This document shows positions 1-64,000 of a stretch of DNA of 64,000 nt, one piece after another. The translations under genes were made by a program, and so were the position numbers. Positions within the stretch are counted from its first letter, which is position 1. The number at the start of each line of letters is the position of its first letter. The notes under the pieces are model-generated. The model searched no databases. It worked only from the letters and a program-made list of their open reading frames with translations, and was not told where the DNA came from. This DNA is from Bacilli bacterium (GTDB lineage Bacteria > Bacillota_I > Bacilli_A > RFN20 > CAG-826): the NCBI GenBank assembly GCA_024408335.1, contig JAKSVB010000004.1, positions 1 through 64,000 on the forward strand, read 5' to 3'.

Positions 1-309
1 GCTACATTAACTCTTTCGTTCACTGCAACCACTGCTGGAACTTACCAACTCTTCCTCAATGGCAGAGCCGGTGGCCAATATGGTATGGCTAACATCGCTG
101 ACTTAGCTGCATGCATCGAAGTCAAGGTCAATGGCACAGCTGTTGCAATCCCAGCTGAAACCGCCATCAACGGACGTACATACACCGATTATCTCCTTGG
201 TAATGTCACTCTCATCGCAGGTGCTAACACCATCACCATCAAGAGCATCGGCGAAGCTGATACAGCACCAAACATCGACTTCCTTAAGTTAGTTCCAGCC
301 GCTAACTAA
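1..309 (+). CDS. C-terminal end of a carbohydrate-binding (CBM6/35-like) surface protein, partial
   Basis: The reading frame is open from base 1, so the gene begins left of the window and only its last 102 residues are seen. These have the strand-rich pattern of a galactose-binding-fold module: YQLFLNGRAGGQYG, a middle of small and hydrophobic residues, and a closing strand APNIDFLKLVP like the NIDxIxL end of CBM6/CBM35-type domains. Such modules normally sit at the end of secreted glycoside hydrolases or cell-surface proteins. No sortase signal or membrane anchor follows; the protein ends PAAN. The family name is inferred from pattern only, and the catalytic part is not visible. Confidence 0.6.
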   Translation, partial: ATLTLSFTATTAGTYQLFLNGRAGGQYGMANIADLAACIEVKVNGTAVAIPAETAINGRTYTDYLLGNVTLIAGANTITIKSIGEADTAPNIDFLKLVPAAN

Positions 310-332
310 GAGTCGTCAAAAACGCTCCAAAG

Positions 333-363
333 CCTCCCTTCGCTTCGGCGATGGGAGGTTTTT
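333..363 (+). terminator. Rho-independent terminator of the partial surface-protein gene
   Basis: The arms CCTCCC and GGGAGG enclose a second stem, CGC-TTCG-GCG, with a stable cUUCGg tetraloop, followed by five T. It begins 24 bp after the stop codon at 307-309. Confidence 0.9.
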
Positions 364-434
364 AATATCTTTCGACATCGTTCATATTGATGAGCGCCCA
401 TTTGTCTTCCCACGATTTGATACGTTTTATAAAC

Positions 435-461
435 ATAAAAAGCCTTGGGGTTTCCAAGGCT
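435..461 (-). terminator. Terminator of the MscS / small membrane protein operon
   Basis: Read on the minus strand, AGCCTTGG and CCAAGGCT form an 8-bp stem followed by a T tract (A run at 435-440). The stem begins inside the TAA stop codon of the upstream gene. Confidence 0.8.
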
Positions 462-946
462 TATTTGACTAAGGTTCTAATGACATCGAGTTTGCCATAG
501 ATGAAGGTAAGTCTTTCGATAACCTTATCAAGATACTTGATAGTTTCTTCTTTTGTCATCGCATCAGGATCAGCGGCGTGAATCGCTTTGATGAGCTTCT
601 GCGTTTTGTTAATGAGCGCATCGGCATCAGGAAGGGAAGTCTTTTCTTTGACCTCGTTGAATTCCACGATGAAGGCACTGAGCTTCTTTGATGTTTTATA
701 AAGATTAAGATCAACCTTTTGGTTGTTAGCGACCGCTTCTTTTTTGGCGACCACCATCTTGAGTTCTTTTTGAATTGAACTTTGGATGAAGGCAAGACCG
801 CTTTTGTTCTTCTTTCCTTTTACGAGGATATAGATGACAAGAAGAATGACTGAGAAGAGAAGAAGCGAATACCAGAGAATGACTTCTGCGGTGCCATATT
901 CGCTTGTAGCAATTACTTCTTCAAGCGCTTCATAAACTGTGAACAT
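461..946 (-). CDS. Small single-span membrane protein, MscS partner, function unknown
   Basis: The product has 161 residues. One strong transmembrane segment lies at about residues 22-44 (VILWYSLLLFSVILLVIYILV), followed by a basic stretch GKKNKSG and a mostly helical, charged cytoplasmic domain of about 115 residues. No named domain is recognised. The gene starts 2 bp after the stop codon of the MscS gene, so the two are surely co-transcribed and probably translationally coupled. The context suggests a membrane protein that acts with, or is expressed with, the mechanosensitive channel. That role is inference; the coding region itself is clear. Confidence 0.75.
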   Translation of the reverse strand: MFTVYEALEEVIATSEYGTAEVILWYSLLLFSVILLVIYILVKGKKNKSGLAFIQSSIQKELKMVVAKKEAVANNQKVDLNLYKTSKKLSAFIVEFNEVKEKTSLPDADALINKTQKLIKAIHAADPDAMTKEETIKYLDKVIERLTFIYGKLDVIRTLVK

Positions 947-948
947 GA

Positions 949-1764
949 TTATTCGCCCTCCTTCTTAATGTGAATATCGAATTGATCGTAATCGATATCA
1001 ATCTTTGCTTCGCGGAGCTTTTCTAAGATGCTCTCGTTTAAGTCAAATAGGGTATCCCAGTATTTTGAGGCAGCAACCCAACACTTAAGGGTGAAGATGA
1101 GGTTTGAATCACCATATTCGGTGAGTCTGCAATCAGGAGCAGGATCCTTAAGCATGTTTGGATGCGATTTGGCTAAATCAAGGATAAGAGATTTGACTTC
1201 TGCCACTTCGGTTTTGTATGAGACTGGGACATTGATAACGATTCTTCTAGTTGGAAGACGAGAATAGTTAATGACGTTATTGACCGATGCGGTGTGGTTA
1301 GAGACGATAATCATCTGGCCATTTGGAGTCTTGAGTTTGGTGTGGAAGATGGAAATCGAGATGACTGTGCCATCGACTCCATCGACAGAGATGAATTCTC
1401 CCTCGACGAATGGCTTTGTCGTGACGACTAAGAAGCCACTTGCAAGGTTTGTCAAGACATCTTGTAAGGCGAGGGAAACGCCTAATGAGATGACGGATGC
1501 AAAGGTGACAACGTTATCGGTTGATACGCCTGCCATCGTTAAGACGAGGATAATAAGGATTACGAACAAGACGAATCTGATTGTTCCTAATAGGAAGTTA
1601 ACCATTGTCTTGTCTTTGGTGTTTGATTTTGTGACAGCGTGTTTGATGATGCCCATGATGAGTTGGATGATCAAGTATCCAAGAAGCACCACGGTAACCG
1701 CTTTAGCGACTTCTACTCCTGTAGTGGTGAAGAAGTGACCAATATTGTTTAATAACTCTTCCAT
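949..1764 (-). CDS. Small-conductance mechanosensitive channel (MscS family)
   Basis: The product has 271 residues, the usual length for a minimal MscS. Three transmembrane segments precede the pore-lining helix and the beta-domain. ASVISLGVSLALQDVLTNLASGFLV is the TM3 region, VEGEFISVDGVDGTVISISIFHTKL is the start of the beta-domain, and NGQMIIVSNHTASVNNVINYSR follows. Such channels open under membrane tension on osmotic downshift and release solutes. The start at 1764 has a good ribosome binding site (AAGGAGGG). It is the first gene of a two-gene operon with the 161-residue protein. A second MscS gene lies at 35850-36866, so the window carries two. Confidence 0.92.
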   Translation of the reverse strand: MEELLNNIGHFFTTTGVEVAKAVTVVLLGYLIIQLIMGIIKHAVTKSNTKDKTMVNFLLGTIRFVLFVILIILVLTMAGVSTDNVVTFASVISLGVSLALQDVLTNLASGFLVVTTKPFVEGEFISVDGVDGTVISISIFHTKLKTPNGQMIIVSNHTASVNNVINYSRLPTRRIVINVPVSYKTEVAEVKSLILDLAKSHPNMLKDPAPDCRLTEYGDSNLIFTLKCWVAASKYWDTLFDLNESILEKLREAKIDIDYDQFDIHIKKEGE

Positions 1765-1873
1765 TGTTCCCTCCTTAAATAGAATATGTTGAATTGATTA
1801 TACAATACTTTGATTGTTCCAAGAAAGATATCATTACAAACGCTTTGAATATGATGAAATCGTTATTCAAAAT

Positions 1874-2845
1874 TTATTTTGAAGTGATAACTCTTTGTTC
1901 GATTAAGTAATCGTATCCACTCATAGCGTACGGGATCGACCTCAACAATTCGGCGTCTTTTGAGAAGAAATCATCCTTTGGATAAGTCAAAAGATAGTTT
2001 TCATAATAAAACGATTCTGAAATCGGATAAGGAATCTCAATTAAGAAAGACTTGAAGTAATGATCGCTCTTTTCGCCAAAAGCGTTAAGAAAAGCTGCGG
2101 TCTCGCCTAGATTTAAGGCTGCGGGGTTTTGAATGTATTTTAACGAGTTAAAACTGAATACTTTTTCATATGAAGACGCGCCCGCTCCTAAAATTCCAAA
2201 CATCCTTCCTGAAACCGGGGTATTCCAAGTGTAAACACACCCTCCCCCAAATTTGCTGTAATAGTCGTTCTTCTCTTGCGATGTTAACGCTTTGTCTTCG
2301 ATTTCTGATTGGGCAGACGAAAGAATCGGCGAAGCGCTGCCATCCTCTTTTTGAATGTTATAGGCATAACTAGCCCTTAAAGAGAGCTGCTCATACAAAT
2401 ATCGGTTATCCGAAACCTTAAAACCTCTAGGCAAATTATCTTTGGTTACTGGATAAGGGATTTCGCTTACGATCAAGTTAGGGTCGGTGTTGTCGTAGAA
2501 ATGAAACAATATGGCGGCCATAGTCTCCAGTGTGCAAGGTTTCTCTTCTTGCATAAACACGAATGGAGCGAGTTTCATGTCACTGCTTTTATCAAGAAAA
2601 ATCCCGCATCTCCATTCGCCATTCGCAATTTTCCAACAGCATATTATGTCGTTGTAATGGTCAGGAAAATCGATGTTGGTTTTTGTAAGATACTCCGAAT
2701 ATTGTTTTTCTAAAGCGTCGCTGGTATCTGAAGAGCTCTCAGAGATACTTTGATGATCGGTCTCTCGTTCAATGTTGGCCGTGCAACCGGATGTCAAAGC
2801 TAAGCCTAAAAGAATAATCGAATCCCAAATTCGTTTAGTTTTCAT
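1874..2845 (-). CDS. Lipoprotein of unknown function
   Basis: The product has 323 residues from the ATG at 2845. An N-terminal signal of positive residues and a hydrophobic core ends in the lipobox LTSGC, so Cys is lipidated and the protein is held on the outer face of the membrane. A Ser/Asp/Glu-rich linker follows and then a mixed domain with no recognised motif. There is no ribosome binding site before ATG 2845. Instead TTGCTA (2875-2880), 17 bp and TAGAAT (2852-2857) form a promoter whose -10 ends 6 nt before the ATG, as expected for a leaderless mRNA. A related-looking lipoprotein lies at 42057-43502, but homology was not shown. Confidence 0.75.
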   Translation of the reverse strand: MKTKRIWDSIILLGLALTSGCTANIERETDHQSISESSSDTSDALEKQYSEYLTKTNIDFPDHYNDIICCWKIANGEWRCGIFLDKSSDMKLAPFVFMQEEKPCTLETMAAILFHFYDNTDPNLIVSEIPYPVTKDNLPRGFKVSDNRYLYEQLSLRASYAYNIQKEDGSASPILSSAQSEIEDKALTSQEKNDYYSKFGGGCVYTWNTPVSGRMFGILGAGASSYEKVFSFNSLKYIQNPAALNLGETAAFLNAFGEKSDHYFKSFLIEIPYPISESFYYENYLLTYPKDDFFSKDAELLRSIPYAMSGYDYLIEQRVITSK

Positions 2846-2851
2846 CAATAA

Positions 2852-2880
2852 ATTCTACAATTTTGCAAAAAGATTAGCAA
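2852..2880 (-). promoter_or_regulatory. Promoter of the 2845 lipoprotein gene, leaderless type
   Basis: On the minus strand, -35 TTGCTA, 17 bp and -10 TAGAAT are followed by only 6 nt before the ATG. Confidence 0.6.
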
Positions 2881-3321
2881 TTATTAACCTTCGCGAAAAC
2901 CTTTTTCGTAAGCGCTCTTAAAAAGTACCTTCTCAAACACAATTTTTTCATTTTGCAAAACCAACCTGATTCCTTTTTTAAATAGGATCGAGCATTCCTT
3001 GAATCCAATCTTGAATTTGTTTTTTTATATTTTGAAGGAATGATCATGAGTAATAATTTAACCCCATTTTCTTTAATGACATCTGATAGGTATTTTTTAC
3101 CATCAGAAGCAAACAATTTCAGTTGTCCACAAAATTAGGACAACTGAAATCGGTAGCTGTTTTTAATAAGCAATACAAACATATCATATAAAAGTCATAC
3201 CGTTCTTTTTAAATTTAAAAACGGATCTGTTTCAAACCTGTTGTTTATTAACGTCTCTACACAACAGCTGCAATCTATTCGGTGTAGTTCTCTATAACAT
3301 CAGCCTTTTATGATTTACCTA
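2881..3321. other. AT-rich intergenic stretch with one strong inverted repeat
   Basis: No convincing gene was found. An 80-codon frame on the minus strand (2874-3116) opens with TTG inside an inverted repeat, has no ribosome binding site and resembles nothing known. The one distinct structure is the inverted repeat at 3116-3150, listed separately. This is the start of the AT-rich accessory segment that runs to the tRNA at 8364. Confidence 0.5.
3116..3150. repeat. Perfect 13-bp inverted repeat with 9-nt loop
   Basis: The arms 3116-3128 (ATTTCAGTTGTCC) and 3138-3150 (GGACAACTGAAAT) are exact complements around the loop ACAAAATTA. Neither side has the T tract of a terminator. It could be a transposon end, a recombination site or an operator; nothing nearby decides this. 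Confidence 0.6.
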
Positions 3322-3966
3322 CTAAACCGCTTTGTTTCTTCTTGAACACTTAATAAACTGAATAACTAAAATGATAAGAATTGAGGCTATTATTGCGAAG
3401 GTGCTACAAGCAGAAAGAATTTGCATTTTCTCTTCCATTCCGCCATTAGCAAGGATTAATGTATTTTGTAATACAATGACAGACATTAATGCCGCAATAA
3501 CATTGATAATTCTTATATTATTCAATAAAAGATTATTGTTGGTTTTAGCTTTGGAAAAATTAATTATCGCCATAGTTATGCTATAGGTTGTATATGCAGC
3601 CATTGAAATGGCAGGAATTAATCCTAGATTGTACTCTCTCTTATTGTTTATTAATAATATTGCTGGCGTGATCATTGCCAGTGTAATAACAAGCATTATA
3701 AAAAACGAAAAGAAAACAACTCTATTCCTTCTTTTTTCATCAAATTCTCTTTTGTTTTCAACAACCAAGAGCATCTTTATCACCAAAAGAAGCAAATAAT
3801 AAACACAGATGCTCCCATTCCATATAGAGCTTTTAAGAATGCCAAGAACGCCGTTATAAGCAGCATATGCGAAACAGATCAAGGCTGAAATAAATGCAAA
3901 GAAAAACGCCCTTCGTTCACTATCCGACTTAAGATGATTAATTGTTCTTCTTATCATAATTAACAA
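3322..3966 (-). CDS. Multi-pass membrane protein downstream of a TetR regulator
   Basis: The product has 214 residues with about six hydrophobic segments (AFFFAFISALICFAYAAY, IWNGSICVYYLLLLVIKMLL, VVFFSFFIMLVITLAMITPAILL and others) and a basic C-terminal tail, KCSRRNKAV. No family is recognised. The chosen start is TTG at 3966, because AAGGG lies 5 nt upstream; the next ATG (3957) is 14 nt from that site. Either start overlaps the 3' end of the TetR gene, so the pair is translationally coupled. The arrangement suggests that the TetR protein controls this membrane protein, perhaps a transporter. That is inference. Confidence 0.75.
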   Translation of the reverse strand: MLIMIRRTINHLKSDSERRAFFFAFISALICFAYAAYNGVLGILKSSIWNGSICVYYLLLLVIKMLLVVENKREFDEKRRNRVVFFSFFIMLVITLAMITPAILLINNKREYNLGLIPAISMAAYTTYSITMAIINFSKAKTNNNLLLNNIRIINVIAALMSVIVLQNTLILANGGMEEKMQILSACSTFAIIASILIILVIQFIKCSRRNKAV

Positions 3967-4531
3967 CCAATCCCTTAATGAATTCTGAGACCTCTTGAAT
4001 ATCTATTACACAATCATCATTAACCCAATCAATTATCACCGATGAGATGCCATTCATATAAAAATCCATCAAATATTTATGCCACTTTTGATCAAGACCA
4101 AACCTGCTCATAATTGGGGAAAACACGGATTTATACATATTTTCATAAGTCCTATTTGCTTTAAATACATCAGGATTATTCCTTAATGCTTTGTATATGT
4201 TTTTATTTTCCTTTATGAAGGCAAGGTACGGAATTAGATAATCATCATTAATAAGATAGAGCTCGTCCAAATCTATCTTATTGATTATCGATTCCTGAGT
4301 GTCATTAGTTTTTAAATGATTGTTAAATGAGTCATTTAGTCTTTCCACCACTTCATCCAATACATCAACGGTGTTTGAATAATGCAAATAAAATGTTGAT
4401 CTATTAACTTTCGCAACTTCACATATATCTTTGACCGTAATATATTCAAAACTCTTTTTATCAAGCAAGGAAATCAGTGCATCATTCATCTTTAAGGCGG
4501 TATTAAAATATTTGCTTTCATTTTTATTCAT
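3938..4531 (-). CDS. TetR/AcrR family transcriptional regulator
   Basis: The product has 197 residues. The N-terminal helix-turn-helix is typical: AL+SLLDKKSFEYITVKDICEVAKVNRSTFYLHY, with the S-TFY-HY end that TetR proteins use to contact DNA. The C-terminal ligand-binding half (residues about 75-190) resembles the TetR_C group common in Firmicutes (WHKYLMDFYMNGISSVIIDWV). It lies in a compact operon: the 119-residue membrane protein gene upstream (gap 18 bp) and the 214-residue membrane protein gene downstream (overlap). It probably represses this operon; the inducer is unknown. Confidence 0.9.
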   Translation of the reverse strand: MNKNESKYFNTALKMNDALISLLDKKSFEYITVKDICEVAKVNRSTFYLHYSNTVDVLDEVVERLNDSFNNHLKTNDTQESIINKIDLDELYLINDDYLIPYLAFIKENKNIYKALRNNPDVFKANRTYENMYKSVFSPIMSRFGLDQKWHKYLMDFYMNGISSVIIDWVNDDCVIDIQEVSEFIKGLVVNYDKKNN

Positions 4532-4549
4532 GATTGATGCACTCCTTTC

Positions 4550-4909
4550 TTATTTATTTCCTGCAATTTCTTTAGCTAATTCGGTAATTTCGAAAGCGTA
4601 TGCTGACTTTCTAATTTTAAGAATCTTTTTGTAAAGTGGATAATTGATTCCACATAAAACGAAACCAAGTACGCCTAATATGATACCAATAATCAATCCT
4701 AAATCACCACTTGGGCCAAAATCAGTCATAACAAAACTCATTCCTGTTCCAGCGATTAATGCTGAGATGATTCCAAATGTGTAAGCAAAGATGAACGCTG
4801 GTCTTTTTACTTTAGTGTCAAGCTTTTTTAAGCGAACTACCTTTGATTCTGTTTTTGGCGCATATTCTTCCGCTATGCGTTCTGCGTATACTTTGTCTAA
4901 GTTTTCCAT
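4550..4909 (-). CDS. Small two-span membrane protein, first gene of the TetR operon
   Basis: The product has 119 residues from ATG 4909, chosen because AGGAGG lies 8 nt upstream; a longer reading from 4939 would run through that ribosome binding site. Two transmembrane segments are clear (FIFAYTFGIISALIAGTGMSF and LGLIIGIILGVLGFVLCGINYPLY), between a charged N-terminal domain and a short C-terminal helix. The pattern matches a conserved small Firmicutes membrane protein often mislabelled dihydropteridine reductase; no reductase motif is present. Its function is unknown. Confidence 0.8.
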   Translation of the reverse strand: MENLDKVYAERIAEEYAPKTESKVVRLKKLDTKVKRPAFIFAYTFGIISALIAGTGMSFVMTDFGPSGDLGLIIGIILGVLGFVLCGINYPLYKKILKIRKSAYAFEITELAKEIAGNK

Positions 4910-5053
4910 ATTTTGTCCTCCTAACTTATCGGCACTCATAATGTAGTTGTTTTAAAAGTTATTCTGAACAACACGAAAAACAAAAAATGTCTATTTAAGA
5001 AAAAAGCACGACTTTCTTGTATCGCGCCTGTTCTCTATGAATGCGTGTAAACA

Positions 5054-5075
5054 ACAATGTTGATACACTGGTGGA
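5054..5075. repeat. Left copy of a short direct repeat around the YoaP gene
   Basis: ACAATGTTGATACACTGG followed by TGGA is repeated, with two substitutions and one inserted base, at 5879-5901. The two copies bracket the 5082-5834 gene. Confidence 0.4.
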
Positions 5076-5081
5076 AAAAAC

Positions 5082-5834
5082 CTATTTATTAACTCCAACA
5101 AGTTTTAAAAATCTCGAATCGTTTTGTTGCTCATTAGTCAAGAACCTTCCATCTTTAAATAAAGCATAATTAGTTACGGGAGTTGGAGCGTTTTGTGCCT
5201 TTTCTTTTGTATCTAATTTAATAGCAGTAAATGGAATATTATTATCAAGAGCAGTCTTTTCCACTATTGAGACATACTTTCCATTAAATGGACATTGATT
5301 TGTATAATATAAAACATATCCCATAGTTTCAATTTTAGGATCTTTTGCGCAGTCTTTAAAACAAGGAATAGCCGCGTTAGCTACAAGTGGAAGGTACATT
5401 AAATTAATTCCGGTAGTTGTTACGTCCGCAACCTTAAATCCTTTATACGCTAAATACTTTGGATCAGCTAAGAATGGTTTCTTTTTGTCACTAGATAAGA
5501 TGCAAATACCATTTTTACCTTCTTTTCTTGCATCTTCTATACATGCATTTAATAACTCATTTGAATAACCATGTCCTTTGAATGAACCGGATACCCATAA
5601 ACAATCAATATATAAATAGTTTGGGGCGATAATTGGTACCCAAGCATTTTCAGCTGGAATGTATTCAATGAAACATTTTCCTCTTTCTACGGATTTTAAA
5701 AACACCAAACCATCATCAAAGCATTTATTCATCCAATCTTTCTTTGATGAAACTTGTACGTCTTTGTTATTTGATATAGCACAACAAATATGCTCATTTT
5801 CTATATTTTCTTTTGTAACTCTTATGAAATCCAT
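5082..5834 (-). CDS. GNAT N-acetyltransferase with YoaP-like C-terminal domain
   Basis: The product has 250 residues. Residues about 1-130 are a GNAT fold: YLYIDCLWVSGSFKGHGYSNELLNACI carries the acetyl-CoA-binding V-x-x-x-x-K/R-G-x-G/A loop (KGHGYSNELL). Residues about 150-245 match the YoaP C-terminal domain found only with such acetyltransferases, including YYTNQCPFNGKYV (CPF near a Cys site) and TNYALFKDGRFLTNEQ. The substrate is not known. AAGGAGG precedes the ATG at 5834. The gene is bracketed by 20-bp-class direct repeats and lies in the AT-rich segment. Confidence 0.88.
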   Translation of the reverse strand: MDFIRVTKENIENEHICCAISNNKDVQVSSKKDWMNKCFDDGLVFLKSVERGKCFIEYIPAENAWVPIIAPNYLYIDCLWVSGSFKGHGYSNELLNACIEDARKEGKNGICILSSDKKKPFLADPKYLAYKGFKVADVTTTGINLMYLPLVANAAIPCFKDCAKDPKIETMGYVLYYTNQCPFNGKYVSIVEKTALDNNIPFTAIKLDTKEKAQNAPTPVTNYALFKDGRFLTNEQQNDSRFLKLVGVNK

Positions 5835-5878
5835 TGTCTTAAAGCCTCCTTGCCGCTATCTACTGTATATCACATGTC

Positions 5879-5901
5879 ACAATATTGATACATTTGGTGG
5901 A
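5879..5901. repeat. Right copy of the short direct repeat around the YoaP gene
   Basis: ACAATATTGATACATTTGG followed by TGGA; see the copy at 5054-5075. Confidence 0.4.
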
Positions 5902-5909
5902 GTATAAGA

Positions 5910-6338
5910 TTAAATTAGCGCTAAAAGATAACCTAAAGTTGGTCCAACAAATATAGCAATGTAGATTAGTGAAATCCATGGTTGATATTCGATGTAGAAT
6001 TGTTTGAATGTTAGACTCCATGGGTGCTTGATAATTACCCAGCCAAACAAATCAAATACAATGCAAATTGAAACCCAAACAGTCCCAGTAATTAGTGCTT
6101 CAACAATTGTTGGATTAGATAGTCCATTCATATAGACGAATCCAAACACTGTGAAAACGACAATATTGTACAATGGGTGCCAAGGTTTGGTTTTCTCGTA
6201 TCCTTCTCCCATCGATTCCTTATCCATTGGTTTCATATGAAGAACGTAGATGTTGAATATTGTATGAAGGACTCCAATTAATGTGACAATGATATAAGCG
6301 GCCCAAAACCATAACATTGAAATCCCAAAATTTTGCAT
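5910..6338 (-). CDS. Four-span membrane protein coupled to a winged-helix regulator
   Basis: The product has 142 residues with four hydrophobic segments: FWAAYIIVTLIGVLHTIFNIYVL, LYNIVVFTVFGFVYMNGL, ALITGTVWVSICIVFDLFGWVII and ISLIYIAIFVGPTLGYLLALI. The motif KPWHPLYN and the stretch HPWSLTFKQFYIEYQPW give it the look of a conserved Firmicutes family, but I cannot name it. Its ATG overlaps the TAA of the upstream regulator (TAATG), so the two are translated together, and the regulator probably controls it. Confidence 0.78.
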   Translation of the reverse strand: MQNFGISMLWFWAAYIIVTLIGVLHTIFNIYVLHMKPMDKESMGEGYEKTKPWHPLYNIVVFTVFGFVYMNGLSNPTIVEALITGTVWVSICIVFDLFGWVIIKHPWSLTFKQFYIEYQPWISLIYIAIFVGPTLGYLLALI

Positions 6339-6637
6339 TACTTAAGGACCTCCCAATATCCAGTTTTATTTGAACCGATTCTTTTTATAAGTTCTTTTTC
6401 TTTTAATGATTTTATAATTCTATCAATCGATCTACTTGAAAAGCCTGTTCCCTTTATAATGTCTTCTTTAACTACATTTTTATTATTTTTAAAAACAGAT
6501 AAAACTGCAAATTCTTCTTGAGATAATTCGCCATTTATTTCGCCATTTATTTCGTCAACTTTGTTTCTGTCAACTCTTGAAAACTCGATAGTAAAATCAT
6601 GTTCATTATTAATATAAGAAATACTAACGTTGAACAT
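6338..6637 (-). CDS. Small winged-helix protein resembling the C-terminus of RecG-like/AlbA ATP-binding regulators
   Basis: The product has 99 residues from ATG 6637 (GGAGG lies 12 nt upstream; a TTG at 6649 is too close to that site). The winged helix at about residues 45-99 (EEFAVLSVFKNN, IIKGTGFSSRSIDRIIKSLKEKELIKRIGSNKTGYWEVLK) has the ending typical of large AlbA_2/HATPase_c_4 putative transcriptional regulators, where it is the last domain. Here the ATP-binding part is absent, so this looks like a 3' fragment, yet it is coupled (TAATG) to the membrane gene downstream and may still work as a regulator. A second, broken copy of the same ending lies at 6688-6922. Confidence 0.7.
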   Translation of the reverse strand: MFNVSISYINNEHDFTIEFSRVDRNKVDEINGEINGELSQEEFAVLSVFKNNKNVVKEDIIKGTGFSSRSIDRIIKSLKEKELIKRIGSNKTGYWEVLK

Positions 6638-6687
6638 CGCAAATTCCAACCTCCAATCAGTTTATATCGTGTCATCAGTCGCTGCCA

Positions 6688-6922
6688 CTATTTGAGGACT
6701 TCCCAATATCCAGTCTTATTCGATCCAATTCTTTGAATATATCCTGACTCTTTTAATTGCTTTAAATTTTTCTTAATGGCGGGCTCTGATAAATCGAGTT
6801 TCAAAGAAAGCTGACTAATTGTAATATTTGGATTATCCCTAATTAGTTCAATCATTTTTTGCCTGTGTTTTGTTTAATTTATTGGATACTTTATTAGGTA
6901 CTTTATTGGATACAACAAAATA
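6688..6922 (-). pseudogene. Frameshifted C-terminal winged-helix fragment (second copy)
   Basis: On the minus strand one frame reads VSNKVPNKVSNKLNKTQAKND and then stops. The +1-related frame continues directly as MIELIRDNPNITISQLSLKL and ends KESGYIQRIGSNKTGYWEVLK plus TAG. Together they match the Asn-Lys-Val-Pro repeat linker and terminal winged helix of RecG-like/AlbA regulators. The break falls in a run of A (GGCAAAAAATG). The last 14 residues are identical to those of the neighbouring gene at 6338, so these are two tandem remnants of related genes. Confidence 0.72.
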
Positions 6923-7348
6923 CTATTAAAAAGTATACAATATTTTACCTTTCGTTTTCCAATTGGTGCTATCGCTTTCTTGTGTCAACCTTTCGTTTTC
7001 CTATTCCTTCTAACGATAGACAAATAACCTTGGAAAATTTTCCAAAACACACAAATTAAGGCCCTAGTTTCTCATAACACATAAACCAAGTGATATTTCT
7101 TCGATTAAGAAAAGAAAAAGGTTTGATGACGAATATCAAGCCTATTGTTCTAATATGAAAAAGAGCTATAGAAATAATACAATTGTTCACCCCTTATAAT
7201 AATCTTATTGTATTAATAAAAAAATGTTCACCCCATTCTCTTAAGAAATGTTTACAAAAACATCAAAGGAATTTTTTAGCATAAAAGAGAGTATTGCCGC
7301 TGTTATTTCTTACTATATATCCAAACAATCATGATACATGTTTTTTGC
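6923..7348. other. Intergenic stretch with short repeats and a 16-bp palindrome
   Basis: No gene was found. The stretch holds a direct repeat ACCTTTCGTTTTCC (6947-6960 and 6988-7001), a perfect palindrome TTGGAAAATTTTCCAA (7030-7045) and a second direct repeat TGTTCACCCC (near 7182 and 7229). These could be operators or decayed mobile DNA. Confidence 0.45.
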
Positions 7349-8206
7349 TTATTCAACTTCCTCGTAATAGTAAGAATAGTCTATTCCCTTTATTATTAAT
7401 TCCCTGTTATTGACATCATTAGTCAAAGCGTTGCTGATGAGGAATAAAATATCTCTCGGAGAAGAGGGAGATATTTTCATCGCATTTAGGTAATCAGTTT
7501 TATCTATCTTAGACCAGTCTACGCATTTCCCTAATGAATGAATTAGCATTTGATCTAACCATATTCTTGTCGATCTACCATTTCCTTCCATGAAAGGATG
7601 AGCAATATTCATTTCTATGTACTTATCAATTATTTGCTCAAGAGAATTCTCAGGCATTTTATCTATACCTTTTAAAATCTCGGGCAAATATAGAGCGTTA
7701 GCAAACATAAACCCGCCTTTTGAAATATTCTTGCTTCTTATCTTTCCGGCAAAATCATAAAGGCCATCAAATAAATATGAATGGATTTTTTGAAGCCCTT
7801 TTGTAGTGCCGATTTCAATATCGTTTATTACACCTGAATTAATTAAATCATAAGCCTTCTTCTTACTTTGCTCATCGAGTGGATCGTTGTTACCTTTTAA
7901 CCAAGTTTTTAGTATTTGTCTTTGTTTTGAAGGCAAAATATCTAGTAATACATCTAATCCTTTAATTGTTAGACAATCAGTCTCATAAACTTTTGAATCA
8001 GATGAAGTCATTTTCAGTTGCTTGCAATTTGCAACTAAGTCGTTATGTCTCCTCTTAATTGTGTACCAATATATTCTTGGATTCGATGTTTCTACAACAG
8101 CGTTGATTAAATCAATAGCACAAACAAGCCAAGATGAAGTTTCTTCATCCCATCTCGATCTAACAGGTTTCTTATTAAAATATCTAATCGATGTCTTTTC
8201 TTTCAC
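7349..8206 (-). CDS. Fic family AMP-transferase with N-terminal BRO-like domain
   Basis: The product has 285 residues. Residues about 5-95 resemble the virulence/BRO-type N-terminal domain ([54 protein letters not shown]). Residues about 120-270 are a Fic domain with the active-site motif [13 protein letters not shown] (HPFxEGNGRxxR), whose His drives AMP transfer from ATP to a hydroxyl of a target protein. The C-terminus [12 protein letters not shown] carries SxxxE like the self-inhibitory helix of class III Fic proteins. The start is GTG 8206: TGATATAAT ends 6 nt upstream and there is no ribosome binding site, so translation is probably leaderless. No separate antitoxin gene is adjacent. 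Confidence 0.88.
8016..8036. promoter_or_regulatory. Operator-like palindrome inside the Fic gene
   Basis: AGTTGC and GCAACT arms are 9 bp apart. On the opposite strand it shares TTGCAAGCAACT with the palindrome in the promoter region at 8234-8258. Confidence 0.4.
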
Positions 8207-8212
8207 GATTAA

Positions 8213-8218
8213 ATTATA
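8213..8218 (-). promoter_or_regulatory. Extended -10 box of the BRO-Fic gene
   Basis: TGA-TATAAT on the minus strand ends 6 nt before the GTG start, placing the expected transcription start on the G of GTG. The upstream palindrome covers the -35 position. Confidence 0.6.
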
Positions 8219-8233
8219 TCACATTCATCAATT

Positions 8234-8258
8234 AGTTGCATGCATTTTGCAAGCAACT
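8234..8258. promoter_or_regulatory. Operator-like 25-bp palindrome over the Fic promoter
   Basis: AGTTGCxTGC and GCAxGCAACT form 10 of 12 matched pairs around a short centre. The position over the -35 region fits autorepression by the BRO-like domain of the Fic protein. Confidence 0.5.
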
Positions 8259-8317
8259 GACAATATTTATTATATAAAACATATTTTGCATTGAAATTAG
8301 ACTATTTTTACAATCCT

Positions 8318-8351
8318 TAAAAATAAAAAACTTTGATAAAAAATCAAAGTT
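8318..8351 (-). terminator. Terminator of the tRNA-Thr gene
   Basis: On the minus strand a 9-bp stem AACTTTGAT/ATCAAAGTT is followed by TTTTATTTTT, 13 bp after the CCA end of the tRNA. Confidence 0.85.
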
Positions 8352-8363
8352 CTTGTTTTCATA

Positions 8364-8439
8364 TGGTGCCGACTACCGGAATCGAACCAGCAACCTACGG
8401 TTTACGATACCGTTGCTCTGCCAATTGAGCTAAGTCGGC
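8364..8439 (-). tRNA. tRNA-Thr (anticodon CGT)
   Basis: A full cloverleaf can be drawn: acceptor GCCGACT/AGTCGGC, D-arm GCTC..GAGC, anticodon stem ACGGT/ACCGT around the loop ATCGTAA giving anticodon CGT (reads ACG), and T-arm CTGG-TTCGATT-CCGG. The discriminator is A and the CCA end is encoded (8364-8366). Its 3' end faces the AT-rich accessory segment on the left. Confidence 0.95.
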
Positions 8440-8449
8440 GTGCTTAGTT

Positions 8450-8478
8450 AATATAGCCTAACGTCAATAAGGATACAA
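8450..8478 (-). promoter_or_regulatory. Promoter of tRNA-Thr
   Basis: On the minus strand -35 TTGTAT (8473-8478), 17 bp and -10 TATATT (8450-8455) end 10 nt before the tRNA 5' end. Confidence 0.65.
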
Positions 8479-8483
8479 GAAAG

Positions 8484-9128
8484 TTAACGGTCTTTAAGGC
8501 GAAGTATCGTGACATATGAGCAAATGCCCATGCAGATGATGCTTATCGGCTCTAAGACAAGAAGCAATACCGATAAGAGATCGCTTCCTCCCGCTAAAAA
8601 ATACATGTAGGCATCTAAAGCGATGGAAACGCCATAAGAAAGAAGGATGCAGATAAGGAAGACGAGACACCAATTACGAACTTTCTCATATGTCGTGTCA
8701 TATCCGATCATCATGTATCTTCTGAAATGAATGTAGGTCATTAAGCCACTTACGAAACCGACAAGGAAAGAAGCAAGCATTCCGATCGCTAATCCAGCAA
8801 TTAAAGGCTCAGCGGTAACCATGGTTTCTAGTAGATCTAACAAATTGAAGAAGAAATACTGCGCGAAATCAAAGAAATTGAAGAAGACGAAAAGCATCAC
8901 TCCTCGATAGGCTGTTGTGGTGCCTTTGATATTGCCTGAAAGAAGGTAATAGTACGCTAAAAGGACGATACCATAACTAAGTATCATAAGTGGATCGAGT
9001 CCACCTTCTTGGAAGAAAAGAAGGATGAAAAGAGTTATTTGGATTGCTGTGCCAATAGAGGCGAAGAAGATCGCAAGATCTCTTTTCCAACCATATTTGA
9101 TTCGATTTTTTAACGCATACCAATTCAT
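8484..9128 (-). CDS. Multi-pass membrane protein of unknown function
   Basis: The product has 214 residues with about six transmembrane segments (DLAIFFASIGTAIQITLFILLFF, PLMILSYGIVLLAYYYLLSG, GVMLFVFFNFFDFAQYFFF, AGLAIGMLASFLVGFVSGLM, CLVFLICILLSYGVSIAL, VLLLVLEPISIICMGICSYV). It ends with a short basic tail, LRLKDR. No family is recognised. It is divergent from the acetyltransferase at 9169, with 40 bp between the starts that carry a TATAAT readable on either strand. A single-gene unit is likely. Confidence 0.72.
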   Translation of the reverse strand: MNWYALKNRIKYGWKRDLAIFFASIGTAIQITLFILLFFQEGGLDPLMILSYGIVLLAYYYLLSGNIKGTTTAYRGVMLFVFFNFFDFAQYFFFNLLDLLETMVTAEPLIAGLAIGMLASFLVGFVSGLMTYIHFRRYMMIGYDTTYEKVRNWCLVFLICILLSYGVSIALDAYMYFLAGGSDLLSVLLLVLEPISIICMGICSYVTILRLKDR

Positions 9129-9168
9129 CTTGTATTAAATTATATAATCATAGGTAGAGATAGAAAAG

Positions 9169-9627
9169 ATGATTAAGCCTTTCTTTAGCAAAGCACTTAG
9201 CGACGAAGAAAAAGAAATAAGAACCGAGGTTTTCGTTAAGGAACAAGGGTTCGTAGATGAGTTCGATGACGCGGATTATTCAAGTTGGCACTTAGTCCTT
9301 TTCTATAACGACTACCCTATCGCATGCGCTAGATTTTTTGCAATAGATCCTGAGACTTACCACATTGGAAGAGTCGCTGTCAGAGCCTCTTTCAGAAAGA
9401 AGAAGGTTGGGACTTACCTAATGAAATTTGTTGAAACCAAAATCAGGGAGCTTGGAGGAAGATGGGCCATTCTTTCTTCGCAGCTTGATAAAAAGGGCTT
9501 CTATGAGAAGTGTGGATACCACGTTTCAAGCGAAGGCGAAATCAAATATGAGCAAGGTTGCCCTCATATCGATATGGCCAAGCTCCTAATCAAAAAGAAA
9601 GGGTACAGATCCCGTACCCAGTATTAG
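9169..9627 (+). CDS. GNAT family N-acetyltransferase
   Basis: The product has 152 residues, the normal length for a one-domain GNAT enzyme. The order of elements is standard: EIRTEVFVKEQGFVDEFDDAD at the N-terminus, the V-R-A-S-F-R-K-K-K-V-G-T-Y-L acetyl-CoA loop at about residues 70-85 (IGRVAVRASFRKKKVGTYLM), and a closing FYEKCGYHV. The opening resembles ElaA/YjcF-like enzymes. The target is unknown. A TATAAT-like box lies 25 nt upstream; the ribosome binding site is weak. The 3' end overlaps the convergent Memo-AMMECR1 gene by 4 bp. Confidence 0.88.
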   Translation: MIKPFFSKALSDEEKEIRTEVFVKEQGFVDEFDDADYSSWHLVLFYNDYPIACARFFAIDPETYHIGRVAVRASFRKKKVGTYLMKFVETKIRELGGRWAILSSQLDKKGFYEKCGYHVSSEGEIKYEQGCPHIDMAKLLIKKKGYRSRTQY

Positions 9628-11009
9628 TAGTGTTTGGTTGTCTCAAACCTATAAAGAACTATGTCTTCATGAGGCTCAATGCCTGCTTTTCTTCTTGCGA
9701 TCTCAACTTGAGATGAAGCGTTTTCCACTCCCGCTAAACCAGGAAGGACGACACCTCTTCTTTCACCGTTTTCCACGACTACTCCATATTTGGAGGAATC
9801 TAAATCCGACATCGAAAGAACAGGGATTGGATTGGTCAAAACATCAACCACTATCTTTAGGTATGGGAAGTCCTTTGGGGTTATGGCCTCAAATCTTGGG
9901 TCATGAGTGGCCGCTGCGATGGCGTTATACGCAATCTCTAAACCTAAGTTCTTCTTTTGTGGTTTGACCGAGCCTAAGCAACCACGGAGTTCTCCATGTT
10001 CATATAGGCTAACGAATACCCCTGCCTTCGTATTTAGGAAAGAATCAGGAAGGGTGAGTTCCATATCAGGAATCTTTTTCGTTTTGATATATGTCTCGAT
10101 GGCGTTTCTTGCCCATCTAACATAGATGTCGCTTCTTTCGATTTGCTCTTTGATGGAGAATTCCTCTCTTGAACGGTATAGCTCATAGAAGGCTCTTGAA
10201 GCGTCAAAGCCTTCGATTTCGAAAGAGGCGACCATGTATCCAACTCCAAAAGGAGCTTCGTGAGACAAGATTTTGCTACTTACTTTTTGACGGTCAAACA
10301 TGCCAGCAAGCATCAAAATGATGCGGTGACCGCATTCTCTAGCCTTGGCGACTGTTGAATGGTTAATGGAAAGAAGGCTTCCGAAGTTGGTGGATTTGAT
10401 GATCTTCATCATGAGCTCATCATATCTAGGACCTTCTATCCTATATCCATAAGGACCATCGATTCTTTGGCAGTGTGAAAGATCGCCGCTGGCAATAACG
10501 ACGATTCGTTTCTCGCTCTTTTGGAAGACTTCGCCTAGAAGCTCTCCATATCGATAATGTTCGAGAGAAGATAATCCGCTTAAGGCAAGACGGATTGCTT
10601 TAAAGTCACGGTACTCGTGATATATGAAATATAAAGGAACAAGGGTGCCATGATCCATATACTGCTCGTTATCTGCCATGGTGCCAGCTGGAATATCTTC
10701 CATCTTGGCTTTTAGGGATATCTCTTTTACAAGTTCCCTGTCATAGAAGAGCCTATATTCAAGTCCTGGAAGGCCATAGGAAGCAAATGAGCCAGAGCCA
10801 ACTTCGCCATCGGCAATAGAGAAATAGTCGTTATAGGCCTCGCTATGAGGGGACATGAAAACAATGGTGTCAGGTTTTAGTAAGGCAATCTCTCTTGCGA
10901 CCTCTTTTAAAGCGCTAACCGTTTCCTTTGCGGTTATATCTCTTCCCTTACCTATTTCAGGGATGCAAAGAGGTGGATGAGGGACGATGAACGACTTAAC
11001 GATTGGCAT
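9624..11009 (-). CDS. Fusion of a Memo/LigB-type dioxygenase-like domain with AMMECR1
   Basis: The product has 461 residues from ATG 11009. Residues about 5-255 match the class III extradiol dioxygenase/Memo fold: FIVPHPPLCIPEIGKG, VFMSPHSEAYNDYF, MADNEQYMDHGTLVPLYFI and ASGDLSHCQ supply conserved His and Asp residues. Residues about 285-460 are an AMMECR1 domain (AGVFVSLYEHGELRGCLGS, NAIAAATHDPRF, YGVVVENGERRGVVLPGL). This is the A+B pair of the AmmeMemoRadiSam system; the radical SAM partner is not in the window. The reading could begin at 11054, but 11009 is preferred: TATACT (11016-11021) ends 6 nt before this ATG and no ribosome binding site precedes either start. The reaction is unknown. 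Confidence 0.88.
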   Translation of the reverse strand: MPIVKSFIVPHPPLCIPEIGKGRDITAKETVSALKEVAREIALLKPDTIVFMSPHSEAYNDYFSIADGEVGSGSFASYGLPGLEYRLFYDRELVKEISLKAKMEDIPAGTMADNEQYMDHGTLVPLYFIYHEYRDFKAIRLALSGLSSLEHYRYGELLGEVFQKSEKRIVVIASGDLSHCQRIDGPYGYRIEGPRYDELMMKIIKSTNFGSLLSINHSTVAKARECGHRIILMLAGMFDRQKVSSKILSHEAPFGVGYMVASFEIEGFDASRAFYELYRSREEFSIKEQIERSDIYVRWARNAIETYIKTKKIPDMELTLPDSFLNTKAGVFVSLYEHGELRGCLGSVKPQKKNLGLEIAYNAIAAATHDPRFEAITPKDFPYLKIVVDVLTNPIPVLSMSDLDSSKYGVVVENGERRGVVLPGLAGVENASSQVEIARRKAGIEPHEDIVLYRFETTKHY

Positions 11010-11132
11010 GCTAAAAGTATAAACCTTTGAGGCGATTTTAGAAACACTCATCATTTTGTAGCGTTTCTTTCACAAAATATCAAAATCTCAGCGACAGTTT
11101 TTGACACTCTATTTTTTACAAAAGTTTCGATT

Positions 11133-11173
11133 TGTCCATTATTTTCTTAAGATAGATTCTAAGTTAATGGACA
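11133..11173 (+). promoter_or_regulatory. Inverted repeat with T tract upstream of a TetR gene
   Basis: TGTCCATTA (11133-11141) and TAATGGACA (11165-11173) are perfect 9-bp arms, with a smaller CTTA/TAAG stem inside, followed by TTTTTTTATTTTT and another GTCCA. It has the form of a terminator or attenuator on the plus strand, but no plus-strand gene ends before it. Confidence 0.5.
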
Positions 11174-11262
11174 TTTTTTTATTTTTGTCCATTTTTTTAT
11201 TTACCACTCTTTTTCGTTGATTTTCGAAAAATCAGCCCTAAAATAAACGTAAGGAAAAAACC

Positions 11263-11856
11263 ATGAGAAAAACAGCAGTCAAAAAAGAAAAAAGAACCCG
11301 CCTTCAAAAAAGCTTTCACCAAACAGTTTTGAAGCTTTACCGTAAGAAGAATCTTGACGAAATCACAATCAATGAAGTCTGTGAGAAAGTCAATGTTCCT
11401 CGTTCTTCTTTCTATTATCACTATAACTCCATCAGAGACGTCCTTGACGAAATCGAAAATGACTTCCTTAACGAACTCATTCTTGCTTTATCAGTAGTCA
11501 AACGAGTCCCTGGCGACGAGAAAGCAACTTTCGGCGCGATGATGATGGCAAGCTTCCCAGTTATCAAAAACCACGAAGCAACAGTTAGAGCGGTCACCAT
11601 CGAACGTCAGGATCCTTCCTTCTTCAAGCGTTGGGCTGATTCCTTCAATAACGCCTACTCAGATAAAAAAGAATCTCCTATCAGAGACTACGCTTTATCT
11701 TATTCCGCAATCCACGTCATTAGAGACGTCATCGAAAACGGAATCCCATATAACAAAATCGATACTGACCTCGTCTTCGAAATCGGTATCAAAGTATTCG
11801 AGTTAAAGAAATCAATGCTTGAGCAAACCGGCATCGCCATCAAGAAATACAAATAA
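11263..11856 (+). CDS. TetR/AcrR family transcriptional regulator
   Basis: The product has 197 residues. The N-terminal DNA-binding domain is clear: LQKSFHQTVLKLYRKKNLDEITINEVCEKVNVPRSSFYYHYNSIRDVLDEI. The C-terminal ligand domain (residues about 80-195) has no specific signature. It has the same architecture as the TetR gene at 3938. AAGGA lies before the ATG. It is a single-gene unit closed by a strong terminator. The upstream inverted repeat TGTCCATTA...TAATGGACA is the obvious candidate operator or attenuator for autoregulation. Confidence 0.88.
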   Translation: MRKTAVKKEKRTRLQKSFHQTVLKLYRKKNLDEITINEVCEKVNVPRSSFYYHYNSIRDVLDEIENDFLNELILALSVVKRVPGDEKATFGAMMMASFPVIKNHEATVRAVTIERQDPSFFKRWADSFNNAYSDKKESPIRDYALSYSAIHVIRDVIENGIPYNKIDTDLVFEIGIKVFELKKSMLEQTGIAIKKYK

Positions 11857-11870
11857 CAAACATTCATTTA

Positions 11871-11894
11871 GAGCGGAGAAATCCGCTCTATTTT
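11871..11894 (+). terminator. Terminator of the TetR gene
   Basis: GAGCGGA-GAAA-TCCGCTC followed by TATTTT; 7-bp stem with a GNRA-type loop. Confidence 0.9.
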
Positions 11895-11933
11895 CTTATC
11901 TTTTCGTGGTATCATACGTCTAGAGAAAAAACT

Positions 11934-12839
11934 ATGAACGACTACAAAGATTATATGATTCGCGGCCAAGACAAAGATGGCCAAGTTCGCTTCTTCGCGG
12001 TAACAACCAAGAAGCTCGTTGATGAGAAAGTCTCATCACAACATTATTCCCCTATTGCCGGCGCTGGCGTAGGACGTCTTATGAGCGCTGCCCTCATGAT
12101 GGGATGGATGCTCAAAAACAAAGACGAAAGAATCTCAATTCAAATCAAAGGCGAAGGTCCTATGGGAGGACTTGTCGCTTCTTCAAACTGCGAAGGCTTA
12201 GTTAAGGGCTACGCAGAAAACCCTGACGTCATGCTTCCTCCAAATGAATTCGGTCATTTGGCGGTTGGCGATAGCCTCACTCCAGGAAGAATGAGCGTCA
12301 TCCGTTATTCATCTCTTGGCGAACCTCATGTCACCACCATCGATTTAGTCAGTGGCGAAATCGGAGATGACCTTTCGTATTACTTTGGTCAAAGCGAGCA
12401 AACCCCATCGCTTGTTGGCGTCGGTGTCTCATTTAACAAAGAAGACGTTCGTGTCAAAGCGGCAGGAGGATTCATCGTTCAGCTTCTTCCAGGCGCTAAA
12501 GACGAGACTATCACCAAACTTGAGACAAATGTTCTTAAGATGAGATCCGTTAGCAACGTCCTCCATGAGAATAACGATGACCCAGAAGCCCTCATCAAGC
12601 TTCTTTTAGAAGGCTTCGATTACGAAGTCACAGAAACAAAAGACGTATTCTTCCATTGCGATTGCTCAATGGAAAAAAGCGTCAAGATCCTTCTTTCTCT
12701 CTCATTAGGAGAACTTGAAGATATCGAACGCGAAGGAAAAGGCACTTCAATTTGCTGCGGATTCTGTGGCGAAGAATACAAATTCTCCCCTGCTGATATC
12801 TCTGCGATTATCGAGAAAAAGAAAAAGGCCAAAAAATAA
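11934..12839 (+). CDS. hslO: Redox-regulated chaperone Hsp33
   Basis: The product has 301 residues, the usual Hsp33 length. The N-terminal domain shows TKKLVDEKVSSQHYSPIAGAGVGRLMSAALMMGWML and IQIKGEGPMGGLVASSN. The C-terminal zinc switch has the two Cys pairs C-D-C (HCDCSMEK) and C-C-G-F-C (SICCGFCGEE), i.e. CxC and CxxC. When oxidised, these release zinc and activate the chaperone against unfolding proteins. It starts a three-gene unit: its TAA overlaps the next ATG (TAATG) and the NUDIX gene follows 2 bp later. TATCAT about 30 nt upstream is a likely -10. Confidence 0.95.
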   Translation: MNDYKDYMIRGQDKDGQVRFFAVTTKKLVDEKVSSQHYSPIAGAGVGRLMSAALMMGWMLKNKDERISIQIKGEGPMGGLVASSNCEGLVKGYAENPDVMLPPNEFGHLAVGDSLTPGRMSVIRYSSLGEPHVTTIDLVSGEIGDDLSYYFGQSEQTPSLVGVGVSFNKEDVRVKAAGGFIVQLLPGAKDETITKLETNVLKMRSVSNVLHENNDDPEALIKLLLEGFDYEVTETKDVFFHCDCSMEKSVKILLSLSLGELEDIEREGKGTSICCGFCGEEYKFSPADISAIIEKKKKAKK

Positions 12840-13603
12840 TGAACACTCCTTATGGTTGGGTAGATGCCTCTAGTAAAACTAGAGGTCTTCTTGAATTTAG
12901 GCCTAACGAAGATGAAGGCCTCAGGTACAGCGTCAACAAAGAAAAGAAGGCCATGATGTTTGCCCATAACGATGGAAGAAAGGTCGATTTGACCATTCAA
13001 CCAGCGGACAAAGGAATGAATATCATTCTTAATGATGCGGTCAATATGACCATTGTTTCAGTGTCCTCTTCCTCTCTTAGCCTTAACTTCTTTAAGAATG
13101 GCTATTTCACTGGGAAGTCTCTTACTTTCCCTAATGGGGAGAAGGCATATTTCATGGATGCGAAAGCAAATAAGACCAAGAGATTTGATTCGCTTGCCCT
13201 CTCTTTTGTCTCTCCTGTCCTTAAGCCTCACTTCTTCCCTAGAAGCAATGTTGAGCTAACAAAAGAATCACCAACCGAAATCACATATAGATCGCTTGTC
13301 CCTACCGATAACCTTTTCCTTGAAGCGCATGAAGAAGAGGATTCTTTGTCACTAAGAATCAAAGGGGAATTCTCTTTCTCTTTGGTTACTAGAGGTGGCA
13401 AAGAGGTATTAGTCATCAGAGATGACTCTAATAAAGATGCAGCCACTTTCGAATACAAGATAATGGAACAGACATTATGCTTCTTCGATAAGAAATGCAG
13501 TTTCTCTTTATCAAGCAAAGGCGATATGAAAGTCACAAACGTCGACCCTCTTACCAAAGAAGAAAAAGAGACCGATTTAGGAAACATACTTTCGAGGCAC
13601 TAA
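12839..13603 (+). CDS. Protein of unknown function between hslO and a NUDIX gene
   Basis: The product has 254 residues, apparently soluble and rich in beta-strand: no signal peptide or membrane segment. Repeated Ser-rich strands (TIVSVSSSSLSLNFF, SFSLSSKGDM) and FxNGxxFTGKSLTFPNGEKAYFM suggest a beta-barrel or sandwich. I recognise no family. The start overlaps the stop of hslO by one base, so translation is coupled, and the gene ends 2 bp before the NUDIX start. The context suggests a role in stress response or nucleotide clean-up, but nothing in the sequence shows it. Confidence 0.75.
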   Translation: MNTPYGWVDASSKTRGLLEFRPNEDEGLRYSVNKEKKAMMFAHNDGRKVDLTIQPADKGMNIILNDAVNMTIVSVSSSSLSLNFFKNGYFTGKSLTFPNGEKAYFMDAKANKTKRFDSLALSFVSPVLKPHFFPRSNVELTKESPTEITYRSLVPTDNLFLEAHEEEDSLSLRIKGEFSFSLVTRGGKEVLVIRDDSNKDAATFEYKIMEQTLCFFDKKCSFSLSSKGDMKVTNVDPLTKEEKETDLGNILSRH

Positions 13604-13605
13604 GC

Positions 13606-14211
13606 ATGGAATGGAAGGTCAAAAGCGTTAAACAAGAAACAAGTCACAAATTCCTTAATTTCGTGACCCTCACTTATGAAGTTAGCAAAAGCGATAACAA
13701 GACTTACGATTACGATTATTTTTTAGCGACTCGTCACGAAAATGGAGACGTTCTTCCTGTGACGAAGAACTTCGCTAGACCTGATGGCGTAACCATACCT
13801 TTATATCATATTGATAATGAAGGCAAAGTGTCTGTCCTTCTTACTTCCCAGTTCCGTCCAGCCATCGGAAGAAGAGTCACTAGCGTCCCAGCAGGCTTAA
13901 TGGATGAAAGCGACAAAGACATACTCGAAGTCGCAAAAAGAGAAGCTTTGGAAGAAGTTGGCGCAGTAATCACCGATTTAGAAGTCTTAGCTCCTACTGG
14001 TTCTACATCAAGCGGCTTATCAGATGAGACAAACGCTTTAGTGCTTGGAAGAATCGTATCCTTCAAAGAAAAAAGCCTCGAGGAATTTGAGGATATCGAA
14101 TCGAGGCTATATTCACTTGATGAAGTTAAGTCGATGATGAAGGACGATCAATATTTCTTTTCCTTAACCGCAAGACTTGTTCTTCTTTATCTCATTGAGA
14201 GATTCAAATAA
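13606..14211 (+). CDS. NUDIX hydrolase, probably ADP-ribose pyrophosphatase type
   Basis: The product has 201 residues from ATG 13606, 2 bp after the previous stop; a longer frame exists upstream but runs inside the preceding gene. The NUDIX box is PAGLMDESDKDILEVAKREALEEVGAVI, with REALEEVGA intact and one residue more than the canonical G-x5-E-x7-REUxEExGU between G and RE. The PAGL(M/I)D lead-in and the downstream APTGSTSSGLSDE are typical of ADP-ribose pyrophosphatases (NudF/YqkG group), which split ADP-ribose to AMP and ribose 5-phosphate. GAGG lies 10 nt upstream. Confidence 0.88.
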   Translation: MEWKVKSVKQETSHKFLNFVTLTYEVSKSDNKTYDYDYFLATRHENGDVLPVTKNFARPDGVTIPLYHIDNEGKVSVLLTSQFRPAIGRRVTSVPAGLMDESDKDILEVAKREALEEVGAVITDLEVLAPTGSTSSGLSDETNALVLGRIVSFKEKSLEEFEDIESRLYSLDEVKSMMKDDQYFFSLTARLVLLYLIERFK

Positions 14212-14214
14212 TTT

Positions 14215-14718
14215 TTATTTGATAAGTTCTGGATTTGCTTCTTTTTCGTCAAGAGCGACGATCTTTTCAATGACGACTTTGTTTGCAGGCATATCGTACA
14301 TTCCAGTTGGGACTGAAGCGATCTTGTCAACGACTTCCATTCCTTCAATGACTTTGCCAAATGCGGCATATTGGCCATCTAAGAAGAAATCGTCTTTGTC
14401 GCAGATGAAGAACTGAGAACCAGCACTGTCGAAGCGTTGGCTACGAGCCATTGAGATGACGCCGCGGCTATGCTTGAGGTTGTTTTTGAAACCATTGACT
14501 CTAAATTCGCCTTTGATTGCGTGACCTGGGCCACCAGTGCCATTTCCAATTGGGCAACCACCTTGAATCATGAAGTTTTTGATGACACGGTGGAAGGTAA
14601 GGCCATCATAGAAGCCTTTGTTAACTAAATAAACGAAGTTTGCGCATGTATTTGGTGCGTTTTCATAATCGAGTTCGATTTTGATATCACCAAAATTTTT
14701 GACTGATAAGATAATCAT
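14215..14718 (-). CDS. ppiB: Cyclophilin-type peptidyl-prolyl cis-trans isomerase
   Basis: The product has 167 residues, cytoplasmic. Core cyclophilin elements appear in order: FVYLVNKGFYDGLTFHRVIKNFMIQGG (catalytic Arg in FHRV), GTGGPGHAIKGEF, RGVISMARSQRFDSAGSQFFI (the SQFFI active-site strand) and FGKVIEGMEVVDKIA. Trp of the cyclosporin pocket is replaced, as in many bacterial PpiB proteins. The gene converges on the NUDIX gene with only 3 bp between stop codons. Ribosome binding site AAGGAGA. Confidence 0.95.
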   Translation of the reverse strand: MIILSVKNFGDIKIELDYENAPNTCANFVYLVNKGFYDGLTFHRVIKNFMIQGGCPIGNGTGGPGHAIKGEFRVNGFKNNLKHSRGVISMARSQRFDSAGSQFFICDKDDFFLDGQYAAFGKVIEGMEVVDKIASVPTGMYDMPANKVVIEKIVALDEKEANPELIK

Positions 14719-14811
14719 GGGTTGTCTCCTTATGCGTTAATGATGCCACAAAGTAGGTCATAAGACTATGAGGCTGTTGATTATTTTTCGTTTTTCCCCT
14801 AATGTAAGCGT

Positions 14812-15318
14812 ATGAAGAAAAAATTAGATGACTTAACAAAAGCAAAAATCATTTATAGCGGCGAACTTGGTTTATTCGCCATCGTATTCTTGGTCCTTGG
14901 ACTCCTTACGATGTTTGGGGTAATCGCAGTGACCGAAAGAAGAATCACGGTTCTTACCTATATCACCTTAGTGGGTGGTATCTTAGCAATCGCTAACACC
15001 ATCTGGTTCTTTGTCTCAAAAAAGAAACAAAAGAAAGGATCGTGGCTTGATACCCTCCTTCTCTTCCCTGTTCCTCTTATGATGGTGCCTGTTGATTTGA
15101 TTCATCTCATCGCTAATGGCATCCCTAATGAAGCTTATCCATATATCATCGGCGGAACCTTCTTATATATCACAGTCATCTATACGATTGAGGCGATTTA
15201 CCACTACTTCAACCCTCTCCCTCTTCTAATCGAAGCGGCCGAAGAAGACGCTAAAAAGGAAGAAAAGAAAGAAGAAGCGATTGAGGTCACTGAAACAAAA
15301 GAAGAGACCGATAAGTAA
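14812..15318 (+). CDS. Membrane protein with acidic/basic cytoplasmic tail, unknown function
   Basis: The product has 168 residues with four transmembrane segments (LGLFAIVFLVLGLLTMFGVIAV, VLTYITLVGGILAIANTIWFFV, TLLLFPVPLMMVPVDLIHLI, YIIGGTFLYITVIYTIEAIY) and a tail of about 25 Glu/Lys residues. No family is recognised. It is a single-gene unit, closed by a terminator. The start ATG follows TAAGCGT with a weak ribosome binding site. Confidence 0.75.
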   Translation: MKKKLDDLTKAKIIYSGELGLFAIVFLVLGLLTMFGVIAVTERRITVLTYITLVGGILAIANTIWFFVSKKKQKKGSWLDTLLLFPVPLMMVPVDLIHLIANGIPNEAYPYIIGGTFLYITVIYTIEAIYHYFNPLPLLIEAAEEDAKKEEKKEEAIEVTETKEETDK

Positions 15319-15325
15319 ATACTAA

Positions 15326-15349
15326 GCGTAGCTTAATGCTACGTTTTTT
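15326..15349 (+). terminator. Terminator of the 14812 membrane protein gene
   Basis: CGTAGC-TTAAT-GCTACG followed by six T. Confidence 0.88.
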
Positions 15350-15363
15350 ATTTGCTCTTCAAA

Positions 15364-15406
15364 CTTGTTCGTTTTCCTTGAACGAATAAGTTGAATGACG
15401 CATAAT
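15364..15406 (+). promoter_or_regulatory. Promoter with overlapping palindrome for the first DUF3990 module
   Basis: -35 TTGAAC (15378-15383), 17 bp and -10 CATAAT (15401-15406). A palindrome with arms CTTGTTCGTT and AACGAATAAG (15364-15373, 15381-15390; one mismatch) overlaps the -35. This is the expected place for an autorepressor. Confidence 0.6.
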
Positions 15407-15428
15407 AATTGTTGTAGGAGGCAAAACT

Positions 15429-16280
15429 ATGAAAGACGTTTCAAATCTTGACTATAAGATCATCGATGATATGAATTTGGTTATGGAATCGGAGATGATC
15501 GATATCGAAAATTTATCTAAGCTCACTCATATATCCAAAGCAACTGTGCATGGCATTTTGAAACACGAAAAAGTTGGAAAAGACGTCTCCGAAAGATTCT
15601 ATTCTTATGTTTATTCCATCTATAGCCTAAACAAAGCCAAAGAAGAACTCGTTAGGGAAACTTATAACCTACCTTTGTTTCATGGCTCAAAAGAAGGTTT
15701 GTCACATATAAGGCACAACGGTTCTAGAAATAACTGCGATTTCGGAAACGGCTTTTATTTAGGTGAAACATACGAAAACGCGTTGAACTTTGTGTGCGAA
15801 AATGAAAATTCTTCCGTTTACTCATTTAGTTTGTCCCTAGAGCATCTAAATGTTTTACGTTTCGAATGTGATTTGGAGTGGATGCTTGCAATATGTTTTT
15901 ATAGAGGCCGTCTTGATGAATATAAAGATTCCGAGACAATAAGAAGCATAGTAAACAAGATTGAACAAGCCGATGTGATTATTGCCCCTATTGCAGACAA
16001 TAGAATGTATTACATCATGTCTTTGTTCGTAGAAGGAGACATTAACGTCGATGTGGCAATCCATTCCTTATCAGCTTCTAATATGGGAATGCAGTATATC
16101 ATAAAAACGGAAAAGGCTCTTAGCATGCTTACCCCTATCGAAAAGTATTATTTAACCGTTAAAGAAAAAAGCGATTGCCATGACAAACTCGAAAAGAGAA
16201 CCAGGGAAATCGAAGCTAAACTGAAACTCGCTAAAAGGGAATATCGTAACGGTAAATTTATTGACGAGGTTCTTTTATGA
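15429..16280 (+). CDS. DUF3990 (ADP-ribosyltransferase-like) protein with N-terminal HTH, toxin-like
   Basis: The product has 283 residues. Residues about 10-75 look like a helix-turn-helix (IDIENLSKLTHISKATVHGILKH). Residues about 80-240 match DUF3990: LPLFHGSKEGLSHIR (conserved H), NNCDFGNGFYLGETYENALNFV (conserved FGxGFYL) and a later acidic region. As I recall, DUF3990 belongs to the ADP-ribosyltransferase clan and often occurs in two-gene toxin-antitoxin-like pairs. AGGAGG lies before the ATG. The next gene overlaps by 4 bp (ATGA). A second DUF3990 gene is at 44726-45403. Confidence 0.82.
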   Translation: MKDVSNLDYKIIDDMNLVMESEMIDIENLSKLTHISKATVHGILKHEKVGKDVSERFYSYVYSIYSLNKAKEELVRETYNLPLFHGSKEGLSHIRHNGSRNNCDFGNGFYLGETYENALNFVCENENSSVYSFSLSLEHLNVLRFECDLEWMLAICFYRGRLDEYKDSETIRSIVNKIEQADVIIAPIADNRMYYIMSLFVEGDINVDVAIHSLSASNMGMQYIIKTEKALSMLTPIEKYYLTVKEKSDCHDKLEKRTREIEAKLKLAKREYRNGKFIDEVLL

Positions 16281-16765
16281 GAGAATTCGATTTAGAAGGT
16301 TTAAGACTGGCAGAATATCAAGCGAAGATTTTCGAGGCTTCTTCAAACTTAGAATGCTCCACTGCAATATTCATGCGAAGATTTCTTCACTCCAATTTTT
16401 TAATGGTGTTAGATAAGAACGACTGGTCAATTTTGACACTAGACGTTAAAGACGCTCTTAGTAGCGTAAACGAGCAGTTCGGAGAGACAACGTATGGAAA
16501 AAAGAAAGAAGCAAAAGAAGCACTGTTTTGGATCGGTTATCTTTATAGGTACATTTCATATACCAGAAACGTTTCAGTGAGGTTCTTACTAAATAACTTC
16601 GATTATAAGGATCTGATTCCACTATATTACGTCTACCATACGCAAGATATGGAATGGTGCGTAAGAAGCATACTAGAAAAATACGGGATTGATGAGGGGT
16701 TCCTTGATGCGAACATCAGGTTAAAAAGAATAATGCAAGGGCACCCATACAGCTTACGCAAATAG
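16277..16765 (+). CDS. Partner gene of the first DUF3990 module, antitoxin-like
   Basis: The product has 162 residues, soluble and helical. The pattern STAIFMRRFLHSN, FGETTYGKKKEAKEALFWIGYLYRYISYT and YYVYHTQDMEWCVRSIL matches a small family I recall next to DUF3990 genes (YG..K..ELYWIGYxYRY, YHTxDxxxAI). The ATGA overlap with the upstream gene ensures coupled translation, as in toxin-antitoxin operons. That it neutralises the DUF3990 protein is inference. No DNA-binding motif is seen; the HTH is on the DUF3990 protein instead. Confidence 0.72.
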   Translation: MREFDLEGLRLAEYQAKIFEASSNLECSTAIFMRRFLHSNFLMVLDKNDWSILTLDVKDALSSVNEQFGETTYGKKKEAKEALFWIGYLYRYISYTRNVSVRFLLNNFDYKDLIPLYYVYHTQDMEWCVRSILEKYGIDEGFLDANIRLKRIMQGHPYSLRK

Positions 16766-16785
16766 TTTCGTTGCGTTTTGGGCAA

Positions 16786-16810
16786 CAAGAAAAGCCCACA
16801 TAAGTGGGCT
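16786..16810 (-). terminator. Terminator of the SHOCT membrane protein gene
   Basis: On the minus strand AGCCCAC-TTAT-GTGGGCT followed by TTTTCTT. The same stem may also slow plus-strand transcription from the DUF3990 module. Confidence 0.8.
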
Positions 16811-16831
16811 AAGAATGTTTCTTTCTCTGGC

Positions 16832-17428
16832 TTACTTGTTTAAGATCTCGGCTTTTTTGGCTTCGAATTCTTCTTTTGTGATGATTTCTTGTTTGTAGAG
16901 CTCACTCCATTTTACAAGTGCTTCGTATCCATCGCCTTCAGTTTCTTTTTCTTTGGCTTTATCGCCTTTTTCCCATAATTCGATATCAAAGAGAATAACA
17001 CCTACGATAGCGATAAGAAGAGCGATGATGAGAATAACGCTTCCTGCGCCGAAAATGACTTTGACACTTGTTGTGCCTGCGTATGCTTGGCTGCTGGTGC
17101 TGAAATAAGTGATGGAAGAAAGGAAAGGAATGAAGATTCCGAATATTGTTGCTGCAGAGCTTAATAATGGCTTCTTTATCATTCCAAGGAAAAGTCCTCC
17201 AAGAAGAGCGGCAGGAATGATGATATTCAAGCCGATTGTTCCAACTTGGTTAATTGAGCCTGCGGATATTGAAGCGGTTGAAAGCCAAACTGATAACGCT
17301 TGAGTTTCGGTTCCAGTGGATGATTTCATCACGATGCTTAAAGCAGGAAGGAAAAGGGCTACTAAAGCCATGCCGATGGCCACGCCGATGCAGGCGTATC
17401 CAATTTTTACTAAATCATATTTCTTCAT
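16832..17428 (-). CDS. Four-span membrane protein with C-terminal SHOCT domain
   Basis: The product has 198 residues. Transmembrane segments lie at about residues 9-32, 68-88, 95-118 and 128-150. The last 30 residues, ALVKWSELYKQEIITKEEFEAKKAEIL, form a SHOCT (short C-terminal) domain, an amphipathic helix-turn-helix found at the end of many unrelated membrane proteins and probably an oligomerisation tag. The function is unknown. It appears to be a single-gene unit with its own terminator. Confidence 0.82.
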   Translation of the reverse strand: MKKYDLVKIGYACIGVAIGMALVALFLPALSIVMKSSTGTETQALSVWLSTASISAGSINQVGTIGLNIIIPAALLGGLFLGMIKKPLLSSAATIFGIFIPFLSSITYFSTSSQAYAGTTSVKVIFGAGSVILIIALLIAIVGVILFDIELWEKGDKAKEKETEGDGYEALVKWSELYKQEIITKEEFEAKKAEILNK

Positions 17429-17568
17429 ATTTTTACCTCGGTTTCCAATTCTACTATCTATTAGGAAAGAAACAATACATTTCGTTCCAATTTTTAGAAT
17501 TAACCGTGATGAGAAACGAAAAAGGATTCTTGCCTAAGCAACAAGCCAATTAGATATCTCTGTTATCC

Positions 17569-18255
17569 TTATTGCAACGCAATAGTGACGTTTTCTTTGG
17601 AGAAGATGAGTCCCATCTTCTTTAGATCCCTTATTCCAAAGAAGGTAGGGAAAGCTGGAGCGAAAAGCGAGATGATCTCAAAGATAACGCTAAGTTCAAA
17701 TTCTTCACCTTTGGCTAAGGTCATGATGATGTCGACTAAGTCAATGGCGCTAGTAAGAATCATTAAGGACATGCCGATTACTAAGAAGAGAGCCCAGAGT
17801 TTTAAGTTTGCTCTTACTCTTAGCAAAGCGACAACGAAGAACACTAAGGCTAAAAGAGGGATGAGCATTTCTAATAGTGACAAGAAGAAGCCTAAGAAAG
17901 AGCCTTTTCCTTCGAGCACGAAAAGAAGGACATGAGATACGCTTGGAAGAGATGGGAGTATTAAGGCAAGAGAAGCGATCATGAAAGCGAAGGTTATAGC
18001 AAGCCTTTCGATTTTGACATCGAGGTTTCTGATGATGAAGTCGACAAAGCAAATAAGAACGAGTCCTAGAATGATTTCAGTGACTTCGCTTACGAATTCG
18101 ATTACGAATCCGTCACCATTAATAATTTCTTCTGCTATCTCTTTAGGGCCGTTAGCGAAAAGAGAGATGAGGATAATCACCGCTGTGATTATGTGAATTA
18201 GGTCATAGAAGAGAAAACCTAATGTGTTAAATTGTCCATTGTGTTCGTGTTTCAT
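17569..18255 (-). CDS. Multi-pass membrane protein of unknown function
   Basis: The product has 228 residues with about six hydrophobic segments (FYDLIHIITAVIILISLFA, EIILGLVLICFVDFII, LAITFAFMIASLALILP, FLSLLEMLIPLLALVFFVVALL, LWALFLVIGMSLMILTSAIDLVDIIM, EIISLFAPAFPTFFGI). A short His-containing N-terminus (MKHEHNGQ) is cytoplasmic or external. No family is recognised. Single gene, divergent from the HAD gene at 18329. Confidence 0.7.
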   Translation of the reverse strand: MKHEHNGQFNTLGFLFYDLIHIITAVIILISLFANGPKEIAEEIINGDGFVIEFVSEVTEIILGLVLICFVDFIIRNLDVKIERLAITFAFMIASLALILPSLPSVSHVLLFVLEGKGSFLGFFLSLLEMLIPLLALVFFVVALLRVRANLKLWALFLVIGMSLMILTSAIDLVDIIMTLAKGEEFELSVIFEIISLFAPAFPTFFGIRDLKKMGLIFSKENVTIALQ

Positions 18256-18328
18256 AGAAACACTTTAGTCCTTTAGAAGGAGCAATGGAAGAAATATAAT
18301 ACTAAAAGTTAAAAGGAAGGGAATGACT

Positions 18329-18892
18329 ATGGGAAATCTTATACTCTGCGATTGCTTTGGAGTGATACTTGATGAAGTCGCCGTCGGATGGTTCAGAGAC
18401 CACTTCGAAGACCAAAACGAAGCGGACTATCTCAAAGACAAGTATTTTGTTGATGTCGATTTAGGCAATATGCCTCTTGATGATGTTTTCAAAATCATCG
18501 AAAGGGACCTTGGATTTAACGCTGAAGAGATGAAGAAAGACTGGTATTCGAGAATCAATCTCAGGGCCTCAGTTTTAGATTACATTGACGAACTCCGCGC
18601 AAGAGGAAATACCCTCGTTCTCCTTTCGAACGCGGGTTATCCGTTCATTCACGACATGATCAAAAAGTACGATTTTGAAAAACATTTCGACAAAATTTTC
18701 GTCTCCTGTGACCATCACTTAATCAAACCTGATCTCGCCTTTTATAAGCTTGCTGTAAATTCTTTTGAAAAAAGATTCGATAAAATCTTTATGATTGACG
18801 ACTCTCCAAGAAATCTTGAACCGCTAAGTCAGATTGGAATTACCGGAATATTATTTTCCAATTTGGAATTATTGAAAAAGAGTTTCGATTAA
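18329..18892 (+). CDS. HAD superfamily hydrolase
   Basis: The product has 187 residues from ATG 18329 (AAGGAAGGG lies 6-9 nt upstream; an ATG at 18323 is too close). Motif I is ILCDCFGVILDE, with the nucleophile Asp followed by CFGV instead of DxD, as in the YihX/HAD-IA phosphatase group. Motif II is LVLLSNAG, motif III the Lys in HLIKPDLAFYKLA, and motif IV MIDDSPRNLE. A small helical cap lies between motifs I and II. These enzymes dephosphorylate small sugar phosphates or nucleotides; the substrate cannot be told. Confidence 0.88.
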   Translation: MGNLILCDCFGVILDEVAVGWFRDHFEDQNEADYLKDKYFVDVDLGNMPLDDVFKIIERDLGFNAEEMKKDWYSRINLRASVLDYIDELRARGNTLVLLSNAGYPFIHDMIKKYDFEKHFDKIFVSCDHHLIKPDLAFYKLAVNSFEKRFDKIFMIDDSPRNLEPLSQIGITGILFSNLELLKKSFD

Positions 18893-18974
18893 CGAAAAAA
18901 TTCACTACAATTTTAGCAGTTTTTTGATTATTATATATTCGCCTTAGGGCATTGAATTTTTTAGTTAGTCAAAA

Positions 18975-20828
18975 ATGAACATTGCATTATTAACTGAAGG
19001 TTGGAACCGCTTCTACATCATGTCATCGCTCAATGGTATGTTTGCCAGAGCAAAAGAACGTGGCATTGACATATTTGTTGCCCAATTTGCTTCTTTTGGC
19101 GATTGGTGCAAAAACAAAGACTTTAATGAAGGTGAATATTCTGTTTACAAGGTAACAGATTTCACCGATTTTGATGCAATCGTTCTCGATGTCTCCGATA
19201 TGAAGCAAGAAGACATCGAAAGCCGCATCTTCCCAATCATCAAAGAATTAAATATCCCAGTTCTTGCCATTGACTCACATTTCTCTGGCATCCACTACAT
19301 CTCACATAACAACTACGAATCCATCACTAGTATGATGGAACACCTTAGAAAAAAGCATAACGTTAAGTCTTTCGCTTTCTTTGGCGGTCCAGAAGGCACC
19401 TACGAAGCAAACGTCAGAAAACAAGCTTACGAAGACTCCATCAAAGCCTTTGGTCTTTCACTAGAAGATAACCCATCCTATAACGGTAGCTACGAAGCTG
19501 TTTCAGGAAGCAAAAACTTCTCAAAGCTCTTAAAAGAACATGGCAAGATCCCTGAGGCTATCGTTTGCTGCAATGACCGTATCGCAATCGGCGCTTTGGA
19601 AGAAGCTAAGAAATACGGATATGAATGTCCACGTGATTTCCGTATCACTGGATTCGATAACTATGGTGACGCAGAAAGATATTCACCACAGATCACCACC
19701 GTCGGTTTCAACCGTAACGAGGTTGGAAGAAAAACCATCGATATCCTTTGTGACCTTATGGAAGGCAAAGAGATCGATGAATTTGTCTCAATCGAAGGCA
19801 CAATGGTTTTCCGCGAATCATGCGGATGCAATAGCGAAGCTACCCTTGATTACCGCGAATATGCAAAAGCAAGCGTTCTTGAAGGCTTAAGAACAACGGG
19901 TAGAAATAGCACCCTCACTTCTCTTATGGCAGAGCTTACTGCTCTTTCTGATTTCAAATCATATTTTGAATCACTCAAAAATTATTCAATGAGTGATTCT
20001 TCGACCACCCTCGTCGCATGCGACAAAGCATTATTTAGCCCAACCGAATACAAGCTCTTCGAAGGAAAGATTCCAGAAGAAAGACTCGAAGTTTGTTTCT
20101 TTGTCGAAAACGGCAAACGCGTTGAGGTTTCTTCATTTAGAGCCGCTCTTGCTCAGATGATGGCAGATTCAACCAACAGCGTTGTCTTCATCACCTCTCT
20201 CCACTTCGGTTCAAAAGTCGTTGGTTATTTCTTAACAAAACGTAACCCAGGCGATATTTCAGTTCCTGATTTCTTAGACGCAAAATATCGTTTCTTATTC
20301 GCTGGCGAATCTCTTTACAAGCACCTTCGTCAATTAGCCTTATCACAAACCCTTGAAGGCTTATACAAACGCGATCAATTAACTGGCATCCATAACCGTA
20401 TCTACTTCGAAGAAGAGATGGTCGGAAGCTTCGCTAAGTTATATAACGATGAGAAACCTGCAGCAGTCTATTTCGTTGATGCAGATAACTTCAAGATCCT
20501 TAATGACACATTCGGACACGCTCACGGCGATAAGATTCTTAAGCGTATTGCTAAATCCGTTGAAAAGCATTTACCTGAAGGCGGGATGTGTTGCAGATTC
20601 GGTGGTGACGAATTCGTTGCCTTTGCCCCATGTGAATCACACGCAATCGCAGGCGAATACGCGAAAGCGGTCGAAGAGGAATTGGCAAAAGATAACATCT
20701 CTGTCTCAATCGGCGTTGCCTATGGCAACTTAGGCTCTGACTTAGCAGAATATGTCGGCGTAGCGGATAGGAACATGTATCAAAACAAATTCCGTAAGCT
20801 TGGCGACAGACGAGTACTTCAAAAATAA
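18975..20828 (+). CDS. Diguanylate cyclase with a LacI-type sugar-binding sensor domain
   Basis: The product has 617 residues, no signal peptide or transmembrane segment, so cytoplasmic. Residues about 1-280 are a periplasmic-binding-protein-like domain of the LacI/GalR type without the usual N-terminal HTH (AIVCCNDRIAIGALEEAKKYGYECPRDFRITGFDNY). Residues about 290-440 are a linker domain. Residues about 455-617 are a GGDEF domain: DQLTGIHNRIYFEEE, FVDADNFKILNDTFGHAHGDKIL and the intact active loop RFGGDEF. The RxxD inhibitory site is absent (EGGMCC before RFGGDEF), so c-di-GMP feedback is unlikely. It probably makes c-di-GMP in response to an internal sugar-like ligand. Confidence 0.92.
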   Translation: MNIALLTEGWNRFYIMSSLNGMFARAKERGIDIFVAQFASFGDWCKNKDFNEGEYSVYKVTDFTDFDAIVLDVSDMKQEDIESRIFPIIKELNIPVLAIDSHFSGIHYISHNNYESITSMMEHLRKKHNVKSFAFFGGPEGTYEANVRKQAYEDSIKAFGLSLEDNPSYNGSYEAVSGSKNFSKLLKEHGKIPEAIVCCNDRIAIGALEEAKKYGYECPRDFRITGFDNYGDAERYSPQITTVGFNRNEVGRKTIDILCDLMEGKEIDEFVSIEGTMVFRESCGCNSEATLDYREYAKASVLEGLRTTGRNSTLTSLMAELTALSDFKSYFESLKNYSMSDSSTTLVACDKALFSPTEYKLFEGKIPEERLEVCFFVENGKRVEVSSFRAALAQMMADSTNSVVFITSLHFGSKVVGYFLTKRNPGDISVPDFLDAKYRFLFAGESLYKHLRQLALSQTLEGLYKRDQLTGIHNRIYFEEEMVGSFAKLYNDEKPAAVYFVDADNFKILNDTFGHAHGDKILKRIAKSVEKHLPEGGMCCRFGGDEFVAFAPCESHAIAGEYAKAVEEELAKDNISVSIGVAYGNLGSDLAEYVGVADRNMYQNKFRKLGDRRVLQK

Positions 20829-20850
20829 GACCTTCTAAAAAGGTCTTTTT
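20827..20850 (+). terminator. Terminator of the LacI-GGDEF gene
   Basis: AAGACCTT-CTAAA-AAGGTCTT followed by TTT; begins within the stop codon. Confidence 0.85.
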
Positions 20851-20858
20851 GTTATGCA

Positions 20859-21782
20859 TTAGTCATTTTCCGCAAAGAATTTTGTTATAGCGGCATCTAT
20901 TTCTTCTTCGTGCCCTTTTAATAAATGTCCTCCATTATCAAAAGATACGAATGTGTGATTAGAGAATCTTTTGATGCCGTTAAGCGTGTCATTATAATTA
21001 GCGAGTCTGTCGTCTTTGGCTTGAAAAACGATAACGTTGCTCGCGATTGACTCGATGTCATAATCATCGAAGTTCCTTTGCATATCGAGATTCGTGATTT
21101 TGCTATCAAGGACAATTCCTTTCTTCCTTTCTTTAACTGGAAGCATGCTGTTTATGGTTTCGTATTCCATGCCCATCATTGGCTCAAGAAGAGGTGAGAT
21201 CATATACATTCCGAAATCACTAAGAAGGAATTCTGGAGGACCAGCATAATCGCCTACTTTATCTGGTTTACTTAGCATTGGCATTGCGGAGCTATATAAG
21301 ATTATGCCTTTTACCCTATCAGGGTAATCTAGGGCAAATCTTATTGCAGGAGTGCCTCCAGCGCTTGTGGCAAAGAGATATACTTTATCAATATCAAGCT
21401 TATCGAGTAGTTCAACGAAGGCCTCAGCTTGTTCTTTTGGGGTTCCTTCTCCTTTGACATCGCTTCCAAGATACCCAAACCTTGAAGGTGCAATCACCCG
21501 ATGTCCTTTGATAAATTCTTTAGCGGAATCCAAGGCTTGGTCGTATCCTCCAAAGATACCATGGAAAGAAAGGACAACATCCCCTTCCCCTTTATCGCAA
21601 TAAGTCATATTGCCATAACTTAACGACACCGTTTCTGCTTCATAGCTCTTTAATCTTTCTATCGCTTTTGGAAGCGCGATAGCCATGCTGATTGTCATGA
21701 CTGACGTATAAGTCAAGATAAGGGCGACAACCGAAAGAATGATTATAACTGCGACTGGCATTTTCTTTTTCTTCTTTTTCAT
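20859..21782 (-). CDS. Membrane-anchored alpha/beta hydrolase
   Basis: The product has 307 residues from ATG 21782, chosen because it overlaps the TGA of the TetR gene (ATGA). It opens MKKKKKKMPVAVIIILSVVALILTY, a positive cluster plus one transmembrane helix, so the catalytic domain faces outside. The hydrolase core shows VVLSFHGIFGGYDQAL (oxyanion HG), the nucleophile elbow FATSAGGTPAIRFAL, an Asp in FQAKDDRL and His in DNGGHLLKGH. It lies downstream of, and is coupled to, a TetR gene, which probably controls it. The substrate is unknown. Confidence 0.85.
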   Translation of the reverse strand: MKKKKKKMPVAVIIILSVVALILTYTSVMTISMAIALPKAIERLKSYEAETVSLSYGNMTYCDKGEGDVVLSFHGIFGGYDQALDSAKEFIKGHRVIAPSRFGYLGSDVKGEGTPKEQAEAFVELLDKLDIDKVYLFATSAGGTPAIRFALDYPDRVKGIILYSSAMPMLSKPDKVGDYAGPPEFLLSDFGMYMISPLLEPMMGMEYETINSMLPVKERKKGIVLDSKITNLDMQRNFDDYDIESIASNVIVFQAKDDRLANYNDTLNGIKRFSNHTFVSFDNGGHLLKGHEEEIDAAITKFFAEND

Positions 21783-22363
21783 TGCTTCTTTGTGTGGCAT
21801 CCATTTAGAAGCATATGAACAGTACTTCTAATGAAATCTTTCCTTTCTTCTTTCTTAGATAGCAAGTGGCCCGAGAGAGAAGTGCTATTACCATATGAAA
21901 GAAGGGCCACTTGCATGCTAGAAACAAGAACGAAAGCAAAGAGGTTTCTTTCATCTTGATCTAGGTCTTCTTTTAAGGAGTCTTTTATGAGTCCTTGGCT
22001 GCTCATTGTGTTATTCCATCCTTCTTTCTTACTAAAATCATCAAGGATTGAGATTCTAGAGATCAATTCGTTTTGGAAAAGGAATTCAAATACATTTGCC
22101 GCCCCTTCTACTATTCTTTCTTCTAAGGAAAGGGAAGAATCAAAAGTTGGATGATATAAGGAAACAACTTCCCCTATCATTCTTTGAATGGCGATGGTGA
22201 TTAGCTCATCCTTGTTTTTAAAGTGGTAATTCATAAGTCCATTTGCGATACCTGCTTCTTTCGCAATAGCCCTAGTTGAGACTAAGGAAAGGTCGCCATT
22301 TGATTCTTTGATGAGTCTAATTGCCACTTCGATGATTTTCTCTTTCACTTCTTTTTGTTTCAT
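21779..22363 (-). CDS. TetR/AcrR family regulator of the hydrolase gene
   Basis: The product has 194 residues from ATG 22363, which has GAGGAG 6 nt upstream; a longer frame to 22393 runs through that ribosome binding site and through the operator. The HTH is GDLSLVSTRAIAKEAGIANGLMNYHFKNKDELI. The C-terminal half is helical with no specific signature. The gene overlaps the hydrolase gene by 4 bp. A near-perfect palindrome lies between its promoter and its ribosome binding site, so autoregulation of the two-gene operon is likely. Confidence 0.9.
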   Translation of the reverse strand: MKQKEVKEKIIEVAIRLIKESNGDLSLVSTRAIAKEAGIANGLMNYHFKNKDELITIAIQRMIGEVVSLYHPTFDSSLSLEERIVEGAANVFEFLFQNELISRISILDDFSKKEGWNNTMSSQGLIKDSLKEDLDQDERNLFAFVLVSSMQVALLSYGNSTSLSGHLLSKKEERKDFIRSTVHMLLNGCHTKKQ

Positions 22364-22377
22364 GCTTTTCTCCTCTT

Positions 22378-22394
22378 TTTGAGCAGTGTTCAAA
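22378..22394. promoter_or_regulatory. Candidate TetR operator
   Basis: TTTGAGCAGTGTTCAAA has 7 of 8 symmetric pairs. It lies 8 nt upstream of the ribosome binding site, close to the expected transcription start. Confidence 0.6.
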
Positions 22395-22540
22395 TATTAT
22401 GACTGAAGTGATTGTTTTGCAATATGAAAATGAAAAAATCTTTTTTAGAACTAATGTTTTTGTGAGTTATCTCACCTCTAGGGGACAAGAAAAAATATTG
22501 CCTCCATCGGTTCTTTTCAAGGTTAATATTGGGCGTTAAT

Positions 22541-22566
22541 AAAAAGACCCAATTTTTCCTTGGGTC
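22541..22566 (-). terminator. Terminator of the nitroreductase gene at 22575
   Basis: On the minus strand GACCCAA-GGAAAAA-TTGGGTC followed by TTTTTATT. Confidence 0.88.
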
Positions 22567-22574
22567 ATCGTTTC

Positions 22575-23090
22575 TTATAAGTAAGATACGGTCTCTTCAA
22601 GTTCTTTTCTTGATGAGTGGTTAGGAAGAGGGTCCCCTCCTTCTGCTTTATATCCTAGATCTAAGGCCATAACGACTTCTTCATCATTAGGGATGGAAAA
22701 TAGTTCTTTTAATAACTCTGTATCGATTCTATTAAGCCAACACGAATCGACCCCGTAGTTTTTAGAAGCAAGCATCATGTGCGTTGCAACAATTGATGCA
22801 TCTTCTTCTCCTGAAGTCTTCTTTCCATTAGGGTATGTGTACACGCCGTTCTTGTTATAGGTGACAAGAAGCACTGTTTGGGCACCGTATCTGAAAGGAG
22901 AAGTTTCATCGAATTTCTTTAAGGCTTCTTCGCTTCTAAGAACATAGACATGTTGTTCTTGAGCGTTTCTTGCTGTTGGAGCAAGTCTTCCTGCTTCTAA
23001 GATCTTCTTTAATGTAACATCATCCACATTCTTTGATGGGTCATATTTCTTACATGAATATCTTTCTTTGATTAATTTCTCGAATTCCAT
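22575..23090 (-). CDS. Nitroreductase family flavoprotein
   Basis: The product has 171 residues from ATG 23090 (GAGGAA 8 nt upstream; an in-frame start at 23132 lies before this site). The opening MEFEKLIKERYSCKKYDPS and LEAGRLAPTARNAQEQHVYVLR are the FMN-binding start of the family, and MMLASKNYGVDSCWLNRID is the core helix. Such NAD(P)H-FMN enzymes reduce nitro compounds, quinones or flavins. A second member is at 63373-63897. Single gene, own terminator. Confidence 0.9.
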   Translation of the reverse strand: MEFEKLIKERYSCKKYDPSKNVDDVTLKKILEAGRLAPTARNAQEQHVYVLRSEEALKKFDETSPFRYGAQTVLLVTYNKNGVYTYPNGKKTSGEEDASIVATHMMLASKNYGVDSCWLNRIDTELLKELFSIPNDEEVVMALDLGYKAEGGDPLPNHSSRKELEETVSYL

Positions 23091-23147
23091 CGTTTTTTCC
23101 TCAAACCTAAACGCCAAACATCCATTGAACATGATGCAAAGCCAAAA

Positions 23148-24911
23148 CTATTTTACTTTCTTTCTCTTTTTATATCTACATTTCGGACAGCCTCTAGTTA
23201 TCCCTCCGTACGTTCTGTTTGCTGGGCTTGCCTGCCATTCATAGTTACAGTCAGGACAGATCCACCAATACTTTGTAGATGTTCCAGGAGCTATATCATC
23301 GACGTTGACACCAATGTTCTTTGATTCGCTCCAATATTTCTTCATTTCCGGATATTTCTCAAATAATGATCCGTTTCTTAGCGCCTTAAGGTGCCTTATA
23401 TGCGACACGTACTCATGGGCGCATTTAGGACATCCAGTGTGATCTTTTCTAATTACTTTATCAGTTATTGTCGCCTTCCATTTGTGCCCACATTTTTGGC
23501 ATTTCCAAGCATATGGAATGTCATAAACAATAACTTCGCTTGGTGGAACGCTATTTTCTTCCCAATCCCACTCTTTCAATGCTTCCGGGTGAAGGGTAGC
23601 AAAATCATTCACGCCTTTAACCAAAACAGTTCTATTGCAGCAAGGACAACCTCTGCCCTTCGCTCTATCTTGAACCCTCTGTTTCCATCTATATCCACAT
23701 TTTTGGCATTTCCAAGCGTATTTCTTACCGCTGCATTTTGTAACCGACTTCGGATTAATTCCGCCATTAGATTCATAATCCCACTCTTCAGCCAATTCCG
23801 GATGATAATTCAAAAAGCTTTCCTCCTCATCTCTTTGAAATCTATGAGCGTTAATTTTGTAATGGTCCCTTTCAACGTTCACAAGGTTATCTATCGAACT
23901 CCAACAATGATACGGAGATTTCCTAGCCCAACGGTTCGAAAAAGAATCGATTTCCGAAAGGATAACTCTTATTGCAGTCTCAAGCCCTTCTGTATCTTGC
24001 AAGTTGTCAACTCCAACACATCTATCAGCAGTAACGCTTTCTTGATGCATCGCTTTTGAGTCTTTGACTCGATAGAGGAATACGCCTTTTTCTTTGCACA
24101 TCTCAAACTTTTTTTGTTCTTTTTGCTCGCTCTTGTTTCCGCTATGGAAATATACTCCATCAAATTCAATTCCAACTTTGATTTCAGGTATATAAACATC
24201 AAGTTCAAACTTTCCATCCCTATATCTGTTTACAGCGTTCGGGTAGATCATTTTTACATAGTAAAAAAGAGCTTGCTCCCCATAGGATGTAGACTTTTTG
24301 GAACATACTGGGCACCCTCTTTTTAGAGAGCTTCTATTGTTTGCCTTTGTTTGCCATTCTTTTCCACAAAAATGGCACTTCCACCAAACGCGAACGCCGC
24401 TGTTTGCGGATATCTTTTTTGGATCTATTCCTTCGTTTTTGACATAATCCCAATCCTTCATCAGCTCAGGATTATTTGTTTCAAAATCAGTTTCCCCTTC
24501 TATTACTCGATTGCCTTTGCAATAAGGGCATCCTGTACCATGTTGTTTATTAGCTCTAGAACATACGGTAGCCTGCCAGCTATGTCCTTTATGACATTTC
24601 CACCAAACTTTATCCTTATAGCTTTTTGAAATGGTACTTGGGTCGATGGAGTTTTTGCTATAGTCCCACTCTTCTAAAAGATTGGGATTTGTTTCCGGTA
24701 GATAGCCAACTCTTATATACGGATTGTAACTGCTATTTGGATTTACGACGCCGCCTGAATAAAAGTTTTTCTTTTGAATGTGCTGAATCACAGTTCCATC
24801 TTCAAATGTGATGTCTATATCTTTCGTCGTCCGATATCCCGTACATGTTGCAAACATTCCGTTTTTCATCAAACGTTTTTCGTTGAGACAAGAAGCATAT
24901 AACTGTTTCAT
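23148..24911 (-). CDS. Zinc-ribbon repeat protein with embedded PD-(D/E)XK-type nuclease domain
   Basis: The product has 587 residues. Five repeats of about 55 residues begin with WDY/WDW...N..I.P and carry WKC-x-x-C...GCPxC, the DUF4379 probable zinc ribbon: starts near residues 80, 150, 370, 435 and 505. Between repeats two and three lies a restriction-endonuclease-like domain (about 205-285): TSYGEQALFYYVKMIYPN, FELDVYIPEIKVGIEFDGVYFH and KGVFLYRVKDS, the Vsr/DUF559 pattern with D, E and K candidates. The N-terminus TKDIDITFEDGTVI is of a kind seen in phage and homing proteins. A DNA-binding nuclease, possibly of mobile or defence origin, is inferred. The start is uncertain; no strong ribosome binding site. 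Confidence 0.82.
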   Translation of the reverse strand: MKQLYASCLNEKRLMKNGMFATCTGYRTTKDIDITFEDGTVIQHIQKKNFYSGGVVNPNSSYNPYIRVGYLPETNPNLLEEWDYSKNSIDPSTISKSYKDKVWWKCHKGHSWQATVCSRANKQHGTGCPYCKGNRVIEGETDFETNNPELMKDWDYVKNEGIDPKKISANSGVRVWWKCHFCGKEWQTKANNRSSLKRGCPVCSKKSTSYGEQALFYYVKMIYPNAVNRYRDGKFELDVYIPEIKVGIEFDGVYFHSGNKSEQKEQKKFEMCKEKGVFLYRVKDSKAMHQESVTADRCVGVDNLQDTEGLETAIRVILSEIDSFSNRWARKSPYHCWSSIDNLVNVERDHYKINAHRFQRDEEESFLNYHPELAEEWDYESNGGINPKSVTKCSGKKYAWKCQKCGYRWKQRVQDRAKGRGCPCCNRTVLVKGVNDFATLHPEALKEWDWEENSVPPSEVIVYDIPYAWKCQKCGHKWKATITDKVIRKDHTGCPKCAHEYVSHIRHLKALRNGSLFEKYPEMKKYWSESKNIGVNVDDIAPGTSTKYWWICPDCNYEWQASPANRTYGGITRGCPKCRYKKRKKVK

Positions 24912-25018
24912 AAACTGTAAAGAATTACCTAACTAAAATTACAAGAAAAACGAGACTACAATGAGTTCATCCACTTATAAGCGACGATATTATGCACAAA
25001 ACCTATCAAAATTTGGGT

Positions 25019-26020
25019 TTATATATCGAACACCAAATCGTCGAACTTGAATCCAAGTTTTGATTCGTGGATTCCATATGCTGATAATTTGGCAAGCTCA
25101 AACAACTTATCACCATCGATTCCAGTACAGTTATCGATCGATTTCAGAAGCTTTAAAGCGCCATCATGGAAAGTTGAAGTTGTGACAAATAGTCCTCTAC
25201 TTCCCTTTAAGGCGTTAACTGAGCCATAGAATTCTCTTATCTCTTTCTCTGTGACTTGAGTGTTCATTCTGCATTTTGCTTGGACGAAGATTGTTTCTTT
25301 AAATCCTAGGTCTTCTTCTACTGTGAGTTTGACATCGACTCCGCCGTCATTTGCGCCTCCGATGACTTCGTTCTCTATTACGGTTCTACCAGTCATTGAA
25401 TAATACTTTTCTAAAAGGTTGGATAAGAACTTTTCGAAGAAGAGCCCTCCATTATCGTGAAGTCTTTGGAAGAACTGCTTTTTGAATTCTTTTTCTTCTA
25501 ATGGTTTCTTTGAATATTTAGAAGTTGACTCAATTGAATATTTGCTGTCAGAGAATGAAATGACATTATCCTTGGTGAGTTCTTCAAGGATCATTCCAAC
25601 ATAGGATTTGATTTGACCATCGTCTTTTTTCGATTGTGTTTTGTTAGCGCCTAAATCCTCGATGCACTTCTTGAAGAGCTCATTTCTTGTTAATGCCTTC
25701 TTTTGTAGTTCATCAAGAACGACGGTTTTGCATTCTTCTTTCGACACTTTTACTAATTCTTCTGCTTTCTTTAATGAAATAAGGCCATTCTTAAGCACCA
25801 AAGTTTTTTGTTTAACCGCCTCAGCAATACACGATCCCAAATAACTAGATGCATCGTCTTCTTGTATGTTTAAGCCTTTTTCTTTGAGAGCGTCTTTTAA
25901 AGGTTTGGCTAAAGCCTTGAGAATGTCTTTTTTATAAACCGATTGTTTGTCTTTGAGTTCATCTAAAAGTAACTTCTTTGAAGTTTCTTTTAATAAAAGC
26001 GACTTTTCTTTTTTATTCAT
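25019..26020 (-). CDS. Mrr-like restriction endonuclease
   Basis: The product has 333 residues from ATG 26020 (AAGGA 7 nt upstream; the TTG at 26026 is too close). Residues about 1-165 are two winged-helix-like repeats (LLDELKDKQSVYKKDILKALAKPLKD; VVLDELQKKALTRNELFKKCIEDLGA). Residues about 190-320 are the Mrr_cat nuclease: FFEKFLSNLLEKYYSMTG, VIGGANDGGVDVKL (Asp) and IFVQAKCR (Q-x-K), then REFYGSVNALKGSRGLFVTTSTFH. Mrr-type enzymes cut modified DNA and restrict incoming DNA; the target modification is unknown. It lies beside the zinc-ribbon nuclease but 108 bp separate the genes. Confidence 0.9.
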   Translation of the reverse strand: MNKKEKSLLLKETSKKLLLDELKDKQSVYKKDILKALAKPLKDALKEKGLNIQEDDASSYLGSCIAEAVKQKTLVLKNGLISLKKAEELVKVSKEECKTVVLDELQKKALTRNELFKKCIEDLGANKTQSKKDDGQIKSYVGMILEELTKDNVISFSDSKYSIESTSKYSKKPLEEKEFKKQFFQRLHDNGGLFFEKFLSNLLEKYYSMTGRTVIENEVIGGANDGGVDVKLTVEEDLGFKETIFVQAKCRMNTQVTEKEIREFYGSVNALKGSRGLFVTTSTFHDGALKLLKSIDNCTGIDGDKLFELAKLSAYGIHESKLGFKFDDLVFDI

Positions 26021-26118
26021 ATTCAAATCCTTGGACTGACAACTTATTCTAAGTCAAAAGAAAACGATGTTACAGCGGTTAGTGACTCATTTGTGTCAAT
26101 CTTCAAAGCCATTTTCAT

Positions 26119-26144
26119 TTAAAAAGCGAGGCATAAGCCCCGCT
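26119..26144 (-). terminator. Terminator of the helical-repeat lipoprotein gene
   Basis: On the minus strand AGCGGGGC-TTAT-GCCTCGCT (one mismatch) followed by TTTT, 5 bp after the stop codon. Confidence 0.85.
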
Positions 26145-26148
26145 CTAA

Positions 26149-28689
26149 TTAGTTATTGAACGAATTCAAATACTGAATGATCAATTCGGATGACATTGCG
26201 TCCTTATTCTGTTCAAAGATTGGAATCAATGTATTGTAGTCGCTTCTGATTTTGGCTAATTGGGCCGCAGGCAAAGTAACGCTTGCAGCAAAACCGTTGT
26301 CATCTAAGAAATTCGTTGAGAAGTCACTGTAGTTGGTGTTACTGCTATTATCGTCTTGAATAAACATCATAGGAACTTCCACTTTTGTCGCTACAACTTT
26401 CTCATCAACGAGGTTGTAGTATGTTTTATTTCTAAGTTCGATATCATACTTACGGCTAGTTTTAACGACAAGTGTATTGTAAGTAGGTTTGAAAAGGGTG
26501 GTGCTTCCATTAAGGTAAACGTCTACCGTTGATTTAGAAGAAGTGTTGGCTTTTGTTTTGTCGGTAACTCTTACTGAATTGATTCCTGAGATATCCCATA
26601 AGTTGAACCATAAGGTATTGTATGTGGTTGCAACGCCTCCAGCAGATAGGACTTCCTTAACTTTGTATCCAAGAAGTCTTCCTGTGCTTTCGCTATAAAG
26701 CTCATTAATGAAACCGGTAAACCCAGCCATGCCCGAAGCCTTATTACCAACTACCGATACATATCCATCGTTAACATAGAAATCGGCGCAGGCCTGAATC
26801 TTGTCCGATCCTTGATATGAAGTGTATTCATAAATGTGGCCATAACGGTTTCCGTCTTCATCTTTCTTCGTTTCAAAGTATGAAGTTCTTGAACCAGATT
26901 GCCCAGCGATAGTTATGCCGTAAGTACAGGCAAGTTCAAATTCGTCATCTGTCATCGTGTATTTGATGCTGTTGCTTTCGTTCAAAGAGATGTATATGGC
27001 TTTTTTCATCGTCGCGATGTCTAAAGCCATCTTGATTGTCGGAGACGCTGAACCAATAGCTGGAATTGAGTATGATCCTTTGAGGTCAACGCTAAGTGCG
27101 AAGAGATCATCAGCAAAGGAAAGGGTTGCAGTGCAATCGTCATTATCGATCGTGTGAGCAAGCGTTTCGGTTGTGCTATTTGTGATATAAATCTTCATTG
27201 CATTCGATACGGTTGTCATAACCGCATCGACAGCATTCATTGCGCTCGTGACAAAAATCATTTGGTTGATGTTTTCAACAATCATTTGCCATTGGTCGCC
27301 AAATCCTTGTCTATTCATATCGGCAACGGCTGTGTCTCTTGTGAAATCGGTGATTGGCGAGGCGACAAAATTATTTGCGTATGTTGGCTTCATCGCAGCA
27401 GGAACGTATTGATATGGATCAGCAAGGTTATAGTCGAGAAGTTGATCCAAATAATCTTTAGCCGTTCTAACAACGAGTCCTTTAATAAACGCCTCCGTTT
27501 CTTGAAGAACTGTTTCCATTGTAGGCTTAAGGTTATCAAGATTGCTTATAGCCATAATCTTAAGGATTTCAACGTCATAAAAATCGTTTAGCTCCGCTTT
27601 AATGGAAGCGTTAGGAAGCTTACTTAAACCAGCTTGAACAAGAGCGTCCAACTCTTCTTTTGCGACTTTCTTTGACTCAGTTAAAGCGTAATCAACTAAG
27701 TCGTCTTTGATTTCCGCTAAAGCGGTGACAACCCCTTCTATTGTTGTGCATGAGTTGAGTTTACCCTTCTCGGTGTTATAGAAGGTTCTAGTGTCTGTTT
27801 TAAGTGTTTCGCTAGGGATCTTTTCGATGAGGGCGGTAACAAATGTATCTAATTCAGCGGTGCCAATTCTAATCGTTTCAGTGATGGCGTAATCAAGCAC
27901 GTCTTTCTTAAGTTCAGGAACAAGTTCTTTTAAAGCCTCAATCGTGTTGGCGTTTTGAATCTTGACCTTCTCGGTGTTGTAGAAGGTTCTAGTGTCGGTT
28001 TTCAACGCGTCATAAGGAATCTTCTCAATGAGAGCAAGGATATATGCATCACATTCTTCGATTGCTTGGTTTTTTAAAAGAATCAAGATTCTTTCCGTTT
28101 CGGTTCTGATGAATTCGATAGTGTCATCAGTAATTGTTTTATAGAGGGAGACGACATCGTCTAAAGTCATTGCAGAAGCAATCAAGGCCATTTTTTGCTC
28201 ATAGAAATTTTGGACGGAAGTTTTGAGCGCTTCGTCTGGAAGATTATCAATGATAGGTTGGAAGTATTGTCCAAGCTTTCTGATTACAAGTTGAAGCAAC
28301 GTGGTTGTAGCAAACTCTTTAGCGTCTTGAGCGACTTTGCTTACTGCCGCTTTTGCCGTTGCTACATCAGTGATGCCATTAATGTATTGTTTCTCAGCGT
28401 TGTAGAAGTTTTGAATTGCTGTTCTGATTTCGTCATCGGTGATTTTTGCAATTACAGGGTTTACGATCTCGTCAAGTTTAGAAGACGCCAAAGCTTTATT
28501 TGACAAGAGCTCTGGATCGTCAAAACTAATGGAAGTCGAAGTGCTTGAAGCGGAGGCACTGCTTAATGATGAGCTAGAAAGAGGCACCTCCTGACTTGAT
28601 GTTTGAGGCTTTGAATTAGCTTCGCCTCCACAAGACGCCAACGTCAATATGGTCGCTAACGCCAATACTGTAGATTGCTTTTTCTTCAT
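26149..28689 (-). CDS. Large lipoprotein with tandem helical repeats
   Basis: The product has 846 residues. The signal MKKKQSTVLALATILTLASC ends in a lipobox, so it is anchored outside; a Ser-rich linker follows. Residues about 65-430 are five copies of a helical unit of about 72 residues, each with I/L-P-x-x-x-LKT-x-x-x-x-FYNxEK followed by xIxxxxT(I/L)(E/D)xL and a helix ending in a Thr-Glu pair. Units three and four share TDTRTFYNTEK exactly. The C-terminal half (430-846) is beta-rich and unrecognised. AAGGAG lies before the ATG. It follows the XRE membrane regulator by 11 bp and probably forms an operon with it. Confidence 0.8.
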   Translation of the reverse strand: MKKKQSTVLALATILTLASCGGEANSKPQTSSQEVPLSSSSLSSASASSTSTSISFDDPELLSNKALASSKLDEIVNPVIAKITDDEIRTAIQNFYNAEKQYINGITDVATAKAAVSKVAQDAKEFATTTLLQLVIRKLGQYFQPIIDNLPDEALKTSVQNFYEQKMALIASAMTLDDVVSLYKTITDDTIEFIRTETERILILLKNQAIEECDAYILALIEKIPYDALKTDTRTFYNTEKVKIQNANTIEALKELVPELKKDVLDYAITETIRIGTAELDTFVTALIEKIPSETLKTDTRTFYNTEKGKLNSCTTIEGVVTALAEIKDDLVDYALTESKKVAKEELDALVQAGLSKLPNASIKAELNDFYDVEILKIMAISNLDNLKPTMETVLQETEAFIKGLVVRTAKDYLDQLLDYNLADPYQYVPAAMKPTYANNFVASPITDFTRDTAVADMNRQGFGDQWQMIVENINQMIFVTSAMNAVDAVMTTVSNAMKIYITNSTTETLAHTIDNDDCTATLSFADDLFALSVDLKGSYSIPAIGSASPTIKMALDIATMKKAIYISLNESNSIKYTMTDDEFELACTYGITIAGQSGSRTSYFETKKDEDGNRYGHIYEYTSYQGSDKIQACADFYVNDGYVSVVGNKASGMAGFTGFINELYSESTGRLLGYKVKEVLSAGGVATTYNTLWFNLWDISGINSVRVTDKTKANTSSKSTVDVYLNGSTTLFKPTYNTLVVKTSRKYDIELRNKTYYNLVDEKVVATKVEVPMMFIQDDNSSNTNYSDFSTNFLDDNGFAASVTLPAAQLAKIRSDYNTLIPIFEQNKDAMSSELIIQYLNSFNN

Positions 28690-28700
28690 AAAAAATCTCC

Positions 28701-29576
28701 TTATATGTTGCCGTATTTCAATATATTTCTACGAATCGCGAATGGATAAACGAAAAAACTTAATGGGACCGCAATCACTGTGGCTAAGGCTGCAAAAGCT
28801 AGTGCTATGAGAAGACCGAAGAACCAAAGAATGATTTTGACGACTATGCCAGCAATGATGCCATCGATGCTGAATTCCATAATAACGCCAGGCATCTTTA
28901 CAAATCCCCAAGACGCAACCGTGATCCAAAGATTAGGAATGAAAGTATTGAAAAGAATCATTGTGCCAAGGAAAGTGAAGGCCAGAACCGCTAGAACAAG
29001 CCCGACGATTCCGTTTTGGATATTGCCATCCACAAAGTTCATGATTGAACCGACGATAAAAAAGGCAGCAAAAATGGAAGGCCAAACGAACGAATGAATT
29101 CTTCTCTTAAAATATTTTTGCTCGACTATTTCCTGAGCCTTTCTATGTAATTCCTCTTCTTGGGCTTTTCTAATTTCAAGGCAATCATTGCAAAGCGTGT
29201 GTTGGACGATCACTTTTCTGGATGTTCTTCCAAAACGCTCAGTTTTTTCCTCTTCAATTCTATTCAAATCATTTTTGTCTGTTATGTGTTTTTTACAACC
29301 ATCACAGGTGATAAATACGCTTTCTTCCTTTTCGATCTCTGGCTGTGCTTCTTGATTTGTTTCCGAAACACCCTCGTCTTTTACGATTCCAAAAAGATCA
29401 TCCGCTGTACATCCGAATATATTCGTCATTTCCTTCAATGTATCAAAAGAAGGCTCCGCTTCGTCATTTTCCCATCTAGAAACAGCCTGAAAAGTAACGT
29501 TAAGCTTCTCCGCTAGTTCCTTTTGAGTTAGTGAATTTTTAGTTCTGAATTCCTTGATTTTTGCTCCGATTGGCAT
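28701..29576 (-). CDS. XRE regulator with Cys-rich domain and membrane segments
   Basis: The product has 291 residues. Residues 5-63 are an HTH_3 domain (IKEFRTKNSLTQKELAEKLNVTFQAVSRWENDEAEP). Residues about 88-145 carry CDGCKKH and CNDC, two CxxC pairs that could bind zinc. Residues about 165-285 hold three to four transmembrane segments. This gives a membrane-bound DNA-binding protein, probably a sensor-regulator. The lipoprotein gene follows 11 bp later and is the obvious target. A 7-bp inverted repeat AAAGTGT-N6-ACACTTT at 29619-29638, about 43 bp upstream, is a candidate operator. Confidence 0.85.
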   Translation of the reverse strand: MPIGAKIKEFRTKNSLTQKELAEKLNVTFQAVSRWENDEAEPSFDTLKEMTNIFGCTADDLFGIVKDEGVSETNQEAQPEIEKEESVFITCDGCKKHITDKNDLNRIEEEKTERFGRTSRKVIVQHTLCNDCLEIRKAQEEELHRKAQEIVEQKYFKRRIHSFVWPSIFAAFFIVGSIMNFVDGNIQNGIVGLVLAVLAFTFLGTMILFNTFIPNLWITVASWGFVKMPGVIMEFSIDGIIAGIVVKIILWFFGLLIALAFAALATVIAVPLSFFVYPFAIRRNILKYGNI

Positions 29577-29858
29577 GGGTTTTCCTCCGATATGCCTTAA
29601 TGCTAAATGAAAAGAACGAAAGTGTAGATAAACACTTTGTTGAATGGACTCAATTATTTGTTGAGTGGCAAATGTCAGTCATATGGAGATTAGAATACTT
29701 CACTTTGCACACTAAATCAATATAGCCATTACTTTCAAGAATCCACGTTCATTTGGAGAGTGTGAGAATAACAAAGAAGCTATAGCTTCTTCTTTGATCG
29801 CGTTTAAACAAAAAGCCCAACAAATATATTTAAGTCCTAGTTTTTTAAATTTGTTTTG
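29577..29858. other. Intergenic region between XRE and NERD genes
   Basis: It holds the XRE leader with the inverted repeat AAAGTGT/ACACTTT (29619-29638) and, near the NERD gene end, an 18-bp palindrome AAGAAGCTATAGCTTCTT (29774-29791) that read on the minus strand has the form of a weak terminator. No gene seen. Confidence 0.55.
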
Positions 29859-30545
29859 TCACTTACCAGTCATAATATTCCTGACATTCTTGATATGTTC
29901 CTCAGGATCAACGTATTTTCTGTTTTCTTCCAAAATCTCAACGATTTCTTCCACCGTTTCGTCGTCATAAATATCAGGCAACGAACGAAGGTGATTAAGC
30001 GCAGGAAACATTCCCCAAACAAAATTTGAACTTACTTTGGAGATGTCTGCGTTGATAAAAATAACCATCGACTTAACATCGTACTCATCCTCTAAAATAT
30101 CGCTTATTTCCCTTACATGTGTCTCGTTTTGCATCACCGGGTTGAAGTGCTTATGAATAACTTTGCCTCCAGCTAAAACCTGGGTCCACTCTTTATCCAA
30201 TTCAAAACCATATATTGTGCCCGATAAGGCTTTTGTTTCTATTACGAAAACACCTTTCTTATTGATGAGAATATGGTCTATTTGATGAGTATGGTGATGC
30301 CAATCAATTGTATAGTAATCATCAAAAACGTAGCCAAGTTCCTGAAGTCTCAAAGACACTTCGTTCTCACCAATCTTGCCATTAGATACTTTGTTTTTGT
30401 CAATCTTGCCATTAGATACTTCGTTTTCGTCAACTTTGTTTCTAAAATCATCGTATTTGGTGCCTTCGCTCTTCTTGGCGTTTATGACAAAAAGAAAAAC
30501 GACTACAAAAAAGGCAAAAATGATAAAAACGTAGAGAAATTCCAT
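29859..30545 (-). CDS. Membrane-anchored NERD (nuclease-related) domain protein
   Basis: The product has 228 residues. One N-terminal transmembrane helix (residues 4-23) is followed by a hydrophilic linker containing a 10-residue tandem repeat (EVSNGKIDKNK, KVSNGKIGEN) and a NERD domain at about 60-165: GENEVSLRLQELGYVFDDYYTI, HTHQIDHILINKKGVFVIETKALSGTIYG and WTQVL. The IDHIL...VIETK core gives the D and E-x-K residues of the PD-(D/E)XK fold. NERD proteins are often found with plasmids and DNA-processing genes; the substrate is unknown. Confidence 0.88.
   Translation of the reverse strand: MEFLYVFIIFAFFVVVFLFVINAKKSEGTKYDDFRNKVDENEVSNGKIDKNKVSNGKIGENEVSLRLQELGYVFDDYYTIDWHHHTHQIDHILINKKGVFVIETKALSGTIYGFELDKEWTQVLAGGKVIHKHFNPVMQNETHVREISDILEDEYDVKSMVIFINADISKVSSNFVWGMFPALNHLRSLPDIYDDETVEEIVEILEENRKYVDPEEHIKNVRNIMTGK
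30371..30430. repeat. Two 30-bp tandem repeats inside the NERD gene
   Basis: Units at 30371-30400 and 30401-30430 differ at two positions, and a partial third copy lies at 30361-30370. They encode the repeated linker VSNGKI(D/G)(K/E)N(K/E). The 30-bp period keeps the frame, so copy number could vary without frameshift. Confidence 0.8.
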
Positions 30546-30679
30546 AACTTACATGTATATTTTACAACCATTTTTAGACCGTGAGCATCCCAGTTTCATT
30601 TTTGATACATATTGGATAATCAAATGTTCATGAGACCTCATCTTTTAGGTATAATTGACAAAAAGAAAAGATAGCACAT

Positions 30680-31240
30680 ATGGAACTCGAAGAAAGAATC
30701 ACCCGTTTAGAAGACATTGAAGCGATCAGGATGCTTCAAGCCAAATATCAAAGATGCCTTGATTCGAGGGACTTCGATGGAGTGGCATCTTGTTTTACCG
30801 ATGACGCTTCATCATCTTATGGAAATGGCAAGATGAGCTATGAAGGAAAAGATGCGATCATCAAATTCCTTTGTAGCGTTATGGCCCTTTCTCGTCCTAG
30901 CACTCACTTCATCCATGGAGGCGAGATTGATGTTAATGGCGATACTGCTACAGGTATTTGGTATCTAGAAGACCACCTTGTCGCAGAGAAATATTTCGTT
31001 GAGCTTTTCGGCGCGGCAGTTTATCACGTCTCATATAAGAAGATTAACGACAAATGGTTCATATTCCATATCGGTTACGAAAGACAATTTGAATATGTTG
31101 AAAGAAGAAGGCTCTTTAGCCTTTTCTCATTCCATAAGAAGACGATCCTAAACAAAAAGAAGAAAGAGAATCCTGAAGAGCTTGGTCCATATAACAGGTA
31201 CTTCTATGAGAATTACCTTAATAAAAGAAAGAAGAAATAA
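30680..31240 (+). CDS. SnoaL_4 family protein, bile-acid-dehydratase-like
   Basis: The product has 186 residues. It opens LEERITRLEDIEAIRMLQAKYQRCLD and continues SSYGNGKMSYEGKDAI, HFIHGGEIDVNGDTATGIWYLEDHLV and KWFIFHIGYERQFEY, the SnoaL-like (NTF2-fold) layout. Tyr23, Asp28 and His76 have the same spacing (+5, +53) as Tyr30, Asp35 and His83 that I recall as catalytic in the bile acid 7-alpha-dehydratase BaiE. It opens a tight operon with an EFR1 flavodoxin-ferredoxin (2 bp gap) and an SDR (4 bp overlap). A dehydratase or isomerase is inferred; the substrate is unknown. Confidence 0.82.
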   Translation: MELEERITRLEDIEAIRMLQAKYQRCLDSRDFDGVASCFTDDASSSYGNGKMSYEGKDAIIKFLCSVMALSRPSTHFIHGGEIDVNGDTATGIWYLEDHLVAEKYFVELFGAAVYHVSYKKINDKWFIFHIGYERQFEYVERRRLFSLFSFHKKTILNKKKKENPEELGPYNRYFYENYLNKRKKK

Positions 31241-31242
31241 CC

Positions 31243-32139
31243 ATGAACGTCCTTCTTCTTTATTACACAGGTACATTCAATACGAGATACCTCACTCTTA
31301 TGCTTAAGAAAAGGTTTGAGAGTGAAGGTCACTCCGTTACCACTTACGAGATTGATCCCCTTAATACCGAGAAGCTATCCTTTGATGGATATGATCTTCT
31401 CGGATTAGGTTTTCCGATATATGGCTTCAATGCGCCTTATCCATTCCTTAAGTTCGTGAAGAAACAGAAATTCCCTAAAGGAATGAAGGCTTTCATATAT
31501 AAGAATTCTGGAGAAACATTCCATGCGAACGACGCTTCAAGCGTAAGCGTACTTCGTAAACTTAAGAAAGATGGCGTAATCACAAATAACGAATACCACT
31601 TCATCATGCCATATAACATCCACTTCAGATTCGAAGAGAATCTCGTCAAAGAGATGCTAGAGATGGATGATAAGCTTTTGGATATTCTTTACTACGAAGT
31701 TACGAATGATATCAAGAACATCAAGAAATATAAACTCATCCACCGCATCATCACATTCTTCGTGAAGCTTCAATTCATTGGAGGAGACGTCAATTCTTTC
31801 TTTTGCCACGTCGACAAAAAGAAATGCACCAAATGCGGATACTGCATCAAGATGTGTCCAATGAAAAACATATTCAAGAACAAGAAAGGCGATGTGCGTT
31901 TCCATCACCACTGCTTGATGTGCATGAGATGTTCTTTAGGCTGCCCAGTCGATGCAGTTCGTATAGGCCTATTAGAAGGCTGGAGAGTCAATGGCCCATA
32001 CAACTTCGAACAAATAAGAAAGATCGAGAATAAAGAAAGAATCATTAATGAGAACACGAAAGGATTCTTTAGATGTTATATCGAGACATATAAGAATATC
32101 GATTCTAGATACGAAGAGCTTTTTGGAGAAAAGAAATGA
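31243..32139 (+). CDS. EFR1 family flavodoxin-ferredoxin
   Basis: The product has 298 residues. Residues about 1-160 are a flavodoxin-like FMN domain (LLLYYTGTFNTRYLTLML, YDLLGLGFPIYGFNAPYPFLKF, YKNSGETFHANDAS). Residues about 190-245 carry two [4Fe-4S] sites: KKCTKCGYCIKMCPMKNI and HHCLMCMRCSLGCPVDAV. Such proteins pass electrons from reduced ferredoxin to a partner. Between a SnoaL_4 protein and an SDR, it may feed a reduction of the same substrate. Its TGA overlaps the SDR start (ATGA). Confidence 0.9.
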   Translation: MNVLLLYYTGTFNTRYLTLMLKKRFESEGHSVTTYEIDPLNTEKLSFDGYDLLGLGFPIYGFNAPYPFLKFVKKQKFPKGMKAFIYKNSGETFHANDASSVSVLRKLKKDGVITNNEYHFIMPYNIHFRFEENLVKEMLEMDDKLLDILYYEVTNDIKNIKKYKLIHRIITFFVKLQFIGGDVNSFFCHVDKKKCTKCGYCIKMCPMKNIFKNKKGDVRFHHHCLMCMRCSLGCPVDAVRIGLLEGWRVNGPYNFEQIRKIENKERIINENTKGFFRCYIETYKNIDSRYEELFGEKK

Positions 32140-33023
32140 AAATCGAGAAATGGTTAAAAGAACATGAAGTCGATTTGAAAGGGAAGAACGTTCTTTTCGT
32201 TGGCTGGACTGGCTCAATTGGTTTTGAGGCTTTGAAGGTCTTAGCAAGTTGGAACGCCACTTTGTTTTTAGCGGCAAGAAACTTAGAGAAGGCCAATAAG
32301 AAGATCGAAGAGCTAAAGAAGGCGTGTCCTAACGTCACCGCTTACACATATCCTTTGGATTTGTCTTCTTTAGCAAGCGTCGATTCTTTTGTTGACGCTT
32401 TAAAGAAAGACGACCTTCATTTTGATGTCTTCATCAATAACGCGGGAGTGTTCCATCTAAATCCAAGAACTACAGTGGATGGATATGATGAGACCTTTGA
32501 AGTGAACACTTTGTCACATATATATCTTCTTAAGAAGATAATCCCTCTTCTTAATCTTAATGCAAGAGTGATATCCACCTCTTCCATGTCTTACAAATTC
32601 TATAAGGGGAACCTTAGTAACATCGCTTTAGAAAACATATCAAGCAAAATGAAGAAATACGCTTTAAGCAAACAAGAGATGCTTAACGCTTTTATGTTCA
32701 TGAAAGAAAACGCCGAAAGAAAAGATATCGAGATGGTTCTAATACATCCTGGCATCGTTCCTACAGAGTTATTCGAAAAGGGATATAGCAAATTCTTCAT
32801 GGCTATCATATTCCCTATCATGAAAGTCTTGTTCCATTCCCCTCGAAAGGCGATGCTAGGGATCTTGCTTGCCTTAAATGAAAACGTCTCATCTAACGAA
32901 TGGATTGCTCCTAGAGGCCTTCTTGAGGCATGGGGATACCCTAAGAAAGCGAAGATCAAAAAGAGCGTTCTCCTCCTTAATGAGAAAGTACATTCCTATA
33001 TCAACTCGCTTATACGAGAATGA
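32136..33023 (+). CDS. Short-chain dehydrogenase/reductase
   Basis: The product has 295 residues. The nucleotide-binding start is NVLFVGWTGSIGFEALKVL (TGxxxGx variant), followed by LFLAARN, DLSSLASVDSF, FINNAGVFHLNPRT (NNAG) and the catalytic ISTSSMSYK...YALSKQEML (Ser, Tyr-x-x-x-Lys). The Arg in AARN favours NADP(H). It resembles retinol-dehydrogenase-like SDRs. It is the last gene of the SnoaL_4-EFR1 operon and is closed by a terminator. Likely a hydroxyl/keto conversion on a lipid or sterol-like compound; that substrate class is a guess. Confidence 0.9.
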   Translation: MKIEKWLKEHEVDLKGKNVLFVGWTGSIGFEALKVLASWNATLFLAARNLEKANKKIEELKKACPNVTAYTYPLDLSSLASVDSFVDALKKDDLHFDVFINNAGVFHLNPRTTVDGYDETFEVNTLSHIYLLKKIIPLLNLNARVISTSSMSYKFYKGNLSNIALENISSKMKKYALSKQEMLNAFMFMKENAERKDIEMVLIHPGIVPTELFEKGYSKFFMAIIFPIMKVLFHSPRKAMLGILLALNENVSSNEWIAPRGLLEAWGYPKKAKIKKSVLLLNEKVHSYINSLIRE

Positions 33024-33027
33024 AAGA

Positions 33028-33051
33028 CCGCCATTAACGCATGGCGGTTTT
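33028..33051 (+). terminator. Terminator of the SnoaL_4-EFR1-SDR operon
   Basis: CCGCCAT-TAACGC-ATGGCGG followed by TTTTG. Confidence 0.88.
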
Positions 33052-33054
33052 GTC

Positions 33055-33600
33055 TTACTTTACAATTGTTTGGATTAGGTCAGGAGAAGCATTTAAAGTG
33101 AAGGCATATATCTCAAGTTTCTTAATTGATCTTATGACGTTTTCCTTGCTAGGAACCCTTAGAGTGAGCAAGTAAGTTTGATTTCCAGTTCCACCTTCAT
33201 ATCTATAGTCTCCGATAAGGTCAACTTGCTTTATGTCGACCATATGGAAATCAGAAAGAACAAAGGTCTTATCTTTAAAGTACTTATCTATTGTGATGAG
33301 AATATGGTCGTCAGCAAACGAATCATCTTTCTTGAGAACAAAAGGAACCTTTTCTTCAAGCACCGCATTATCTAGACGCTCTAAAGTGCCACTAGTCTTT
33401 TCAGCGTTCCATTCCGCTTCGGTCTTGATATATATGTAATTCTTACAGTATTCTTCATACTCGCTAAGAGGCTCATAGACGAGATTCATCAGAGATTCGT
33501 TAACCGCTTCTAAATTAACGCCTTTGGCATTGCAAGAAGAAGCGAAGCACATAAACATTGCTCCGATGAGAATTTTTAAGCTCGACAGTTTCTTAATCAT
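33055..33600 (-). CDS. Lipoprotein of unknown function
   Basis: The product has 181 residues from ATG 33600; starts at 33609 or 33612 are possible, since AAGG lies close to them. The signal MIKKLSSLKILIGAMFMCFASSC ends in the lipobox ASSC. The remainder (NAKGVNLEAVNESLMNLVYEPLSEYEEYC...) is mixed alpha/beta with no recognised motif. Single gene; the converging SDR terminator may serve both. Confidence 0.7.
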   Translation of the reverse strand: MIKKLSSLKILIGAMFMCFASSCNAKGVNLEAVNESLMNLVYEPLSEYEEYCKNYIYIKTEAEWNAEKTSGTLERLDNAVLEEKVPFVLKKDDSFADDHILITIDKYFKDKTFVLSDFHMVDIKQVDLIGDYRYEGGTGNQTYLLTLRVPSKENVIRSIKKLEIYAFTLNASPDLIQTIVK

Positions 33601-33830
33601 GTTGATCATCACCTTCTTTTAAGTTTAACACAATCATAAATGCGCGTAAGTGCTGCGCTCATCAGGACTTCTCCGCAAAACATATTAAACATATCAAAGC
33701 CCTTTTTTGTGTTGTTATATTAACTTTATTATATTCACTCCCAATATAAAACTACAATAGATTCAGTCTCTTTCATGAATGCTCGAAGTCACAAATGGTC
33801 AAAGATGTCAGGCTTCGTTCATTATATTTA

Positions 33831-33855
33831 AAAAGCCTCACCCTAATGATGAGGC
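33831..33855 (-). terminator. Terminator of the membrane GGDEF gene
   Basis: On the minus strand GCCTCA-TCATTAGGG-TGAGGC followed by TTTTTAA. Confidence 0.8.
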
Positions 33856-33862
33856 CTTATTC

Positions 33863-34966
33863 CTATCTGCCTTTGATATTGTATTTTTCTTTGACTTCTT
33901 TTTTATTGACGTACATGTCTCTATCAGCGCGTTGATACGTTTCGTTATACGTTTCCCCAGGTTTGTGTCTTGCTACGCCTCTAGCGACGGAAAGAAGAAG
34001 ATCCACTCCTTCGTACGAGACTGGGCAATACTCGAGATTGTCGTCAACTTTCTTAACGAGCTCATCGAGTTCCTTATACTGTGAGATGACGACTACGACG
34101 AATTCATCTCCCCCAGTATGGAAAAGCGCTGATTTTGTGAAGATTCCTGGGAGGCGTCTTCCTACTTCTGAAACTAAGAACGCGCCATATCTATGACCAT
34201 AGGTATCGTCTGTTGCTTTTAAGCCATTAAGGTCAAAGACCATGACCGCGTATTCAAGCTTAGGCGAATGAATCTTTGCAAGGTCATCAAGGAATGTGTA
34301 ATAGGAATTCTCATTTCCGAGTCCCGTTAAGACATCGATCTTTGAGAGCCTAGTGAGTTCTTTTTTGTTCTTCTCTTCACTCGCTGTGACCATATAGTTA
34401 CGGAAAGCGACAAGAAGAGACATGATGACGAAGACCGTGATGTTGATGTAGTCAGCCGCAACAAGGACATGGGTGTTTCCAAGAACGAAATCGAGAGTGA
34501 TTAGAGCCGCGCTTGAAACGAACGTAAGAGGGATGAAGAAGAAAGGGTTAACAGGAACGATGCTTGCTAAGACAACAAGGACCGTAAGATAGATGATTGG
34601 GTATCCATGTCCAAGCATATCCATGCTAGACATGACAACAGCCCAAGCAAGAAGAATGAATGAATAAATATTAATGACGTAATTGAGGGATTTCCTGCTT
34701 TGTTCTTTCTTTAAGCCAACGATTAGGAAAGCGGAAACTAGCGATGAAGAAACTAGAAGAACGATATAGCAAATGAAGTACGTGATATGTTTTGGATTGG
34801 TAAAATTGAATACAAAGAGGCCTCTAATGGCCATGATGATTTCAAAAAGGGCAATTACAAGAGTGACTGCGATATAGATCTTCCTGTATCTCTTAATATA
34901 GGACGCAGAAATCTCAGCACTGTTGATGAAGCTTTTGTAATAGGTTTTTCCACTACTTTTAGCCAT
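33863..34966 (-). CDS. Membrane diguanylate cyclase
   Basis: The product has 367 residues. About six transmembrane segments cover residues 25-200 (IYIAVTLVIALFEIIMAI, HITYFICYIVLLVSSSLVSAFLIV and others), a probable signal-sensing part. The GGDEF domain occupies about 210-360: LSKIDVLTGLGNENSYYTFLDD, VMVFDLNGLKATDDTYGHRYGAFLV and the intact FHTGGDEF. His-Thr replaces the usual R-x before GGDEF, and no RxxD inhibitory site precedes it. It should make c-di-GMP from two GTP. Strong ribosome binding site AAGGAGGG. It is one of two GGDEF proteins in the window; no c-di-GMP phosphodiesterase is seen. Confidence 0.92.
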   Translation of the reverse strand: MAKSSGKTYYKSFINSAEISASYIKRYRKIYIAVTLVIALFEIIMAIRGLFVFNFTNPKHITYFICYIVLLVSSSLVSAFLIVGLKKEQSRKSLNYVINIYSFILLAWAVVMSSMDMLGHGYPIIYLTVLVVLASIVPVNPFFFIPLTFVSSAALITLDFVLGNTHVLVAADYINITVFVIMSLLVAFRNYMVTASEEKNKKELTRLSKIDVLTGLGNENSYYTFLDDLAKIHSPKLEYAVMVFDLNGLKATDDTYGHRYGAFLVSEVGRRLPGIFTKSALFHTGGDEFVVVVISQYKELDELVKKVDDNLEYCPVSYEGVDLLLSVARGVARHKPGETYNETYQRADRDMYVNKKEVKEKYNIKGR

Positions 34967-35051
34967 ATATTACCCTCCTTTTTCATTCTAATGAATTTTT
35001 TACTTTTAGCAAAGAAAACAAGGGGTGTTTTAGCCTTTCTTTCCCAAAAAC

Positions 35052-35078
35052 AAGAAAAACCCTAGTTTTACCTAGGGT
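35052..35078 (-). terminator. Terminator of the aquaporin gene
   Basis: On the minus strand ACCCTAG-GTAAAA-CTAGGGT followed by TTTTTCTT. Confidence 0.9.
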
Positions 35079-35101
35079 CAAAAGAGATTTTTCTTTAGAA
35101 A

Positions 35102-35791
35102 TTATTTCTCTTCTTTGTGAAGGAACTTGAAGAGGAATGCAGCACAGAGAGCGCCGACCATTGGAGCAACGAGGAAGACCCAAACTTGAGCTAATGGTGT
35201 AGCGTTGCCATTGAAGATGAGTGCGCCGAATGCGGTTGCAAGGCTTCTTGCTGGGTTGACTGATGTGCCAGTGAAGCAGATGCCGATAAGGTGAACAAGG
35301 GTAAGGGTTAAGCCAATGATGAGGCCAGCCTTTTTACCAGCGGTGTTCTTTTCTGCGGTGACGTTAAGGATAACGTAGACGAAGATGCAGGTAAGGATGA
35401 CTTCAACGAGGATAGCGCCGATATAACCACCGACTCCACCTGCTGGAAGGACTGCGTTACATGCGTCGCCAAGAAGGGTGCTTCCGCCCATCTTAGCAAG
35501 ACCGAAGAGAGCGACTGCGCCGACGAATCCGCCAACGACTTGAGCAGCGACATAGACACCGAATTCTTTGAGTGTCATTCTCTTTGTTAAGAGGCAGCCA
35601 AGAGAAACAGCTGGGTTGATGTGGCAGCCTGAAATTCTGCCAACTGAATATGCCATCGCAACGATGACAAGACCAAAGGCGAGTGATGTTGCAACGAGAT
35701 CACCTTTAGTAAATGCGGCAACGCCGCATGCAGCAAACACGAGAACGAATGTTCCAATGAATTCTGCAATTGCTTGTTTTAATAATTTCAT
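35102..35791 (-). CDS. Aquaporin / MIP family channel
   Basis: The product has 229 residues with six transmembrane segments and both NPA boxes: RISGCHINPAVSLGCLL and GTSVNPARSLATAF. The first helix LKQAIAEFIGTFVLVFAACG carries the conserved AEFxGTF. The selectivity-filter His (GICFTGTS region) and Arg after the second NPA favour an AqpZ-like water channel over a glycerol facilitator, but this is not certain. Single-gene unit with terminator; upstream lies an MscS operon, so the neighbourhood deals with osmotic balance. Confidence 0.92.
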   Translation of the reverse strand: MKLLKQAIAEFIGTFVLVFAACGVAAFTKGDLVATSLAFGLVIVAMAYSVGRISGCHINPAVSLGCLLTKRMTLKEFGVYVAAQVVGGFVGAVALFGLAKMGGSTLLGDACNAVLPAGGVGGYIGAILVEVILTCIFVYVILNVTAEKNTAGKKAGLIIGLTLTLVHLIGICFTGTSVNPARSLATAFGALIFNGNATPLAQVWVFLVAPMVGALCAAFLFKFLHKEEK

Positions 35792-35849
35792 CTGATTTTC
35801 TCCTATTATTAAAAACTTTTATGTTAGACACCTTGCAGGTGAAATAACC

Positions 35850-36866
35850 TTATTGTTCTTCTGCTTCAACGTGAGCAGAGAGGACCTTTTGTTCCTTGAC
35901 GAACTTTTGGGACTTTTGTTGTTCGCCTTTTGTAGCGACTGCTTGTTCTTCGTTTTCGTCACGGTAGCTGATAACCATTTGGTTGAATGGAATGTTGATG
36001 CCGTGTTTGTCGAAGAGGATCTTGACGGCTCTATTAAGATCTCTTTCAAGTTGGAATTTGTCGTCTTCCTTACATTTTGCGACGACTCTAATCACAACTG
36101 CTGAATCGCCGAGTTCAGCAACACCTTTGTAGAATGGGCCTTCGACGATTGAAGGGATGTTCTTCTTGATTTCTTCGAAGTTGTCACTAAGGACTGCTTC
36201 GACCTTTTCAAGAGATTCATTGTATTCGATACCGACATCGCAGACAGCGATTGAGAGTTCGCGGGTGTTGTTGATAATGTTGGAGATTGAAGAGTTATTG
36301 ACGATGTTGATGTTACCAACGCTGTCGATGATCTTGGTTCTTCTTAAACCAATAGAGACGACTGTGCCTCTCCAGCCATTGACGACAACGACATCACCGA
36401 CTTTGATATCGCCTTCGAAAAGCATGAAGATACCTGCAACGACATCGCTAACGAGAGTTTGGCAACCAAGACCAATGACAAGAGTGAGGACTCCAGCACC
36501 GGTGACAAGGGTTGTTGTATCGACGCCCCATGATGATAAGGCAAGAAGGATAGCCGCGATGACGGCGACGTACTTAAGAGCGCTGCCGATAAGGAGTGTG
36601 CCTGTCTTAACGGTATTGTCTTTGACTTTTTGCCCAAGGAAGAGGACAAGTGATGATGCTTGGATGATAAGATAGGCCAAGGCAATCACAAAGACTGTTT
36701 TGAGAAGTTTGACTACGAGATCGCCTGCTACTTCTTCAGCATAGAGGTTGAAGAAGACTGAATCAGCAGGGAAGATGGATTCACGAAGAAGTACGACGAC
36801 GACTACTCCGAGAAACAAAGCGCATAACACGTAGTTGATGATGGCTTTTACACTTAATTTTTTCAT
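35850..36866 (-). CDS. MscS family mechanosensitive channel
   Basis: The product has 338 residues. Three transmembrane segments (INYVLCALFLGVVVVVLL, VKLLKTVFVIALAYLIIQASSLVLFL, ALKYVAVIAAILLAL) precede the pore helix TTLVTGAGVLTLVIGLGCQTLVSDVVAGIFMLFEG and the beta-domain VGDVVVVNGWRGTVVSIGLRRTKI. The C-terminal 50 residues (DENEEQAVATKGEQQKSQ...) are a charged extension. It is the last gene of an operon with two surface proteins and is translated from ATG 36866 with ribosome binding site AAAGGAGAA. Confidence 0.92.
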   Translation of the reverse strand: MKKLSVKAIINYVLCALFLGVVVVVLLRESIFPADSVFFNLYAEEVAGDLVVKLLKTVFVIALAYLIIQASSLVLFLGQKVKDNTVKTGTLLIGSALKYVAVIAAILLALSSWGVDTTTLVTGAGVLTLVIGLGCQTLVSDVVAGIFMLFEGDIKVGDVVVVNGWRGTVVSIGLRRTKIIDSVGNINIVNNSSISNIINNTRELSIAVCDVGIEYNESLEKVEAVLSDNFEEIKKNIPSIVEGPFYKGVAELGDSAVVIRVVAKCKEDDKFQLERDLNRAVKILFDKHGINIPFNQMVISYRDENEEQAVATKGEQQKSQKFVKEQKVLSAHVEAEEQ

Positions 36867-36877
36867 GCGTTTCTCCT

Positions 36878-37732
36878 TTAGAAAGTTACATTATATGTTA
36901 GTGGTTCAACACTAGAACCATTAGCATCGTATTTGATTTCAAGCGTGCCTTTCATGCCGCTAAGATCAGCGACATAGATCCTTTGTTCGGCGTGAAGATC
37001 ATCTTCGAAGGTGCAATAACTAACGTTACCGCTGGCATCTCTAATTGACGCTTGGAAATTAGAGAAGAGTCCGAAGTCGTCGACGAAGTTCATTTTGAAG
37101 TAATAGTATCCGTCAACGCCGCAGTTGCACCACATATCGACATCGGTGAAGGTTGATGTGACTTCTTCGATTTTTACGACATAGCTATCGAAGGCTCTTT
37201 CAACATCGAGTCCCACCATGCCTTTGAGGGTGAAGCGGTATTCGACTTTCTTGTCTCCACTATCGAGTTTCTCTTTGACGTAATCCATATCGACAGCGAA
37301 GTCGCCTTCGACTTTGCCATCGCTATCTTCATCGGTGATGGAGATGAGCTCGATTTGTTTGCCATCGAGTTCGACATAGGTTGTGAGTTTCTCTTTTTCT
37401 GTCATGCCGTCGACATTAATGACATAGTGGATATTGCCATCTTGATATATGACATCTTCAAATGAAGCGCTCATACTCACATTAAGAAGGCCAGTGACGC
37501 CAACTACAGCAGCAGCGACCACTGTTACTAAGGAACCTGTCATCAAAGAAAGGATGTTTCTTCTTTTTGATTCTTGAGTCTCTTCGTGATTTGAATCATC
37601 GCTTACTTCGTTTTCACGGCTAACTTCGTTAATTACTTGGTTCTCGCTGGCAGCGATGTTTTCTTGTTGGACGATTGACTCATTATAGGAATTGGATTCA
37701 CTTTGGTTTTGATTTCTCATTTCATCTGCCAT
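36878..37732 (-). CDS. Single-span membrane protein with extracellular beta domain
   Basis: The product has 284 residues. Residues 1-60 are polar and rich in Asn, Gln and Glu (cytoplasmic). One transmembrane helix lies at about 62-86 (ILSLMTGSLVTVVAAAVVGVTGLL). The rest (about 90-284) is a beta-strand-rich extracellular part, possibly two Ig-like domains (HYVINVDGMTEKEKLTTYVELDGK; VDGYYYFKMNFVDDFGLFSNFQASIRDASGNV). No family name can be given. Its ATG overlaps the stop of the upstream surface-protein gene (TAATG), and the MscS gene follows 11 bp later. Confidence 0.75.
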   Translation of the reverse strand: MADEMRNQNQSESNSYNESIVQQENIAASENQVINEVSRENEVSDDSNHEETQESKRRNILSLMTGSLVTVVAAAVVGVTGLLNVSMSASFEDVIYQDGNIHYVINVDGMTEKEKLTTYVELDGKQIELISITDEDSDGKVEGDFAVDMDYVKEKLDSGDKKVEYRFTLKGMVGLDVERAFDSYVVKIEEVTSTFTDVDMWCNCGVDGYYYFKMNFVDDFGLFSNFQASIRDASGNVSYCTFEDDLHAEQRIYVADLSGMKGTLEIKYDANGSSVEPLTYNVTF

Positions 37733-40308
37733 TAGTGGTTCACCTTCTTTCTACGAATCGAAGTGACGATTAAGGTTATCGCGACTCCTAGAACTACTGT
37801 TCCAATGATTCCAAGAACGATTCCATCGGATGAGGTAAATGTCATTTGAGCGGCACTCTTCCTTCCGATCGTTCCTTCTTTTTCGATTGCTGAATCACTT
37901 ACTTCTTGGAGGGTGATTCCATAAGCGTTATCTTCGTTTAAGCAATAGCTTCTGAATATTTCTCTGTATACTGGTTCAAATGAATCGACGTCACTTGATA
38001 TTTCCATTAATGCAGCGTATTCAGCGTCTCCGATTATTCCATCCTTATACTTGTTAGCGATGACGGTTCTAAATTTCTGTCTCATCACCTCGAAGATGAT
38101 GACCTCGAATGATTCGTTATCGGTAACGAGTTCTTTTTGGGCGTTATATTCCCTTTCGAAATCGCTTCTTGCGGTTCCGCTTAAGGATTTGACGTTTTCG
38201 TTATATGTCTTTTCAAGGCTAGCGAGAACGTTTTGTTGGAGGTTCGCCATTATCGCGGTGTATGCCGCTTCAACGAATTCGTTGTCTGCCGCTTCTTTAT
38301 CGAAGTCTCTGAATGAGCTTACTGATACTGCGGTGATGTAACGGTTGACTTCGCCTTTGAGTCTTTCGCCAGAGCAGTTACGAAGATATAGGGCCGCACT
38401 ACTCATGTTATTGACGGATTCGTTAACGAATGCATCAGCTTTCTTATAGATGTCGACTGAGAGATCGTAATCGATGCCACCGTTTTGGCTTCCAACGGCT
38501 CTACGAAGTTCTCTATGGTCAGGGACTTCTTTTCCAAGGATCTCTGCCATGACTCTTTCATAGAAGCTTCCGACGACGCTTGCCATATCGATTCCCGAAT
38601 CTTCAGGGATGAGTTCATTGATGACTGCAGCCTCTTCTTTTGCTTCTTCTTTGTGAGAGGCGATGACGACTGCTTTTTCAGTGACGGTTTGAAGAATCTC
38701 AACCATCTCTTCGTATTTTTCTTCGGAGACGGTGTCTTTTAATTCTTCGAGTTCTTTTTGGGCTTCGGAGACTGTATCAGAGATATCGGCAAGGACTTCG
38801 ACATCAATCTTTTCTATAGCCTCGACAATTTCTTCGCTTGGTCCTTCTTCGCTAGTTGAGCCACCCATAAGAATGCTTTCGATGTTTTCGGAGATGATTT
38901 CCTTAACCTCTTCGCTGCTTTCTTCGTTAATGACGATCATTGGAATGACTTCGCCCCTACCGATGACTTTGTTACAGTCGGTACAAAGGATGTCACCCTC
39001 ATAACCATCTGATGATGTTGTTGGGTTGACACGGTTAATGAAAACCGTATGTTCATGGTTTGGTGCGGTACCTTGATGGGTATCGACGTATGAATCGCCA
39101 CAAACATCACAAACGTATGTTGTATATGCGTCATCATCACATACTGGACCTTGGTATGTTCCGACATAGTGGTGATTGAAGTCTTCGTCTTCTTCTACTC
39201 TTTGATGAGAACAGGCGGTACAGGTATATGTGGTATAGCCGACTTCGCTTTGAGTGTGAGGAGTGTATACCCCAGCGTCATAGTCGTGTCCAAGAGGATC
39301 GACGTAATCGTCTACGTATGAATGGCCGCAGGTGACACAGGTGTATGTTGTGTATCCTCTTTCGGTACAGGTTGGGTCAGTTACGACGGATGCATAATCA
39401 TGTCCTGATGGTTCAAGACGGCTATCAACTAAGACATCACCACATCTTTCACAAGTATGGGTGGTGTATCCTTCTTCGGTACAGGTAGGATCGGTGACCA
39501 CATCAGTGAAGTCGTGTCCAAGAGGATCGACTTTGTTATCGGCATATGAAGCGCCGCAAGAAGAACAAACGTGGCTATCGTATCCTTCTTCGGTGCAGGT
39601 TGGTTCAATGGTTTCTGTTTGATATGTGTGTCCATTAGAACGGACGACAGTGTCTCTATATGAATCGCCACATGAACATGTATGGAGGGTGTATCCATCT
39701 GAAAGACATGTTGGAGCGACAACTGTTGATGTATAGCTATGAGTATGAGGAGTTGAAGATCCTTCAATCGTATATGATCTTGTTGTTATGGCGGCGGATA
39801 TGATGGTCGATGATGATTCGGTTGCATCATAGAAGGTCATGTTTGTGATAGCGTAGCTTTGAAGGGCTGTTTCGGATTTAGAGCCAAGCACAAGGGTTGA
39901 ACCAGGCGTCATTATGATATTGACGGTTAAGGTTGATGTGCTGTTTTTGAAAGCACCGTGGTTACCGCCGGTGACGGAATTGCTTCCATAGATGAAGAAG
40001 TTGACTGTGCCATCTCCCTTAAGGTCAAAAGCGCCTGCCCAGGTTCCTGCTGTGTATGAATAGTCAGAAATCTTGACGTTGACTGTGTTGCCATTAGAGA
40101 TAGTGACACTAGGTTGGTTTGATACGGTGCCAGTAAAGGTGTAATCAAAACTGCTTGGAGCTGTTGGAGCGTTCATCCTCTCGCTATAAACAACAATAGG
40201 TTTTGCGACGCTAGTGATGTTTGTGACGAAAGCAAGCCCAGAAAGAGAGGCCCCTAAGGCAAGCAATGCTACGCCCTTATTTAATTTCTTGTTTGTTTTT
40301 CTCTTCAT
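37732..40308 (-). CDS. Large cell-surface protein with CxxC repeats
   Basis: The product has 858 residues. A signal peptide (KGVALLALGASLSGLAFVTNITSVA) is followed by a beta-helix-like domain at about 45-190 (VTISNGNTVNVKISDYS, LTVNIIMTPGSTLVLGS), then seven repeats of about 39 residues at about 195-460: GHxY/F..VVxPTCTxxGYTTHTCxxCGxSYxD. These CxxC repeats are frequent in large Firmicutes surface proteins. Residues about 480-820 are helical. The C-terminal helix (GIVLGIIGTVVLGVAITLIVTSI) plus RRKKVNH anchors it in the membrane. It starts an operon with the 284-residue protein and MscS. Confidence 0.82.
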   Translation of the reverse strand: MKRKTNKKLNKGVALLALGASLSGLAFVTNITSVAKPIVVYSERMNAPTAPSSFDYTFTGTVSNQPSVTISNGNTVNVKISDYSYTAGTWAGAFDLKGDGTVNFFIYGSNSVTGGNHGAFKNSTSTLTVNIIMTPGSTLVLGSKSETALQSYAITNMTFYDATESSSTIISAAITTRSYTIEGSSTPHTHSYTSTVVAPTCLSDGYTLHTCSCGDSYRDTVVRSNGHTYQTETIEPTCTEEGYDSHVCSSCGASYADNKVDPLGHDFTDVVTDPTCTEEGYTTHTCERCGDVLVDSRLEPSGHDYASVVTDPTCTERGYTTYTCVTCGHSYVDDYVDPLGHDYDAGVYTPHTQSEVGYTTYTCTACSHQRVEEDEDFNHHYVGTYQGPVCDDDAYTTYVCDVCGDSYVDTHQGTAPNHEHTVFINRVNPTTSSDGYEGDILCTDCNKVIGRGEVIPMIVINEESSEEVKEIISENIESILMGGSTSEEGPSEEIVEAIEKIDVEVLADISDTVSEAQKELEELKDTVSEEKYEEMVEILQTVTEKAVVIASHKEEAKEEAAVINELIPEDSGIDMASVVGSFYERVMAEILGKEVPDHRELRRAVGSQNGGIDYDLSVDIYKKADAFVNESVNNMSSAALYLRNCSGERLKGEVNRYITAVSVSSFRDFDKEAADNEFVEAAYTAIMANLQQNVLASLEKTYNENVKSLSGTARSDFEREYNAQKELVTDNESFEVIIFEVMRQKFRTVIANKYKDGIIGDAEYAALMEISSDVDSFEPVYREIFRSYCLNEDNAYGITLQEVSDSAIEKEGTIGRKSAAQMTFTSSDGIVLGIIGTVVLGVAITLIVTSIRRKKVNH

Positions 40309-40662
40309 AACGTTTCTCGGTGTCTTATCTTGTTTGTGTTTTCGCTAACAACTTTCATATCTTACAACTCGTAACCGTAAACAAAGCGTAAGTAATGGCG
40401 AAGTACAAGACCGGCCGAGTTAGATTATAGCGAGGAGTGTCAATTAAGCAAAATGAGCCAAAAAACGCTACAAAAATTGTATCTTTTGAATATTCTCTAG
40501 TAGCCATCGAAGCTTTGTTTCAATTTGTTAAAATCATCAAGCGTGAAAGAAGCGTTAAGACCCCTTCTTTTTTAATAAGAAGATTAACTGATAATTGATG
40601 ATTTTGACTATTGCTAAGGCATTTGTTCATATATCGCCACAAGTTGTGGCATAATACCTTTC
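40309..40662. other. Divergent intergenic region before the surface operon and rdgB
   Basis: It carries the leaders of the minus-strand surface operon and plus-strand rdgB. A CTTCTT-N7-AAGAAG hairpin lies near 40563-40581. A perfect 15-bp palindrome sits at 40636-40650 (separate entry). No gene seen. Confidence 0.5.
40636..40655 (+). promoter_or_regulatory. rdgB promoter region with perfect palindrome
   Basis: GCCACAA-G-TTGTGGC (40636-40650) is a perfect 15-bp palindrome directly overlapping a -10 box CATAAT (40650-40655), which ends 7 nt before the rdgB ATG. The one-base centre excludes an RNA hairpin and points to a protein site. No good -35 is seen. Confidence 0.55.
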
Positions 40663-41271
40663 ATGAAAAAGATTATTGTTTTAGCAACCCACAACAAAGG
40701 AAAACTCAAAGAATTCGAAGACATTCTTTCCCCTCTTGGATATGAAGCAAGAGGCGTTGAGTCATTAGGACATCAAGAAGAGCCTGATGAGAATGGAAAG
40801 ACATACGCCGAAAACGCCTATATCAAAGCGAAGTTCTACCATGACTTATTAGGCGTCGCTGTCGTAGCTGATGATTCAGGCATTGAGATTGACGCGCTTG
40901 GAGAGCATTTTCCTGGCATTCATAGCGCAAGATGGGCGAATTCCATCATGAAAGAACATGGTGAAGGATACGTTAACGTCAATAAGTACGTCATCAAAGA
41001 GTTAGAAGGAAATCCAAATAGAAACGCCAGATACGTATGCGCTATATGTTTAGTTGATGAAAAAGGAGAAACCCATCATTTCGAAGGTGTTTGTGAAGGC
41101 AAGATCCTAGACAAGATTACCGGAGGCAAAGGTTTCGGATATGATCCAATCTTCTTCTCGGTAGAGAGCAATTCACCTTTCGGAGCAGTTCCTGAAGAAG
41201 AGAAAAACAAATACTCCCATAGAGGAAAAGCAATAAGAAAGCTTGTTGAATATCTCAAGGATGTCGCTTAA
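40663..41271 (+). CDS. rdgB: XTP/dITP diphosphatase (RdgB/HAM1)
   Basis: The product has 202 residues, the usual length. The family landmarks are present: VLATHNKGKLKEFEDIL (T/SxNxxK substrate loop), AYIKAKFYHDLLGVAVVADDSGIEIDALG (DDSG), PGIHSARWA and GKGFGYDPIFF, ending KNKYSHRGKAI. It removes inosine and xanthosine triphosphates from the nucleotide pool. There is no ribosome binding site; CATAAT ends 7 nt before the ATG, so a leaderless message is likely. Confidence 0.95.
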   Translation: MKKIIVLATHNKGKLKEFEDILSPLGYEARGVESLGHQEEPDENGKTYAENAYIKAKFYHDLLGVAVVADDSGIEIDALGEHFPGIHSARWANSIMKEHGEGYVNVNKYVIKELEGNPNRNARYVCAICLVDEKGETHHFEGVCEGKILDKITGGKGFGYDPIFFSVESNSPFGAVPEEEKNKYSHRGKAIRKLVEYLKDVA

Positions 41272-41287
41272 TAGACCTAAAACATTG

Positions 41288-41315
41288 AAAACACCCGTAT
41301 TTAATGGGTGTTTTT
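41288..41315 (+). terminator. Terminator of rdgB
   Basis: ACACCC-GTATTTAAT-GGGTGT followed by TTTT. Confidence 0.88.
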
Positions 41316-41396
41316 GCTACTTCGTTTTGTTTGTTTAAAGTGGATAACACCTCGATTCTGGCCACGTTTCTTTCTCTCGTGTCCTTAATCTTGTTA

Positions 41397-41870
41397 TCAA
41401 TAAATCTTCATTCCGTCCTTCATTATCTCTTTTATGAGATCAACATTGTCTTTTAATTCGGACAACCGAATCAAATCAACTTTCTTGTGTAGCGATTGCC
41501 TGAGTTCTTCTATTAAGCCAACAAAACTAAAGCCAGTTAGTGATGTTGATATGCATAAGTCTACATCGCTGTTCCCTTTTGCATATCCTTTTGCGTAGCT
41601 TCCAAACAAATAGCAGAAATCAACCTTGTCGCCATGTTTAGCTAATACGTTTGACACGGTTTCTTTGATTGAGCTTAATTCCAGCACACCTTTAACTTCG
41701 GTGACTTCGTATTCTTCTTTCAGTAAGCTCATGATACCGTTTCTCTTCAAAGGATCACCATAATTGTCATCACGCTCATACCTGTTGTATGTTCTTAGGG
41801 CTACACCTGTGGCTTTTGCCGCTTGTTCGATGGTAATCCCTAGCGACATCCTATATTCTCTCAATTCCAT
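41397..41870 (-). CDS. HTH-MNT fusion: XRE-type DNA-binding domain plus minimal nucleotidyltransferase
   Basis: The product has 157 residues. Residues 1-35 are a Cro/XRE-like HTH (LREYRMSLGITIEQAAKATGVALRTYNRYER). Residues about 65-155 are a MNT nucleotidyltransferase: FCYLFGSYAKGYAKGNSDVDLCI supplies the GSx10DxD metal site. MNT proteins act as antitoxins for HEPN RNases by adenylylating them, but no HEPN gene lies nearby. Promoter TTGAGA (41911-41916)/17 bp/TATCAT (41888-41893) and two palindromic operators upstream suggest autoregulation by the HTH. Confidence 0.87.
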   Translation of the reverse strand: MELREYRMSLGITIEQAAKATGVALRTYNRYERDDNYGDPLKRNGIMSLLKEEYEVTEVKGVLELSSIKETVSNVLAKHGDKVDFCYLFGSYAKGYAKGNSDVDLCISTSLTGFSFVGLIEELRQSLHKKVDLIRLSELKDNVDLIKEIMKDGMKIY

Positions 41871-41887
41871 TTTTATTACCTAATGTA

Positions 41888-41916
41888 ATGATATTATCTA
41901 TTGGCACACTTCTCAA
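41888..41916 (-). promoter_or_regulatory. Promoter of the HTH-MNT gene
   Basis: On the minus strand -35 TTGAGA (41911-41916), 17 bp and -10 TATCAT (41888-41893). A half-site GTGCCAA lies in the spacer (41901-41907). Confidence 0.6.
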
Positions 41917-41924
41917 CACAAAAA

Positions 41925-41970
41925 ATGCCATTTTGGCATACTAGTTAATTGTTATTGTGCCATTTTGGCA
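41925..41970. promoter_or_regulatory. Two palindromic operators upstream of the HTH-MNT gene
   Basis: ATGCCATTTTGGCAT (41925-41939) and TGCCATTTTGGCA (41958-41970) are perfect palindromes around TTT, with cores 32 bp apart, close to three helical turns. A further half-site lies in the promoter spacer. Confidence 0.7.
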
Positions 41971-42056
41971 TATTTTTGGAAACCTTAGATGCCACAAAAG
42001 TCGTTTTTTGCAAAGCAAAACGGAATTTGAGATTGTAGCGCATTCCAAAAGCTAGG

Positions 42057-43502
42057 TTAGATGTAATTCCTTTCCAATACGCTACGACAATCGTCTAAAC
42101 CAGAGTATAAGAGATAATCGCCTGAGCGAAGGTAAATGCCATACATAGTTTTTGGAAGCGTCTCTGAAAGCGAGCTTTCATAACTTGACCAATTCATAAT
42201 GTCCAAATAATCGTAGTCAGACTGATAATAATTGTATTGTTCAACCGTTAACACAAGTTGTTTGTCCCCTGCCTTCACCTCTAAAGTATCGAACGACTTA
42301 AACGTAAAATCGAAATCGATTCCCCCGAAGGAACCTTCTGCTTTGTTATCCGTTTCTTTGGAAGAGATGTTCAATGCGACAGTCTCAACCTTGCCATCCG
42401 GAAGATAAACCGAAAGAGTGCTTGTTTCTTTATCAAGCAAGTAATAAAGGTCTGACGCTCTAAAAGATGTAGCTAAGCCATCTTTCATCAATTTGATCTG
42501 ACGAAGGAAGCTGCGGTCAAAAAGAGAATATGTCTTGCTCATGACCTCCAATGCATCAAGAGAGTAATCCCCTTCTGCTTGGGTGACATTAACAGAATAA
42601 AACGCTTCCATGCCTTTGTAGACCGCTTTGGCCTCATCGCGGTTAGGGTATCTAAGAGAAGGGATGTGTATGTATTCTACATTTTGCGATTCGGGACTCA
42701 CATAATGGGCCGAGAGGCTCTTATCAACGCGATAAACGGCATAAGAATACCATTCCTCCCCATTTGGGTTAGGGCTTGCTACAACTTCGTGTCCGACATC
42801 TTTGTTATAAATGACGATGCCGATATCAGGATAATAATAATCTCCGTTAAGAAGGATATTTGGTCCGTGAGGGATGCCGAATTTGAAATAAATATCATTT
42901 TCTTGGACATCAAGAGCCTTTTCCTCTAAGACCTTGTCGTTAATTGAATATCTAATCGTTAATGTGTCATCTTTCTTTTCTTCATTTAGATTCCACCAAA
43001 CGCCTCCAAAAGTTGTCGGCTCTTTTCCTTCGAAGTCAAGGCTCCCAGAAAGAAGCCCATCTTCCCAAAGGAACAGTTCCACATCCATTGATTCCTTTAC
43101 ACCAAAGGCGCTAGATTTTCCTAAAGCGCCAGCAAAATAGAAGATTTTGTGTATCTCGTTTTCGTTTTGATCAAGCCTTTTCTCGTTTGTGACGACGACT
43201 TCATTCAGCAATTCGTTTATCGCTTTTGAGTCAAGAGGTTCTCCCGATGATGTTTTCCTTTGAGATATTTTTATTCCTTTTGGATCGAAAGAGTAGTTGC
43301 ATGAAGCGGCAAGGCGCTCAAACCTTTCTCTTTCGTCACCGATAATAGTTAAGTCATCTTCTTTTTGAATCGACGAATCTGTCATTCCCGATTCAACTAA
43401 AGTACCGTTTTCTTTTGACTCGGAGACGCTTTCAGTTACGTCAGTTCTTGCACAAGAAGAAAGAAGAAGGAAAGGAATGAGTATTTTCAAAATGTTTTTC
43501 AT
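42057..43502 (-). CDS. Lipoprotein of unknown function
   Basis: The product has 481 residues. The signal MKNILKILIPFLLLSSC ends in the lipobox LSSC, and a Ser/Glu linker follows. The remainder is beta-rich with repeated Asp-Gly turns (LFLWEDGLLSGSLDFEGKEPTTFGG; LSVYLPDGKVETVALNISS). It looks like an extracellular domain of the kind that reads out or binds something at the surface; no name can be given. It follows another lipoprotein gene (gap 15 bp) and is probably co-transcribed. Confidence 0.75.
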   Translation of the reverse strand: MKNILKILIPFLLLSSCARTDVTESVSESKENGTLVESGMTDSSIQKEDDLTIIGDERERFERLAASCNYSFDPKGIKISQRKTSSGEPLDSKAINELLNEVVVTNEKRLDQNENEIHKIFYFAGALGKSSAFGVKESMDVELFLWEDGLLSGSLDFEGKEPTTFGGVWWNLNEEKKDDTLTIRYSINDKVLEEKALDVQENDIYFKFGIPHGPNILLNGDYYYPDIGIVIYNKDVGHEVVASPNPNGEEWYSYAVYRVDKSLSAHYVSPESQNVEYIHIPSLRYPNRDEAKAVYKGMEAFYSVNVTQAEGDYSLDALEVMSKTYSLFDRSFLRQIKLMKDGLATSFRASDLYYLLDKETSTLSVYLPDGKVETVALNISSKETDNKAEGSFGGIDFDFTFKSFDTLEVKAGDKQLVLTVEQYNYYQSDYDYLDIMNWSSYESSLSETLPKTMYGIYLRSGDYLLYSGLDDCRSVLERNYI

Positions 43503-43517
43503 AAATGTCCCATCCCA

Positions 43518-43928
43518 CTAATCGTAAACGCAAAAGAAAAGCTCTATGTCTTTATCTATTGTTATTCTTTTCGGCGCTAAGACGCTTAGTTCTTCATCAA
43601 GATACAAATCCGATATTTTTGGTGATGGTGTTCCACTTCCAACTTGATTAGGAAGCACGCGTCTTATTATTTCAGATGATTCTAGAATGTATCCCTCTTC
43701 AAAAAACTCGCACATGTCAAATCTTCTTAGCTGATATCCAGGTATGCCGTTTAATGGATAAATCTGATAAACGCATACCTCATATTTTTGTTTGGACAAA
43801 TTCGAATTGATGGATGCAGCTGAGGATGAAGAGGCATTAGAAAAAGATTCGCCTTCGATAGGAGAGCCATTAACGCACGAAGCTAAAAAAGGAATCAGTA
43901 AGGATAATAGACCGAATTTCAGTTTCAT
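43518..43928 (-). CDS. Small lipoprotein
   Basis: The product has 136 residues from ATG 43928, which is preceded by GGAGGCAGGTT; an earlier in-frame start at 43994 runs through this ribosome binding site. The signal MKLKFGLLSLLIPFLASC has lipobox LASC, followed by a Ser-rich linker and a small mixed domain (YEVCVYQIYPLNGIPGYQLRRFDMCEF) with two further Cys. The function is unknown. First gene of a two-lipoprotein unit. Confidence 0.72.
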   Translation of the reverse strand: MKLKFGLLSLLIPFLASCVNGSPIEGESFSNASSSSAASINSNLSKQKYEVCVYQIYPLNGIPGYQLRRFDMCEFFEEGYILESSEIIRRVLPNQVGSGTPSPKISDLYLDEELSVLAPKRITIDKDIELFFCVYD

Positions 43929-44013
43929 AACCTGCCTCCAAAGCGATTCGTCGCTTAATGCCTTTCTTCTTAGGATTAAACTCTTTGTTCGCAAAACGTC
44001 CTCGCAAACGTAG

Positions 44014-44029
44014 TTACCTTTAAAGGTAA
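44014..44029. promoter_or_regulatory. 16-bp perfect palindrome
   Basis: TTACCTTTAAAGGTAA, 86 bp upstream of the small lipoprotein start and 87 bp beyond the stop of the DUF3990 partner gene. An operator is likely; the regulator is unknown. Confidence 0.45.
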
Positions 44030-44115
44030 TATTACATACCTAAATATATATAAGGCAGGTTTTTTGTCAATAGTTGCAATTCGTTAAATTTTATAATGTG
44101 TCAAATAGAGACGAT

Positions 44116-44745
44116 TCAATATTCCATCAAATCAAAAGTTTCACAATATAACGCTTTTGCAAGAGCGATTATGTAATTGGCCTGAGCTTTGTTGATGTCT
44201 TTTTGCCTTTGCTCATATTGCTGCAAAGTCCTTAGAGGGACTCCGCTAATCTCTGAAAGGCTCTTTTGACTAAGCTTAAGCTTCATCCTTCTCTTTTTGA
44301 GTTCTGTGAGAGGGTTTCTAGCGTGATATATCTCCTTCATATTGTCACAAAACTGTCTTATATCCATCTCGTGATATGGATGATACATGTTCGATATTTC
44401 AACAATCGGTATGGTTTCTGTTATTTTTGAGAATGACAAACCACTTTCCCATTGGAAATACGCTAAAGCCCAGCCTGTCCAGTATTCTTTGCTTCTATTC
44501 TTTACGAATCTAGGCTTAATGGTGCGAAGCTCATCCATAATAACGTCATAGGCGATTTCAACACCAGACTTTCCTGCAAGGATGGAAGATTCGCCTCTTT
44601 CAAACCTTCTCGATTCGTTTGACGACAAAAACTTACCCCAAAAATCATCAAGTTGGTATTTCAAATCATAGGTGGCAAAATCAAGCATCTCACCTAGATG
44701 TGACATTGCTAAATCCAAATAGTTCTTATCGTAAGCGTGGATCAT
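44116..44745 (-). CDS. XRE-type partner of the second DUF3990 module
   Basis: The product has 209 residues. Residues about 1-135 match a domain I recall beside DUF3990 genes: AMSHLGEMLDFATYDL, DDFWGKFLSSNESRRFERGE, LAGKSGVEIAYDV and YWTGWALAYFQWESGLSFSKI. Residues about 140-209 are an HTH: LKKRRMKLKLSQKSLSEISGVPLRTLQQYEQRQKDINKAQ. It thus carries the DNA-binding part, in contrast to the first module, where the HTH is on the DUF3990 protein. It overlaps the DUF3990 gene by 20 bp and has GAGGAG 10 nt before its ATG. An antitoxin-repressor role is inferred. Confidence 0.82.
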   Translation of the reverse strand: MIHAYDKNYLDLAMSHLGEMLDFATYDLKYQLDDFWGKFLSSNESRRFERGESSILAGKSGVEIAYDVIMDELRTIKPRFVKNRSKEYWTGWALAYFQWESGLSFSKITETIPIVEISNMYHPYHEMDIRQFCDNMKEIYHARNPLTELKKRRMKLKLSQKSLSEISGVPLRTLQQYEQRQKDINKAQANYIIALAKALYCETFDLMEY

Positions 44746-45403
44746 CGTCTTTTATCTCCTCGTCTATGATATTTCCAACATAGAGGCTCCCCTTCTGCCT
44801 CTTGTTCTTTTTGTTATCCAAGTATTCTCTTCGAGCGTTAACGTCTCTCGATTCTTTCTTTGGAAACCATTCTTCGTGTTTGGCCTCAAAAGATTCGACA
44901 TAAGTGATTTGGTCAAAGGCTTTCTTGCTTTTAAGGACGATTTGTTCGCCTAAGAAACCTAAATGCATAGCGGTTTTTAATTCGCCAATGGAAATGACGC
45001 CTTTGATGAAATCATCCGCATACGAGAAATAGCTGTCGTCGGCCCTATATCCGATTATGACGTCGTAATTCTTATAATCAGGAAGGAAGTTTCCCAAAAT
45101 GTATTCCTTTGCTTCAAAAGACAAAGAAGCAGAAAGAACGAAGGTCCTATTTTCTAAAAGAATGGCAAGCCAGTTCAAAATGGAATATTTCTCTTCATTA
45201 AGGTTAAGGACTTTAAGACCATCCATCTCAAGCTCGTATTTGTTTGCAAATCCGTCTTTGTCTCCACTTACTGACCATTCTTTGGCCAAGTCAAAATCTT
45301 CGGTGCAGTAGAAGCCTAGTCCATAATCGTTATAGGCTTTGCCAAAACCAAATTGAGGCTTTTCTATAATGTGATTCGATCCATGGTAAATGACCTTCTT
45401 CAT
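44726..45403 (-). CDS. DUF3990 (ADP-ribosyltransferase-like) protein, toxin-like
   Basis: The product has 225 residues from ATG 45403 (GGGAGG 6 nt upstream; an in-frame ATG at 45502 would ignore it and the promoter). The domain starts at once: KKVIYHGSNHIIEKPQFGFGKAYNDYGLGFYCTEDFDLAKEWS, giving the conserved His and the G-x-G-F-Y loop; later Glu residues could complete an H-Y-E site. There is no N-terminal HTH, unlike the gene at 15429. Promoter TTGAAT (45446-45451)/17 bp/TATAGT (45423-45428) contains a palindrome in its spacer. Confidence 0.82.
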   Translation of the reverse strand: MKKVIYHGSNHIIEKPQFGFGKAYNDYGLGFYCTEDFDLAKEWSVSGDKDGFANKYELEMDGLKVLNLNEEKYSILNWLAILLENRTFVLSASLSFEAKEYILGNFLPDYKNYDVIIGYRADDSYFSYADDFIKGVISIGELKTAMHLGFLGEQIVLKSKKAFDQITYVESFEAKHEEWFPKKESRDVNARREYLDNKKNKRQKGSLYVGNIIDEEIKDDDPRLR

Positions 45404-45422
45404 AAGCGTCCTCCCTAGAATA

Positions 45423-45451
45423 ACTATACTCCTAGGGGAGTACTTATTCAA
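45423..45451 (-). promoter_or_regulatory. Promoter of the second DUF3990 module with operator in the spacer
   Basis: -35 TTGAAT, 17 bp, -10 TATAGT. The palindrome TACTCC-CCTA-GGAGTA (45427-45442) fills the spacer, so a bound repressor would block RNA polymerase. Confidence 0.68.
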
Positions 45452-45462
45452 TGTAAGAGGTA

Positions 45463-45597
45463 TTACGCGGATTCTTTTAATAAAGGAACGTATTGATTCC
45501 AATATCCCTCGAAGAGTTTCTTAAAGTCGTTTTGGGTTCTATAGGTCAAGATGTTTTCATGACTATTAAGATTGCTTCTCGATTGAGCAATCCTCAT
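45463..45597 (-). CDS. Short ORF, possibly a gene remnant
   Basis: The ORF has 44 codons (MRIAQSRSNLNSHENILTYR..., ending WNQYVPLLKESA). It has no ribosome binding site and no recognised relative. Its composition is protein-like, so it may be the 3' remainder of a lost gene between the Fic gene and the DUF3990 module. Confidence 0.3.
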   Translation of the reverse strand: MRIAQSRSNLNSHENILTYRTQNDFKKLFEGYWNQYVPLLKESA

Positions 45598-45608
45598 TTG
45601 TAATTAGA

Positions 45609-46652
45609 CTATTTTCTATAATACATTGCGTCTTTATAACTTCCTATTTTAACGATTTTCCCTTCTGAAATAAGCCTTGATAGAATTGTTTCTACAAGGT
45701 TTTCGCTGACATCAGGCAATTCCTCCATGATTTGTTGCTTGCTAAGTGGAACAAATGTGTTTAACAGGACATATTCAATTCTCTCGCTTTTATTAAGCTT
45801 TTTATCCATCATTCCAAAAACATTTTCATCTAATGATTTGTAACAACGATAAATGACTCTAATCATATATAAAATAAAATGAGAATAATCATTATTATTT
45901 TCATGCCAACCAATTGAAGATTTATACAAGGCATCATAGTAATCGTCTTTGGTATCGTTAATTATCTTTTCGATCGAAACGTATCTTCCAATATCAAATC
46001 CACTTTTATATAAAAGTAGTAGAGTCAATAATCTAGACATTCTGCCATTTCCATCATCAAATGGGTGGATACACAAAAAATCTAAAATGAAACACGGGAT
46101 TAAAAGCAACGGATTAATTTCCGGATCATGAATTGCTTCTTGGTATGCAAGCAAAGCTTGATTCATTGATTCTTCAACTTCATGAGGCTTAGTTGGAACG
46201 AAAACAATATAGCTCTTGCCGTTTCTCTTTTCGCTAATGAAGTTAGGCTCAATTTTATAGTGCCCTCTGCCTGCTACATCAGCTTCCTTAAGTAATTGAT
46301 TATGCAAATCCAGTATTGTCACTTCATCAAATTTAATTTTTTCATAAAAACTATGAACGCTATTTAATACATTTCTGTAACCTATTATTTCTTTTTCGGA
46401 ATGAGACTGAGCAGCATTATCTCCTCCCGCAATTTGATCGATTCTTTTTTCTGTTGTGTGAATGTTTTCAATCGCATTACTAGCCTTAATTGAATCTCTT
46501 ATCGCTTTCTTTTTTAATTTATTGAATAAAGAAGGGGAGGATAGCAATCTTTCGCTCTCCTTACCTTTGATTTCGTAAATAATGGAAAGCAACGAAACCG
46601 TGCTCCCTGAAATATCTTTTTTTAAAAACGAATAATCAAATTTTCTAACCAT
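45609..46652 (-). CDS. Class II Fic family protein with C-terminal winged helix
   Basis: The product has 347 residues. The Fic_N region holds the self-inhibitory motif SNAIENIHTTEKR (SxxxEN) at about residues 59-64, which blocks ATP in class II Fic proteins. The active site is IHPFDDGNGRMSRLL, a full HPFxDGNGRxxR. A winged helix at about 280-347 (SKQQIMEELPDVSENLVETILSRLISEGKIVKIG) suggests DNA or partner binding. The protein should AMPylate a target and is held off in cis. No neighbour is clearly linked. AT-rich; the start has a weak ribosome binding site. Confidence 0.92.
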   Translation of the reverse strand: MVRKFDYSFLKKDISGSTVSLLSIIYEIKGKESERLLSSPSLFNKLKKKAIRDSIKASNAIENIHTTEKRIDQIAGGDNAAQSHSEKEIIGYRNVLNSVHSFYEKIKFDEVTILDLHNQLLKEADVAGRGHYKIEPNFISEKRNGKSYIVFVPTKPHEVEESMNQALLAYQEAIHDPEINPLLLIPCFILDFLCIHPFDDGNGRMSRLLTLLLLYKSGFDIGRYVSIEKIINDTKDDYYDALYKSSIGWHENNNDYSHFILYMIRVIYRCYKSLDENVFGMMDKKLNKSERIEYVLLNTFVPLSKQQIMEELPDVSENLVETILSRLISEGKIVKIGSYKDAMYYRK

Positions 46653-46774
46653 ATTTTTTAACTTTCTAGGTAAAATATATATGTTTTTAGGTAGTAAATC
46701 AATATTTTGGTTAGTATTTACAATACTCTTAAGCGGTGCTTATAGAACTAAAATGATCAAGAAAGAGGTTATCT

Positions 46775-46846
46775 ATGAATCAGCAAATATATTTTCAAAT
46801 CGAAAAAAGTGTGGCAAAACACAAAAAAATCGAAAATAGTATTTAG
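46775..46846 (+). CDS. Possible 23-codon leader ORF before a DUF4143 ATPase gene
   Basis: ATG 46775 has GAGG 6 nt upstream. The frame reads MNQQIYFQIEKSVAKHKKIE plus NSI and stops at TAG. It includes the first GTGTGGCAAAACAC repeat (codons for VAKH). It may be a leader peptide or chance. Confidence 0.3.
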   Translation: MNQQIYFQIEKSVAKHKKIENSI

Positions 46847-46896
46847 ATAATACGTTCTTTTGCTATTATGTAGTCGATAAAAGTGTGGCAAAACAC
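46809..46896. repeat. Pair of direct repeats flanking the DUF4143 ATPase promoter
   Basis: GTGTGGCAAAACAC occurs at 46809-46822 and 46883-46896, each within a longer shared block from AAAA to ACAAAAAA, 74 bp apart. Each copy has GTGT/ACAC ends. An extended -10 TGCTATTAT (46861-46869) lies between them, so the copies sit upstream and just downstream of the expected transcription start. Confidence 0.75.
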
Positions 46897-46913
46897 AAAA
46901 AAGGAGATTTCAG

Positions 46914-48221
46914 ATGATTGAGAGAGACTTATACTTGTCGAAACTAATATCGGCTAAAGGGAACGGATTCCCTAAAATCATCACCGGCATTAGAAGATGC
47001 GGGAAATCTTATTTATTGAAGGAGATTTTCAAAAAGCACCTCTTGGAAACCGGAGTCTTAGAAAAAAACATCATCGTAATCGAATTAGATGATTTGAAAA
47101 ATGTTAAATACAGAAACCCTATTGAGCTAGACAAATACATCAGAGAACGTTGCGAGGAAGGCGTGATGAACTATGTCTTCATCGACGAACTGCAGCTTGT
47201 CACCCCAATAGTTAATCCCATATACACCAATGGCAAATACGTTCTTGCCAAAAAAGGCGATAAAGACATTATAACTTTCGTGGAAGTCGTGCTAGGTCTT
47301 TCAAGAGAGAAACACATTGACGTTTATGCTTCAGGATCAAACTCTAAGATGTTATCAAGTGACGTCATCACAGAATTTAGAGACAAAGCAACAAATATTT
47401 CTATATCCCCTCTTTCTTTCGAAGAATTCTCTAAATACAAAGGCAACGCTTCTTCCGACGTTGTATTCGAATACATGAGATTTGGTGGTATGCCTTTAGC
47501 TGTTTTGAAGACAGGAGAAGAGAAGAAAGAATATTTGAAAGGCTTATTCCAAACCACCTATTTCAAAGATATCTTAGAGCACAACGGTTTAAGGAAAAGC
47601 GAAGCTTTGGATTCGCTATGCAACATCATCAGCGAAGAAATTGGCCAATTATTTAATTCTTCGAAAATCGCTAACACATACCAAAGCGTTGTTAAGAGCA
47701 AAATCGACAAAGAAACCGTCGAACAATACATCAATTATTTTGTCGATGCGTTCATTATAAAAGAAGCGAAAAGATTCGACGTAAAAGGCAATAGCGAAAT
47801 AGGCGCTTTAAGAAAATACTATTTCATTGACAACGGGTTAAGGAACGCCAGGCTGAATTTTGCGTATGAAGACGAAGGCCAAATGATTGAAAACATGGTA
47901 TACAACGAGCTAATTTATAACGGCTATACGGTGAATGTCGGAGCGTTTGAAAAACTCACAAGTGACAAAGACGGGAAAAGCATTAGAAAACATTATGAAA
48001 TTGACTTCATCGCCAAAAAAGGGTCAAAGAAATACTACATACAGGTCTGTTCCGATATGTCTTCACTAGAAGCAAAGGAAAGAGAAATCCGCCCGTTCCT
48101 TGAATTAAGAGATTCTTTTCAGAAAATCGTTGTCATAAATAGGCCTTTAGAAGAAACGATGGATGCAAATGGTTTTATAACCATAGGCATCAGCGATTTC
48201 CTACTGAGATTTATCAAGTAG
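46914..48221 (+). CDS. AAA ATPase with DUF4143 domain
   Basis: The product has 435 residues. Walker A is GIRRCGKS (25-32), Walker B YVFIDELQLV (about 83-92), then a sensor-like YASGSNSKML. Residues about 205-400 are DUF4143, with the nuclease-like ending HYEIDFIAKKGSKKYYIQVC (D...Q/E-x-x) common in this family. These ATPases are very widespread in anaerobes and their role is not established. AAGGAG lies before the ATG, within the second repeat. A distant relative lies at 51450-52739. Single gene. Confidence 0.9.
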   Translation: MIERDLYLSKLISAKGNGFPKIITGIRRCGKSYLLKEIFKKHLLETGVLEKNIIVIELDDLKNVKYRNPIELDKYIRERCEEGVMNYVFIDELQLVTPIVNPIYTNGKYVLAKKGDKDIITFVEVVLGLSREKHIDVYASGSNSKMLSSDVITEFRDKATNISISPLSFEEFSKYKGNASSDVVFEYMRFGGMPLAVLKTGEEKKEYLKGLFQTTYFKDILEHNGLRKSEALDSLCNIISEEIGQLFNSSKIANTYQSVVKSKIDKETVEQYINYFVDAFIIKEAKRFDVKGNSEIGALRKYYFIDNGLRNARLNFAYEDEGQMIENMVYNELIYNGYTVNVGAFEKLTSDKDGKSIRKHYEIDFIAKKGSKKYYIQVCSDMSSLEAKEREIRPFLELRDSFQKIVVINRPLEETMDANGFITIGISDFLLRFIK

Positions 48222-48321
48222 TGAGTCCTCGCCAAAAGATGTTTTAAGAGTGCTTTTGCTCCGTTTTGAGCTTCTTTGCTATCATTTTCCTACCATTTTA
48301 TTCTTTAGAATACTATTATGT

Positions 48322-48343
48322 AAGTGTTCCATTTGGGACACTT
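48322..48343. promoter_or_regulatory. Operator-like palindrome before the Crp-like gene
   Basis: AAGTGTTCC and GGGACACTT are 9-bp arms with one mismatch around ATTT, directly after a -10 like TATTAT (48314-48319). This suits autoregulation by the Crp-family protein. Confidence 0.65.
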
Positions 48344-48353
48344 TTGTTATTTT

Positions 48354-49046
48354 ATGAGAAACTCTACGGAAAAAGCTGTCATTAAGGAATTCTTGGAATC
48401 ACCTTTGTTTGCAGGATGTGACACATCTAGCTTACTTGGTGTCATCACAAAGAATAGTGTCATCTCTTCTTTCCCTTCAGGATCTCTAATCATGAGGCAT
48501 GGGAAGATGGTTAATAGCGAAGCGTCATCCCCTTCCATTCTCTATATCTATAAAGGTAAGTGTCTTATCTCCTCTACTTCTAATGCCGACTCGGTTCTAA
48601 GGGTAAGCGAAGAAAAAGAGCTTATCGGTTTAGCGGGAGTGTTCCTAAATAAGGAAATCGAAACCAAAGTGACATCCTTCGGGGGAGAAAAGACCATTGT
48701 TCTTTCTCTAGATACCAAAGGGCTTAACGACATAATGGATTTTGATATAACGAACTCCGTTAGAAATAACCTCTTCAGGATGCTTGCTAACAAAATCTCT
48801 TTTTTGAATGAGAAGATATCAACCTTAACCGGAGGAAGCGCGGAAAAGAAACTCGCGATGTTCCTACTAGGTTTCAAGAAAGATAGATTCAAGATTTCCT
48901 TATCGATGAGCAAACTCTCATCGATGCTTGATATTGGACGATCATCCTTATATCGAACGTTAGATTCGTTTGAATCAAATGGAGCGATTAAAAAAGAAGG
49001 CGATGTAATCACCATCTTAGACAAAGACTACTTACAAAACAAATAG
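48354..49046 (+). CDS. Crp/Fnr family transcriptional regulator
   Basis: The product has 230 residues from ATG 48354; an in-frame GTG at 48324 lies within the operator. Residues about 10-130 are a cNMP-binding beta-roll (FPSGSLIMRHGKMVNS, SILYIYKGKCLISS), without the Glu-Arg pair needed for cAMP. Residues about 160-225 are an HTH_Crp: AEKKLAMFLLGF, LSMSKLSSMLDIGRSSLYRTLDSFESNGAI. It lies 11 bp before the ABC transporter genes and probably senses the imported compound or redox state. No Cys cluster is present, so an FNR iron-sulphur sensor is unlikely. Confidence 0.88.
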   Translation: MRNSTEKAVIKEFLESPLFAGCDTSSLLGVITKNSVISSFPSGSLIMRHGKMVNSEASSPSILYIYKGKCLISSTSNADSVLRVSEEKELIGLAGVFLNKEIETKVTSFGGEKTIVLSLDTKGLNDIMDFDITNSVRNNLFRMLANKISFLNEKISTLTGGSAEKKLAMFLLGFKKDRFKISLSMSKLSSMLDIGRSSLYRTLDSFESNGAIKKEGDVITILDKDYLQNK

Positions 49047-49057
49047 AGGGAAAACAT

Positions 49058-50032
49058 ATGAAATTAGGAAAGAGATTCACATTATTATTCGCTGCAGCAT
49101 CATCATTAATCGCAGTTACTGCATGCACCGCTCCAAAAGAGAAAGATGACTATGAAATCAAGGTTGCCGCACTTAACGGCACCACAGGATTTGGCATCGC
49201 TCCAATGATCGCTAAACAAAAGGAAGAAAACAAAGATTTCAATGCGAAGATCGATATCTATGCCGATCCATCTTTGGTTTCCGCAGGCATCATTAATGGC
49301 AGCATCGATATCGCAGCAGTTCCTACTAACCTTGCTGCAGTCTTACACAAGAAAACAGAAGGCGCTATCAAGGTTCTTGCCGTCAACACCCTTGGAGTTC
49401 TTTACATCATCGAAAACGGGAATACCGTTAATTCATTGAATGATCTTGAAGGCAAGACCGTCTATATCCCAGGACTAGGCTCAAACCCAGAATACGTTCT
49501 TAGCATCATGCTTAAGAAAGCAGGACTTGAAGGCAAGGTCACTATTGATGGCACTACCTATAGCACTCCTGACGCACTCACTGCAGCAGTTAGCGCTGGC
49601 ACCGCTCCTCTTGCTCTTCTTCCAGAACCAAAAGTCACAGCCGCAACAATGGGAAATTCCTCATTACGCGTTGCTATTAACTGCACCGAAGTTTGGAAGA
49701 ACCTCACAAGCGTTGATCTTGTCCAAGGCTGCCTTATCGCAAGAAACAAATTCATCGTTGATCATGAGGCATTAACCAAAGACTTCCTTAAGGGATACAA
49801 GGCTTCAGTCGACGCGGTCAATAACGATCCAGAAGCCGCTTCTCTTATCGTCGCTGCAGGCCTTGCTCCAAAAGAGGCGCTTGTCAAAGCCGCTCTCCCT
49901 AGATGCAATATCGTCTATATGACTGGCAAAGAGATGGAAGATTCCCTTACCTCTTTCTGGACCTCTTTATATGAAACCGCTCCAACATCAGTTGGAGGAG
50001 CTATTCCTGATTCTACTATCTTCTATAAGTAA
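49058..50032 (+). CDS. ABC importer substrate-binding lipoprotein (SsuA/TauA/ThiY-like)
   Basis: The product has 324 residues. The lipobox VTAC follows a short signal. The mature part has the NMT1/SsuA-like fold: VAALNGTTGFGIAPMIA, DIAAVPTNLAAVLHKKT, NDLEGKTVYIPGLGSNPEYVLSIMLKKAGL and ALLPEPKVTAATMG. This group binds alkanesulfonates, taurine, nitrate or the thiamine precursor HMP; the ligand cannot be told. It is followed by its permease (2 bp gap) and ATPase, with the Crp-like gene upstream in the same operon. Confidence 0.88.
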   Translation: MKLGKRFTLLFAAASSLIAVTACTAPKEKDDYEIKVAALNGTTGFGIAPMIAKQKEENKDFNAKIDIYADPSLVSAGIINGSIDIAAVPTNLAAVLHKKTEGAIKVLAVNTLGVLYIIENGNTVNSLNDLEGKTVYIPGLGSNPEYVLSIMLKKAGLEGKVTIDGTTYSTPDALTAAVSAGTAPLALLPEPKVTAATMGNSSLRVAINCTEVWKNLTSVDLVQGCLIARNKFIVDHEALTKDFLKGYKASVDAVNNDPEAASLIVAAGLAPKEALVKAALPRCNIVYMTGKEMEDSLTSFWTSLYETAPTSVGGAIPDSTIFYK

Positions 50033-50034
50033 AT

Positions 50035-50838
50035 ATGAGAAAGCTTGAAGGAAAGACGAAAAAGGAAACATCGAAAGGAATGGCTATTGCCATTTCCTTT
50101 TTGACATGGCTCTCCGTGTTTGCTTTTTGGTTCCTTTTATGGCTTCTTATATCCGTTATTGTTGGGTTAAAGCTCATATTCCCTTCACCTATCGATACAT
50201 TTAAGAGGTTATTCGAGCTTTTTGTTACCCCTTCTTTTTATGAGATTGTTCTAGGTTCCATTCTTAGGGTGCTTGTAGGCACACTGATCGCTTTTGTTAC
50301 AGGTATCTTATTAGCGGTCTTATCTAACGCCTGTAAGATAATGAAGAAAGTCTTATATCCACTTCTTGTCGTTATTAAGTCGACGCCTGTCGTGTCTTTC
50401 ATTATCGTTGCCTTCCTTTGGATCGGTAACGCTTTACTTCCATCGTTTATCAGCGTGCTTATGGTATTCCCTATCATCTACACAAGCGTTCTTGAAGGAA
50501 TTGAATCAGTACCTCAGTCTGAGCGCGATTTAGCAAAAGCCTTTGAGTTCTCATTTGCTAGAAAAGTTAGATGCATCTATTACCCTAATGTTAGGAGCCG
50601 CTTTTTGGTGGCGTCTAAGACTTCCATCGGTTTAGCCTGGAAAGCTGGTATTGCCGCAGAAGTCCTTGTATGCACCAAAAACTCCATAGGACTTGAGATA
50701 TTTAATTCCAAAACATATCTAGAGACTGTTGATTTGTTCGCTTGGACTCTTGTTGTTATTCTTCTAAGCGTCATCATCGAACTTGGTTTCTCTAGTTTGT
50801 TTAAGTTCTTATCATTTAGAAAGGAGAATCAAAAATGA
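50035..50838 (+). CDS. ABC importer permease
   Basis: The product has 267 residues with six transmembrane segments. The cytoplasmic loop ESVPQSERDLAKAFEFSFARKVRCIYYPNV is the EAA-type motif (E-x3-E-x6-A-F) that docks to the ATPase. It belongs to the SsuC/TauC group of permeases (STPVVSFIIVAFLWIGNALLP). Its last 4 bp overlap the ATPase start (ATGA). Confidence 0.9.
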   Translation: MRKLEGKTKKETSKGMAIAISFLTWLSVFAFWFLLWLLISVIVGLKLIFPSPIDTFKRLFELFVTPSFYEIVLGSILRVLVGTLIAFVTGILLAVLSNACKIMKKVLYPLLVVIKSTPVVSFIIVAFLWIGNALLPSFISVLMVFPIIYTSVLEGIESVPQSERDLAKAFEFSFARKVRCIYYPNVRSRFLVASKTSIGLAWKAGIAAEVLVCTKNSIGLEIFNSKTYLETVDLFAWTLVVILLSVIIELGFSSLFKFLSFRKENQK

Positions 50839-51443
50839 TCGTTATCGAATCCTTAACCAAATCATTTGGTTCAAAACTCATCATCGATGATTTAAGCCTT
50901 TCTTTACCAGACGAAGGAGTCATTGCTATCTCTGGCCCTTCAGGAAGCGGCAAAAGCACTTTATTGAATATCATTGCAGGGCTCACTCCTTTTGAATCTG
51001 GAAGCGTGACTTTTACAAGGGACGAGAAGATCTCCATTGGATTCCAATCCCCTACTTTGTTTCCTTCTTTTAACGCTTTAGAGAATGTTCTTCTTGCTTC
51101 AAAGAAAGAAAACGAAGAAGAAGCGAAATCTCTTTTAAAAGATCTTGGCATCGATGAAGTTAATAAATACCCTCATGAACTTTCTGGAGGGATGGCTAGT
51201 AGAGTCAATATCGCTAGAGCGTTACTTCGTGAGGCAGATGTATATCTATTTGATGAGCCTTTTTCCGCTTTAGACGAAGAAAGCGCAAGAAAAACACTTG
51301 ATGTAATGTTAAAAAGAACAAAAGGAAAACTCTTGGTGATGATAGTTCATGACGAAGAGATCATTAAAGATGCAGCTTCTTGCTTAATCTCTTTCAAAGA
51401 ATCACCTATAAGAAACGACGTCACGACTATTAATAAAAAGTGA
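50835..51443 (+). CDS. ABC importer ATPase
   Basis: The product has 202 residues, somewhat short for the SsuB/TauB type. Walker A GPSGSGKS, Q-loop GFQSPTLFPS, signature LSGGMASRVNIARALL, Walker B VYLFDEPFSALDE and switch His in VHDEE are all intact. It powers uptake by the permease at 50035 together with the lipoprotein at 49058. The convergent DUF4143 gene ends 6 bp beyond its stop. Confidence 0.93.
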   Translation: MIVIESLTKSFGSKLIIDDLSLSLPDEGVIAISGPSGSGKSTLLNIIAGLTPFESGSVTFTRDEKISIGFQSPTLFPSFNALENVLLASKKENEEEAKSLLKDLGIDEVNKYPHELSGGMASRVNIARALLREADVYLFDEPFSALDEESARKTLDVMLKRTKGKLLVMIVHDEEIIKDAASCLISFKESPIRNDVTTINKK

Positions 51444-51449
51444 TTGAGG

Positions 51450-52739
51450 TTAGTTTTTTAAACACGCTAGAGGAACAACATAAACACCATTGCTCATTTG
51501 ATAAGCGAGTTTGTTTTTAGTGACAACCATCAGAAAAGCAGGTTTTCCTGTTTTTTCGTAATCAATATCCGAAGCTATTTTTAACAGGTTCTCACTCGCT
51601 ATTTTTATGTCTTCTTCGCTTCCTAATTTCACTTCTACCAGTGCCCAAGAGCCGTCTGCAAATTGAATAACGGCATCAGCCTCTCTTTTTTTAGAGTCGC
51701 GATATTTATAAACTTTTGCTCTCAGACTATCGCAATAAATCCTTAAATCTCTTATCACTAGTGATTCGAACATCAATCCAAAAGTAGTGATGTCTTTGAA
51801 TAGTCCATCAGGCGTAATGCCAAGTGCAGCACATCCGATAGATGGATCAATGAAATGCCTTGTGTTCTTCGTTCTAATTGCCGTTTTGCTTCTTAAATTA
51901 GGGTTCCATGCAGGCAACTCTTCGATGACATAAAGGCGATTTAAGACATCCAAGTATCGTGCGAGAGTATCTTTATCAAAGGTTTCATCGCTTGATGAGC
52001 AATCGTCCAATATAGTTTCATTGCTTGCTGCTATCGATACGTTTCTTGCGTATGACCTCAGCAGTTTTCTCGTTCTCTGCTCGTTTTTTCTAATGGAAAT
52101 GTCCTTAATCGAATACACGTCATCGGTAACAAGAACATCGTAATAATCAATCGCTTGTTGAAGCGCGACATCTTTTTGGTCGGTAATAGCTAGTGGCCAT
52201 CCTCCGCGACAAATGAAAAATGCATAATCAAAAATCGTTTTATCCGATATTGATGGGTTAAAAACATGATTTTTTAAATCAAATAGAGAAACCGTTCCAT
52301 TACTGTCTCCGCTTTCGAACAAAGACATTGTTCTCATCATCTTTCTAACAATTCTGCCATTGCCAGTATGTTTATTATCATTTGAATCAGAATCATTTTT
52401 TTCTTTGTCTGTAACGCTTCCCGTCAATAGATATTGACCAAAGCCACCAGTTTTATCTACCTCATATTTTATTTGGTCCCAAAGAAATGACACATGTTGC
52501 CATTCATCGATCAAAATAGGTTTTGGACCGAAATTTAAAAAAGTCGAAGGAGACACTTTTGCTAATTCGATGTAGCCATTCCTAGTGTCTATCGGCATTA
52601 GATCGATAACTGTTTTTGCGTATCTGGCTACAGTTGTAGATTTACCACACCATTTAGGGCCCACAACAACAACGGCGCCTTTGCTCTTCAAAGAAAAATC
52701 CAAAATATCGTCAAATATTCTAGGCATGTATTCATTCAT
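51450..52739 (-). CDS. AAA ATPase with DUF4143 domain
   Basis: The product has 429 residues from ATG 52739 (GGGGGAC upstream; the in-frame start at 52793 is unlikely). Walker A is GPKWCGKS (27-34), Walker B PILIDEWQHV, followed by YLLTGS. DUF4143 covers about residues 190-420, with the ending EADAVIQFADGSWALVEVKLG (E/D...E-x-K, nuclease-like). The N-terminal ATPase is AAA_14 type. It is distantly related to the protein at 46914. Five 23-bp tandem repeats and a long inverted repeat lie upstream. Confidence 0.9.
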   Translation of the reverse strand: MNEYMPRIFDDILDFSLKSKGAVVVVGPKWCGKSTTVARYAKTVIDLMPIDTRNGYIELAKVSPSTFLNFGPKPILIDEWQHVSFLWDQIKYEVDKTGGFGQYLLTGSVTDKEKNDSDSNDNKHTGNGRIVRKMMRTMSLFESGDSNGTVSLFDLKNHVFNPSISDKTIFDYAFFICRGGWPLAITDQKDVALQQAIDYYDVLVTDDVYSIKDISIRKNEQRTRKLLRSYARNVSIAASNETILDDCSSSDETFDKDTLARYLDVLNRLYVIEELPAWNPNLRSKTAIRTKNTRHFIDPSIGCAALGITPDGLFKDITTFGLMFESLVIRDLRIYCDSLRAKVYKYRDSKKREADAVIQFADGSWALVEVKLGSEEDIKIASENLLKIASDIDYEKTGKPAFLMVVTKNKLAYQMSNGVYVVPLACLKN

Positions 52740-52800
52740 ATTCTTGTCCCCCTTGATTGTTATTTTATACTCTTTTAGCGACTTTTGAAGCAAAACCGAA

Positions 52801-52915
52801 AGTTTGTGAGGTTTTTAATCCCCAGTTTGTGAGGTTTTTAATCCCTGGTTTGTGAGGTTTTTAATCCCTGGTTTGTGAGGCTCAAAACCGAAAGTTTGTG
52901 AGGTTTGTGGGAAAT
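52801..52915. repeat. Five 23-bp tandem repeats upstream of a DUF4143 ATPase gene
   Basis: Units start at 52801, 52824, 52847, 52870 and 52893. The shared core is GTTTGTGAGG; units one to three continue TTTTTAATCCC. Units one and five are both preceded by CAAAACCGAA. The units are contiguous with no spacers. The array lies about 60-175 bp before the ATG 52739. Confidence 0.88.
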
Positions 52916-52964
52916 TCTACAAGATATTGTGGTTTTTTCCGCAATATCTTGCATTTTTTCCCAC
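52907..52964. repeat. 58-nt two-part inverted repeat beside the tandem repeats
   Basis: The inner arms CAAGATATTG (52920-52929) and CAATATCTTG (52942-52951) are perfect. The outer arms GTGGGAAA (52907-52914) and TTTCCCAC (52957-52964) are perfect. The region between inner and outer arms is mismatched. It overlaps the last tandem unit. Confidence 0.7.
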
Positions 52965-53007
52965 TACGACTGTTTAGAAAATTTGATGACGATTTCGCTA
53001 ATCCATA

Positions 53008-53038
53008 AGAAAAAGCCTCGTTTTTTATGACGAGGCTT
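53008..53038 (-). terminator. Terminator of the hydCBA operon
   Basis: On the minus strand AAGCCTCG-TCATAAAAAA-CGAGGCTT followed by TTTCTTA. Confidence 0.88.
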
Positions 53039-53056
53039 AATTGTTTGTTCAAAGGA

Positions 53057-54820
53057 TTATCTGAATCTCTCTTTTGAAGCGTATGTGGTGTGAAGGAGTT
53101 CGTGTGCCTTGTGAGAATTTGGTTCACCAAGATAATCTTCGTAGAGCTTGATGATTTGTGGGTTCTTGTGAGAAACACGGAGTGCCTTGCCTTCATCTTC
53201 GGTATAGAGGGCGTTAGCTCTCTTTGCCTTATATGTGTCAAGGATGTCACTACCTTCGTTTGGAAGGAAGCATGGCTTGACATATGGTTGACCACCACCA
53301 GCGATACATCCGCCTGGGCAACCCATGATTTCGATGAAGGTATATGGGCTCTTGCCTTCTTTGATTTGGTCAAGGAGGACTTTAGCGTTCTTCATGCCAT
53401 GGGCGATAGCAACTTTGACTTCGGTACCTGCTAAGTTGTAGCTTGCTTCTTTGATGCCTTCGAATCCACGGACTTCTTTAAGTGCAGCTGGTTCGATTTC
53501 ATTTCCAGTAAGCTTCCAAGCAGCAGTTCTAAGAGCGGCTTCCATAACACCGCCTGTGACACCGAAGATAACGCCTGCGCCGGTGTATTCACCAACGATA
53601 TCGTTATCGAATTCTTCGTCTGGGAGTTTATTAAAGACGATACCTGAACGCTTGATGAGTTTTGCGAGTTCTCTTGTTGTAAGGACTGCATCAACGTCTT
53701 TCATGCCGTTCTTTTGGAGTTGCTCACGTTCCTTTTCTGCTTTCTTAGCAGTACAAGGCATGATGGAAACAACGAACATGTTCTTTGGATCGATGCCGTT
53801 TTTCTCTGCGTAGTAGCTCTTAAGGATTGCACCCATCATTTGGTGAGGGGATTTGCAGCTTGAGACGTGATCAAGGAGATCTCCATAGTAGTATTCAGCG
53901 TAGTTGATCCAACCAGGTGAGCAAGATGTGATCATTGGGAGGACTCCACCGTTTTGGACTCTATTTAAGAGTTCGGTTGCTTCTTCCATGATTGTAAGGT
54001 CTGCAGCGAAGTTGGTATCGAAGACTTTGTTGAAGCCAAGTCTTCTTAAGGCTGCGACCATCTTGCCAGTGACAAGGGTTCCGATTGGCATGCCGAATTC
54101 TTCACCAAGAGCAGCGCGAACTGCAGGAGCAGTTTGAACGACGACAAATTTGCCTTCTTTCATTGCTTGGTCGACTTTGTCGATTTCGCTGACTTCTGCT
54201 AAAGCGCCTGTAGGACAGACGGTGATACATTGGCCACAGAGAAGACATGGTGATTTGGAAAGGCTTAGGTTACCAGCTGGAGCGACAACGGTTGCAAAGC
54301 CTCTATTTTCGAATCCTAAGACTGAAAGGCCATGGGCGCTCTTACATCTAGCGATGCAGCGTCCACAAAGGATGCACTTTGAAGAATCTCTTGAGATTGA
54401 AGGAGTGAGCTTATCAATTGTGACAGGAGTCCTGACACCTTCGTACATGCCTTCACGAGCACCAACGACGTGGGCGACGTGAAGAAGTTCGCAGTGTCCG
54501 TTCTTCTCACATTGTTGACAGTATTTGTTGTGGTTGGAGAGAAGGAGTTCAACTGATGCTCTTCTTGCAGAGTTAGCCTTTTGAGAAGAGATAGTGATTT
54601 CCATACCTTCAGCGACTGGATAGACACATGAAGCGACTAAGCCTCTAGCACCTTTGACTTCGACAAGACAAACACGGCAAGAACCATTTGAGCACTCGCC
54701 ATGGTTATATGAACAAAGTGAAGGAATCTCGTAACCGCATTCTTTTGCGGCTTCGAGGATGGTAAGACCGGATTCGACTTGGAATGGGAATCCTTCGATT
54801 TTGATATTAACTTTTGCCAT
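53057..54820 (-). CDS. hydA: [FeFe] hydrogenase catalytic subunit, NAD-linked (HydA, group A type)
   Basis: The product has 587 residues from ATG 54820 (AGGAGG 8 nt upstream; the ATG at 54826 is too close). Domains in order: [2Fe-2S] ferredoxin (CSYNHGECSNGSCRVC), His-ligated [4Fe-4S] (HNKYCQQCEKNGHC), two [4Fe-4S] sites (CILCGRCIARC, CLLCGQCITVCP), then the H-cluster: TSCSPGW (L1), MPCTAKKAE (L2) and EIMGCPGGCIAGGGQP (L3). A small-subunit-like tail ends the protein. With HydB and HydC it forms a soluble, probably electron-bifurcating enzyme that joins NADH and ferredoxin oxidation to H2 formation. Maturases HydEFG are not in the window. Confidence 0.95.
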   Translation of the reverse strand: MAKVNIKIEGFPFQVESGLTILEAAKECGYEIPSLCSYNHGECSNGSCRVCLVEVKGARGLVASCVYPVAEGMEITISSQKANSARRASVELLLSNHNKYCQQCEKNGHCELLHVAHVVGAREGMYEGVRTPVTIDKLTPSISRDSSKCILCGRCIARCKSAHGLSVLGFENRGFATVVAPAGNLSLSKSPCLLCGQCITVCPTGALAEVSEIDKVDQAMKEGKFVVVQTAPAVRAALGEEFGMPIGTLVTGKMVAALRRLGFNKVFDTNFAADLTIMEEATELLNRVQNGGVLPMITSCSPGWINYAEYYYGDLLDHVSSCKSPHQMMGAILKSYYAEKNGIDPKNMFVVSIMPCTAKKAEKEREQLQKNGMKDVDAVLTTRELAKLIKRSGIVFNKLPDEEFDNDIVGEYTGAGVIFGVTGGVMEAALRTAAWKLTGNEIEPAALKEVRGFEGIKEASYNLAGTEVKVAIAHGMKNAKVLLDQIKEGKSPYTFIEIMGCPGGCIAGGGQPYVKPCFLPNEGSDILDTYKAKRANALYTEDEGKALRVSHKNPQIIKLYEDYLGEPNSHKAHELLHTTYASKERFR

Positions 54821-54836
54821 TTTCATTTCCTCCTAA

Positions 54837-56720
54837 TTAGTTCTTGAAGATTGCCTTGAATTTACATGAGGCAATGCAAAGACCGCACTTAACACACTTC
54901 TTAGCGTCGATCGATCTTGAAGGAAGCTTGTGGAATGGAGCGATGTAGTCGGTCTTTTCGATGGCTGCGACAGGACATTGTCTTTCGCAAAGGCCACAAC
55001 CAATACACTTATCAGGATTGATTTCATACTTCATGAGGTTCTTACAGACGTGTGCTGGACACTTCTTATCAACGATGTGAGCGATGTATTCATCTCTGAA
55101 GTGGGAAAGGGTTGAAAGGATTGGGTTTGGAGCGGTTTGTCCAAGAGCGCAAAGTGAGTTATTTCTAACGTTTTCTGCGAGTTCTTCAAGAGCCTTGAGG
55201 TCGTCCATTGTGGCGTTGCCTTCACAGATCTTGGTTAAGTATTCGAGCATTCTCTTGGTACCGATACGGCATGGTGAGCACTTACCACATGATTCATCAC
55301 AGATGAATTCCATGTAGAACTTAGCGACGTCGACCATACAGTTGTCTTCATCCATGACGATAGCGCCGCCAGAGCCCATCATTGAGCCTTTGGCAACGAG
55401 GTTATCGAAGTCGATTTCTGCATCAAGGTCAGCTTCGGTTAAGCAGCCACCTGAAGGGCCACCGGTTTGGATAGCTTTGAATTTCTTGCCATTAGGGATG
55501 CCACCGCCGATATCATAGATGAGTTCGCGGAGTGTTGTACCCATTGGGACTTCAACGAGACCGACGTTATTGATTTTGCCACCAAGAGCGAAGACCTTTG
55601 AGCCTTTTGAACCTTCGGAGCCATGGCAAGCGAATATCTCGAATCCGTTTCTAAGGATGTAAGGAACACATGCGAGGGTTTCAACGTTATTAACGATGGT
55701 TGGGCAGCCCCATAAACCTTTGACAGCTGGGAAAGGTGGACGAGGACGTGGCATACCACGTAAGCCTTCGATTGAATTAAGAAGTGCAGTTTCTTCGCCA
55801 CAGACGAATGCACCAGCGCCTAAACGGAGGTGACCTCTGAAGTTAAAGCCTGAACCAAGGATGTTATCACCGATTAAGCCGAGTTCTTCAGCTTGTTTGA
55901 TGGCGAGCTTTAATCTATTGACTGCGATTGGGTATTCAGCACGGACATAGAAGTAACCGTCTTGTGCGCCGATTGCGTAACCAGCGATCATCATACCTTC
56001 GATGACGGCAAGTGGGTTACCTTCAAGGATGGAACGATCCATGAATGCGCCTGGGTCGCCTTCATCACCATTACAGACAACATATTTTTGTCCTTCTGGT
56101 TGAGCGAATGCGAATTGCCATTTTCTTCCAGTAGGGAAGCCACCGCCTCCACGACCACGGAGTCCTGAATTAAGAACTTCATTGATGACTTCTTGTCTAT
56201 CCATCTTAAGAGCCTTAGCTAAGCCTTGGAAAGCGCCGGCACCGATGGATTCACGAATATCTTCTGGGTTGATTGAACCACAACCGTGAAGAGCGATACG
56301 GATTTGTTTTTTGTAGAAGTTGATGTCTTCTTGTTTGGTGACCTTTTGTCTTGTTGCTGGATCGACATAGAGAAGTCTTTCGACGACTTCGCCTTCGATT
56401 AAATCGCTTTGGACGATTTCATCGACATCATCAAGGCTAACCATACGGTAAAGAGTGTCTTCTGGGTAGATCTTGACGAAAGGTCCTTGTGAACAGAAAC
56501 CAAAGCAACCGACTAAGTTGACTGTGACCTTATCTTGAAGACCGTTCTTTTCGATGAGCTTTTCGAACTTGGCTTTGATTTCTTTTGAATTTGATGAAAG
56601 GCAGCCTGTGCCACCGCAAAGGACAACGTGTCTTTTGCCATCAGCACCAGTGTACTTGGTATCAAGAAGTGCGGTGCATTCCTTGCTCATGGTGAGTAAT
56701 TCTTCGTAACTCTTAATCAT
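54837..56720 (-). CDS. hydB: Hydrogenase NADH-binding flavoprotein subunit (HydB, NuoF-like)
   Basis: The product has 627 residues. Residues about 20-115 are a thioredoxin-like [2Fe-2S] domain (VVLCGGTGCLSS, VGCFGFCSQGPFV). The NuoF core has RGRGGGGFPTGRKW, GAGAFVCGEETALLNSIEG (FMN/NADH), an SLBB region and the N3 iron-sulphur site ESCGKCSPCRIG. Two C-terminal [4Fe-4S] sites follow: CIGCGLCERQCPV and CVKCGLCIASCK. It starts on the stop of hydC (TAATG) and lies 16 bp before hydA. It takes or delivers electrons at NAD(H) and holds the FMN where bifurcation is thought to occur. Confidence 0.95.
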   Translation of the reverse strand: MIKSYEELLTMSKECTALLDTKYTGADGKRHVVLCGGTGCLSSNSKEIKAKFEKLIEKNGLQDKVTVNLVGCFGFCSQGPFVKIYPEDTLYRMVSLDDVDEIVQSDLIEGEVVERLLYVDPATRQKVTKQEDINFYKKQIRIALHGCGSINPEDIRESIGAGAFQGLAKALKMDRQEVINEVLNSGLRGRGGGGFPTGRKWQFAFAQPEGQKYVVCNGDEGDPGAFMDRSILEGNPLAVIEGMMIAGYAIGAQDGYFYVRAEYPIAVNRLKLAIKQAEELGLIGDNILGSGFNFRGHLRLGAGAFVCGEETALLNSIEGLRGMPRPRPPFPAVKGLWGCPTIVNNVETLACVPYILRNGFEIFACHGSEGSKGSKVFALGGKINNVGLVEVPMGTTLRELIYDIGGGIPNGKKFKAIQTGGPSGGCLTEADLDAEIDFDNLVAKGSMMGSGGAIVMDEDNCMVDVAKFYMEFICDESCGKCSPCRIGTKRMLEYLTKICEGNATMDDLKALEELAENVRNNSLCALGQTAPNPILSTLSHFRDEYIAHIVDKKCPAHVCKNLMKYEINPDKCIGCGLCERQCPVAAIEKTDYIAPFHKLPSRSIDAKKCVKCGLCIASCKFKAIFKN

Positions 56721-57208
56721 TAGAATTGTCCCTCCATGTCTTTGTATTTCTTAATAACGCCTGAAACTGCATCAACGGTCATCTTTGGATAGACGGTGCC
56801 ATTGATGGTGACGGCTGGTGCGATACCACATGCACCGATGCAACGGAGTGCGTCGATGGTGAAGAGTCCATCTTCAGTGGTTTCACCTGGGCCAATGCCG
56901 AGGTATTCTGAGAACTTATCAACGATTTGTTGAGCGCCTTTGACGTAGCATGCGGTGCCAAGGCAGCAACCGATGACGTATTTTCCCTTTGGCTCGAGGG
57001 AGAAGAAAGAATAGAAAGTTACGACGCCATAGATTTCAGCGACTGAGATACCTGTTCTTTCTGAAACGATTTCTTGGACTTCGAGAGGGATATATCCATA
57101 TTCCTTTTGAATGTCACTAAGAATCATCATAAGCGGAGTCTTCTCGTCAACGTATCTGTCACAGATCTCGTTGATCTTCTTGACTGCCGCCGCTTGTAAG
57201 TGGGACAT
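56720..57208 (-). CDS. hydC: Hydrogenase [2Fe-2S] subunit (HydC, NuoE-like)
   Basis: The product has 162 residues from ATG 57208 (AGGAG 8 nt upstream; ATG 57214 is only 2 nt from it). The thioredoxin-like fold binds one [2Fe-2S] cluster through four Cys: CCLGTACYVKGA and CIGACGIAPAV. The N-terminal helical part (LQAAAVKKINEICDRYV) and ISVAEIYGVVTFYSFFS are typical of NuoE. It is the first gene of the operon. Confidence 0.93.
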   Translation of the reverse strand: MSHLQAAAVKKINEICDRYVDEKTPLMMILSDIQKEYGYIPLEVQEIVSERTGISVAEIYGVVTFYSFFSLEPKGKYVIGCCLGTACYVKGAQQIVDKFSEYLGIGPGETTEDGLFTIDALRCIGACGIAPAVTINGTVYPKMTVDAVSGVIKKYKDMEGQF

Positions 57209-57371
57209 TTTCATTTCTCCTATATCAAAATATGTACTTTGTTATTTTAGCTGTTTTTTAACGAATTAAAAAAGAAGAAAGACAAAAACAATGGACAAAA
57301 TTTAAGGTGGTTTTGCCAATTATTTAGTGTTGCCGACACTTTACATTAATGTGTTGGATATCTTTTTGTTT

Positions 57372-59312
57372 TTATTTCGATTTTGTGACTCTATTTGGGT
57401 CACTTACGTAAACGTACTCGCAGTATTTGTATTTAGGATGAGACTCAATTTGCTTCTTCATGGATTCATATATCTCATCTCTAAGCTTTTTGATTCTTTC
57501 ATTTCTAGGAAGAGAGGTATCTGGATAAAAAGGGCCGTCGAAATATGAAACGACTTTAGGCCTTTTGGAGAAGCGTCTTTTCACGTAGATATTAGTTAGA
57601 GTAAATGATGGAGCGTTTGCATCGACTGGGTAATGGAATGATTCATTACCAAAAGGCCTGATGTCAGTGTAATAAGGCCAGATATGGGCTTCAGGGTAAA
57701 TCGCCACCACTTGCTTCTTATCGATGAATGTTTTGATGGATGATTTGAAGGACTTGAAGGTCGCTAAAGAAGTAGGTACAGGGATTGCTCCAAGCATCTT
57801 GACGATTGTGCCGATTCCCTTAATGGAAATGGCGTCAGGATTAACGATTATTTTAGCGCGTCTAGGGAAGGCATATACAGGAGGGTTATATGCATCAAGC
57901 ATATAGTTCGTGTGATTCATGTATAAGAAATACCCTTGTTTCTTTGCTTCTTTAAGCACACTCTTGTTCTTCACTTTTTGAAGATACCAGACCTTCAAAA
58001 TGAGATAGACAAGAGGTATCGCAATGAGATTGATGAAGAATTCCCCTACTTTGTAGAATGGGTTCTTATGAATGTATTTGTAGTTATCAGGGATTTTGAT
58101 TGTTTTGATGTTCGTTCCTGCGAAATCATCATGGATTTCATCGTGATAAAAGTATGTCTTCTTGTTGCCTCTATAGTTAGCGATTGTCTCTTCTAACATA
58201 TGTCTCATTTCTTCCATGCATCTAGTGTGGTCAAACTTGTCTACGAAGCCTAAATATTCATTGCTTCTTTGCTTCTTCTCTTCTTCGTGTTCGATCCAGT
58301 AATCGATCTTTCTTGCAAGGTCTTTTGGGTCATTGAAATCGAAGAGATTCTTCTCATCGAGAGCGAAGGCTTTGGTTGCGCTTCGAGGGGAAGAATTGAT
58401 GACTGGAACTAGTCCACAAGAGATTGCTTCAAGGCATGAAATGGCTTCGATCTCGATTTCTGCTGGGTGGACATATAAGTCACAGGAATTGATTGTTTCA
58501 ACAAGATCTTTCCTAGAGAAGAACTTCATAAGTGGAGTGTTGATCTTGCATTTCTTAGCAAGATTCATCACTTCTTTTTCTCTAGGGCCTTGGCCTGCAA
58601 AGATAAGCTGGATATCGTCTTTATGCTTACTCTCGGCTACCGCTTTAATTAAAAGATGATGGGATTTCTCTTTGGATATACGCCCAATGAATAGGATATT
58701 GAACTTGCCTTGGTATTCAGGCTTTCTTTCTTTGATTTCTTGTTTTTTGTATATGGAATTGACTCCATTAGATATGACGTAAGCGTTTGTCTTATGTTTG
58801 ACTGTGCTTTCAAAGACATTCCTAATGAATTCAGTTGGATAGTGAATGGCGTTAACCTTACTATAGAGCTTCTTGTAATAGTTCTTATATACGAGGCGAT
58901 TAACGATGGAGCAGTTCATCATCGAAAGGTGAACTGAGAAATTCTCGGCTTGGCAGTGGAATCCAGCAGTTACTGGTATTCCTTTCTTTCTTGCTAGCTT
59001 TGCAGTCTTTACGCCAAGAGGGAAAGGAATCATGACGTGAACGATGTCCACTCCATCAAGGGCTTTAAGGATTACTTTCTTTACAGGAAGAGACAAAGTG
59101 ACGTTATTCTTCTTTAAGAGATACTTCACTAAGAGTCCTAAATAGAGATTAGGAACAACGTAGTAATCTTCTACACCTTTCTTATCTTGATCAGCACATA
59201 AGATTCTTACTTCGTCTCCCTTGCTTCTAAGATACCTAATGAGGTTCATCGCGGCGATTGTTGTGCCGTTGTTTTCTTGTCCTAAGACATCACACACTAC
59301 TAATACTTTCAT
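57372..59312 (-). CDS. Fusion of a GT4 glycosyltransferase and a PlsC-type acyltransferase
   Basis: The product has 646 residues. Residues 1-370 are a GT-B glycosyltransferase: NGTTIAAMNLIRYLRSKG, HVMIPFPLGVKTAKLA, the hinge FNILFIGRISKEKSHHLLIKAV, GQGPREKEV and the acceptor-end motif VHPAEIEIEAISCLEAISCG (E-x7-E). Residues about 415-445 hold a membrane helix. Residues about 455-640 are an acyltransferase: FLYMNHTNYMLDAYN (His-x5-Asp instead of the usual Hx4D), VAIYPEAHIWPYY (PEG-like) and YFDGPFYPD. It probably makes and acylates a membrane glycolipid; the order of steps is unknown. Preceded by its own promoter, divergent from the XRE gene. Confidence 0.88.
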   Translation of the reverse strand: MKVLVVCDVLGQENNGTTIAAMNLIRYLRSKGDEVRILCADQDKKGVEDYYVVPNLYLGLLVKYLLKKNNVTLSLPVKKVILKALDGVDIVHVMIPFPLGVKTAKLARKKGIPVTAGFHCQAENFSVHLSMMNCSIVNRLVYKNYYKKLYSKVNAIHYPTEFIRNVFESTVKHKTNAYVISNGVNSIYKKQEIKERKPEYQGKFNILFIGRISKEKSHHLLIKAVAESKHKDDIQLIFAGQGPREKEVMNLAKKCKINTPLMKFFSRKDLVETINSCDLYVHPAEIEIEAISCLEAISCGLVPVINSSPRSATKAFALDEKNLFDFNDPKDLARKIDYWIEHEEEKKQRSNEYLGFVDKFDHTRCMEEMRHMLEETIANYRGNKKTYFYHDEIHDDFAGTNIKTIKIPDNYKYIHKNPFYKVGEFFINLIAIPLVYLILKVWYLQKVKNKSVLKEAKKQGYFLYMNHTNYMLDAYNPPVYAFPRRAKIIVNPDAISIKGIGTIVKMLGAIPVPTSLATFKSFKSSIKTFIDKKQVVAIYPEAHIWPYYTDIRPFGNESFHYPVDANAPSFTLTNIYVKRRFSKRPKVVSYFDGPFYPDTSLPRNERIKKLRDEIYESMKKQIESHPKYKYCEYVYVSDPNRVTKSK

Positions 59313-59416
59313 AATTTTTCCGGCACAAATATAGTTACTCTTGTAGTAGAATGAAATAGGTTACCTGTAGAATAAACATAGAACGCTATTCTACGAATCG
59401 GAGAAAAGGGATATTT

Positions 59417-60031
59417 ATGGGCAAAATAGAGGAAAACATCGCGAATAATATAGTAAATTTGAGGAAAGTTAATAACATGACTCAGTTTGATCTCGCGGGC
59501 AAATTACAGTATTCAAACAAGACTATCTCCAAATGGGAGAGAGCGGAATCGATGCCTGATATATCTGTTTTATGTGAGATTGCTGACCTCTTTAATGTCA
59601 GTGTCGACTTTTTGACGAAAGAGCATTCAGAAAAGGAATTCGACAAGAAAGACAAAGAAGAAAAACAAGAGCTCTTAAAGAACATTCTCGTTATGACTTT
59701 ATGGTCAATTGCCGCGTATTTCATTGCGACAGTGATATTTATCTATGCGCATCTTTCTAGCGCATCGTACGCCCCTTTTGCGTGGATTGCTTATATCATC
59801 GCTGCTGCCGTGTGTTGTTTCATCGTTTCTCTTTATTCGAGAAGACATGGATATGTCACTACGGGGCTAGTAGCAAATAGCCTTCTTATATGGACCGCCA
59901 TCACTAGCGTATTCTGTATCACTTTGTCTCGCAGCATGGATAACAGTTGGATGCTATTCTTAGTTGGGCTTCCAATGCAAGCCGCTTTATTCACTCAGTT
60001 CTTCATGAGACACAAGGTTCAAAAGAAATAA
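59417..60031 (+). CDS. XRE regulator with membrane domain
   Basis: The product has 204 residues. Residues 7-62 are an HTH_3 domain (NIVNLRKVNNMTQFDLAGKLQYSNKTISKWERAESMPDISVLCEIADLFNVSVDFL). Residues about 88-195 have four transmembrane segments (VMTLWSIAAYFIATVIFIYAHL, FAWIAYIIAAAVCCFIVSLY and others). This small membrane XRE type is common in Firmicutes; targets are unknown. GGAG lies upstream. A 10-bp hairpin after the stop ends 3 bp before the islet's left repeat. Confidence 0.88.
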   Translation: MGKIEENIANNIVNLRKVNNMTQFDLAGKLQYSNKTISKWERAESMPDISVLCEIADLFNVSVDFLTKEHSEKEFDKKDKEEKQELLKNILVMTLWSIAAYFIATVIFIYAHLSSASYAPFAWIAYIIAAAVCCFIVSLYSRRHGYVTTGLVANSLLIWTAITSVFCITLSRSMDNSWMLFLVGLPMQAALFTQFFMRHKVQKK

Positions 60032-60042
60032 GGACACATACA

Positions 60043-60073
60043 AAATGAGCAAACTTTGTTGGCTTGCTCATTT
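60043..60073 (+). terminator. Hairpin terminator of the XRE gene
   Basis: AAATGAGCAA (60043-60052) and TTGCTCATTT (60064-60073) are perfect 10-bp arms. The T tract is weak. It ends 3 bp before the 22-bp repeat. Confidence 0.65.
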
Positions 60074-60075
60074 GC

Positions 60076-60097
60076 TTATTCAATCACGATGACGTGG
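60076..60097. repeat. Left 22-bp repeat (distal att-like site)
   Basis: Exact copy of 63373-63394. Flanking bases differ on both sides (GC before and TGAG after, against GTCT before and CCTT after). Confidence 0.85.
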
Positions 60098-60138
60098 TGA
60101 GAGTTTTAAGATCGGAGTTTAGTAGCTAACGCTTGTCG

Positions 60139-60495
60139 TTAATTCCAATTAATAGAGAGATAGACTTGATTAGCTTTTTCTCCGAAAAGTGTCTCAAACC
60201 TAGCTTTGTCCTCCGAGAAATGGACGTACTCAAAGATGGATATTACTAATACATCACCTGCATAATCGTCTTCGACATTGTAAGAAAGCCACTCAACGAA
60301 GTCAGAACATTTTTTTAGTTCTTCTGCATTTTGCGCTTCTAGTTGTTCACGAACGTAAACCATAAAAACATCTTCGACAACAATCGTAGAACCGGTGTCA
60401 ATGCCCTCAAGCCAATCAGTTACAGAACTGAATAACGGCTTTATTGCAGGCACAAGTTCAAGCAATTTTGAATTAATTTCTTTTGGTTCCATCAT
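60139..60495 (-). CDS. Immunity-like protein (DUF7674 type)
   Basis: The product has 118 residues, small, acidic and soluble. The start ATG 60495 overlaps the TGA of the toxin-like gene, with AAAGG 9 nt upstream; a TTG at 60504 is less likely. INSKLLELVPAIKPLF, VVEDVFMVYVREQLEAQN and VEDDYAGDVLVISIFEYVHF fit a small family that I associate with immunity proteins of polymorphic toxins. The position directly after a toxin domain supports this; neutralisation is inference. Confidence 0.7.
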   Translation of the reverse strand: MMEPKEINSKLLELVPAIKPLFSSVTDWLEGIDTGSTIVVEDVFMVYVREQLEAQNAEELKKCSDFVEWLSYNVEDDYAGDVLVISIFEYVHFSEDKARFETLFGEKANQVYLSINWN

Positions 60496-60914
60496 CGTTT
60501 CCAACCTTTCAATGCATTATTTAGATCGTCAATCAACATCTTAGCTATCTTTTGATCGCTAAGCGATAGATTTCCGTTCTTTAATATTTTGGAAAGAGCA
60601 GCAACTCTTTCTTTAGCTTTTGTATAGTGAGATTTCCCACGAACAAGACTGTGAGTCTCAATTTCGTGCCTAAGCGCATCAGCCGTTCCTCCGTCACCGG
60701 TTGTCGATCCAGGCCGATATAATTCAGCAATTTGATTTTTAAGCGACTGATTTTGGGCCGAATTGTATAACTCAAACCCTTTTTGAGGCATCTTTGAGTC
60801 AGGCTTGTTGCTCGCAAATAATTGTAATTCTATTACAAACCTGCCTAAGCGACTTGACTCTCCGCCTCCTGAATGGTTGCCAACCAAATGGTATGACCTA
60901 GCCTTCATTCCCAT
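60492..60914 (-). CDS. Polymorphic-toxin-like C-terminal domain as a separate gene
   Basis: The product has 140 residues from ATG 60914, which has AGGAG 8 nt upstream and overlaps the DUF4417 gene by 17 bp in the +1 frame. It opens with a Gly/Ser-rich linker (GNHSGGGESSRLGRF). The core RPGSTTGDGGTADALRHEIETHSLV, GKSHYTKAKERVAALSKIL and a final helix KMLIDDLNNALKGW are of the type found at the ends of CDI/Rhs/LXG toxins. No export domain is attached. The activity is unknown; conserved Arg-His-Glu suggests a hydrolase or nuclease. Confidence 0.68.
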   Translation of the reverse strand: MGMKARSYHLVGNHSGGGESSRLGRFVIELQLFASNKPDSKMPQKGFELYNSAQNQSLKNQIAELYRPGSTTGDGGTADALRHEIETHSLVRGKSHYTKAKERVAALSKILKNGNLSLSDQKIAKMLIDDLNNALKGWKR

Positions 60915-61623
60915 CAGAACGGCTCCTATCAAACGCTTTAGAAATCATCGAATCAAATTGCCAAATTCCAATGTTCTTCCTCAGTGCTTCTCTAAATATA
61001 TACTCAGGGGCTTTGCCATAAACGATAATTACGCATGGCTCAATAGTTTGCACCAGCGCATCAACGCTATCTTTTAGCAGCCTTCTTGATTCTTTGTCTT
61101 GTAAGGCCCCTAATGTTCCAATCGCAACAATCTGATGCTTTTTCATTCCGGATAAGGCTAATTCGTATGTCCACTTATAAGTGGCTCTATAATTGACCAC
61201 GACTGGAATGCCATATGTTGACAATATGTAGCCTACTTCTCGGCTTCTTGAAAGCGCATCAATCTGTTTGTAATTTGGGAAATTACCGTACACCGAATAA
61301 TCAGGGCATACAACAAACATAAACTGTTTTAATTCCGAGATTAATCTCGCTATTTCTTTGCTTGATCCATATTTAAGAGTCATATAGATGCCAGTACAAC
61401 CATCGAACAAATTGTCGAACTCGTAAAAAACGAGCCCGCACTTCTTCTTGTTGAGACATTTGTTTCTACGAGACCAAAGGATCAACTCATCAGGTTTTTC
61501 TATCGTTATCTTTTCAATAGCAGGAACCTGATAAAAACCGGTATTGAAATTTGCTTTATCTAGCTTATGAAATAAGAAAATGACTTTATCGCTTTTTCGA
61601 GGATAATTGACTCTAATATTCAT
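60898..61623 (-). CDS. DUF4417 protein
   Basis: The product has 241 residues. The signature of DUF4417 is visible: CGLVFYEFDNLFDGC, FMFVVCPDYSVYGNFPNYKQID, VGYILSTYGIPVVVNYRATYKWTYELAL, IVAIGTLGAL and EPCVIIVYGKAPEYIF. The family is common on phages and other mobile elements and, from memory, can carry variable toxin ends. Here the toxin domain is in a separate, overlapping frame. AAAGGAGG lies before the ATG. The molecular function of DUF4417 is not known. Confidence 0.85.
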   Translation of the reverse strand: MNIRVNYPRKSDKVIFLFHKLDKANFNTGFYQVPAIEKITIEKPDELILWSRRNKCLNKKKCGLVFYEFDNLFDGCTGIYMTLKYGSSKEIARLISELKQFMFVVCPDYSVYGNFPNYKQIDALSRSREVGYILSTYGIPVVVNYRATYKWTYELALSGMKKHQIVAIGTLGALQDKESRRLLKDSVDALVQTIEPCVIIVYGKAPEYIFREALRKNIGIWQFDSMISKAFDRSRSDGNEG

Positions 61624-61670
61624 ATATTTCCTCCTTTTGCTTTTTTGGCATAGAGGCAGTTAACCGACTA

Positions 61671-61715
61671 CTAAAGCATAAAGGCATCAAAATATGATTC
61701 TATGTATTGAAGCAT
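61671..61715 (-). CDS. 14-codon leader ORF upstream of DUF4417
   Basis: MLQYIESYFDAFML, with a perfect AAAGGAGG 7 nt before the ATG (61715) and two stop codons in a row. The peptide is amphipathic. It could be a regulatory leader peptide or a very small toxin. The AGTGCTAC/GTAGCACT pairing described in the next entry covers the bases between its ribosome binding site and ATG. Confidence 0.5.
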   Translation of the reverse strand: MLQYIESYFDAFML

Positions 61716-61813
61716 AGTGCTACCTCCTTTCTTAAAGGTTGTGCTACAATACATTTGTCAGTGTTGCATTCGTAGCACTTAGCCTCCGCGACCGCGAATC
61801 GCGGAGGTTTTTT
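61716..61813. promoter_or_regulatory. Leader region with competing inverted repeats and a plus-strand terminator
   Basis: On the plus strand: AGTGCTAC (61716-61723), GTGCTAC (61741-61747), GTAGCACT (61772-61779), and a terminator CCTCCGCGA/TCGCGGAGG (61783-61791, 61799-61807) with TTTTTT. A TACAAT (61745-61750) could start a short plus-strand RNA ending at 61813. On the minus strand the first GTGCTAC can pair with either of two later GTAGCAC copies, one beside the ribosome binding site of the leader ORF. Confidence 0.55.
61783..61813 (+). terminator. Strong plus-strand terminator in the islet
   Basis: Perfect 9-bp GC-rich stem CCTCCGCGA/TCGCGGAGG followed by six T. No plus-strand protein gene precedes it, so it may end an antisense RNA. 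Confidence 0.8.
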
Positions 61814-61871
61814 GTCGCTGATGCGTTCTTGTTACGACAATTTTCAAGAACTTTATAATGGCCACTCCGCC

Positions 61872-62993
61872 TTAGACGGAGTGTCTATTAACGCTGAAAT
61901 CGTTGTCTCTATACATTTTTTCGAGGTTATCACCTTTTCTAAATTCTCTGTCAGACAACATGTAAACAGGCTTTATCGATTTCCCGTCATGAACGAAACA
62001 ACAATCAGGTCTTGTGAATTCGTTAGAAAATAATCTTGTGTTGTGTGTTGTAAGTAGAATTTGTGCATTGCCTACTTTGTTTAACATAAGCGCTAAGTTT
62101 GCGGCAACATCAGAATGGTAATAAGCGTCGAACTCGTCAATCAAAACCATGGTCGCTTTTTCAAACTGCATAGACCAATAATATATGAGTTCCAAGGTGT
62201 GCGTTCCCGAAGAGGCGATGGAATCAAAAGGCACGACCCTATTGTTAAATTTGACACCTATCATCATTTGGCCAGAAAGATCCCTTAGAGGAATCAAATT
62301 ATAATTTAGCCCTTGTTTTTTCAAGAAAGAAGCAAAGTCATCCAATTTGTTATTTGCTATGATTCTAGAATCAAGTGAATCAACGCCATTGGTGAAACCT
62401 AAGTATTGGTTACCGTGAATTAGGTTTTTGAAATAGAGCATCCCTCTCGCGAAATTTACCAACATGCTGATAGGACTATTCTCATCTTGAAGAGTATTGA
62501 CTTTAAGAAATTTTACAAAAGATTGATTGTCAGCAAGCTGGATCGATGCGATTCCAAAGTCCGCCCCTTCTAACGAACAGAATCTATGAGCAGCATCGGT
62601 GTGCGAATACTCAAGCACATGAACATCATTAACGAAGAGTTTCTCATATGAGATTTTATCCCAACCTGATTTCCCCCATTCATAAACAATTTTTGTGTCG
62701 CCAAATTTGAAGTGGAATTTGAATCTTGCTATTTTGTTATCGCTTCCGGCATAGAAATAAATGTTGTCAGGAACGATTTCCCTGTTACTGTCTGTTAAAA
62801 TTGCGCTCAGTTCCATGAAAGCTAAGAGCAATGTGGATTTACCTGCTCCGTTTGGTCCATAGATTAATGCTTTATTGACTACTCCGCTTTTTATGAGTTC
62901 CTTATTAAAACCATATTGTTTTGTAGCGGATAGGTCATATATAAAGCAATTTTGGTATCCTCTGTAATTCTCAATTTCAATTTTAGTAATCAT
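61872..62993 (-). CDS. AAA_21/AAA_15-type ABC-like ATPase
   Basis: The product has 373 residues. It opens MITKIEIENYRGYQNC, with Walker A YGPNGAGKS (46-53), a signature-like ASSGTHTLELIYYW, Walker B MVLIDEFDAYYH and a switch His in LLTTHNTRLFSNE. This is the SMC/RecF/OLD-like ATPase found in many abortive-infection and mobile systems, often with a second effector gene (such as RloB). No such partner is adjacent; DUF4417 is the next gene. GAGG lies before the ATG. Its role may be defence or element maintenance. Confidence 0.88.
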   Translation of the reverse strand: MITKIEIENYRGYQNCFIYDLSATKQYGFNKELIKSGVVNKALIYGPNGAGKSTLLLAFMELSAILTDSNREIVPDNIYFYAGSDNKIARFKFHFKFGDTKIVYEWGKSGWDKISYEKLFVNDVHVLEYSHTDAAHRFCSLEGADFGIASIQLADNQSFVKFLKVNTLQDENSPISMLVNFARGMLYFKNLIHGNQYLGFTNGVDSLDSRIIANNKLDDFASFLKKQGLNYNLIPLRDLSGQMMIGVKFNNRVVPFDSIASSGTHTLELIYYWSMQFEKATMVLIDEFDAYYHSDVAANLALMLNKVGNAQILLTTHNTRLFSNEFTRPDCCFVHDGKSIKPVYMLSDREFRKGDNLEKMYRDNDFSVNRHSV

Positions 62994-63372
62994 TGTTGTT
63001 CCTCACGGATAAGATTGTATCACCTGAAAAATATTTTACAACCCTTCTGTTAAATTTTTTACATCAATAACAATTAAGACAATTATCCCATCCCTTTGAC
63101 TGTTTTGTCTCGCTTGTCGTGCAGATTACCAAACAGTAACTGAATGGGTTTGTATTTAGAATTTTTGCCGTCGGGCTTCCAAATGATCGGCACAAACTGA
63201 CCTCTTAATCACAAAAAAACGCTTTTAGGTGCGTTACAACCGTGCGAATATGTTTTAGGCCTCTATTCCGACCGTTTTTGAAAAGATTGTTATTGACGTG
63301 TGCATCATAATCCAACCAACGCCGCAACGGCAAAAGCCTTGTGGTCATATATTGGGTATGTTAGATGCGTCT
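62994..63372. other. Non-coding right end of the islet
   Basis: No gene was found in 379 bp. A minus-strand terminator lies at 63213-63235. The stretch probably holds the ATPase promoter and the right end of the element. The sequence is less AT-rich than the ATPase gene. Confidence 0.5.
63213..63235 (-). terminator. Minus-strand terminator within the islet right end
   Basis: AACGC-ACCTAAAA-GCGTT followed by TTTTTTT on the minus strand. It may end nitroreductase transcripts that run into the islet. Confidence 0.6.
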
Positions 63373-63394
63373 TTATTCAATCACGATGACGTGG
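63373..63394. repeat. Right 22-bp repeat (att-like site in the nitroreductase gene)
   Basis: It encodes the C-terminal HVIVIE and stop of the nitroreductase. Exact copy at 60076-60097. Confidence 0.85.
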
Positions 63395-63897
63395 CCTTCC
63401 ATTCTTGGAGCTGGGTCTTTGATTCCTCCAGCGATATATCCAAGAGCGCAGTGCCCTACTCCTTCAAACTCTCCTTCGATACCATGTTCTTCTAAGAGTT
63501 TTTGATATTTGTCCATTTCGAATTCTTCTTTTGCTCTATGAATCCAGATGCTTCCAAGTCCTAATGCGTGAGCGGCATTCATGAGGTTTCCCATCACTAA
63601 CGCACCATCATAGATTGATGGAGCGAAGGCCTTGTCTCTAAGAACCACAATGATTACTGGAGCACCATAGAATGGATCCATACCTTCCACTCCCATTATC
63701 TTAGCGTTATCCTTCATGAACTCATCTCTAAGTTCTTTGTTCTTAATGACAAGAAGTCTAGTTGCTTGTCTTCCCATAGCACTTGGAGCGTATGTACCTG
63801 CTTTGACGACTTCATTAAGGAGTTCTTCAGGGATTGGGTCTGGTTTGAAGGATCTGCAGGATCTTCTTTCTAATAAATCTTTGATTGTTTGGTTCAT
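63373..63897 (-). CDS. Nitroreductase family flavoprotein
   Basis: The product has 174 residues from ATG 63897 (AAGGA 7 nt upstream; an in-frame start at 63939 would overlap the preceding gene's end). TIKDLLERRSCRSFKPDPIPEE and VVKAGTYAPSAMGRQATRLLVI give the FMN-binding start; LMNAAHALGLGSIWIHRA the core. The typical NAD(P)H-dependent, FMN-binding family. The last 22 bp are the islet's attachment-like repeat, and the coding end is intact, as expected after insertion at a gene 3' end. Confidence 0.92.
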   Translation of the reverse strand: MNQTIKDLLERRSCRSFKPDPIPEELLNEVVKAGTYAPSAMGRQATRLLVIKNKELRDEFMKDNAKIMGVEGMDPFYGAPVIIVVLRDKAFAPSIYDGALVMGNLMNAAHALGLGSIWIHRAKEEFEMDKYQKLLEEHGIEGEFEGVGHCALGYIAGGIKDPAPRMEGHVIVIE

Positions 63898-63922
63898 GGT
63901 GGTTTCCTTATCTTTTGTGTCT

Positions 63923-64000
63923 TTAAGCCATGTTACCACGGACTAATCTAGCTTTAAGATAGTCTCTCAAAGCATCATCTTCGCAATAGATATAACAGCC
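63923..64000 (-). CDS. C-terminal end of an unidentified gene, partial
   Basis: On the minus strand the frame is open from the window edge and ends CYIYCEDDALRDYLKARLVR plus GNMA and TAA (63923-63925). It lies 25 bp before the nitroreductase ATG, so the two are probably co-transcribed. Too short to name. Confidence 0.55.
   Translation of the reverse strand, partial: GCYIYCEDDALRDYLKARLVRGNMA

What the first reader, a model, noticed from the sequence alone, without database searches (positions are those of the whole stretch)
52740..52964. Five 23-bp tandem repeats plus a 58-nt inverted repeat before a DUF4143 ATPase gene
Units start every 23 bp from 52801 to 52893 and share GTTTGTGAGG. The first and last are both preceded by CAAAACCGAA, as if the array grew by slippage or recombination between these. 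A two-part inverted repeat overlaps the last unit. The layout recalls iterons or a stacked operator, not CRISPR, since there are no spacers. A period of 23 bp is about 2.2 helical turns, so the copies face different sides of the DNA. No function is known for DUF4143 ATPases that would explain it.
Basis: partly seen in the sequence, partly recalled or inferred. Interest (0 to 1): 0.58.

Follow-up and report, generated by a model that had tools for sequence, protein, structure and literature searches.

The report
Nuclease-ATPase gene with private 23-bp array
A very common, uncharacterised bacterial ATPase-nuclease gene thought to fight phages carries, just before its start, a row of DNA repeats spaced exactly 23 bp apart whose sequence is different for each gene copy, which suggests that each protein recognises and controls its own gene.

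Summary
The DUF4143 ATPase belongs to PADLOC's candidate defence family PDC-S01, whose function is untested. Its homologues carry an array in the same place with the same 23-bp period but a different unit sequence. On a tree of 219 family proteins, 56 of the 59 members of the window gene's clade have the 23-bp array, against 1 of 160 outside it. In a second set of homologues from other genomes, 73 of 79 had lag 23, 46 or 69 as best repeat, against 24 of 568 control genes. Sister clades have other geometries: direct repeats at 32-34 bp, and paired palindromes about 74 bp apart. Units share a faint consensus, point the same way relative to the gene in 49 of 52 cases, lie about 40 bp before the start codon, and are unique in the two genomes searched. 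Unit sequence co-varies most with residues 241-265 (family-wise permutation 0.044), the helix-turn-helix of a confident AlphaFold model. Best reading: the ATPase-nuclease binds its own promoter array through that domain and represses itself. Binding, repression and defence are inferred.

The parts
51450..52739 (-). AAA_14 + DUF4143 ATPase-nuclease gene, PADLOC PDC-S01 (429 aa from the ATG at 52739)
   Evidence: Pfam DUF4143 E 4e-29, AAA_14 E 5e-9; PDC-S01 PDLC04790 E 5e-53; AlphaFold pLDDT 88.6, pTM 0.89
52894..52916 (-). array unit 5 (promoter-distal), overlaps the inverted repeat
   Evidence: core at 52894-52903
52871..52893 (-). array unit 4, variant type (CTCAAAACCGAAA in its second half on the + strand)
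52848..52870 (-). array unit 3
52825..52847 (-). array unit 2
52802..52824 (-). array unit 1 (promoter-proximal)
52784..52793 (-). possible -35 region (TTGCTT 52793-52788 or TTCAAA 52789-52784), directly downstream of the array
   Evidence: consensus match only
52762..52769 (-). -10 region TATAAAAT
   Evidence: consensus match only
52748..52754 (-). ribosome-binding site AAGGGGG
52907..52964 (.). 58-nt inverted repeat, strong hairpin at the promoter-distal end of the array; terminator-like on the + strand (52920-52951); found nowhere else in 37 genomes of the genus
51852..52082 (-). winged helix-turn-helix in the DUF4143 part (residues 220-296)
   Evidence: helices 220-232, 240-248, 256-268 and strands 272-275, 293-296 in the model
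51936..51974 (-). predicted recognition helix (residues 256-268), at the co-variation peak 241-265, top column D257
52638..52661 (-). Walker A motif GPKWCGKS (residues 27-34)
   Evidence: alignment A1
51627..51677 (-). PD-(D/E)XK-like nuclease motif D355...E369-V-K371
   Evidence: invariant in A1; model aligns with McrC of McrBC over residues 168-429
53013..53038 (.). two-way terminator-like hairpin after the hydrogenase gene 53057-54826
46914..48221 (+). second PDC-S01 ATPase gene of the window (different clade)
46801..46828 (+). first copy of its own site, CGAAAAAAGTGTGGCAAAACACAAAAAA
   Evidence: lag 74, score 26.5
46875..46902 (+). second copy, 74 bp away, just before the start codon

Best explanation
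The array is the private operator of the ATPase-nuclease that follows it. The protein, a STAND/AAA+-type ATPase with an internal winged helix-turn-helix and a C-terminal PD-(D/E)XK nuclease, binds each 23-bp unit with that domain. Neighbouring protomers stack along the DNA in one direction with a fixed 23-bp step and cover the -35/-10 region, so the gene represses itself and stays at a low, titrated level. Each gene copy has its own unit sequence, so paralogues in one cell do not cross-regulate. Shown here: the array, its exact clade-specific period, its position, its polarity, its privacy in two genomes, and a faint shared consensus. Supported statistically but modestly: co-variation of unit and helix-turn-helix. 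Inferred: binding, stacking, repression, and any link of the repressed state to phage sensing or nuclease activation.
For: Family upstreams have self-repeats (score >=13) in 150 of 219 genes against 42 of 568 control genes (Fisher p 3e-67). Best lag is exactly 23 in 46 family genes, 22 in one, 24 in none. On the protein tree the period label changes only 3 times between the 23 and 33 classes in 125 rows; the 23 clade holds 56 of 59, outside it 1 of 160. Eight of 8 homologues fetched from plasmid and phage records (Bacteroides, Collinsella, Prosthecochloris, Lentilactobacillus, gut phage scaffolds) have best lag 23, and 3 of 3 distinct viral contigs tested. Second set: 73 of 79 at 23/46/69 against 24 of 568 controls. 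Unit consensuses align to one 23-mer, score 155.8 against 72-79 for 10 sets with shuffled columns; 49 of 52 point the same way relative to the gene. Arrays end a median 40.5 bp before the start codon. Units are private: the unit occurs only in its own array in the window genome and in G016, which has 42 DUF4143 hits. Unit similarity follows protein identity (Mantel r 0.44, 0 of 2000); beyond overall identity it peaks at residues 241-265 (87 of 2000), which is helix-turn-helix in the model. Where the neighbouring hydrogenase gene occurs in other genomes of the genus, 29 of 29 loci examined have no ATPase relative in the stretch after it.
Against: No binding or expression data exist. The co-variation signal is modest; in the 33-bp clade the top window was elsewhere (alignment columns 121-145, 102 of 1000), the exact 23-clade peak mapped there gave r 0.022 (607 of 2000), and only the wider helix-turn-helix windows reached 61 and 88 of 2000. 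The phase of the -10 box to the unit is weak (Rayleigh p 0.026). In more distant relatives of the 46914 gene on plasmids, 0 of 12 reach score 13. 58 of the 219 family genes showed no repeat by this method. Promoters are consensus matches only. In STAND proteins the winged helix often serves as a structural part of the ATPase, not as a DNA reader (recalled).
Confidence: 0.7

Rival explanations
1. The array is a landing pad for the enzyme rather than mainly an operator: the ATPase-nuclease is stored inactive on its own promoter array and is released, or cuts, when invading DNA or a phage protein disturbs it. Repression is a side effect.
For: PDC-S01 is a candidate defence family with ATPase and PD-(D/E)XK parts; the model is closest to archaeal STAND-like ATPases and then to NLR, CED-4 and Avs5 proteins. 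Arrays of up to 6.6 units are longer than repression alone needs.
Against: No phage data; nothing in the sequence shows release or cutting.
Confidence: 0.3
2. A separate host regulator binds the array.
For: A small helix-turn-helix repressor, RptR, represses an E. coli defence island through three direct repeats (PMC12255303, abstract and passages).
Against: Period follows the ATPase clade across phyla, unit sequence follows the ATPase sequence, and the unit is not found elsewhere in the genome. A host regulator would keep its site and lose the link to the ATPase clade.
Confidence: 0.08
3. The array is a recognition site for movement or replication of the gene (iterons, transposon end or homing site) and the nuclease acts on it.
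For: The gene is patchy and on plasmids (105 plasmid records matched); proteins 61-76% identical to the window's occur in Lachnospiraceae and Erysipelotrichaceae assemblies.
Against: Array on one side only, oriented toward the start codon and next to the promoter; sister clades have palindrome pairs around the promoter.
Confidence: 0.1
4. The repeats are without function, made by replication slippage.
For: Copy number varies and near-identical units point to recent duplication.
Against: Exact period conserved across phyla with diverged sequence; controls do not show it.
Confidence: 0.02

Closest known systems
PDC-S01 (PADLOC phage-defence candidate, ATPase fused to PD-(D/E)XK)
   Same: The window gene and the 46914 gene match its profiles; domain make-up as described in PMC12988326 (passages read).
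   Different: In the passages that I read of two papers naming it (PMC12988326 and PMC13356809) no promoter array is mentioned; the array with clade-specific geometry is the addition made here.
RptR-controlled defence island (direct-repeat operator)
   Same: A defence promoter controlled through direct repeats overlapping the -10 box (PMC12255303, abstract and passages).
   Different: RptR is a separate 9-kDa repressor with 9-bp repeats (TAGCTA core); here the presumed binder is the ATPase-nuclease itself and the step is 23 bp.
Archaeal STAND-like ATPases SSO1545 (2fna) and PABY2304 (2qen)
   Same: Best matches of the model: 2qen Z 14.7 (rmsd 5.0, 264 aligned) and 2fna Z 14.2 (rmsd 4.3, 258 aligned), model residues 1-307.
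   Different: They cover the ATPase and winged-helix part only; no DNA site is known to me for them.
ParR/TubR-type partition promoters and plasmid iterons (recalled)
   Same: Arrays of short direct repeats at the promoter of the gene for the protein that binds them.
   Different: No partition or replication gene was recognised beside the window array; the binder is predicted to be an ATPase-nuclease.

Membership tests
PDC-S01 | matches a PADLOC PDC-S01 profile | tested here: met
   E 5e-53 (window array gene) and 9e-104 (46914 gene)
PDC-S01 | ATPase with Walker A | tested here: met
   GPKWCGK invariant in 9 of 9 aligned; AAA_14 by Pfam
PDC-S01 | PD-(D/E)XK nuclease part | tested here: met
   D355, E369, K371 invariant in 9 of 9; McrC match over 168-429 at Z 8.9, rmsd 3.0, 124 aligned, a middling Z
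PDC-S01 | protects against phages | not testable with these tools
Autogenous operator array | repeats at the gene's own promoter | tested here: met
   the promoter itself is a consensus match
Autogenous operator array | array specific to the gene family, not to upstream regions in general | tested here: met
Autogenous operator array | the gene product binds the array | not testable with these tools
   co-variation with the helix-turn-helix only
Replication iterons | replication initiator gene next to the repeats | tested here: not met
   the gene next to the array is the DUF4143 ATPase; further neighbours are ABC transporter genes and a gene read by eye as hydrogenase
CRISPR array | repeats separated by unique spacers, cas genes | tested here: not met
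   head-to-tail units without spacers; cas genes not searched

The most novel reading that the evidence does not exclude
One of the commonest candidate defence families of prokaryotes is self-addressed: each ATPase-nuclease assembles in one direction, with an exact 23-bp step, on a private array at its own promoter, which both sets its level and holds it ready. The family would then be a large natural collection of matched protein-DNA address pairs that keep diverging so that paralogues in one cell (up to 42 hits in one genome) stay separate.
Probability: 0.4. Interest if true: 0.88.

Novelty: new variant of a known kind. Interest (0 to 1): 0.78.

Why it matters
PDC-S01 is reported as the fourth most common defence candidate across prokaryotes (PMC12988326, passages) and the most frequent single locus in a rumen survey (PMC13356809, passages), yet I found no account of how it works. 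A conserved, exactly spaced site next to each gene gives a direct handle: a DNA ligand for each protein, a test for self-regulation, and a ruler for how the proteins stack. It could also explain how so many paralogues can live in one cell.

Tried and rejected
Searches for an existing description: papers holding DUF4143 (1 paper, on Thermus Argonaute, not opened), AAA_14 (nothing relevant in the listing), COG1373 (listing only), PDC-S01 (3 papers, two read in passages), and repeat, promoter, winged-helix or defence combinations (listings only, except RptR). None in these listings reports repeats before this family; the library holds open-licence papers only, so this is weak evidence of absence.

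First structure prediction with 9 close homologues was poor (pLDDT 44.6) and was not used; the second with 17 sequences was. No solved structure matched by sequence. NCBIfam gave no family for the array gene. Rfam gave nothing at the array. The PDB second look lists many common AAA+ matches; only the two archaeal ATPases stand clearly above the rest.

My first look at upstream regions read the wrong side for genes on the minus strand, because whole-genome loci are not turned; later counts use the corrected strand. Five of 57 arrays with doubtful spans were left out of the co-variation and polarity tests. In the controls, 23 and 43 upstream regions shared with a family gene were removed before counting, and 434 more for having too little upstream sequence; 6 family genes were dropped for the same reason. 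In the second set, 11 matches of new genomes were left out as partial or at a contig end; L342 was cut at the wrong place and stays counted as a miss. Members of each set are related, so binomial and Fisher p-values overstate independence.

Slippage alone, iterons, CRISPR and a host regulator were considered and set aside for the reasons given.

Full report
What is there. The window holds five 23-bp units whose shared core GTTTGTGAGG starts at 52802, 52825, 52848, 52871 and 52894, and a 58-nt inverted repeat at 52907-52964. Chance does not give this: a 21-bp unit matches three times and no shuffle matched once. Read in the direction of the gene (minus strand) the order is hairpin, five units, a possible -35, -10 TATAAAAT at 52769-52762, AAGGGGG, ATG at 52739. 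The gene encodes 429 aa with AAA_14 and DUF4143 domains and matches PADLOC's PDC-S01 profile at E 5e-53. A second gene of the family at 46914 has two copies of a different site 74 bp apart, on either side of its promoter region.

The array belongs to the gene family. In the window's genome there are 8 DUF4143 hits, and several have their own, different repeats directly upstream. Homologues 61-76% identical in Lachnospiraceae, Erysipelotrichaceae, Clostridiales and Anaeroplasmataceae assemblies all have repeats there: in the seven with enough upstream sequence the best lag is 23 in five and 46 in two, and L053, with 65 bp only, also gives 23. I then fetched 80 regions of same-genus genomes and 60 of the phylum. 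Counting all upstream regions with one method (best ungapped self-match at lag 12-150, region -250 to +30, or a little more where a family start was doubtful), 150 of 219 family genes and 42 of 568 other genes reach score 13 (Fisher p 3e-67). The best lags in the family pile up at 23 (46 genes; 22: 1; 24: 0), at 32-34, and at 73-76.

The period follows the protein. Periods were assigned from DNA alone and a tree was built from protein alone. The 23-bp label needs 5 changes on the tree against 50.9 for shuffled labels; between the 23 and 33 classes there are 3 changes in 125 rows. The window gene's clade has 59 members: 56 carry the 23-bp label, and of the other three one has best lag 23 below the threshold, one also has a lag-23 score of 19, and one lacks it; outside the clade 1 of 160 has the label. 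The best 33-bp clade holds 59 of 73 and the best paired-site clade 22 of 36; these clades were picked as the ones that best fit the label. Eight homologues fetched from plasmid and phage records in Bacteroidota, Actinomycetota, Chlorobiota, Lactobacillales and unclassified gut phage scaffolds have best lag 23 in 8 of 8, though one scores only 10.

A second set. Having settled on 23, I searched 392 genomes of the phylum with the window clade's alignment and fetched the upstream regions of new genomes. Of 79 tested, 60 have best lag 23 and 13 have 46; 6 miss, one of them a region cut at the wrong place. Among the 568 controls 24 have best lag 23, 46 or 69. The genomes are new, but related to the first set, so this is a check within the clade and not an independent experiment.

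Features of the units. Although unit sequences differ from gene to gene, 57 unit consensuses align to one degenerate 23-mer, about GAATnAAAnnnTGnCAAAnnnCC; the score is 155.8 against 72-79 in ten column-shuffled sets. When strand is left free, 49 of 52 take the same orientation relative to the gene. Arrays span 1.7 to 6.6 units and end a median of 40.5 bp before the start codon. The window unit occurs in its genome only in its own array (up to 2 mismatches, the other five places being matches of 2 mismatches to a loose pattern), and the unit of one gene of G016, a genome with 42 DUF4143 hits, occurs only in its own array, six times. In the paired-site clade a viral-contig homologue 77% identical to the 46914 protein keeps the layout but has a different palindrome core.

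Link to the DNA-reading domain. Unit similarity rises with protein identity (Mantel r 0.44, 0 of 2000 permutations). After removing overall identity, the best window is residues 241-265, whose value is reached by the maximum over windows in 87 of 2000 permutations; the best single column is D257. The AlphaFold model made from 17 sequences (pLDDT 88.6, pTM 0.89) puts helices at 240-248 and 256-268 followed by strands, a winged helix-turn-helix with D257 at the start of the recognition helix. The two analyses are separate, but the statistical signal is modest, and in the 33-bp clade it is only partly repeated: top window elsewhere, wide helix-turn-helix window 61 of 2000, residues 236-275 88 of 2000, exact peak window not (607 of 2000), Walker region 472 of 2000, nuclease region 1438 of 2000.

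Fold. The model is closest to the archaeal ATPases 2qen and 2fna, Z 14.7 and 14.2, then to NLR, CED-4 and Avs5 STAND proteins at Z 9-11.5; the C-terminal part aligns with McrC of McrBC at Z 8.9. Walker A and the D...EXK residues are invariant in nine homologues.

Neighbourhood. The gene next to the array (53057-54826, read by eye as an iron hydrogenase) has a match in 31 of 37 genomes of the genus. Of the 29 other loci whose last 1500 bp I examined, none has this ATPase there, although some contigs may end early; in the two closest the start of the next gene looks like a Crp-type regulator by eye. So gene and array are together a local addition. The hairpin is found nowhere else in the 37 genomes; it may be a terminator that shields the array, or unrelated.

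Mechanism. The simplest account of a conserved step, conserved polarity, promoter position, private sequence and co-variation is that the ATPase binds the array of its own gene through the winged helix and represses it. A step of 23 bp turns successive sites by about 70 degrees, so the protomers would form a helical file rather than sit on one face; sites 73-76 bp apart in the sister clade are close to seven turns and could be bridged (inference). Defence is taken from the family label only.

Limits. Sets are related; promoters are consensus matches; 58 of 219 family genes show no repeat by my method, and of 12 distant plasmid relatives of the 46914 gene none reaches score 13, though 7 have best lag 39, 40, 74 or 76 (control rate for 39, 40 and 73-76: 24 of 568), a grouping chosen after seeing the data. 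Archaea were not sampled.

Noticed in passing
window 46801-46902 and L279 (viral contig): The second PDC-S01 gene of the window has paired sites 74 bp apart; a 77% identical homologue on a viral contig keeps the layout with another palindrome core (CATAGAATTCTATG).
   Followed up: partly
G016 (same genus): One 1.9-Mb genome has 42 DUF4143 hits, far more than its relatives.
   Followed up: partly
L122:1371-3029, L155:1888-2937, L091:6811-8433: Control genes with repeats upstream include an AAA-ATPase_like + PDDEXK_9 gene, an ATPase_2-like gene and a schlafen AlbA_2 gene, so private promoter repeats may reach beyond PDC-S01.
   Followed up: partly
window 52907-52964: Strong 58-nt hairpin, terminator-like on the + strand, at the far end of the array and unique in 37 genomes; a + strand promoter-like site at 52744 would give a transcript through the array.
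   Followed up: partly
L265 (viral contig) upstream of 1998: A long clean array of the unit ATTGCCAAATGAAAATTCGAGAA before a PDC-S01 gene on a viral contig (lag-23 score 102.5).
   Followed up: no
L360 (G339): One miss of the 23-bp rule has a 20-bp array as well as a lag-23 score of 13.
   Followed up: no
window 30354-30433: A 30-bp tandem repeat of 2.7 copies.
   Followed up: no
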